Source: a virus. Taken from it: a stretch of 26,311 bases of DNA. The stretch lies in the IMG/VR virus record IMGVR_UViG_3300030430_004274, positions 1-26,311 of that record; one strand, 5' to 3'. Below are positions 1-26,311 of the stretch, piece after piece (position 1 is the stretch's first letter; each line of letters starts with the position of its first letter). A program made the position numbers and the translations under genes. The notes beneath the pieces were generated by a model. The model was given only the letters and a program-made list of their open reading frames with translations, searched no databases and had not been told where the DNA came from.

Positions 1-543
1 GTGGTCGACCGGTCGACCGGACCACGACGGCCACCGCAGCCGCAGGGCGCACTCGCCGGATTCGACGTCGACGAGGCGCCCCGCCACGTACAACGGCACG
101 GTGCAGATCCGATCGGCCTCGTCCGCGTCAGACACGCGCCAAACGCCGCGCGCGTCCACTTGATACCCGTGGGGCGTCGTCCATCCGTCGGGGGCGTACG
201 GGGCGCCCTGGGCGTCGCTACGGCGCACGACGCGCAGCCCTCGGCCCCGGGCCTCCGCCATGCGGGCGAGCGTCCGCACGTCAGCCGAGATCCCACGTAC
301 AGCCCGCAGCCGCGCGACGACGCCGGCCCACTCGCCCGGCGCCTCCCGCGTCAGCCCGCCCAGGTCGTCGAGGGCGGCCTCGTCTGCCAGCGTCGAGGCG
401 ATCACGCTCGCGAGGGCCTCCCGCGTCTCGGCCGCCTGGATCTGCGCGAGGAGCGCCGCGGCACGGGTTCGGCCTGCTGCGAGCAGCACGGCGGGATCGG
501 TTGCCTCGACGCCCACAAGGGCGGCCAGTTCGGCGCTATCCAT
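1..543 (-). CDS. DUF927-type phage primase-helicase, N-terminal part (cut by window edge)
   Basis: The frame opens with ATG at 543 and stays open to base 1, giving 181 residues with no stop, so the gene continues to the left of the window. Residues 1-110 are helical and alanine-rich. From about residue 120 the sequence has the pattern G-Y-x-V-D-x-x-G-V-W, then I-C-x-V-P-L-Y-V, then a V-D-V-E-S-G-E-x-x-L-R-L-R strand. This order is typical of the start of the DUF927 domain, a superfamily of phage and plasmid helicase/primase-like ATPases. The ATPase core with its Walker motifs would lie outside the window. The start follows the primase stop directly (TGA 546-544) and has a GAGGGG-type ribosome site inside the primase gene, so the two are probably co-translated. 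With the primase upstream it would form a split primase plus helicase pair for phage replication. The family call rests on a partial domain only. Confidence 0.7.
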   Translation of the reverse strand, partial: MDSAELAALVGVEATDPAVLLAAGRTRAAALLAQIQAAETREALASVIASTLADEAALDDLGGLTREAPGEWAGVVARLRAVRGISADVRTLARMAEARGRGLRVVRRSDAQGAPYAPDGWTTPHGYQVDARGVWRVSDADEADRICTVPLYVAGRLVDVESGECALRLRWPSWSGRPVDH

Positions 544-1416
544 TCAAGCCCCCTCGGCGACGTGCCAGAGCGGCGCGGCATAGCCGCAGGAGTTCCGGTG
601 ATCGCATGCAGCGCCGCCGAAGGTGTGAGGGGCGAGCAGCCACCATAGCGAGGGCCGCCCGCATGCGGGGCACTGTACGCCCTTCACAATGTCGCCCGCA
701 GGTCGACGGATGACCGATCCGCCCATTCGCTCGCCCAGGGTTTCGCGGGCCTGGGGGTCGCTGTCGAGCACCCGACGCACGGCTGCGACCGTGTCGCCCT
801 GATCGGCGTACCGCCTCGCCTCGCGCGCAGCACGCGCCCGGCGCTCCACCTGGGCGGCCTCGACCTGCCGCCGCGCGTCGTCGACCCGCTGCGCGAGGTC
901 GCCCAGGTCCAGCAGCTCGCCCGGATAGCACCGCGCCCAGGGGGTCGCATGTCGGCCCATGCAGGGCAGCAGGTACAGCCGCGACGGATCGGAGCACTTC
1001 GGATCGGCGACGTCGCCGTCGCCCCGCAGGGCCGCGCGGTAGACGCCCGACCATAGCGGCGCGGGCACCGGCTCGGCCAGTGGTAGGATCACGCGCAGCT
1101 TGTGAGCCTCGGGCGAGTGCGACCACGAGGTATGGACGACGCGGGCGAACCCGTCCCACGCCTCGACGGCCTCGTCGATCGTCCGCCCGTCGTCGTAGTC
1201 GAGCACAAGGGCCGACACGTCGACGACGTCGGCAGCACGACGGCGCCCGCCTTCGCGGTACCTAACCGGCGACCAGCAGGGCGCGGATCGCTTCGCCTCG
1301 TCGTCGTCGCCCCAGTGGGCGCGGAACTCGATCAGCGTCTGCGCGAGACGCTCCCAGGTGAGATCCCGACCGACAGGCTGCACGGTGCGCACGTTCTCGA
1401 AGAATGAGACGATCAC
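544..1416 (-). CDS. Archaeo-eukaryotic-type (AEP) DNA primase with C-terminal zinc ribbon
   Basis: I chose GTG at 1416, which overlaps the stop of the upstream methyltransferase gene (GTGA), giving 290 residues; a longer open frame to 1599 lies inside that gene. Residues 66-77 form a strand ending D-Y-D-D-G (D73, D75), the metal-binding D-x-D of AEP primases. H95-T-S-W-S-H100 and R108 in the following L-R-V-I-L-P-L strand fit the conserved S/H and arginine strands of the same fold. D-P-S-R at 143-146 is a further motif usual in phage members. C249-x2-C252 with C271, H273 and C277 makes a zinc ribbon that could grip single-stranded template. Residues 175-235 are a charged helical linker. The likely role is primer synthesis for phage DNA, working with the DUF927 protein encoded next. 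It is the fourth gene of the leftward operon. Confidence 0.72.
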   Translation of the reverse strand: MIVSFFENVRTVQPVGRDLTWERLAQTLIEFRAHWGDDDEAKRSAPCWSPVRYREGGRRRAADVVDVSALVLDYDDGRTIDEAVEAWDGFARVVHTSWSHSPEAHKLRVILPLAEPVPAPLWSGVYRAALRGDGDVADPKCSDPSRLYLLPCMGRHATPWARCYPGELLDLGDLAQRVDDARRQVEAAQVERRARAAREARRYADQGDTVAAVRRVLDSDPQARETLGERMGGSVIRRPAGDIVKGVQCPACGRPSLWWLLAPHTFGGAACDHRNSCGYAAPLWHVAEGA

Positions 1417-2573
1417 GACATGCCCCCGAATAGCAAGCCCTGCCGAGGGTCGCGCGGTCGCACGTCCTCGCCTCGAATCTGCCGCACGACCGCGCCGAGG
1501 TAATCGCGCCCGTCCTCGTCGATCTCGCACGTCACGACCTGCCGGGCCTCGTCGGGATCCGCTCGTGCCATCCACTCGGCGGCTACGGCCTCGCGACACG
1601 TCCCGCCGAACGGCACCCAGACGCGTTCATGCGGTCGGCTGCTCGCCCGGATAATGCGGTCGGCGAATGCGACCGGCTTTTGGCAAGCGTGCAACGTGTC
1701 GCCGTCACTGCCGCGCAATCGTTCCGGCCCTTGAACCATGCCCGAGTGCCACACGTTCGAGACGCCCACCGGCGCAGTAAATGCGGGGCGGCTCGCTTCG
1801 TACGAGGCGCGGAGGTGGTCGTACTCGGCGCGGAGGTGGTCGTACTCGGCGCGGAGGTGGTCGTACGAGGCGCGGAGCCCGCCGTCCGGCCACGCGGACG
1901 GGTGCACGAGAAAGGGGCGGTCTCGGGGCGCCCCGTGCTCGGCGGCGTAGGCGGCGAGCTGCTCGTATGCCTCCCACGTCGGGAGGGACCATTGTGACCG
2001 TCCGAAGTAGTGCCCGGCCATGCCATTCGTTCCCATGGCGGTGTCCGCCTGTCGACGTTTCAACCCTGCCGCCTCCCACTCCGCAACAAGGAAGGTCCGC
2101 GCGAGGTTCCGATCGTCACGCCCCGCCGCGTAGGCAATCTCGGAGCCCGCACACGTCGACGGCGCCCACGCCTCGCGCTGGTAGAAGCCGCAGACCTCAG
2201 TCACGTCGTACCAAGTCCGAAGGCCCTTCACGTCGCACTTGCCGGCCATGAACCCGACGCCCTTGTCCCATGTCACGAGGGATCGAAACGTCCACCCGCG
2301 CGCCACGATGCCCGGGTGTAGCGTTGCCCACCCCTCGGCGGTATTCCAGACGTAGAGCGACGCGGACGGCGCGCAGAGGCGCCCTACGTCGTCGAGGTGC
2401 GGCGCGTACCACTCCGGCAGGCCGGACACCTTCATCATGTCCCACGCTGCTTTGCGCATCCCATAAGGGCCGTCGAGCACCGCAAGCGAGAACGAGCCCG
2501 CGGCCTGCTCGGCTGCGACCTGCCGCGCGTCCGCACGGTGGATCGTGTTCGTTGGCGATTGATACACGATCAC
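1413..2573 (-). CDS. DNA methyltransferase, beta-class N6-adenine/N4-cytosine type
   Basis: The protein has 386 residues from GTG at 2573, which overlaps the helicase stop (GTGA). An upstream ATG at 2639 would run 66 bases into the helicase gene and is less likely. D-G-P-Y-G at 34-38 is the catalytic motif IV (D-P-P-Y class). Near the C-terminus, Q-K-P (about 298-300) followed by P-F-G-G-T-C (321-326) is motif X/I, the AdoMet-binding loop, and C-E-I-D follows at about 349. Motif IV before motif I is the order of the beta class. Such phage enzymes usually protect DNA from host restriction or mark it during replication; the target site cannot be read here. No restriction partner is present. Odd feature: residues 233-258, in the likely target-recognition region, are a 21-base tandem repeat encoding Y-D-H-L-R-A-E/S heptads. 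Confidence 0.85.
   Translation of the reverse strand: MIVYQSPTNTIHRADARQVAAEQAAGSFSLAVLDGPYGMRKAAWDMMKVSGLPEWYAPHLDDVGRLCAPSASLYVWNTAEGWATLHPGIVARGWTFRSLVTWDKGVGFMAGKCDVKGLRTWYDVTEVCGFYQREAWAPSTCAGSEIAYAAGRDDRNLARTFLVAEWEAAGLKRRQADTAMGTNGMAGHYFGRSQWSLPTWEAYEQLAAYAAEHGAPRDRPFLVHPSAWPDGGLRASYDHLRAEYDHLRAEYDHLRASYEASRPAFTAPVGVSNVWHSGMVQGPERLRGSDGDTLHACQKPVAFADRIIRASSRPHERVWVPFGGTCREAVAAEWMARADPDEARQVVTCEIDEDGRDYLGAVVRQIRGEDVRPRDPRQGLLFGGMS
1801..1877. repeat. 21-base in-frame tandem repeat within the methyltransferase gene
   Basis: Units at 1801-1821, 1822-1842 and 1843-1863, plus a 14-base partial unit at 1864-1877, differ only by a c/g and t/a change near their starts. The length is a multiple of three, so gain or loss of a unit would keep the frame and change the number of Y-D-H-L-R-A heptads. 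Confidence 0.95.
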
Positions 2574-3913
2574 GAGATCCACCCACGGCGGCGATACTCG
2601 CCCCGCCTCGCCTGGGCGTACCCGCGGTACGGCCCCCATGCGTCGACGACGTCGACGACGACGGGGTCGGGCGCGTCGTCATGCGGCCGCAGGGCCCGGC
2701 CGATGCGCTGCAACGTGCGGCCCACGTTCTGCGTCGGGGCGGTCAGCATGACGGCCGACACCCGGGGCGCGTCGAGGCCCTCGTCGGCGAGGCTGGTAGC
2801 GACGACGACGTCGACCCGACCGGCCCGCATATGGTCAAGCACCGCCGCCCGTTCGATCGGCTTCATGTCGCCCACGAGGGGCACGGCGTGCAGGCCGTGC
2901 TCAGTCATGATCTCGGCGAGGCTGTGCGCGTGCTCGACGAGCTGCACCAGGGCGAGCACGACGTGCCCACGGTCGACGAGCAGGCGCGCCTCGGTTGTGA
3001 TTCCGAGGTTCCGCGCGACATCCAGAGCGAGCGCCCGCGCCCGCTCGTGCGGCTCCATATCGTCGAGGTCGACGGCGGGCGCGTACCATGTCCGGATCTC
3101 GGGCCGCAGCACTCGGCCCGCCGATTCGAGCACACGGTGATCGACCTCCGCGACCGTCGGCCCCAGCGACGCCCGCATCCACGGGGTAAGCCCGTCGGCC
3201 CTCTCGGGCGTCGCGGTCAGCCCGTAGCGGTGCCGGCCTCGCATGCCGGCGAGAACGCCGGCGAACGTCCGCGCGGGCGCGTGGTGGGCCTCGTCCTGGA
3301 TGACGACGCCGAACGCCTCGCCCCACTTGTGCAGGCGGTGCCACTCCCACCGCCCGAGGGTCTGCAACGAGCCCACAACGACCCGCCCGACCTCGTCCGG
3401 CAGCTTGCGGCCGTAGCCGACGACCTGCGCCTCGACGCCGAGGAACTGCCGCACGCGCTCGACCCACTGATCCGCCAGATCGCGCGAGTGAACGAGGATC
3501 AGGGCGGGCGTATCGTGAGCAGCGATCAGACCGCAGCCGATCACCGTCTTACCTGCGCCCGTGGGTGCGACGATGACGCCGCGGCCGGCCTCGACGGCCG
3601 CCTCGACGGCCTGCTGTTGGTAGGGGCGGAGGTCGCCCCGGAACGCCAGCGGCTCCGCCTCTGGGCAGGTCATGCGGTCGACGGCGTCCGCCTCCTCGAT
3701 CCCAGGCGCGTAGCGCGGCACAATCGCGCCGCCCTTCCAGGGTCCGCCGTCCTGCGTCCGTACGGGGTGCACCCGTTGCGCGGGCTGCTGGCCCCGCGGG
3801 TAGCGCAGCCACGCCAGATAGGCAGGATTGGGCACCGATAGTGCCTTGACCCAGCGCGCCCGGGTTCGGTCACCTGGGCGCAGCAGGAGGCCACCGCAGA
3901 TCGCGCCCGTCAT
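2570..3913 (-). CDS. Superfamily 2 DNA/RNA helicase (DEAH-box, UvrB/Rad25-like)
   Basis: The protein has 447 residues from ATG at 3913, which overlaps the stop of the upstream regulator gene (ATGA). The open frame runs on to 4153, but that part is antisense shadow of the regulator. Motifs in order: a Q-tip-like R-P-Y-Q-Q-Q at 96-101, Walker A A-P-T-G-A-G-K-T at 116-123, D-E-A-H at 207-210, L-T-A-T-P at 232-236, and motif VI Q-R-I-G-R-A-L-R-P at about 402-410. These make it a complete SF2 helicase with both RecA-like domains. Residues 1-90 are an N-terminal extension rich in W, Y and P with no motif I recognise. The usual phage role is unwinding of origin or branched DNA in replication or recombination. 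It is the second gene of the leftward operon and is translationally coupled on both sides. Confidence 0.92.
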   Translation of the reverse strand: MTGAICGGLLLRPGDRTRARWVKALSVPNPAYLAWLRYPRGQQPAQRVHPVRTQDGGPWKGGAIVPRYAPGIEEADAVDRMTCPEAEPLAFRGDLRPYQQQAVEAAVEAGRGVIVAPTGAGKTVIGCGLIAAHDTPALILVHSRDLADQWVERVRQFLGVEAQVVGYGRKLPDEVGRVVVGSLQTLGRWEWHRLHKWGEAFGVVIQDEAHHAPARTFAGVLAGMRGRHRYGLTATPERADGLTPWMRASLGPTVAEVDHRVLESAGRVLRPEIRTWYAPAVDLDDMEPHERARALALDVARNLGITTEARLLVDRGHVVLALVQLVEHAHSLAEIMTEHGLHAVPLVGDMKPIERAAVLDHMRAGRVDVVVATSLADEGLDAPRVSAVMLTAPTQNVGRTLQRIGRALRPHDDAPDPVVVDVVDAWGPYRGYAQARRGEYRRRGWIS

Positions 3914-4176
3914 GACTGCACGGCAGCGTGATCGACGACGTCGAACCCAGACGCCCGCAGCGCTACCTCGGCGAGTTCCACGTCGAGCACCGACGCCAGC
4001 GCAGGCCAGTAGCGACGGGGCACGAGTCGATCGCCGACCCACCAGCGGTACGCCGAGGTGCTGCCTACGGCTGCGCCCAGTTCGACGGAGACGGCCACCG
4101 CCAGCTCCTGATATGTAGTAATCCCGCGCACTTGTGCGGCGGCGGTCAGCCATTGTCCGGCGTGGTTAGCGTCCAT
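3910..4176 (-). CDS. Small HTH (Cro/XRE-like) transcriptional regulator
   Basis: The protein has 88 residues, with ATG at 4176 preceded by a clear GGGAGGG ribosome site. A longer frame upstream to 4320 crosses the promoter region and is rejected. The middle of the protein reads E-L-A-V-A-V-S-V-E-L-G, then A-A-V-G-S-T-S-A-Y-R-W-W-V-G, then a third helix and P-A-L-A-S-V-L-D-V. This matches the layout of an XRE/Cro HTH, with S-T-S-A-Y-R-W-W as the recognition helix. It is the first gene of the leftward replication operon and sits on a divergent promoter region that carries an inverted repeat. An autoregulatory Cro-like or early-repressor role is the natural inference. No integrase or second repressor is visible to show a lysogeny switch. 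The HTH call is by pattern only. Confidence 0.68.
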   Translation of the reverse strand: MDANHAGQWLTAAAQVRGITTYQELAVAVSVELGAAVGSTSAYRWWVGDRLVPRRYWPALASVLDVELAEVALRASGFDVVDHAAVQS

Positions 4177-4194
4177 GCGATACCCTCCCAGGTG

Positions 4195-4213
4195 TCCGGG
4201 AACGTATACCGGA
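4195..4213. promoter_or_regulatory. Inverted repeat TCCGG-N9-CCGGA, likely operator
   Basis: Perfect 5-base arms at 4195-4199 and 4209-4213 flank a 9-base spacer that contains the -10 box of the leftward promoter. A dimeric HTH protein bound here would block RNA polymerase, so the neighbouring XRE-like gene product is the obvious candidate ligand. The arms are short, so chance occurrence cannot be excluded in GC-rich DNA. Confidence 0.5.
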
Positions 4214-4231
4214 ACCGTCAACCAATGACAA
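4203..4231 (-). promoter_or_regulatory. Sigma70-like promoter for the leftward replication operon
   Basis: Read on the minus strand, TTGTCA (4231-4226) and TATACG (4208-4203) are separated by exactly 17 bases. They match the -35 consensus at 5 of 6 positions and the -10 consensus at 4 of 6. The start point would fall near 4196, leaving a 20-base leader that holds the GGGAGGG ribosome site before ATG 4176. No equally good promoter is seen on the plus strand for the divergent operon. Confidence 0.65.
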
Positions 4232-4240
4232 GGGGAACCG

Positions 4241-4528
4241 ATGGGACTGATCGACGACATGCGATCCCGATTTGCCGAGATCGAGGCGACGGGCATGGAA
4301 CCCATGAGCGTGCACGCCACCTCATGGGGTCCGGTCTCCGTGATGGTGCCCGCCGCCCAGCTGGTGGCCTGGATCGAGGCAACCGGCCGAGAGGCTGACG
4401 CGAGGGGTCAGACGACGGCAGGCGTGTCGATGGTCACGGTCGATTGTGGCGGCGTTTCGTACGTCTCCAGGGTCCAGCGCACGAGGCCGATCGATGATCC
4501 GATCGGCGTCCTGCGGGGTGACGGATGA
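4241..4528 (+). CDS. Unknown small protein, first gene of the rightward recombination operon
   Basis: The protein has 95 residues, with ATG at 4241 preceded by AAGGGGAA at a good distance. I do not recognise a family. It begins with an amphipathic helix (M-G-L-I-D-D-M-R-S-R-F), followed by a strand-rich middle (V-S-V-M-V-P, V-S-M-V-T-V-D-C-G-G-V-S-Y-V). There is no signal peptide or membrane segment. Its stop overlaps the start of the exonuclease gene (ATGA), so the two are coupled. Small genes in this place in other phages include inhibitors of host nucleases or accessory recombination proteins, but nothing in the sequence decides this. Confidence 0.72.
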   Translation: MGLIDDMRSRFAEIEATGMEPMSVHATSWGPVSVMVPAAQLVAWIEATGREADARGQTTAGVSMVTVDCGGVSYVSRVQRTRPIDDPIGVLRGDG

Positions 4529-5466
4529 CCGAAGCCACGCTGCGGAACGTCACCACCTACCCGGACCGCGAGGCGTGGCTCGCCGACGTCACGCGCGACG
4601 GTGTCGGCGCGACCGACGCCTGCCGCCTGCTGGGCCTGTACCCTGCGGCATGGGGCGGCCCGTGGTCGGTCTGGGCCCGGTACCACCGCCCCGACGCGAT
4701 CAGACCGCAGGAGGGCGCCCACCTGCGTGCGGGCCTCTATTGGGAGTTCTCCGCGCTGGAATGGTACCGAACGCACCGGCTCGACGCCGACGTGACGATG
4801 CGATCGCCGCTATGCCGCATCGAGGGCGGCCTGCTGCGGCCGTCGCCCGACGCCATGATCACCAACGCCGAGCAGCAGATCGTCGGGCTGGTGGAGGTCA
4901 AGTGCCCCCGGGCCGGATGGCATGCGTACGCGCCCGACGGCCACGTCGTCGAGGCATGGGGCGAACGCGGGATCAACCACTACCCGGCGCCCCTACACTA
5001 CTGCGTGCAGGTATACGCGCAGCTAGCCGCGGCACGACTGGCCGGCCATCCGGTCGGCTGGGCGGATCTGCTGGTGTTCTTCGGGCCGCAGGATGTGCGG
5101 ACGATCCGATTTGTGGCCGACGAGGCCCACGAGGATCAGCTCGTCGAGCGCCTCGCCCAGGCCCACGCCGAGATCGTCGTCGACGGTACCGAGCCACCGC
5201 CCGACCTCTCGGTTGATGCATGGCGCGACCTTGTCGAGAGGCCCCGAGATGCCGACCACGAGGCCGACGAGGATCTGGCCGGCATGCTGCGGCAGTTCGC
5301 CGCCGTCGCTGCCGTCTATCGCGACGCTGGGGAGCAGCGCGATCGACTGCGCCGCGACATCCTCGCCCGCGCCAACGACCTGGGCGCCCGCCGTCTGATC
5401 TGGGACGGGCAGCGCCTCACAATCAGCAGCCGCGGATCGCTGACCATCCGGGAGATCAAGCCATGA
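4525..5466 (+). CDS. YqaJ/lambda-exonuclease-family nuclease
   Basis: The protein has 313 residues from ATG 4525. The N-terminal third has the G-x-G-A-T-D-A pattern (about 26-32) that opens the YqaJ domain. Next come G70-L-Y-W-E74-F, the first metal-binding glutamate, then P-S-P-D109-A-M, and E124-V-K126-C-P, the D-(E-x-K) core of the PD-(D/E)xK fold. Residues 225-313 are a helical, charged extension. The enzyme would digest one strand of double-stranded DNA 5' to 3' and leave a 3' overhang for annealing. The next gene encodes an ERF-type annealing protein, so this is a two-component recombinase analogous to Red-alpha/beta or RecE/T. The start overlaps the previous stop and its stop overlaps the ERF start, which points to balanced co-expression. 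Confidence 0.88.
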   Translation: MTEATLRNVTTYPDREAWLADVTRDGVGATDACRLLGLYPAAWGGPWSVWARYHRPDAIRPQEGAHLRAGLYWEFSALEWYRTHRLDADVTMRSPLCRIEGGLLRPSPDAMITNAEQQIVGLVEVKCPRAGWHAYAPDGHVVEAWGERGINHYPAPLHYCVQVYAQLAAARLAGHPVGWADLLVFFGPQDVRTIRFVADEAHEDQLVERLAQAHAEIVVDGTEPPPDLSVDAWRDLVERPRDADHEADEDLAGMLRQFAAVAAVYRDAGEQRDRLRRDILARANDLGARRLIWDGQRLTISSRGSLTIREIKP

Positions 5467-6137
5467 CCACGATCGACGAACAGCTCGACACCATGCAGGC
5501 CGAGATCGACAGCTTGCGCGCCCAGGTTGCCGAGGGGCAGCTCGCGGGCGCGCTGACCGCTGCGCAGGCTGCCCTCGGGCCGGTGCGCAAGAATAAACGC
5601 AATCCCCACTACCGATCGACCTATGCCGACCTCGCGGCCGTCTGCGAGGCCATACGCGAACCCGCGACGGCTGCCGGCCTGTCGTGGTCGCATACGACGC
5701 GGCAGGCGGGCGACGGCTGGATCGTGATTGAGACCACGATCACGCATGAGAGCGGCGCAACGCGCACGCATACGTTCCCAGCTCGCCCGACGAAATCGGA
5801 CCCCCAGAGCATCGCCGGGATCGTGTCCTACGGCATGCGCTACGGCCTGATCATGGCGTTCGGGCTGGCTACGTCTGACGACGCCGACGGGCAGCCGCGG
5901 CGACCTCGTCGAGCTGATCCACCGGTACGCAATCCGGCGGGCGGCGTATCCATGGCGGCGGCCTCGTCCGCGCTCGGCGACCTCGGGCTGACGGTCGAGG
6001 GCGTCGACCGCTGGCGAGCTGCGCAGGGTCGGCCCGCGCTGTCGACCCTCGACGACCAGCAGCGCGCGCAGCTGCTCGCCTACCTGCGATCGTCCGATCA
6101 GGCGAGGGGGCAGATCGCCGAGAGCGTCGACGGGTAG
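5463..6137 (+). CDS. ERF-superfamily single-strand DNA annealing protein
   Basis: The protein has 224 residues, with ATG 5463 overlapping the exonuclease stop (ATGA). A longer frame from 5220 is shadow. Residues 47-62 (N-P-H-Y-R-S-T-Y-A-D-L) are the ERF signature: a short basic stretch K-N-K, then a strand and the Y-A-x-L helix. S-I-A-G-I-V-S-Y-G-M-R-Y-G-L at about 128-141 and the following D-D-A-D-G match the second ERF motif (T/S-Y-x-x-R-Y-x-L ... D-D-x-D-G). The C-terminal 70 residues are variable and rich in A, R and D. The protein would coat and anneal the 3' single strands made by the exonuclease. The operon pauses after this gene with a 125-base gap. Confidence 0.88.
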   Translation: MTTIDEQLDTMQAEIDSLRAQVAEGQLAGALTAAQAALGPVRKNKRNPHYRSTYADLAAVCEAIREPATAAGLSWSHTTRQAGDGWIVIETTITHESGATRTHTFPARPTKSDPQSIAGIVSYGMRYGLIMAFGLATSDDADGQPRRPRRADPPVRNPAGGVSMAAASSALGDLGLTVEGVDRWRAAQGRPALSTLDDQQRAQLLAYLRSSDQARGQIAESVDG

Positions 6138-6177
6138 GGAGTTTCCCGTGGTGCCGCGGTGTAAATGTCATGCGGAT

Positions 6178-6189
6178 ACCTTGCAAGGT
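6178..6189. promoter_or_regulatory. Perfect 12-base palindrome, candidate operator
   Basis: ACCTTGCAAGGT is its own reverse complement. It covers the putative -35 box of the promoter at 6181-6209, in the gap between the ERF gene and the next small gene. Confidence 0.5.
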
Positions 6190-6209
6190 TTCGGCATGTC
6201 GTTAATACT
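6181..6209 (+). promoter_or_regulatory. Possible sigma70-like promoter in the 6138-6262 gap
   Basis: TTGCAA (6181-6186) and AATACT (6204-6209) are 17 bases apart, and each matches consensus at 4 of 6 positions. The local sequence is less GC-rich than its surroundings. The rest of the gap (6138-6177 and 6210-6262) shows only the AGGGGA ribosome site before 6263. Confidence 0.4.
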
Positions 6210-6262
6210 TAGGCATCGGCGGGGGGCAATGAAGCCCGCGCCCGCCGAGGGGAGTCACGACG

Positions 6263-6475
6263 ATGAAACTCGAATACCGCACATTCGGCCCGCCGACCGC
6301 AGCACAGTCGGCCGCGCATGTTGCAGCACTCGCGGCAATCAAGGCGGCGGGGTTCACCCCGTTTCCACTGATCACGCACTACTCGAACGGCCACGTTCAC
6401 GCCGCATCGGTCGAGATCCTTCCCAATACGTACGGCCACCCGGCGCTTGAGGTTTTCGTGCCCGTCGAGCGCTAA
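6263..6475 (+). CDS. Unknown 70-residue protein
   Basis: The start is ATG 6263 after a GAGGGGAG ribosome site 8 bases upstream. No family is recognised. Residues 10-30 form an alanine-rich helix (A-A-Q-S-A-A-H-V-A-A-L-A-A-I-K), followed by a strand-rich half with F-P-L-I-T-H-Y, H-V-H-A-A-S-V-E-I and A-L-E-V-F-V-P-V. It looks like a small folded alpha/beta cytosolic protein. It has its own candidate promoter and palindrome upstream and a strong hairpin downstream, so it may be expressed as a single-gene unit. Codon use is like its neighbours. Confidence 0.68.
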   Translation: MKLEYRTFGPPTAAQSAAHVAALAAIKAAGFTPFPLITHYSNGHVHAASVEILPNTYGHPALEVFVPVER

Positions 6476-6493
6476 ACCGCCCAGGCGCAGCCC

Positions 6494-6520
6494 GGCCCGT
6501 ACCCCCTCGGGGGTCGGGCC
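6494..6520 (+). terminator. Strong GC hairpin between two small genes
   Basis: GGCCCG, a bulged T, ACCCCC, the loop TC, then GGGGGT and CGGGCC give 12 base pairs. Only two T residues follow, so it is not a textbook intrinsic terminator. It may slow transcription or protect the 3' end of the upstream message. Confidence 0.5.
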
Positions 6521-6555
6521 TTCGGCGGTAGAACCACCAACCAGGGGAGCATGAC

Positions 6556-6927
6556 ATGGCCCGGAGCATTCTCGACATTGACCTTGACGCCCTGCCGGCC
6601 GACGACCGCGGCGCGATCACGTGGGCGGCCATCGCCGCAGAGCACGGCGCCGATCACCTGATCGACGTGGCCGTCTGCGCGATTGCAAAGGGGCGGCCGA
6701 AGCTCGCCCGCAACGCGCGCGCCGCCCACGTTCGCGAACTGATGCGGGCCGACGGCTTGACCGGTCGACGAGGTAGACCCATGAAAGGTCGCACCCGCAG
6801 GGATGCCCGGCTGGTGGTGTTCATCGAGCAGAGCGTGAAGGACCAAATCGCCCGGTCGCGCGGGACGGGCGAATCATACGCCGACGTGATCACCCGGTGG
6901 GCTACCGAGCACGGGGTGAAGGCATGA
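6556..6927 (+). CDS. Small protein with ribbon-helix-helix-like C-terminus
   Basis: The protein has 123 residues, with ATG 6556 after an AGGGGA ribosome site. Residues 1-70 are helical with no family I know. Residues 72-82 are very basic (R-R-G-R-P-M-K-G-R-T-R-R). Residues 84-120 read A-R-L-V-V-F-I-E-Q-S-V-K-D-Q-I-A and continue with S-Y-A-D-V-I-T-R-W: a strand, a helix, a turn and a second helix, the layout of a ribbon-helix-helix DNA-binding domain. A regulatory role in this operon is likely but unproven. M76 (base 6781) has GAGGT seven bases upstream and could start a shorter RHH-only product. The stop overlaps the start of the next small gene (ATGA). Confidence 0.68.
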   Translation: MARSILDIDLDALPADDRGAITWAAIAAEHGADHLIDVAVCAIAKGRPKLARNARAAHVRELMRADGLTGRRGRPMKGRTRRDARLVVFIEQSVKDQIARSRGTGESYADVITRWATEHGVKA

Positions 6928-7040
6928 CCGCCGAAACCCGCACCCACATACTGGGCAATCTGATCGTGCTCGTGACGTTCCTGTTTTGGTTCGTCGGCGA
7001 CTATGCGGTCGATCTGCTGCGCCTGCTCGGCGTGGGGTAG
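6924..7040 (+). CDS. 38-residue single-span membrane peptide
   Basis: ATG 6924 overlaps the stop of the RHH-like gene (ATGA) and the frame ends at TAG 7038-7040. The middle, L-G-N-L-I-V-L-V-T-F-L-F-W-F-V-G, is a clear transmembrane segment, followed by D-Y-A-V-D-L-L-R-L-L. No family is recognised. The coupling to the upstream gene and the clean membrane segment argue for a real gene despite its size. It is far from the lysis cassette, so it may be an early membrane-acting peptide rather than a holin. The following gap (7041-7162) holds only two small GC hairpins (CGCCC/GGGCG) and the ribosome site of the resolvase. Confidence 0.58.
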   Translation: MTAETRTHILGNLIVLVTFLFWFVGDYAVDLLRLLGVG

Positions 7041-7162
7041 GCTCGAACCGTTCGCCCATGAGGGGCGCGGCGCGCGGGGCTATTCCGCCCAGCGGAGGGC
7101 GCGGCCTACCCGGTCGACCCCAACGTCGATCGACCTGCGCGTCGTCAGTGAGAGGGGAACGC

Positions 7163-7642
7163 ATGATCAGGATCGGGATTGACCCAGGCAAGCGCGGGGC
7201 GCTGTGCGCCCTCGGGCCCCACGGCGCGGCGGTTCGGCTGCTGGCGACCTGCTACGCCGGCCCCGACCTCGTGCCGGCCCTGCTGGTAGCGGCACTGCAT
7301 GACGTGCGGCAGGAGGCAGGAGGCGGCGACGTATCGGTCGCGGTCGAGGTGCAGCAGAGCATGCCACGACAGGGCCTCTCGTCGACGTTCCGAACCGGGG
7401 CGAACTACGGCCGGATCTGCGGGGTCGTCGGCGCCCTGGGATGGCCCCTGTATGTCGTACGCCCCCAGGCATGGCGGAGGGCCGCAGGGATCACCGTCGG
7501 CAGGGGCAGCGACCCGAAAGCCGCAACGATCGCGGCCGTGTCGGCGCGGCTTCCCGAGGTCGACCTGCTGCCCGGCCGCTGTCGGAAGGCCCACGACGGG
7601 ATCGCCGATGCAGCGGGGATCGCCCTTTCCCTGCCGGCGTGA
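7163..7642 (+). CDS. RuvC-like Holliday junction resolvase
   Basis: The protein has 159 residues. ATG 7163 has AGAGGGGAA upstream, and the encoded M-I-R-I-G-I-D-P-G is the usual start of the RNase H-like fold. An ATG at 7056 in the same frame would add a low-complexity tail and is not favoured. D7 (I-D-P-G), E62 (V-E-V-Q), D145 (A-H-D-G) and D149 (A-D-A-A) are the four acidic catalytic residues in the expected order and spacing. K119-A ahead of the last motif and P-Q-A-W-R at 101-105 also fit the RuvC family. The enzyme would cut four-way junctions left by recombination and replication, so DNA entering the head is unbranched. The stop overlaps the next start (GTGA). Confidence 0.87.
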   Translation: MIRIGIDPGKRGALCALGPHGAAVRLLATCYAGPDLVPALLVAALHDVRQEAGGGDVSVAVEVQQSMPRQGLSSTFRTGANYGRICGVVGALGWPLYVVRPQAWRRAAGITVGRGSDPKAATIAAVSARLPEVDLLPGRCRKAHDGIADAAGIALSLPA

Positions 7643-8115
7643 ATGTGCGCCGCGGGAACCTGAGCGTGCGGCGGGTCGGTGATCTGGTCGACGTCGCCGC
7701 CTCGTGGCCCGGTGTGACCCTACGAGACGCGGCCGCGGAGCTGCACCTATCGATCAGCAGCGTCAAGACGTACGCGGCTGCGGGCCGGCGTTGGGGCCTG
7801 ATCTGGGCCGGCTACGTCCCGCGCCTTGTTGACAGCCCGCAGGGGCCGATCCCGTTCGAGGCCCGCGTGCGCATGTCCGATCCATTGCGCGCCGTGTATG
7901 GGAGGATCTGCCGGTCGTGGATGCTCCAGGATCCGATCCGCCTGCATGATCTGACGCGCGAGGGGCTGCGACGCTCCCAGGCCAACGATTATACGACGAG
8001 GCTGCGAGCCCTGGGGCTGCTGGCGCCCCCTGGGACGCTGTACGCGACGGCAGACGGGTATGCCCTGGCGAACTACTCGGCGGGCGGTTCAGGGCACGCC
8101 ATGGAGGCGAGATAG
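7639..8115 (+). CDS. Helix-turn-helix protein, end of the recombination operon
   Basis: The protein has 158 residues from GTG 7639, overlapping the resolvase stop (GTGA). A frame upstream to 7441 is shadow of the resolvase gene. Residues 27-49 (T-L-R-D-A-A-A-E-L-H-L-S-I-S-S-V-K-T-Y) are a good HTH, with S-I-S-S-V-K-T-Y as the recognition helix, like those of LuxR/sigma-4 type folds. Residues 95-135 (L-T-R-E-G-L-R-R-S-Q-A-N-D-Y-T-T-R-L-R-A-L-G-L-L) look like a second winged-helix segment. As the last gene of the early/middle operon, next to the late operon end, it could be a late-gene regulator; this is inference. Its 3' end overlaps the convergent lysis gene by 43 bases. Confidence 0.65.
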   Translation: MNVRRGNLSVRRVGDLVDVAASWPGVTLRDAAAELHLSISSVKTYAAAGRRWGLIWAGYVPRLVDSPQGPIPFEARVRMSDPLRAVYGRICRSWMLQDPIRLHDLTREGLRRSQANDYTTRLRALGLLAPPGTLYATADGYALANYSAGGSGHAMEAR

Positions 8116-8465
8116 GCGGTTTCCACTGCCCGGCACTCCGGCCGCTGCCCGTTTGACTGGGAATAGCGCAGGCACGACGCCCAGGCGCAGGCGAGACCTC
8201 CGGGGTCCTGCTCGGATCGGCACTGCGGCGGCACGTCCGCCAGCTTGTCGCGGATCTCGGCGTCGATGACGACGGGGCGCCCCGCCTGCGCCTGGATCTC
8301 CACCATCCGATCGCCCAGGATGTCGATCTGCGTGCTCTGCGCCTCCACCAGCCCCGCGACCTGCTCGACGTTGTCGGGCGCCGTCGCGCGTCCGGCGATG
8401 AAACCGCCGGCGGTCAGCACCACCGCGGAGACCGCGACGATCGCGGCTGTCGTGCCCGCTGGCAT
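8073..8465 (-). CDS. Cysteine-rich membrane protein, possible spanin-like lysis protein
   Basis: The protein has 130 residues from ATG 8465, overlapping the amidase stop by one base (TAATG). Residues 5-27 (T-T-A-A-I-V-A-V-S-A-V-V-L-T-A-G-G-F-I) are a single N-terminal membrane segment. Residues 33-62 form a short coiled coil (V-E-Q-V-A-G-L-V-E-A-Q-S-T-Q-I-D-I-L). The C-terminal half holds five cysteines (82, 93, 98, 111, 124). An N-terminal anchor followed by coiled coil, directly after the amidase, resembles an inner-membrane spanin, which joins inner and outer membrane at the last step of Gram-negative lysis. The cysteine cluster is not typical of Rz, so an unrelated lysis or virion protein is possible. 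No nested second spanin frame with a lipobox was found. Confidence 0.6.
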   Translation of the reverse strand: MPAGTTAAIVAVSAVVLTAGGFIAGRATAPDNVEQVAGLVEAQSTQIDILGDRMVEIQAQAGRPVVIDAEIRDKLADVPPQCRSEQDPGGLACAWASCLRYSQSNGQRPECRAVETAYLASMACPEPPAE

Positions 8466-9058
8466 TAGTTCGTCGCCCATTGCATACACCCGACCGCCAA
8501 AGCGCGCCCGACGAGCGCCAGCCCTGCAGGGGTCAACAGCTCCCGATTCCGCGCCGAGTCGATAAAGAACGGCTCAAAGCATACGCCGGAACAGTTCGAT
8601 GGAGCATCCCAGATCCCCGCGATCGTGGTGTGCGCCCGGCCCCAGGTGCCGCCCCGTTCGGTAGCTCGGACGACGCACCGATCGATGTGCGGCCGTGCGC
8701 CTGCGTCGAGGCTGTCGGCGATGGCCTCGGCGAGCGCCTGCCCGCCTCGGCTCCGCTGATCATGCAGGACCAGCCCATACGCCCCGCCGCCCGCATTGAC
8801 ATGCGCAGCGACGTAGGCGACCCGCTGATCGGGAGCGCCCGCAGCTATCTCCGCGGCCCTCTCGTGCCTCTCGGCGTACCATCCCGAGTCTAGCAGGTGG
8901 ACGTTGTGACCCTCGGCCACCAGCAGGGCGGTGGCCGCCTCTATGTATTGGGCCGTCAAATCGACCTCCCAGATCTCCACGCCGTCGATCTCGGTGCTGG
9001 CGCCGCGGTCGTCGCGTCCCGGCTTGCCGACGTGCTGGCGGTCGAGGATCACTATCAT
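8465..9058 (-). CDS. N-acetylmuramoyl-L-alanine amidase (Amidase_3 type endolysin)
   Basis: The protein has 197 residues, with ATG 9058 overlapping the stop of the holin-like gene (ATGA). A longer frame to 9115 is not needed. It starts M-I-V-I-L-D-R-Q-H-V-G, where H9 is the first zinc ligand. E31 (W-E-V-D-L) is the second. H86 in A-H-V-N-A-G-G-G is the third, and E162 in F-E-P-F-F-I-D is the catalytic glutamate. This is the full Amidase_3 set. There is no signal peptide and no added cell-wall-binding domain, so release would depend on a holin. The enzyme cuts the bond between muramic acid and the stem peptide. Position between the holin-like and spanin-like genes supports a lysis role. Confidence 0.9.
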   Translation of the reverse strand: MIVILDRQHVGKPGRDDRGASTEIDGVEIWEVDLTAQYIEAATALLVAEGHNVHLLDSGWYAERHERAAEIAAGAPDQRVAYVAAHVNAGGGAYGLVLHDQRSRGGQALAEAIADSLDAGARPHIDRCVVRATERGGTWGRAHTTIAGIWDAPSNCSGVCFEPFFIDSARNRELLTPAGLALVGRALAVGCMQWATN

Positions 9059-9315
9059 TGATCGTCCCGCATCCGCCCCAGGACGCCGCCGACCTTCCGA
9101 TCGATGCGTTCGCACGTCTCAAGGATCCGCATGTGCTCGGCTTGGTGCTGCTTGGACATCGTATCGATCTGCTGCAGGTGCCGATCGACCGTCGTAGAAA
9201 TCAGCGGCATGACGGCGTCACGGAGCAGTTTCCAGATGCCCGCCCCTACGAGGATGCAGACGAGCAGACCCGCCCCAGGGCCGGCGAGATACGGAGCCAA
9301 TGCCTCGATACTCAC
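9055..9315 (-). CDS. Holin-like small membrane protein
   Basis: The protein has 86 residues from GTG 9315 (GTGA overlap with the upstream stop), with GGGAGG at a suitable distance. Residues 12-30 (G-P-G-A-G-L-L-V-C-I-L-V-G-A-G-I-W-K) form one membrane span. The remainder (35-80) is an amphipathic charged helix rich in Q, H, R and D. One span plus a charged helical tail fits several small holin or holin-partner types. The gene directly precedes the amidase, the usual place of a holin. Assignment rests on context and topology; no diagnostic motif exists. Confidence 0.62.
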   Translation of the reverse strand: MSIEALAPYLAGPGAGLLVCILVGAGIWKLLRDAVMPLISTTVDRHLQQIDTMSKQHQAEHMRILETCERIDRKVGGVLGRMRDDQ

Positions 9316-9545
9316 GACGACCTCCCATAGCCTGCAGCGATCAGCGCGTCGGCGACGGCCTGCGCTACGGGTTTAGCATCTGCGGCGAGCAGGTCGGCAG
9401 GCAATCGGTCGCGCCGTGCCGTGGCGAGGGCGTCCGCCTCGTCGACGGTCAGCAGGACCACGACCTGCGCGTATGCCTGCGCCCCGCTGCCGTCGTCGGT
9501 GTCGATCTGCTGCTCAGGCGGTACCGTTGTCGCTTCTATCGCCAT
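9312..9545 (-). CDS. Unknown 77-residue protein before the lysis genes
   Basis: ATG at 9545 follows the stop of the glycine-linker protein by two bases, and its own stop overlaps the holin-like start. The sequence is soluble and acidic at the N-terminus, then helical (D-E-A-D-A-L-A-T-A-R-R-D-R-L-P-A-D-L-L-A-A-D-A). A small structural or lysis-timing protein is possible. No family is recognised. Confidence 0.65.
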   Translation of the reverse strand: MAIEATTVPPEQQIDTDDGSGAQAYAQVVVLLTVDEADALATARRDRLPADLLAADAKPVAQAVADALIAAGYGRSS

Positions 9546-9547
9546 AG

Positions 9548-10315
9548 TTACGCCCTCAGCCGATAGGCGCGGATCTTGAACTCGGCCGACCCGACGTAGT
9601 TGCCGAACTGGACGTGCAGGTATCGGCGATTCCCAGGGGCACCCGTGCCCGACGGGCCGCGCCAGTCGTTAGGCCCAGCCGTGCCTAGCTGCTGACCGTT
9701 GGCCGTTGGGAATGCGGACGAGGTCTGATCGAATGACAGGTGCACATAGTCGCCGAGCACGATCCCCTGCATCCGTGTGGGCGTCGTCGTATAGTCGGTG
9801 ATCGTGCGGTCGTTTGCGGTCGTGAACTGTAGCGACGGGAACCGCGTGCACTCCCTCTCACGGAGTGTCGTCGCGCTGGTGACGCCGAGCAACCACTGGA
9901 AGTGACCCGTGTTGTGCGGGATCGTCGTATCGTCGGCCACCTGCCAGAAAATCGCGGCGCTGCTGCCGGCGCTTGCGACGTTGTCCGCGATTGCATCGAC
10001 CACCCACGGCGAATCGCTCACGTCGACGCCGAGATCGATCACAAGGTAGGCCTTGTTGCCACTGGTGAGCGTGCACGACAGCACACCCGACGACAGGGCA
10101 AGCGCGGACGGGCCGCTCGTCGATCGATAGTCGAGCGTCACGGACAAGCCCCCCACGGTATGCGAGCCGGCGCCGCCGCTGGCGAGGAAATCATGCGACA
10201 CGGCCGACCAGTCGAGCAGCGACGCGAGGGTGACGCCGCCGCCACCGCCGCCGCCACCGCCGCCACCACCGCCGCCACCGCTTGCCGCGGCTGTGATGCT
10301 CGGAGCGCGTGCCAT
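9548..10315 (-). CDS. Tail-appendage-like protein with 15-glycine linker
   Basis: The protein has 255 residues. It begins M-A-R-A-P-S-I-T-A-A-A-S, then 15 consecutive glycines (residues 13-27), then a strand-rich body of about 225 residues. The N-terminal nine residues are the same as those of the protein encoded at 10533-11291, so the two share an attachment tag and differ in the displayed domain. The body alternates S/T/G-rich strands (V-T-L-D-Y-R-S-T, Y-L-V-I-D-L-G-V) like a jelly-roll or lectin-like domain. It is most likely a receptor-binding or decoration domain on the tail tip or fibre. No catalytic motif is seen. The linker is coded by mixed GGC/GGT codons. Confidence 0.68.
   Translation of the reverse strand: MARAPSITAAASGGGGGGGGGGGGGGGVTLASLLDWSAVSHDFLASGGAGSHTVGGLSVTLDYRSTSGPSALALSSGVLSCTLTSGNKAYLVIDLGVDVSDSPWVVDAIADNVASAGSSAAIFWQVADDTTIPHNTGHFQWLLGVTSATTLRERECTRFPSLQFTTANDRTITDYTTTPTRMQGIVLGDYVHLSFDQTSSAFPTANGQQLGTAGPNDWRGPSGTGAPGNRRYLHVQFGNYVGSAEFKIRAYRLRA
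10235..10279. repeat. Trinucleotide tract coding a 15-glycine linker
   Basis: Fifteen GGC/GGT codons in a row on the minus strand. The low-complexity tract is a likely site of slippage in 3-base steps, which would change linker length without loss of frame. Confidence 0.95.
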
Positions 10316-10317
10316 GG

Positions 10318-10536
10318 TCAGCCCTCCCGCGCCAGCAGCTCGACCACGTCGTATAGTCCCAGCTGCTGCAGGTGTGACGCAATGACGGGCGTCTGACCGG
10401 CTGCGATCCGGGCCTGGATGTCAGCGCGCACGCTTGCCCAGGTCGCGGCATCCCACGCCGACCGCACGAGCAGCACCGCCTCGGCCTCGCCCTGCACTGC
10501 CTCCTCGGTGTCGATGTCCTCGCGGCGGATGGTCAT
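10318..10536 (-). CDS. Unknown 72-residue protein between two appendage genes
   Basis: The start is ATG 10536, overlapping the stop of the upstream appendage gene (ATGA), with GGAGGGGAA as ribosome site. The longer frame to 11526 is shadow of other genes. The sequence is soluble and helical: an acidic start (R-E-D-I-D-T-E-E-A-V-Q-G-E-A-E), then W-D-A-A-T-W-A-S-V-R-A-D-I-Q-A-R-I-A-A-G and a C-terminal L-Y-D-V-V-E-L-L-A. It could be a chaperone for the flanking fibre-like proteins, as small helical genes beside fibre genes often are, but no family is recognised. Confidence 0.66.
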   Translation of the reverse strand: MTIRREDIDTEEAVQGEAEAVLLVRSAWDAATWASVRADIQARIAAGQTPVIASHLQQLGLYDVVELLAREG

Positions 10537-11291
10537 GGGCGATTCCCCTCCGGGCCGATCGGTGTCCGGATGACCCGATAGTAGGCCGTCCAGACGTTGG
10601 ACGCGCCGGCCGAAATGGTGCGGCCGTTGGCCACGCCCATGTTCAGTTGCAGGAATAGGTTTCCGGAGTACGACGTCGTCGATCGCTGCTTGAATCCGCC
10701 CCCGCTGCCGTCGGCCCGAATGGGCCAGCCGAACGCCTGCCCTACCTTGCCCTTGATGTGGCCGAATCGGCCGTAGCAGTAACGATTCTGCGCGTTGAAC
10801 TCGGTAAGCGGGCTGGCATTCGTCCGCACGGATCCCAGCAGCGGCACGCCGTCGGTTCGGTCGGGCGACCAGTACATCGCCGCGAGGTTGATCGCGTTCG
10901 CGGCCGTTGCGGTCGGATCGCTGCTGATCCCGAGTGCATACTGCGCCCGCGCGCAGCCTGCGACCGTCGGAATGTCCACCCACGTTTCGACCGTCCATCC
11001 GGCGTCCGACAGCTGCACCGCGGTTCCGTCGGCGTAGGTCAGTGCCTGATAGTAGCGCAGGCCGTCGTATGTGCTGGACCCGCCGAACGCATCCGACGAT
11101 CCGGCGGTGAATCCTGCCCAGGTTACCGTAGTGGTGCCGCTCGACACGGCTACCGACGAGGTCCGCGAGTTGCCTCCAGGGTCGGCCGCCGTCCAGCTGC
11201 CATCGGTCACGTCGACCGACTCCCAGGCCGGCAGCGTGGCGCCACCGCCACCGCCCGACGTCGTCGCGGTGATGCTCGGCGCGCGGGCCAC
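10533..11291 (-). CDS. Tail-appendage-like protein with short glycine linker
   Basis: The protein has 252 residues from GTG 11291. Its start, M-A-R-A-P-S-I-T-A-T-T-S followed by five glycines, is the same tag as in the protein at 9548-10315. The rest (P-A-W-E-S-V-D-V-T-D-G-S-W-T-A-A-D and on) is strand-rich with aromatic and glycine turns, and differs from its sister after the linker. It is therefore a second displayed domain on a common anchor, probably part of the tail tip. Y/F/G-rich segments near residues 165-200 could form a binding face. No enzyme motif is seen. Confidence 0.7.
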   Translation of the reverse strand: MARAPSITATTSGGGGGATLPAWESVDVTDGSWTAADPGGNSRTSSVAVSSGTTTVTWAGFTAGSSDAFGGSSTYDGLRYYQALTYADGTAVQLSDAGWTVETWVDIPTVAGCARAQYALGISSDPTATAANAINLAAMYWSPDRTDGVPLLGSVRTNASPLTEFNAQNRYCYGRFGHIKGKVGQAFGWPIRADGSGGGFKQRSTTSYSGNLFLQLNMGVANGRTISAGASNVWTAYYRVIRTPIGPEGNRP

Positions 11292-11294
11292 TGG

Positions 11295-11636
11295 TTACTC
11301 CTGCTCCAGCATGAGCTGCGCGAACGACGACGCGGTCGTTGCCGACACGTACATCGAGCCGCCGCCGGTGGCCCGTCCCGGGGCTACGCGCCACGTCAGG
11401 CCGCCCGAGGTGATCGGCAGGTAGTCGGTACCAATCGCGGCCCCGTCGGTGCCAGAGGACGCCACAGCGCCCGACTGAATGGCCGCCGACCCGTCCACGA
11501 TGAACAGCGACACCCGGCGCGCCCATGGCGGCAGGATGATCTCGCGAGCGTTATTCGCGGTGCTGTCCAGTGTGATCCGTTTCGTCAGGAACCCAACGAG
11601 CGGCAGCGCCTCGGCGCTTAGATCAGTTGCAGCCAT
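11295..11636 (-). CDS. Small virion protein of unknown function
   Basis: The protein has 113 residues, with ATG 11636 and a very good GAGGAGG ribosome site. The sequence is strand-rich (R-I-T-L-D-S-T-A, R-E-I-I-L-P-P-W-A-R-R-V-S-L-F-I-V-D-G) with G/S/T-rich turns, like a small beta-sandwich. It lies between the tail-tip protein and the glycine-linker appendages, so a structural part of the tip is likely. No family is recognised. Confidence 0.7.
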   Translation of the reverse strand: MAATDLSAEALPLVGFLTKRITLDSTANNAREIILPPWARRVSLFIVDGSAAIQSGAVASSGTDGAAIGTDYLPITSGGLTWRVAPGRATGGGSMYVSATTASSFAQLMLEQE

Positions 11637-11663
11637 GGCGGAACCTCCTCGTGCGGCATCGTA

Positions 11664-13271
11664 TCACCCGACGCGGCCCGCGTCCCGTTGCGGCAGGTCT
11701 ACGCGCAGCACCTCGAACGACCACGCCGCCCCGAGGTACCGCCGGGCGATGACCTGGACGAGCAGATCCTCGACGTCGAGGCGGGCGTCGTTGATCCGTA
11801 TCCAATCCCCCGAGCGGATCCAGCCGAACGATAGATCGGCCTGATAGGTCGCCGATTCACCCAGCAGGCCGTCGCGTTCGATCACTGCCTTGGCAACAAG
11901 CGCGGCCGTCGTTGCGTCGTCGGTCCAGGCGAGTTCGATCTCGCGGTGCCGTTCGCCGTACAGTTCCCGACTGAATCGCGACGTCGACGTGTCACCATTG
12001 CGAAACGTCCCGACTACCTGCCGCGCTGTCGCCTTGTTCTGCTGACCATCTCGCGCGTAGCTAACCGTCACCACGTTAGCGACGTCGACGGGACGGCCCT
12101 GAACTTGCCACGGCCCCGCCTGTTTGAACCTCTGCGAGACCTGCACGAGGGGCACCGACCCGACTTCTGGTGCATTCAGAAGCACCGGACGTAGCCCCCC
12201 AGACCCGCCCGCGACTGCGACCGGCAGAATATCGCCGAACGTGCGCGAAACATACTCGAACCCGCTGATTGGTTCGTTGATGTAACCGTTGACGCGCAGC
12301 GCACTCAGCGCGGGAACGATGGCATACCACGAGGTCAGATCAAGGGGCAGCGTCGACCTTGACAACGCCCAGAAAATCAGATCACCGACCCGCGAGATCC
12401 CGCCCTCCCTGCCGACCTTCGGAAGCGTCCGGAAACCGGGATCCCATGAAATCCAATACTGATCCGAGTCATGCTCCAGGCCCGAGGTACTCAGTACGTC
12501 TACCGAGGTAAATAGTTCACCCTGCAGATCGGGCACTACTTCGATCACCTCGCGTCTGGTGTTGCCGGCGTTGTCTCGGATCGTGACGGACTGCCGCTGT
12601 ACTGGATGGCCCGCTATTACAAGTCGCGTCGGATTTGCCAACGTGTTGTTGCCGACCTCATACGGGTAGGCAGGGGAGCCGGCCCGATCTGCTGCGCCAG
12701 GGGAACCGAATACCACCGGCAGCCCTTTCCCGTCGTGGCGACGCACTCGATCAGCGGTTCCCAATGTGCCCGAAACCGTAGCAGGGAAACGGAAAGGCGA
12801 GAACGTCCGATCGCCCAGTACGTTGCTGGTATCGGTGGTGTTCAGGCCCTCTACCGATGCGGTGACCGTTCCCGTGGGAAGATTCGGATCGCCGTATTGC
12901 GGCTCTCGTAGGGGGCCGTCCACGATGATCTCCCGCATGGCGAACGGCTGCACCGCTACGCCCTGCCGCGCAGTCACGTATGCGACCTCCGCGTGGGCCC
13001 CGTCTATTCTGAATCCGCGACGCCGATATGCCACAAGATCCACCGGCAGCACTACCCGGATCGCAGCCCGCGCACCCCGCTGCTGCTGCGACAATCGGCC
13101 GATCGACTCGTCAATGTCGAGCGGTGTCTCGCACGTCCTAAGCTTGATCGGCTGCCCGTCCTCGTCGAGCACGACGATCCGACGGTCTGCAAATCGCCAT
13201 ACGTGGCCGGCAAATCGCACGGTCACGAGGAAGACGATGTCAGCGTTGATCCATTCCGACGGCGGGATCAT
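11664..13271 (-). CDS. Tail-tip/hub protein, siphovirus minor tail component
   Basis: The protein has 535 residues from ATG 13271, which overlaps the upstream stop by one base (TAATG). The open frame continues to 14003 only as shadow. The N-terminal 90 residues are strand-rich (F-L-V-T-V-R-F-A-G-H-V-W-R-F-A-D-R-R-I-V-V) and resemble the barrel found at the start of many tail hub proteins. The middle has repeated short strands, and the C-terminal 100 residues read like a beta domain (G-W-I-R-S-G-D-W-I-R-I-N-D-A). Position after the large tail protein and before the small appendages suits a hub or tip component that closes the tail and carries the receptor-binding proteins. No clear lysozyme or peptidase motif was found. 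Confidence 0.7.
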   Translation of the reverse strand: MIPPSEWINADIVFLVTVRFAGHVWRFADRRIVVLDEDGQPIKLRTCETPLDIDESIGRLSQQQRGARAAIRVVLPVDLVAYRRRGFRIDGAHAEVAYVTARQGVAVQPFAMREIIVDGPLREPQYGDPNLPTGTVTASVEGLNTTDTSNVLGDRTFSPFRFPATVSGTLGTADRVRRHDGKGLPVVFGSPGAADRAGSPAYPYEVGNNTLANPTRLVIAGHPVQRQSVTIRDNAGNTRREVIEVVPDLQGELFTSVDVLSTSGLEHDSDQYWISWDPGFRTLPKVGREGGISRVGDLIFWALSRSTLPLDLTSWYAIVPALSALRVNGYINEPISGFEYVSRTFGDILPVAVAGGSGGLRPVLLNAPEVGSVPLVQVSQRFKQAGPWQVQGRPVDVANVVTVSYARDGQQNKATARQVVGTFRNGDTSTSRFSRELYGERHREIELAWTDDATTAALVAKAVIERDGLLGESATYQADLSFGWIRSGDWIRINDARLDVEDLLVQVIARRYLGAAWSFEVLRVDLPQRDAGRVG

Positions 13272-16200
13272 TAAACGACCTCGTCCGCGACCAGCTGGGC
13301 GATGCGCACCAGCTCGCCCGAAAACTCCGGCCCCCTGATATTCTCGACGCTGACCTCGCCCGACAGCCGGGCGAGCATGAACTGCGCCCGCCGGTTGTAC
13401 ACGTCGACCGTGGCCCCGTCGAGCTTGTTTATGGTGCGCAGCACGACGACCGGCCGATCCGGACCGTCGACCTCCCGCAGCAGGCCCTCGACCTGCGATC
13501 CCGTGTCGTGCTTGGTTCCGCTGGGTTCGGCGTTCGCGTTGGTGTTGAGCATGAGAAAATCGGGCGACCCTTCGCCGTTGTCGTGCTGCCCCTGAAAAAC
13601 GCCGTCCGTCCATGCCTGGACGTACTGACGGCGCGGATCGCCCCGTCGTGCCGTCCGGGTGGTGCCGTCCGGTGCGGTCTCGGTGGTGGTGTTCGCCTCG
13701 GTGGTCGTCTGCCATCCGAAGGCGGGCGGCGTTCCGAAGACCTCGACCCGGGCGAAATGCAGCAGCCCGATCTCGAAATACCCCTCGGGCGTGTCCTGCG
13801 CGTTGATGGAGATCCGCCACCCGGAGTAGTGAGAACCCAGCAGATCGATCCGGACGGCCACGTCGCGAGGGACGATCTTGCCGGCGTTCGTTGCCGTGGC
13901 GGTGTCGAGGCCGTCGAGGATGAACTCGGCAATCCGTGCGGTGCCACTGGTGCCCAGGACGCCCGCCGAGTGATCGGCGATGCGGTAAGCGTTGGCGCCC
14001 CACTCGATGCAGGACCCGGCGAACTCTCCGGCCTCTACGTATGTCGTCGACCCTGTAGCGCTGGCGGGTCGCACGCTATCCCCTGACCCTGTCAGGTTGC
14101 CGGCGTCGAGGCGAGCGTCGACCGTTGCGAGCGTCTGCCACGCCGTACCGTTGTACCCGTCGATCGTGAACCGGCCGAAGTTGATCCCAATCAAGGTGAT
14201 CAGCACTGCGTCGGACATGATCCGGGGTCGGCCGTTCGTCGTCAGCTGCACCGCCAGCGCCTGGGCGTTGGTGTTCGTCGACCTCCATCCAACGCGCGCC
14301 GCGGGCGACTCACTCCAGAACGTCGAGGCCAGCGCGTACCGGTACCTCGGATCGATCTGCCATTCCTCGCCGACCCGGCCCGGCCCCCGCGTGGCGCTGA
14401 TGGTGATCCCTTTCGATACAAGCGCGGCGAACGGGGGCGGGGCCCAATCGCGGCCGATCAGGTCGTCGGGGTTGGTGAACCCTTCGGAGAAGCCACGCCC
14501 CGCCTCGGCGTCGGTCACGTAGTGCCATTCGAACCACTCGGACGAGGCCGTCGCGCTGTCATGTCCGAAGATGATCCGATTGTTGGCAGAGGGCGAACCG
14601 GCGGCGGCGATGGTCGCCCCGTCCACTGCAACGGTCCAGGTCCGATCGATGTCGTTATCGTACGTCCGATACGCGGCGGTCAGCTTCCCGCTGCGCATGC
14701 TGACGAAATACTCGCGGGTCACGCTTCCGGGAAGGTTGATCGTGGCCAGCACGGTACCCGCGGCGATGTCCCGGATCGTGGTGGAGCTGCTGCCCACTCT
14801 AATCTCGATCTCGTGCTCGGTGCTGCCGTCTGCCAGCCGCAGACCCACATACACCTTGCCCAGGGCCACCGATACCGTCTTGAACGCGAAACGCGCGATC
14901 AGGGGTTCCGATACTGCCCCGGGTGGGTTGATATGGAATGTGCGCGTGCCCGACGTGCTGGTGATCTCTAGTTGCGGTTCACTCGTCGAGATCGAACTCG
15001 CGGAGGTCCCCGAGGTGGTCAGACTCCAGCCGACCGCATTGGGGACGTCGAACGGAAAGCCAGTACGAGACCAGCTAGCCCGACGGGCGATGGCGCTGAA
15101 CTGGTCCAGACCTGGGATCGTGATCGTCGTATGACCGCCACCGTACAGGGCCACCAACGATTCATCCAGCGTCGTTCCCGATGACTCATGGGTGGCGGCC
15201 ATGACCAGCTGACCGGCCCGGAACGTCGCCGCCAACGCATTCGGCCGCGTGTCGGCGTCGGCCATGTTGATCAATGACGAGAACTGAATCGTACCCGATA
15301 GAGGGCTGGGGAACGACCCGAGCGGCTCCCACGTGCCCGCGTTGTCACGGCTGCGACTAATCGCGATCATGCCCTCGGTGCCCGCTGCTGCGTTGTCGAA
15401 CTGCACGATCTGAAACAACGCCCCGCCGCTATCGACCACGATCTCGTTGATGCCGCCGAGCTGCACCTTCCCTGCGGTGTCATAAAATCCGACGTCGAAT
15501 CCGCCGTAGTCAGGGGTATTGAGACCTGCCGCATCACTGAGCGGAGAAAGCGCAGACGCCAGCCGATATAGGCGCACCTTGTTGTCGGCGGGTCCACCAT
15601 GGATCGCGACGATAAACTGCCCGCCGCTCACTGCGACAGCCGGGAAACCCCAAAAGCTCGTTGATCCGTTGATCTCGATCGTTAGTAGCGCCTCGCCATT
15701 GCCCGGCCCTGCAGCCTGTAGGCACGAGGATCGAAACGTGGCCGACGTATTGTTGGCAATCAAGTGTGCCACGAGGAGCACCTGCCCACCTGCAGCGGCA
15801 GCACGGATCCGGCCGAGTGCAAACCCGGCCGATCCCGCCCCTGGTGTGCCCGAGATGTCGACGGGTACAGATAGCGCCCCCGTGGCCGTCGTAGTCCAGT
15901 TGACGCCGTCGTCGGTGCTGCGCTCGACCCGGATCTGCGCGAGGTTCGCCGCGTCCTGCACCCAGTAGAACACCTGCACCGACTGATCGGGCATCGGCAC
16001 AACAGCAGCACGCGGGCGCACCAGGAGGCCGGATCGGACGGTGACCGTAGCCCAGGACGAGGATCCCAGCGTGCGACGGTACACGCGCAGCGTAAAGGTG
16101 GACGCGAACTGCACCGAAGCCACGACGATCACGGTGCCGTCGGCGGTCGTGCATACGTCGACCTCCTCGTGATCCTGCGCGGTCGTCGTTCCCCAGCTGA

Positions 16201-16522
16201 TCCCCTCCATGTGCGACACGATCCCAGGATGATCCCAGCCGAAGTAGGGCGTCACGCCGCGAGGCCGCCACGCCCACGCCCCCTGCCCAGGGCCGACCAG
16301 CCCGCCACGCACGGCCCGCACGTCGATCGCATCCGCGGCCGTCATGCTACCGCCAGCGGTCAGCACCAGCGCCGTCCCCGTCTGCTGCGGCACGGGCACC
16401 CCAGGAACCGGCCCCGCTTGCGTGGCGGTGGTGTTCGCCGTCCAGATCGAAGAGGAGGCATCGAGACGCCGATCGGGCATCCCGAGACCCTGGTAGCGGT
16501 TCCGGCTGCGGTCGCTTCCCAT
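13271..16522 (-). CDS. Large tail protein with sialidase-type Asp-box (BNR) repeats
   Basis: The protein has 1083 residues, with ATG 16522 directly after the tape-measure stop. Residues 115-400 are strand-rich and contain S202-T-D-D-G-V-N-W209, an exact Asp-box (S-x-D-x-G-x-x-W), and a looser one at S391-R-D-N-A-G-T-W398. Asp-boxes mark the turns of six-bladed propellers as in sialidases and glycan-binding proteins. The catalytic arginine triad of sialidases was not traced, so binding is as likely as cleavage. Later parts (600-1000) look like concanavalin-like or jelly-roll modules (W-F-E-W-H-Y-V, G-W-R-I-S-I-N). The last 80 residues (R-A-Q-F-M-L-A-R-L-S-G-E-V-S-V-E-N-I) are helical. It is probably a central tail or side-fibre protein. 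Confidence 0.75.
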   Translation of the reverse strand: MGSDRSRNRYQGLGMPDRRLDASSSIWTANTTATQAGPVPGVPVPQQTGTALVLTAGGSMTAADAIDVRAVRGGLVGPGQGAWAWRPRGVTPYFGWDHPGIVSHMEGISWGTTTAQDHEEVDVCTTADGTVIVVASVQFASTFTLRVYRRTLGSSSWATVTVRSGLLVRPRAAVVPMPDQSVQVFYWVQDAANLAQIRVERSTDDGVNWTTTATGALSVPVDISGTPGAGSAGFALGRIRAAAAGGQVLLVAHLIANNTSATFRSSCLQAAGPGNGEALLTIEINGSTSFWGFPAVAVSGGQFIVAIHGGPADNKVRLYRLASALSPLSDAAGLNTPDYGGFDVGFYDTAGKVQLGGINEIVVDSGGALFQIVQFDNAAAGTEGMIAISRSRDNAGTWEPLGSFPSPLSGTIQFSSLINMADADTRPNALAATFRAGQLVMAATHESSGTTLDESLVALYGGGHTTITIPGLDQFSAIARRASWSRTGFPFDVPNAVGWSLTTSGTSASSISTSEPQLEITSTSGTRTFHINPPGAVSEPLIARFAFKTVSVALGKVYVGLRLADGSTEHEIEIRVGSSSTTIRDIAAGTVLATINLPGSVTREYFVSMRSGKLTAAYRTYDNDIDRTWTVAVDGATIAAAGSPSANNRIIFGHDSATASSEWFEWHYVTDAEAGRGFSEGFTNPDDLIGRDWAPPPFAALVSKGITISATRGPGRVGEEWQIDPRYRYALASTFWSESPAARVGWRSTNTNAQALAVQLTTNGRPRIMSDAVLITLIGINFGRFTIDGYNGTAWQTLATVDARLDAGNLTGSGDSVRPASATGSTTYVEAGEFAGSCIEWGANAYRIADHSAGVLGTSGTARIAEFILDGLDTATATNAGKIVPRDVAVRIDLLGSHYSGWRISINAQDTPEGYFEIGLLHFARVEVFGTPPAFGWQTTTEANTTTETAPDGTTRTARRGDPRRQYVQAWTDGVFQGQHDNGEGSPDFLMLNTNANAEPSGTKHDTGSQVEGLLREVDGPDRPVVVLRTINKLDGATVDVYNRRAQFMLARLSGEVSVENIRGPEFSGELVRIAQLVADEVV

Positions 16523-18445
16523 TCAATACCCCCGCTGGCCAATCGGGTATTCCCGCTGCCGGTCGAACGCTCGCGTCAGTCTACCGCCGCGCCCCAGTTC
16601 GTCGCCCATGAACCGGTCGAAATGGCGGAAGGCATCCACGACGACAACGCGCGGCGCGATGTCCTCGCCCCTGTTCAACGCCCGCACGCCCTCGGCGCCG
16701 AGCGAGGCGGTGGCCGTGCGATTCAATACAGCCTCCCCCGCGAGCAATCGGGCGGGCTGCTGGTCCGGCATGGGGGCGCCGACGATCCCACCCGTCACCA
16801 TACCGCCGACGTCGAATGACGGCTGCTGCGCGGCGATCATACCCACCCGAACAGCGCCCGCGGCCGCCACCAGACCGGCGATCGCGGCCGACGCCGGAAA
16901 CCGGTAATCCTTAAACGCACGGGCCGCGCCGGCCTGGGTCGACATGATCGCGTCTGCAATGTTGAGGGCCTTCGCAACGCGGAACGACCGCAGCGCGCCC
17001 TCGCGGTTCGTCTTTGCCTGATTGTTCGCGGCCATCATGAACGCCGAGGCCGAGGTCGAGATCAGCGCCTGCGACGATGACAGGATCGCGGCGTTGGTGC
17101 GCTGGCGGATCGCGAGTTCCGCGTCGGCCTCCGCCTGGATGTCGGCGAGGCGTTTCGCCCGCGTTTCATCCCGGAGCGCCTGGATCTCGCTGATCCGTTG
17201 TTCCTCCAGGTCGAACCCCAGGGCGAGCGTCTGCTGCGACGTGCCGAGCGTTTCCTCGATCTCGCGGAGCTGTGCGAGGCGCTCGGCGTATTTCATGTTC
17301 ACCAGATCGAGCGATCCGGCCTGCTCTCGGGCGAGCTGCTGCTCGATACCGGCGAGGCCCGCCTCGGCGGCCTCGACCTCACGGGCGCGCCGCTCGGCGG
17401 CGGCCTCGGCCTCCTGCTGCGCAGTTTTCGCGGCGGCGTCGCGTTTCTTCTGCTCGGCAGCCTCAGCGGCGGCGGCCTCTTTCGCGCGGGCGGCGCTCAT
17501 GCGCTCAAACAGTCGATCCGTGCCCGCTTCGATCGCAGCGTCGCGCTGCTGCTGCGCCTGTGCGAACCGCGCGCGATCGGCGTCGAGCTGCTGCCCGACT
17601 TTTGATAGCTCGGCATTGAGGGCGATGCGGCGATCGGTCGACGTTTCGATGCTACCTAGCTCGTCGCGTATCGCCTGCTGCCGCCTCTCCCCCTGCGCCA
17701 CCGCGATCGATGCGTCTCGGATCAGTGCGTGCGACTGCGCGGCGATGGTTTCGACCATCTTTTGTCGCGCCGATTCCTCCGCGCTGATCTCGCCCGTCAG
17801 GACCGCGACCTCACGCTCCGCGTCGCGGGTTGCCTTAGCCAATGCGGCCTCGGCGCGAGCGTGGCCCGCAGCGGCGGCCTGGGCGCGCTCGTGCGCTGTC
17901 GTGGCCTCCTCGACCCGGGCCGTCAGGCGTCCGGATGCTTCGGCACTTTTCTCCGCGGCGTTCGTAAACACTGCGAAGGCTGCAGCCGCTCCGGCCGCTG
18001 CAACGCCGACAGGTGCGAGCACGGTCGCGGCCGCAGACAAGGCCGACAGGACCGCCGGCATCATAACCTGCACGACCTGGAGACCCTGTTGGATGAGAAC
18101 CGTAAATGGCGACGCGCCCGCACTCAGCTGCGCGATCACGTCGGGGATCTGCATTGCTACGGCCTGGGTGCCCTGCGTCAACGTGGAGATCGATTGCTTG
18201 CCGGCGGTGGCCATCGAACGGGTGGCGCGGGTCGTCGAGGTCGTGATCTGCCGATTGGCGCGGGCTGCAGCCTTGGCGCTCTGCACTGCGATCTGCGCCT
18301 CAGCCCGTGAAAACTGCGTCACCATGCGAGAGGCGGCGCGGCTCGCCTCCTTCTCGGTGATCCCCGGCAGCTTCGCCATCTCCGCTTGAAACTCGGATAC
18401 ACGGGCTACGACGTTCAGGGCGACGCTACGATTGATCGCGGCCAT
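16523..18445 (-). CDS. Tail tape-measure protein
   Basis: The protein has 640 residues from ATG 18445. It is alanine-rich and helical throughout. Residues 120-165 are a hydrophobic stretch (V-V-Q-V-M-M-P-A-V-L-S-A-L-S-A-A-A-T-V-L) of the kind that can insert in the host membrane. Residues 170-440 form a long coiled coil with E/K/R/A-rich heptads. The C-terminal part (from about 540) has G-G-M-V-T-G-G and R-L-L-A-G-E-A-V-L-N-R-T-A and L-G-A-E-G-V-R-A-L-N-R-G, the ending common to siphovirus tape measures. It sets tail length and guides DNA entry. At the usual 0.15 nm per residue it would suit a tail near 95 nm. Its place after the chaperone pair and before the tail-tip genes agrees. Confidence 0.9.
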   Translation of the reverse strand: MAAINRSVALNVVARVSEFQAEMAKLPGITEKEASRAASRMVTQFSRAEAQIAVQSAKAAARANRQITTSTTRATRSMATAGKQSISTLTQGTQAVAMQIPDVIAQLSAGASPFTVLIQQGLQVVQVMMPAVLSALSAAATVLAPVGVAAAGAAAAFAVFTNAAEKSAEASGRLTARVEEATTAHERAQAAAAGHARAEAALAKATRDAEREVAVLTGEISAEESARQKMVETIAAQSHALIRDASIAVAQGERRQQAIRDELGSIETSTDRRIALNAELSKVGQQLDADRARFAQAQQQRDAAIEAGTDRLFERMSAARAKEAAAAEAAEQKKRDAAAKTAQQEAEAAAERRAREVEAAEAGLAGIEQQLAREQAGSLDLVNMKYAERLAQLREIEETLGTSQQTLALGFDLEEQRISEIQALRDETRAKRLADIQAEADAELAIRQRTNAAILSSSQALISTSASAFMMAANNQAKTNREGALRSFRVAKALNIADAIMSTQAGAARAFKDYRFPASAAIAGLVAAAGAVRVGMIAAQQPSFDVGGMVTGGIVGAPMPDQQPARLLAGEAVLNRTATASLGAEGVRALNRGEDIAPRVVVVDAFRHFDRFMGDELGRGGRLTRAFDRQREYPIGQRGY

Positions 18446-18448
18446 GGG

Positions 18449-18985
18449 TCAGTCCTTCGCGAGCGCGTCGCCGGCCCGCTGCGCGATCCGCGTCAGCGTG
18501 GGATTGGTTGCGCCGTCAGCATACCGCCGCCAGATCCGTGCGGTCGACCGGCTCCGCAGCGTATAGGGGGCGGCCGACTCCAGCGTATTGATCCACTCAT
18601 TCGGGCGGCTCTGCTGGGTGCTGAATGAAAGCAGCGATTTCGAGAGACCGGTTTTCACGGGCCAGAGCCTGCGCAGAGTTCGGAAACCTGACGGCATCTC
18701 AATATCAAACGATCTGGCCACCTTCTCGGTGCTGCCGTCGACGATCCTCTGGGCGGCAATGTCCGCGCCCGTAGGCTCTAAATCGTAACGGTTGCCGGAT
18801 TTATGGGGGACCGACTGGATCCGGACCCGCTGAATAGTGATCGCGGTCGTACGTCGTGACGTCAGCAGCATCGAGGCACGGCTGCCCAGGTTTTCGCGTG
18901 CGTATGTGCTGCCGATGAATGCCGATCGGTTGCCGGTCCTGCCGTTGTAGCGTTCGTAACGACTGAAACGGAAGATCGACATCAT
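18449..18985 (-). CDS. Probable minor tail/tail-completion protein
   Basis: The protein has 178 residues from ATG 18985, which overlaps the stop of the frameshifted chaperone product (ATGA). A second ATG at 18982 would remove one residue. The sequence is basic and rich in R, S and T, with no membrane segment. The segment around 108-150 (W-P-V-K-T-G-L-S-K-S-L-L-S-F ... S-A-A-P-Y-T-L-R-S-R-S) recalls the T-G-x-L-x-x-S and A-P-Y-A pattern of HK97 gp10-like tail proteins. Such proteins usually lie upstream of the tail tube, not between chaperones and tape measure, so the assignment is tentative. Confidence 0.62.
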   Translation of the reverse strand: MMSIFRFSRYERYNGRTGNRSAFIGSTYARENLGSRASMLLTSRRTTAITIQRVRIQSVPHKSGNRYDLEPTGADIAAQRIVDGSTEKVARSFDIEMPSGFRTLRRLWPVKTGLSKSLLSFSTQQSRPNEWINTLESAAPYTLRSRSTARIWRRYADGATNPTLTRIAQRAGDALAKD

Positions 18986-19532
18986 CGCCCCCGGGCTGCT
19001 TTCGTGGCTACGTACTGCTCCAGGCTAACCCCCCGCTGCTGCTGGACGGCCCGCGTCGCGTCCCGTGTCGCCTCGCGGTCGAGGGCGAACAGCAGCACCC
19101 GCTCGGCGTGCGACAGCGACAGCCAGCGCAGCGCGTCGCCCGTCCAGCGGTGCGCCACGATCAGGCCGTCGCGGAGGGGGCGGCCGTGCCCCCCTCGGAG
19201 TTTCCCGCGGTCGCCTCGACCTCGTCCTCAGTCACCACGTAGGAGGCGCCGACGTCGTCAAGGTGTCGATAGAGGTCGGGCACCACCTCGTGCCACGGGG
19301 CGACGGTCAGCAGCACCCGGAGGCACTTAGCGCCCCAGGTCACGAGGTCGCCCTCGCGCTTCGGCATTGGCGGATCGCTGACCCACGACATACCGACAGC
19401 CGCCGCAGCGACTGCGAGCTGGTGCTCGTCGACCACGCCGGCGCGAACGCGCGACATAAAGAGCGCGAGGCGCTGAGCATCGTTCAAGGGCGCGAGCATG
19501 CGCTCGCATCCCTCCCAGGTCACGGATTCCAT
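18982..19532 (-). CDS. Tail assembly chaperone GT-type fusion (product of -1 frameshift)
   Basis: Reading starts at ATG 19532 and slips back one base on G GGG GGC (19194-19188). It then continues in the -1 frame from base 19188 to TGA 18984-18982, giving 115 plus 68 residues, 183 in all. The added part is helical with aromatic and leucine residues (D-A-L-R-W-L-S-L-S-H-A-E-R-V-L-L-F-A-L) like the T domain of other siphovirus chaperones, which binds the tail tube protein while the G part coats the tape measure. The open -1 frame runs unbroken across the zero-frame stop, and its own stop overlaps the next start, as expected if it is translated. A separate gene starting at GTG 19158 (58 residues) is the alternative. 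Confidence 0.75.
19161..19532 (-). CDS. Tail assembly chaperone, G-type
   Basis: The protein has 123 residues, with ATG 19532 after AGAGGGGAG. The frame open up to 19718 is shadow of the tail tube gene. The sequence is helical and acidic (E-G-C-E-R-M-L-A-P-L-N-D-A-Q-R-L-A-L-F, then H-E-V-V-P-D-L-Y-R-H-L-D-D-V). It ends in a G/A/T-rich tail that contains the slippery site. It lies between the tail tube and tape-measure genes, the standard place for the lambda G homologue. It would keep the tape measure soluble and recruit tail tube subunits. No close sequence family is claimed; the call relies on position plus the frameshift. Confidence 0.76.
   Translation of the reverse strand: MESVTWEGCERMLAPLNDAQRLALFMSRVRAGVVDEHQLAVAAAAVGMSWVSDPPMPKREGDLVTWGAKCLRVLLTVAPWHEVVPDLYRHLDDVGASYVVTEDEVEATAGNSEGGTAAPSATA
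19188..19194 (-). promoter_or_regulatory. Programmed -1 ribosomal frameshift site G GGG GGC
   Basis: The heptamer is in phase with the zero frame (GGG 19193-19191, GGC 19190-19188). Both tRNAs can re-pair after a one-base backward slip. A possible stem GGCCG/CGGCC begins two bases after the site, closer than usual, so the stimulating structure is uncertain. Confidence 0.75.
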
Positions 19533-19551
19533 GGGCTCCCCTCTGCGCCTA

Positions 19552-20031
19552 CTACACGTAGGTCGGCGCCTGATAGTTAACGTACGAGATTTCGACGGTG
19601 TCGCCTTCCTGCTGCTCCTCGATGCTAGCGGTGATGCGGGCCACCGGGAGCACGATCTGGCCTGTGTTTGTGCCGTCGGTAAAGTCGATCTGAATCTTGA
19701 CGCACCACATGACGCCAAACGGATCGGTGGTGGTCGCGGACGAGAACGCGCCGGCCTTTCGGATGACGTCGAGCAGCCGCGCGGCGCTGCCGTCGGTCAG
19801 ATCCTGCGCGGGCAACCGGACGGTGATCGATCCCTCCTGCGTCGCGTCCTGGCCCTTCACCATGCCCTCAAACGCGGATCGCGAGTAGATCGCGACGGCC
19901 TCGGCGTTGCCCTCGACGATATTGGACATGCTGATGCCGCCCTCGCCGGCGGGAAGTGTGAACGACTGCGGTGACCCGGCGCCGTCTTTGATCGTGACGG
20001 TGCCGTGGCGCCATGTAAACGGGTTGGCCAT
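19552..20031 (-). CDS. Major tail tube protein
   Basis: The protein has 159 residues from ATG 20031, with AGGAGCACCCC upstream. It is strand-rich and of the size of small siphovirus tail tube subunits. It begins A-N-P-F-T-W-R-H-G-T-V-T-I-K-D-G-A-G-S-P and has E-G-S-I-T-V-R-L-P-A-Q-D-L-T-D in the middle. The C-terminal I-L/V-P-V-A-R-I-T-A-S-I-E-E-Q-Q-E-G-D-T-V-E-I-S-Y-V-N-Y motif is like the last strands of the tube barrel. It lies just before the chaperone pair, the canonical order. It would form the hexameric rings of the tail. A minor virion protein is the alternative. Confidence 0.75.
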   Translation of the reverse strand: MANPFTWRHGTVTIKDGAGSPQSFTLPAGEGGISMSNIVEGNAEAVAIYSRSAFEGMVKGQDATQEGSITVRLPAQDLTDGSAARLLDVIRKAGAFSSATTTDPFGVMWCVKIQIDFTDGTNTGQIVLPVARITASIEEQQEGDTVEISYVNYQAPTYV

Positions 20032-20040
20032 GGGGTGCTC

Positions 20041-20532
20041 CTATGCAGAGACGCCAACGACGAGCACATCGACCACCGCGGCCGCGCTCCCGTCATTGTT
20101 AGTCAGTTCCAGCTTCTTCGCGGATGGTGTGATCGGCTTCTGCCCGTCGCCGGTAGCCGTCATGATGACAACGCCACCCGCAGGCACCGGCAGGCTGCCG
20201 GACGCGCCGACGAGCCCCGTATACGGCGTGGAACCGTCCGGCGCGATCGAGACGGTCGAACCGTTCGAGGCTGCCGCCTGGATGGCGAAGATCCGCCACT
20301 CAGCCAGCCCCGCAGCGACGCCGTAGGGGTCGAGATCGGCCTGTAGGTCGACGACGGCCTGCGCCCCTCCTGCGAGGGTGATCCGTCGATGCAGCACGGT
20401 ATCGGCCTGATCGGCACCAGTCCCGGCGCCCAGGATGCGCGACAGCTCGACGGCCGACAGCAGCCCGCCCGAGGTGGGGGCGGCGCCGTCGATCGTCGCG
20501 CGCACTGACAGGTTGATCCGGGTGCTACTCAT
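20041..20532 (-). CDS. Virion structural protein, beta-rich, probably tail-associated
   Basis: The protein has 163 residues, with ATG 20532 overlapping the upstream stop (ATGA). The longer frame to 20772 is shadow. The start (S-S-T-R-I-N-L-S-V-R-A-T-I-D-G), the L-G-A-G-T-G-A-D-Q-A-D-T-V-L-H-R-R segment at about 35-50 and D-P-Y-G-V-A-A-G-L-A-E-W-R-I-F-A-I-Q recall a set of unnamed siphovirus structural proteins found between the connector and tail tube genes. The C-terminus reads as repeated short strands. A tail tube-like or capsid-surface role cannot be separated by eye. Confidence 0.68.
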   Translation of the reverse strand: MSSTRINLSVRATIDGAAPTSGGLLSAVELSRILGAGTGADQADTVLHRRITLAGGAQAVVDLQADLDPYGVAAGLAEWRIFAIQAAASNGSTVSIAPDGSTPYTGLVGASGSLPVPAGGVVIMTATGDGQKPITPSAKKLELTNNDGSAAAVVDVLVVGVSA

Positions 20533-21008
20533 AGGCTGACCTCGTGCAGCAGGGTAACGCCTACGATAACTTCCAGGGCGAGCTGCTCGTCGACTGGCGC
20601 CAGCTGCACCAGCTGCCGCGGAACGACGCGCCCGAGGCCGCCCAGGTATCGGGACTCTGCGCAGAGGGCGCGCAGCACGTCGGCGGCGCAATCGATCGCG
20701 AGTTTCAGATCGGCATCCTGCGACGTGGCGCGCAGCTCGTACCGCACTGACACGTCGACAGCTGCGCGGCACTTCGCGACAAGGCCCTCGGCCCCTCGGG
20801 CGAGGTCGTCGACCTCGGACACCTGCGGGATGATCAGGTATTCGAGGTGCGCCGTCGCGTCTTGCTCGGGCAGTTCGAAAGGCGTAATCGCCCGCCGGAA
20901 CGAATCCACGACCCGCCCGGATGTGTCGCGCTGGTAGGGCGCGGCGTCGAGCGCGTCAAGGCGGGCCTGCATGGCCTCGATCGCCAGCGATAGCGACGAG
21001 ATCGGCAC
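20529..21008 (-). CDS. Probable tail terminator / head-tail joining protein
   Basis: The protein has 159 residues from GTG 21008, four bases after the upstream stop. It is an alpha/beta protein: N-terminal helix (L-S-L-A-I-E-A-M-Q-A-R-L-D-A-L), a strand (A-H-L-E-Y-L-I-I-P-Q-V), then V-D-V-S-V-R-Y-E-L-R-A-T, a long helix (D-L-K-L-A-I-D-C-A-A-D-V-L-R-A-L) and a final strand pair ending V-T-L-L-H-E-V-S-L. This order, strand-strand-helix-strand, resembles tail terminator proteins of siphoviruses, and the position before the tail tube gene agrees. No conserved signature decides it. Confidence 0.66.
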   Translation of the reverse strand: MPISSLSLAIEAMQARLDALDAAPYQRDTSGRVVDSFRRAITPFELPEQDATAHLEYLIIPQVSEVDDLARGAEGLVAKCRAAVDVSVRYELRATSQDADLKLAIDCAADVLRALCAESRYLGGLGRVVPRQLVQLAPVDEQLALEVIVGVTLLHEVSL

Positions 21009-21011
21009 CGG

Positions 21012-21815
21012 CTACCACTTCCACCCGGCGCCACGCACCAGCCCGAAGCGAGCCGACGAAATGGGCACGGGTGACGGCATTACGTTGGGCTGGATCAGCA
21101 CGGCGGGCCGCTCACGGCGTTCGGTGTCGTCGACCTTGCCGTCGTGATCATAGTCGGTCGTGACGTTGATCTCGCCCCATTGCCGCTCATACTGGCGCTG
21201 GTGCGTCTGGGCGAGCTGCAGGAAGTTATCGCTGTTGCGCAGCTGGTACAGCTCGCGGAAGAACCGCGCGAGGGTCAGCTCGCGGTGGCAGTCAGCGAGC
21301 ACGTACGGGGACTTGATTAGATAGGTCAGATTGCCCGATTTGATCCACCGACGCACGATAACGCCCCAGGTCGCATCGATGACGGCCTGCAGGTTGATCG
21401 TGCCTTTGATGGCGGTGATCTGGCTGTACTGATCGATCAGGTCGTCCACGTCGAGGGCCGGCGCTATCGGTCGACGAGCGAGCGCCGCCTCGCGGTCGTA
21501 CGTGCGGACGGTGCCGTCGGGGAGCGTCAGCGTCCACACCTCCTGCCAGCCCTCGCCGAGCACGGCGTCGCCCTCGCCCGTCAGGAGGGCACCAGACACC
21601 GTGAACGTGGCCACGCCCCCGGTGATGGTGGCGGCCGTCGTAGCGACGACAGCGGCGCCCCCAGGACCGTACAGGGCGATCGTGGCTGCCGAGGGCGTCA
21701 CGGTCGCACCGTCCCGAGAGACCGGCAGAGAGATCGTGCAATCCCTCCCGATCTGCATGACGTCCGGGTAGGACGTGCGCACGCTGTACAGCGTCTCGGC
21801 GTTGGTTCCGGCCAT
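21012..21815 (-). CDS. Head-tail connector/neck protein with an EF-hand calcium loop
   Basis: The protein has 267 residues from ATG 21815. The first 110 residues are a beta domain, an Ig-like fold by pattern (D-C-T-I-S-L-P-V, A-T-I-A-L-Y-G-P-G-G, V-W-T-L-T-L-P-D-G-T-V). Residues 122-215 are helical (V-D-D-L-I-D-Q-Y-S-Q-I, R-E-L-T-L-A-R-F-F-R-E-L-Y). Residues 221-232, D-Y-D-H-D-G-K-V-D-D-T-E, are a perfect EF-hand loop with acids at positions 1, 3, 5 and 12 and glycine at 6. Position between capsid and terminator genes suggests an adaptor or neck role. Calcium may lock the loop at assembly or release. I have no named family for it. Confidence 0.68.
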   Translation of the reverse strand: MAGTNAETLYSVRTSYPDVMQIGRDCTISLPVSRDGATVTPSAATIALYGPGGAAVVATTAATITGGVATFTVSGALLTGEGDAVLGEGWQEVWTLTLPDGTVRTYDREAALARRPIAPALDVDDLIDQYSQITAIKGTINLQAVIDATWGVIVRRWIKSGNLTYLIKSPYVLADCHRELTLARFFRELYQLRNSDNFLQLAQTHQRQYERQWGEINVTTDYDHDGKVDDTERRERPAVLIQPNVMPSPVPISSARFGLVRGAGWKW

Positions 21816-21835
21816 GATGCCCCCGGGGCGTCAGA

Positions 21836-22177
21836 TCAGGTCAGGGCGATCGTGGCCACGTACAGCAGCGTCCAGGAGGTGCCATCGCAGGACACCTTCG
21901 CGCGCTCGTTCTGGTTGATCGTGGCCACAGTCGCGCCGCCGTCATTCTTCACAACGAGGTTCTCGGAGGCGTTGGCGGCGTTGATGATCTCGTAAACGAC
22001 GCCAGCACAATCCGCCTCAGCAGGCAGGGTCACGTCGCGCGCGCTGCCGCCGGGGTCAAGACGGAGGATGTTGGCGTCAGAGAACGTGACGACGCGATCG
22101 CCGGTCAGCGTCTCGTTCGTGACGGCGTTGGACATGGAGACGGGGCCGTATCCGATGTGGTCGGGCGCGCTGGACAT
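21836..22177 (-). CDS. Small beta-rich virion protein, possible capsid decoration
   Basis: The protein has 113 residues from ATG 22177, with AGAGGTT upstream. The pattern T-L-T-G-D-R-V-V-T-F-S-D-A-N-I-L-R-L-D-P-G-G and R-D-V-T-L-P, then Y-E-I-I-N-A-A-N-A-S-E-N-L-V-V-K-N-D-G-G, ends with C-D-G-T-S-W-T-L-L-Y. It resembles a beta-sandwich module found in many phage head decoration or fibre proteins (L-P ... I-x-N ... D-G-x-x-W). The gene lies directly in the head region, so a capsid-surface protein is preferred over a fibre. Confidence 0.68.
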   Translation of the reverse strand: MSSAPDHIGYGPVSMSNAVTNETLTGDRVVTFSDANILRLDPGGSARDVTLPAEADCAGVVYEIINAANASENLVVKNDGGATVATINQNERAKVSCDGTSWTLLYVATIALT

Positions 22178-22201
22178 GATGAACCTCTAAGGGTGGGGGG
22201 G

Positions 22202-22348
22202 TCAGGAATCGCGGCGCTGCCGCTCGGACCGTCGGCGGGCCTCTGCGACCCTCCGCTCGGCGTCAGTCTGCGACATGCCCGTCGATCGGGCAAGGTCGCG
22301 GGCGGTGCGCGCGATTGCTTCGCGCGCCCTTGTCTCGTCGGCACTCAT
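22202..22348 (-). CDS. 48-residue helical protein
   Basis: ATG 22348 overlaps the stop of the upstream gene (ATGA) and the frame ends TGA 22204-22202. The sequence is a nearly continuous charged helix (E-T-R-A-R-E-A-I-A-R-T-A-R-D-L-A-R-S-T-G-M, then D-A-E-R-R-V-A-E-A-R-R-R-S-E-R-Q-R-R). It is strongly basic overall. The overlap and the filling of an otherwise empty gap support a real gene; function is unknown. Confidence 0.65.
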   Translation of the reverse strand: MSADETRAREAIARTARDLARSTGMSQTDAERRVAEARRRSERQRRDS

Positions 22349-23097
22349 GGCTCGCCCCCTGCTGCGCGGCGGCGCTTGCGTGCCTTTGGATCTGGCGTGG
22401 CCTCTGCGGGCACCTGTGCGGACTCATGGCGGGCGAGGTCGGCCTCGACAGCGGCCACCTTCTCGTCCCGTGCCTGCCCCGGTGCTGCCGCCTGCGCGCG
22501 TGCTACCCGCTCCCGAGCGCGGCGGATCTGCCGATCCATGATGAGGGGATTGGGCTGGGGCACCAGACCATCGGCCACAAGCGACGCCCGCCATGCGTTC
22601 GCGCGTTCGTGGTCGTATCGGAACACCTGCGACATTCCCGCCGGGGTCGGTACCGGAACCTCCCACAGTTCGGTAAACCGCATGCCGGGCCGGCGCTGCC
22701 GGTCGACGCACGGGATGCCGTAGCAATAGGTCGAGGCGTCGATACCCTCCGGGCGGTAGCGCTCGGCGATCTGCGCGGTGGGATCGAGGTATACGAATCC
22801 TTCGGATTCCTGCTGCTGACGCGCTGCCCGCCATGCAAGCCGCGGATCGCCCTCTTCGGCTCGCGTCAGCGTCCGGATGCCCTGGGCACCGGGCAGCAGC
22901 TCATGCCGCGAGAGCTGCGGAACCCAGACCGCCGCGCCGTCAACCTCCACGACCTCCCACGCGAGCGGATGCGCCCGAAGGAAGAATGCCGCGCGGCTGG
23001 CCGCGGTGATGCGTCCGCCGTCGTCGAATGGTGAGGCAGAGAACGGCGAGGCCGCCGGGCCTGCTGTCGGTGTCGGTGTCTGCGATCGGATCGGCAT
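22345..23097 (-). CDS. Head-region protein of unknown function
   Basis: The protein has 250 residues, with ATG 23097 after GAGGGGAGC. Residues 1-25 are P/T/A-rich and unfolded. The middle (30-165) is mixed, with W-E-V-V-E-V-D-G-A-A-V-W-V-P and R-F-T-E-L-W-E-V-P-V-P. Residues 180-250 are a long charged helix with an A/E/R-rich pattern and a basic end (K-A-R-K-R-R-R-A). It lies between the major capsid and small virion genes, so it may be a head-completion or internal protein. No family is recognised. Confidence 0.68.
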   Translation of the reverse strand: MPIRSQTPTPTAGPAASPFSASPFDDGGRITAASRAAFFLRAHPLAWEVVEVDGAAVWVPQLSRHELLPGAQGIRTLTRAEEGDPRLAWRAARQQQESEGFVYLDPTAQIAERYRPEGIDASTYCYGIPCVDRQRRPGMRFTELWEVPVPTPAGMSQVFRYDHERANAWRASLVADGLVPQPNPLIMDRQIRRARERVARAQAAAPGQARDEKVAAVEADLARHESAQVPAEATPDPKARKRRRAAGGEP

Positions 23098-23144
23098 AGT
23101 TGGGGCTCCCCTCTAGGTTATCGAATGCGACGCGGCGCGAGGTA

Positions 23145-23187
23145 GCGGCGCGAGGGGAGCATGCGCAGACCCCCCGCACCGCGCCGC
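23145..23187 (-). terminator. GC hairpin after the major capsid gene
   Basis: GCGGCGCG (23145-23152) and CGCGCCGC (23180-23187) form an 8-base stem around a 27-base loop that can pair further (GGGG/CCCC). It starts 10 bases past the capsid stop. There is no T tract, so it is more likely a partial terminator or a stabiliser of the abundant capsid message than a full stop. Confidence 0.45.
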
Positions 23188-23197
23188 GAGCCGCTGA

Positions 23198-24163
23198 TCA
23201 GGTGGTCGAGATCAGGCGCTGACCGAATGCAACCGATGAATCGGCCTTAGCGACGCCGAAGTATGCGAACGCCTCGGTAGACTGCACCTGCTGCCCGTTC
23301 TGATCCATGCCCTGCTGCACCAGCAGACCGAACTCGGGGACCGTGACGTGGGGCACGGCCGGCGCGATCCGGTCGGGGTTGGCGCTGGCCCACATGAGTG
23401 CGCCCCGGGAGTACATGAATCCCTGGAAGGCGCCGCCCGACGTGGTGATGTCAGAGGTCACGCCAATGTCGATCCCGAGGCCGAGGAAGTTCTGGTACAC
23501 CCGTCCCCGCACGCCCTGGACCTGGGCGAAATCGCTGATCGAGTTCTTGAATGCAGCCTCAGCGCGCAACGAGTTGCGCAGCTGGGACAGCTGCTTTGGG
23601 TGCAGCATGAGCACGGCCTGACCGGGATCTGCGCCGTCGGTCTCGTTGTACGCTGCGACGATGTCCATAAGGTTATCAACACTCAGCGGGGTACCGGCGC
23701 CGCCCACTGCCGTGGCGAACGTGGCGCCGGTCGTGGCGACCTTCGCACGGAACGTCTTGATCCAAGAGTTGGTGATCATGCCGACGAGGCTGTCGAACTG
23801 ATGAACCACCTGCTCGGCCGGCAGGGCGAGCATCCGAGCGAGGTAGGACGACTGGTAGCCGAGGCCATGGGCCGCGATCGTGATCGTGTCGTTGCCGCTG
23901 GTGAACGAGCCAAACGGGACCGCGGTGGTCTCGGTGGCGAGCGTCGTCATGGATGCATCGAACCCGAGGCCGTCGGCGAACGGGACGCGGACGGTATCGG
24001 AACCGCTACCGCCGAGGTCGCCCATGTATGCGACCGCCGAGAGATCCAGCGGGTTCAGGGCATCGGCGAGGCCCATACGGAGGCGCTCGGCGAGAATGAC
24101 GGAGGCGTAGCCGAAATCGGATTCGGTATCAGCGTGACGGAACGGGCTGGCGATGGTGGCCAT
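23198..24163 (-). CDS. Major capsid protein
   Basis: The protein has 321 residues from ATG 24163. A TTG at 24184 in the same frame lies upstream of the GGGAG ribosome site and is rejected. The N-terminus is A-T-I-A-S-P-F-R-H-A-D-T-E, with a helix at 25-45. The middle, with S-Y-L-A-R-M-L-A-L-P-A-E-Q-V-V-H-Q-F-D and A-V-L-M-L-H-P-K-Q-L-S-Q-L-R-N-S-L, and a C-terminal beta part (G-A-L-M-W-A-S-A-N-P) fit the mix of P- and A-domain elements of HK97-like coat proteins. It follows a scaffold-like gene and has its own promoter and leader structure, as expected of the most abundant virion protein. No cleavage site for a protease is evident. Confidence 0.85.
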   Translation of the reverse strand: MATIASPFRHADTESDFGYASVILAERLRMGLADALNPLDLSAVAYMGDLGGSGSDTVRVPFADGLGFDASMTTLATETTAVPFGSFTSGNDTITIAAHGLGYQSSYLARMLALPAEQVVHQFDSLVGMITNSWIKTFRAKVATTGATFATAVGGAGTPLSVDNLMDIVAAYNETDGADPGQAVLMLHPKQLSQLRNSLRAEAAFKNSISDFAQVQGVRGRVYQNFLGLGIDIGVTSDITTSGGAFQGFMYSRGALMWASANPDRIAPAVPHVTVPEFGLLVQQGMDQNGQQVQSTEAFAYFGVAKADSSVAFGQRLISTT

Positions 24164-24167
24164 GGTG

Positions 24168-24230
24168 GGATCTCCCAGGTGCAAGGGTAAAGCGTGATCG
24201 GTGCCTTACTGCCCGTGACGTGGGAGATCC
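24168..24230 (-). promoter_or_regulatory. Stem-loop hiding the ribosome site of the major capsid gene
   Basis: In the transcript, GGATCTCCCA (24230-24221) can pair perfectly with TGGGAGATCC (24177-24168) across a 43-base loop. The second arm contains the GGGAG ribosome site and ends four bases before the ATG at 24163. When paired, the site is closed to ribosomes. Both arms lie inside the leader predicted from the promoter at 24249-24277. Confidence 0.65.
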
Positions 24231-24248
24231 GAGGCCGTGCTCGTTGCG

Positions 24249-24277
24249 AGCGTAGCGGCGCGGGGGGTACGTGTCAA
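24249..24277 (-). promoter_or_regulatory. Promoter for the major capsid gene
   Basis: A perfect TTGACA (24277-24272) and TACGCT (24254-24249) are 17 bases apart on the minus strand. The -10 keeps the key first T, the A and the last T. The -35 overlaps the scaffold stop codon. The start point falls near 24242, giving a leader of about 79 bases. Confidence 0.6.
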
Positions 24278-24906
24278 CGCCCCTCGAACTGCGCGAGGAT
24301 CTCGGCCTGCCTCTCCCGCGGCAGTGACCGATAGGCAGGGCTGCGCACGTATTCCCGCAGGGCCTGCGGCGTCATGCGGCCCGGGTCGCTGGATACGGTG
24401 CCAGCGTTGCCCGTCGGCGCAGGCCGAGGGGCGGGAGCGGGGGCGGATGTCTTCGGCATAGGGGCGGCCTCCCGGCGCAGGTGGTGGCCGAGGGCCGGAT
24501 GCGTAGCGGCGCCCTCGGGATCGGTCAGCCACGACCGGAACGCCTGATCCGGGTCCTCGACCTCGACCTCGGGATCCAGGCTCTTACCGTACGCATACCG
24601 GAACAAATCGACGAGGCCGTCGTCGACGGCGCCCTCGGGGTCGGCAAGGCCGGCGCGCCGGAATGCGTCGAGGTCGTCACGGCGCCGCAGTTCGCCCCGC
24701 AGTTCGTCGAGCGTCTCCGACGCGCCGCGCAGCGTGCCGAGCTGCTGCTCGATCTCCAGCATGCGCGCCCGCGTCTCGTCGAGCTGCGCCGATTTTGCGT
24801 TGATCCGCTTCAGCGCCTCGTCCTTCGGCATGTAGTGCTCGCGGACGTATCCGCTGGTGAATGCGTCGGTGATCTCGCGACCTTCGATCGTTGGGTGTTT
24901 ACTCAT
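24274..24906 (-). CDS. Capsid scaffold protein
   Basis: The protein has 210 residues, with ATG 24906 after GAGGGGAAA. It is acidic and helical: residues 28-80 form a coiled coil (D-E-A-L-K-R-I-N-A-K-S-A-Q-L-D-E-T-R-A-R-M-L). A P/A-rich linker lies at 150-165 (T-S-A-P-A-P-A-P-R-P-A-P). A conserved-looking end follows, M-T-P-Q-A-L-R-E-Y-V-R-S-P-A-Y-R-S-L-P, a short helix-turn-helix tail of the type that binds coat protein. Placed directly upstream of the major capsid gene, this is the classic scaffold arrangement. No serine protease motif is seen, so the scaffold is probably released whole. Function is inferred from composition and position. Confidence 0.78.
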   Translation of the reverse strand: MSKHPTIEGREITDAFTSGYVREHYMPKDEALKRINAKSAQLDETRARMLEIEQQLGTLRGASETLDELRGELRRRDDLDAFRRAGLADPEGAVDDGLVDLFRYAYGKSLDPEVEVEDPDQAFRSWLTDPEGAATHPALGHHLRREAAPMPKTSAPAPAPRPAPTGNAGTVSSDPGRMTPQALREYVRSPAYRSLPRERQAEILAQFEGR

Positions 24907-24921
24907 GCTTTCCCCTCGTGG

Positions 24922-25302
24922 TTATCGTCCGCGCAGGTGGCGGATCAGTGCTCGGTTTCTGGGCTTCCTCGCCCATGCGTCGTACCATGTCCGATCGACT
25001 CGGCGCAGCGTACGCAACGCCCACAATCCGCCGGCATTCCCGCCCCAGGCATGCCACGACACCCAGCCCCGCCCCTTCTGCCGCCATGTCTTCGCCTGCT
25101 TGTCGACGAGGTGACGAGACAGGAAGGACACGATCCGGCGCAGCGTCTCGACGCTGACGGGTTCCCGCGCGGCAAGTTGCGCCATGCGGCGCAGTCCCAC
25201 CGACGTCAGCCCCCGCTGCGATGGTGGGACCGACAGGCGACGACGGCGCGCGCTCTCTGCTGCTCGCGCGACGCTGGCGGGTGGCTTGTATGACTCAGCC
25301 AC
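24922..25302 (-). CDS. Conserved head-region domain protein (W-G-G-N-A-G motif)
   Basis: The protein has 126 residues from GTG 25302, overlapping the upstream stop by 8 bases. The longer frame to 25392 would overlap more. The pattern P-P-S-Q-R-G-L-T-S-V-G-L-R-R-M-A-Q-L-A, then S-V-E-T-L-R-R-I-V-S-F-L-S-R-H, then W-V-S-W-H-A-W-G-G-N-A-G-G-L-W-A, matches a small domain I know from phage head regions, where it is either free or fused to larger head proteins. Its function is not known. A role in prohead assembly is likely from its place between portal and scaffold genes. The protein is strongly basic. Confidence 0.68.
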   Translation of the reverse strand: MAESYKPPASVARAAESARRRRLSVPPSQRGLTSVGLRRMAQLAAREPVSVETLRRIVSFLSRHLVDKQAKTWRQKGRGWVSWHAWGGNAGGLWALRTLRRVDRTWYDAWARKPRNRALIRHLRGR

Positions 25303-25840
25303 GGCGGCGCTTGGTTGATCTGCGATGCCACGACGGCAGCAGATCGTTATCGGTGGTGTACTTCGGATTCCTCGGCTTGCCCGTGCGGACAATGCGCAAA
25401 AAAGCGTTGACGCGGGCCATAGCCCACTGATTCCGCGACGTTACGCGGGGCGAGTGCGACGACGAAAACGCACCCGCACCGCGCCGGTATACGGCCCGCA
25501 GGGTCGAGGTGCGGATCTTGCGTCCTGCCTCGGCGTCGGCGTTGTAGGCGGCCGCCTTCCCGCGCAGCGCCTTCTCGGTGGCCGCCGAGATCGTGATCTT
25601 GCCCGACCCCGTCGCGGCGCTGCCTCTCGGGTTGCGTCTGCTACCCCGTCGGCGCTCCGACCTCGTCGCGGGCGTGTCCGATGCCGGCGCCTTCCTCTGC
25701 GCTGCGCGGCCCTGTAGCAACGCACGATCCCGCGCGCGCTTGCGCGAGGCGGCATTTCCCACCGTGTACCGGTACCGGGTGCCAGATCGGCCCCAACGGT
25801 AGAACGGCCCCCGCTCGTCGGTTCCGCGCATGACAGGCAC
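25295..25840 (-). CDS. Head-region protein, DUF5824-like C-terminal domain
   Basis: The protein has 181 residues from GTG 25840, which overlaps the stop of the small Lys/Pro-rich gene (TAGTG). An upstream ATG at 25972 would read that gene out of frame and add an E-A repeat, so it is rejected. Residues 12-40 (G-P-F-Y-R-W-G-R-S-G-T-R-Y-R-Y-T-V-G-N and on) are a small motif seen in phage head proteins. Residues 100-170 have V-Y-R-R-G-A-G-A-F-S, then Q-W-A-M-A-R-V-N-A-F-L and Y-T-T-D-N-D-L-L-P, which I take as a DUF5824-like domain. It is very basic. Function is unknown. It occupies the place where many phages carry a head protease, yet has no protease motif. Confidence 0.66.
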   Translation of the reverse strand: MPVMRGTDERGPFYRWGRSGTRYRYTVGNAASRKRARDRALLQGRAAQRKAPASDTPATRSERRRGSRRNPRGSAATGSGKITISAATEKALRGKAAAYNADAEAGRKIRTSTLRAVYRRGAGAFSSSHSPRVTSRNQWAMARVNAFLRIVRTGKPRNPKYTTDNDLLPSWHRRSTKRRRG

Positions 25841-25944
25841 TAGCGTCTCCGGCGCCGCGGCTTCGGCTTCGGCGTTGCCTTGATCTTGCGCTTCGGCTTC
25901 GGCTTCGGCTTCGGTTTCGTCTTCGGCTTGGATCCGTAATGCAT
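25840..25944 (-). CDS. 34-residue Lys/Pro-rich basic protein
   Basis: ATG 25944 has an excellent GGGAGAGGAG ribosome site and the frame ends TAG 25842-25840. After M-H-Y-G-S the protein is a run of K-P repeats with a K-R-K-I-K-A-T break, ending in five arginines. Similar tiny basic proteins occur next to portal genes in some phages; DNA or scaffold binding is possible. The hexamer repeat at 25861-25926 gives the K-P units. Confidence 0.68.
   Translation of the reverse strand: MHYGSKPKTKPKPKPKPKRKIKATPKPKPRRRRR
25861..25926. repeat. CTTCGG hexamer repeats coding K-P units
   Basis: Two units at 25861-25872, four at 25891-25914 and one at 25921-25926. On the minus strand they read CCGAAG in the small gene's frame (Pro-Lys) and GCCGAA (Ala-Glu) in the alternative frame. 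Confidence 0.9.
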
Positions 25945-25946
25945 GA

Positions 25947-26311
25947 TCACTCCTCTCCCATGTCGTCGTCATGATCGCCCATGATCAGGCGGATCGCCTC
26001 TGCGATTGATGCCAGCCCGATGGCGTCACCTTCGCGCGCCAGCCGTTCGCGGAGCACGACCAGCTCCTCGACAGCGGCGCGCATGTCCTCGGCGTGCTCT
26101 GCTGGAATGACGACGCCCGCGTCGTCGTCTGCCGCCTCTCGCATCCGCGCGAGCTGCGCCTCGTCGGACTGTACCCGCGTCAGAGCGGCGAGGGCATCCT
26201 CGCGGCTGGCGCCTGGGTGGTAGGTCATCCAGAGATCGACCTGTGAGATCAGCCCGGCGTCGCGCTCGAAAGCGAGCTGCTCGCGGTGCGCCTTCTTTTC
26301 GTCGGGCGTCT
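25947..26311 (-). CDS. Portal protein, C-terminal part (cut by window edge)
   Basis: The frame is open from the right edge (first full codon at 26309) to TGA 25949-25947, giving 120 residues. An internal ATG at 26228 is not the start, because the coding pattern runs through it. The sequence E-R-D-A-G-L-I-S-Q-V-D-L-W-M, then H-P-G-A-S-R-E-D-A-L-A-A-L, is typical of the C-terminal helical part of siphovirus portal proteins (R-x-A-G-x-I-S ... H-P-G-x-S-x-E-x-A). The end is a very acidic tail (H-D-D-D-M-G-E-E). It stands first in the visible late operon, as portals do. The rest of the protein and the terminase genes should lie to the right. Confidence 0.7.
   Translation of the reverse strand, partial: TPDEKKAHREQLAFERDAGLISQVDLWMTYHPGASREDALAALTRVQSDEAQLARMREAADDDAGVVIPAEHAEDMRAAVEELVVLRERLAREGDAIGLASIAEAIRLIMGDHDDDMGEE

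Follow-up and report, generated by a model that had tools for sequence, protein, structure and literature searches.

In a very isolated phage lineage, the gene that probably encodes the major capsid protein appears to carry its own sigma-70-type promoter and a leader hairpin in which the whole Shine-Dalgarno (SD) sequence is paired. We consider it rather likely, if well short of assured, that translation of this gene is thereby gated in cis, with the closed state as the default. The computed observations behind this proposal are the sequence features themselves, their conservation in a close relative and the same closure of the SD, with unrelated sequence, in a distant one. As judged from these sequences, the phage probably gates how or when its shell protein is made, the hairpin being kept in two relatives.

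The virus and its relatives

The window, that is, the entire stretch of DNA analysed here, comprises 26,311 bases of the record IMGVR_UViG_3300030430_004274 and has 68% G+C. It encodes replication and recombination proteins (a helicase, an Erf-type annealing protein, a RecE-like exonuclease and a resolvase) and, on the minus strand, a head-tail module that includes a tape-measure protein. The lineage is very isolated and belongs to a small family of DNA phages about which little is known: the capsid, terminase and portal of the window had no match among 50,697 phage records, and searches with the capsid, scaffold, portal, terminase and downstream genes in phage records, a viral collection and genomes yielded at most one close relative, L001 (4.9 kb, spanning terminase to capsid), before a distant relative, G001 (38.9 kb), was reached via a short terminase stretch. 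DNA patterns built on the conserved hairpin loop retrieved from the viral collection L001 only, plus five chance matches. A weak DNA match to the coat gene of a Rhodoferax phage was dismissed, as it falls inside that gene and on the opposite strand. The comparative basis is thus three sequences (the window, L001 and G001), two of them close.

The capsid gene

The head genes that concern us here are the following.

23198..24163, minus strand: gene that probably encodes the major capsid protein (321 aa), starting with the ATG at 24163; gene order as in L001 and G001
24274..24906, minus strand: scaffold-like gene, 210 aa, assigned by position and composition only; TGA stop

That the gene at 23198..24163 encodes the major capsid protein is probable on the basis of gene order and of a weak profile match in a relative. 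The order terminase-portal-scaffold-capsid is seen in both L001 and G001, and the protein at the capsid position of G001, which is 33% identical to the window capsid protein (E 1.4e-42), weakly matches PHROG 267 'major head protein' (E 0.073). The window capsid protein itself gave no sequence-family match in the test for an HK97-fold major capsid, and its AlphaFold models have pLDDT of 33 and 32. The scaffold-like protein is 88-91% identical to its counterpart in L001, with no family match in profile searches. Between portal and scaffold, at 25298-25834 (minus strand), lies a gene whose protein matches DUF5824 at its C-terminus, barely above the cut-off.

The capsid start codons of the window and G001 align (MAT). 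An in-frame TTG in the context CCCTTGC precedes the capsid ATG by exactly 21 bases both in the window (24184, minus strand) and in G001 (L011:1468); this TTG is absent from L001 and was not adopted as the capsid start.

A putative promoter between scaffold and capsid

The original prediction gave the capsid gene its own promoter, with a perfect TTGACA box and a 17-base spacer, overlapping the scaffold stop. The elements are located as follows.

24272..24277, minus strand: TTGACA, the -35 hexamer, inside which the scaffold-like gene ends with its TGA; kept in L001
24249..24254, minus strand: -10 hexamer TACGCT (TANNNT), 17-base spacer from the -35; kept in L001
about 24242, minus strand: predicted transcription start (position inferred)
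24239..24251, minus strand: short inverted repeat, GCTCG-CAA-CGAGC, that overlaps the -10 and the predicted start; possible operator or 5' hairpin

The box, the spacer and the overlap with the stop are all confirmed, the two hexamers lying at 24277-24272 and 24254-24249. The -35 hexamer agrees with TTGACA in 6/6 positions; TACGCT agrees with TATAAT in 3/6 and fits TANNNT, and it is because of this 3/6 that a strict consensus promoter scan of the window does not list the candidate. The pattern TTGACA-16..18-TANNNT occurs once, against 0.027 expected per window; no other TTGACA exists on the late strand, and the only forward TTGACA of L001 is at the equivalent place. Between the window and L001 the 17-base spacer has diverged, with both hexamers identical. 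In G001, reverse-strand ORFs lie between scaffold and capsid, so that a separate capsid promoter is very probable there, the longer of these ORFs being tentative because its codon bias is weak. The rarity of the pattern, the retention of both hexamers and the intervening ORFs of G001 all support the presence of a putative sigma-70-type promoter proper to the capsid gene.

The small repeat GCTCG-NNN-CGAGC occurs once per record and keeps its arms in L001, where the loop is changed to ACA. The reverse-strand ORFs of G001 lie at L011:661-1238 (minus strand); one region of them matches a NikA-like ribbon-helix-helix family (E 1.2e-10), and a repeated GTAGCTAC motif is found nearby, at L011 1258-1278.

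A leader hairpin over the ribosome site

The predicted leader contains the following elements.

24221..24230, minus strand: 5' arm of the hairpin, GGATCTCCCA, as seen from the inverted repeat, the fold and the L001 alignment
24182..24215, minus strand: upper part of the hairpin, with CGGG/CTTG and GTAAGGC/GCTTTAC stems, a CA bulge that is conserved and a loop that varies in part
24168..24177, minus strand: 3' arm TGGGAGATCC, which contains the SD
24172..24176, minus strand: Shine-Dalgarno GGGAG, its GGAG 8 bases before the ATG

The two arms form an inverted repeat that is exact over 10 bases, with 43 bases in between (24230-24221 and 24177-24168), and GGGAG is in the 3' arm, as predicted. Folding of 24242-24150, the check proposed with that prediction, gives -37.2 kcal/mol (z -4.0), which no shuffle equals; taken by themselves, the inner 43 bases of the hairpin show no unusual stability (z about -1.2). 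Perfect repeats of at least 10 bases with loops up to 60 number two in the window against a shuffle mean of 4.2. Hence, a 10-base repeat as such is within chance expectation, and what is remarkable is its placement over the SD. The perfect SD-covering stem at the capsid start is the longest among 32 starts of the window (p = 0.001, upstream-sequence shuffles), followed by one of 9 bp (p 0.003) at the gene after the capsid, the start lists behind this ranking and the cost rankings below being partly predicted in this analysis. The SD is predicted to be fully paired (unpaired probability 0) for all transcript starts tried, from 24330 to 24235. Rfam covariance models gave no match at the gathering score in the window or L001, the sub-threshold match being on the other strand (E 0.61).

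For the gene that begins at 23097, the leader (23188-23105, minus strand) holds two interleaved 9-base perfect inverted repeats, 23188-23180/23139-23131 and 23160-23152/23113-23105, the second of which covers the SD. A pseudoknot could form there; the nested fold favours the upstream stem, and the SD then remains roughly half accessible.

The degree of closure can be expressed as an opening cost, the free energy needed to open the SD in its -75..+12 context. In each of the three records, the SD of the capsid gene takes the most energy to open, with 17.2, 20.7 and 10.1 kcal/mol in the window, L001 and G001, respectively (ranks 1/21, 1/4 and 1 of 9-10; shuffle p 0.017 for the cost in G001), and these ranks are independent of any leader alignment. 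The capsid starts of lambda, T7, TM4, phiC31, HK97 and T4 cost 0.6-6.0 kcal/mol and never rank first. The costs vary with the length of the context, and the three capsid starts stay high whenever the 5' arm is included; upon its removal, about 5 of the roughly 17 kcal/mol remain.

The hairpin in the two relatives

Both arms are kept in L001, where a C to G change extends the outer stem from 10 to 12 bp, an SD-covering length matched in 0/1000 shuffles, and where the leader fold has z -4.96. Over the 63-base hairpin, L001 differs from the window by seven changes: six fall in unpaired consensus columns, and the seventh, U-to-C, keeps the pair with G. Among random sets of seven changes, 0.8% reach the stability of L001, and the outer 10 bp survive in 12%. 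A noncoding block, 24235-24202, has 34 identical bases in L001, as compared with an identity of about 67-70% at the third positions of the scaffold and capsid codons; this run is only suggestive because the coding parts hold similar ones (38 and 32).

The capsid leader of G001 is unrelated in sequence. Its SD, AGGAGAG, is contained in a 15-pair hairpin, GUGCUCU-acca-CCU-ac-GCGCC-cuugc-GGCGC-AGG-AGAGCAC (z -2.58); the long leader as a whole folds about as stably as its shuffles (z -0.40), and the local hairpin persists in it. Closure of the capsid SD by a leader stem, as originally proposed, is therefore supported in the window, L001 and G001. The prediction was to be abandoned if the arms diverged in relatives without compensation, which was not seen: the arms of L001 are identical save for the change that lengthens the stem, and G001 keeps the closure with unrelated sequence, strict compensatory pairs being uncountable in three sequences.

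What the hairpin might do

The next question is how such a leader could function. In the cell, the leader of the capsid mRNA would fold so as to pair the whole SD, with the consequence that ribosomes could not load efficiently unless the hairpin were opened or cut; the hairpin would thereby lower capsid translation. Some factor would then open or further close it and so determine when capsid is made, or how much of it, in relation to scaffold. This factor would most likely be a phage or host RNA-binding protein acting on the conserved unpaired CGUCA and CA, or else cleavage of the RNase III type. Given that hundreds of copies of the capsid are needed, a closed SD is a paradox unless something opens it. 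No such opener was found; the candidates that remain are a protein on the unpaired bases, RNase III-type cleavage and a transcription start between the arms. Opening by coupling to the scaffold ribosome was rejected as unlikely because of the distance (43 bases separate the scaffold stop from the 5' arm) and of the intervening ORFs in G001. The sequences speak neither for nor against the translational repression by a virion protein that the original prediction entertained. It is conceivable, though rather improbable, that the hairpin serves as a conserved RNA switch, bound by an assembly protein that would link capsid translation to head assembly in a feedback like those of RNA-phage coat or ribosomal proteins.

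Several other functions can be envisaged. Transcripts starting upstream might be closed and a late promoter, or processing, between the arms might supply short, open mRNAs devoid of the 5' arm. Such a temporal gate has an exact precedent in T4 e and I-TevI, with ribosome-site hairpins also on soc (PMC3014915, PMC2988022), and would fit both the drop in opening cost upon loss of the 5' arm and the unusual conservation of the loop, in which TACCCT (24189-24184), a possible -10, is kept in L001. However, TACCCT has no fitting -35, the good TTGACA promoter precedes both arms and the hairpin of G001 lacks a TANNNT, so we take this arrangement to be fairly improbable, if worth keeping in mind. It is less credible still that the hairpin merely stabilises the 5' end of the mRNA, translation proceeding anyway via a standby site or helicase activity. 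Abundant capsid is needed, and the separate promoter would put the hairpin near the 5' end of an abundant transcript; yet a stabiliser does not require the SD to be inside the hairpin, G001 shares the closure with unrelated sequence, and the capsid SDs of the six model phages are accessible.

Nor does it appear at all likely that the repeat acts at the DNA level, as a pair of sites, close to the promoter, to which a protein binds, or is due to chance. Its frequency, no rarer than in shuffles, and the ribbon-helix-helix-like coding that adjoins the capsid gene of G001 would be compatible with this notion, but the arm has no second copy within one mismatch in the window, the nested inner stem is kept in L001, and G001 retains the closure with different letters and a different spacing. 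An RNA thermometer would likewise hide the SD in a hairpin; in the model, however, the SD of the window and of L001 remains closed up to 75 C and that of G001 is about 89% paired, so that the temperature response entertained in the original prediction is strongly disfavoured and can be given hardly any weight.

Comparison with known systems

The claim that accompanied the prediction, namely, that no standard example of such control exists in this kind of DNA phage, was too strong in view of the SD-hiding RNA hairpins on the late genes e, soc and I-TevI of T4 (PMC3014915, PMC2988022) and of the T7 capsid promoter. The likeness to T4 (e, soc, 49, I-TevI) is considerable: in a DNA phage, the SD of a late gene is concealed by a stable helix, the late gene encoding a capsid protein in the case of soc, and the pairing of the SD in a stable helix that characterises this type of sequestration is predicted for the window (opening cost 17.2). 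The differences are that the late promoter of e and I-TevI yields mRNAs without the 5' arm, whereas the recognisable promoter of the window precedes both arms, and that the gene of the window is the probable major capsid gene within a head operon. T7 offers the same succession of scaffold (gene 9), a separate promoter (phi10) and capsid (gene 10); phi10, however, is a promoter of the phage RNA polymerase, and the capsid SD of T7 is accessible, with an opening cost of 3.0.

The SAS/ESAS elements of cluster K mycobacteriophages, a 13-base GGGATAGGAGCCC motif with separate 17-base repeats, accompany many genes, in the non-structural half only (PMC3203893). They resemble the leader described here in placing inverted repeats right upstream of translation starts, but the sequence at the capsid start of the window is different, its arm is unrepeated, and the capsid SD of TM4, at a cost of 0.6, is open. 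More remote parallels can be drawn with systems in which proteins of the virion or of its assembly regulate expression. The R17/MS2 coat operator is a weak hairpin at a ribosome site that is stabilised by the coat protein and controls the replicase; the window likewise has a hairpin at a ribosome site in the context of a virion protein, but its predicted stem is strong without protein and is located on the capsid gene. The P22 scaffolding protein exerts post-transcriptional autocontrol, which likewise ties the expression of a head gene to assembly in a DNA phage but acts on the scaffold.

Taken together, SD-hiding hairpins on late genes (T4) and a promoter between scaffold and capsid (T7) are already known. 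The open-licence papers searched describe no such leader hairpin on the major capsid gene of a DNA phage; relative to them, the new element is a predicted hairpin that closes the probable major capsid gene itself and is kept across 33% protein identity. The capsid-to-scaffold ratio decides whether heads assemble properly, and in tailed phages it is usually ascribed to promoters, gene order and the strength of ribosome-binding sites. With a lineage that would close the SD of what is probably its most-needed protein, and would do so despite sequence turnover, translational control of head assembly would become directly testable.
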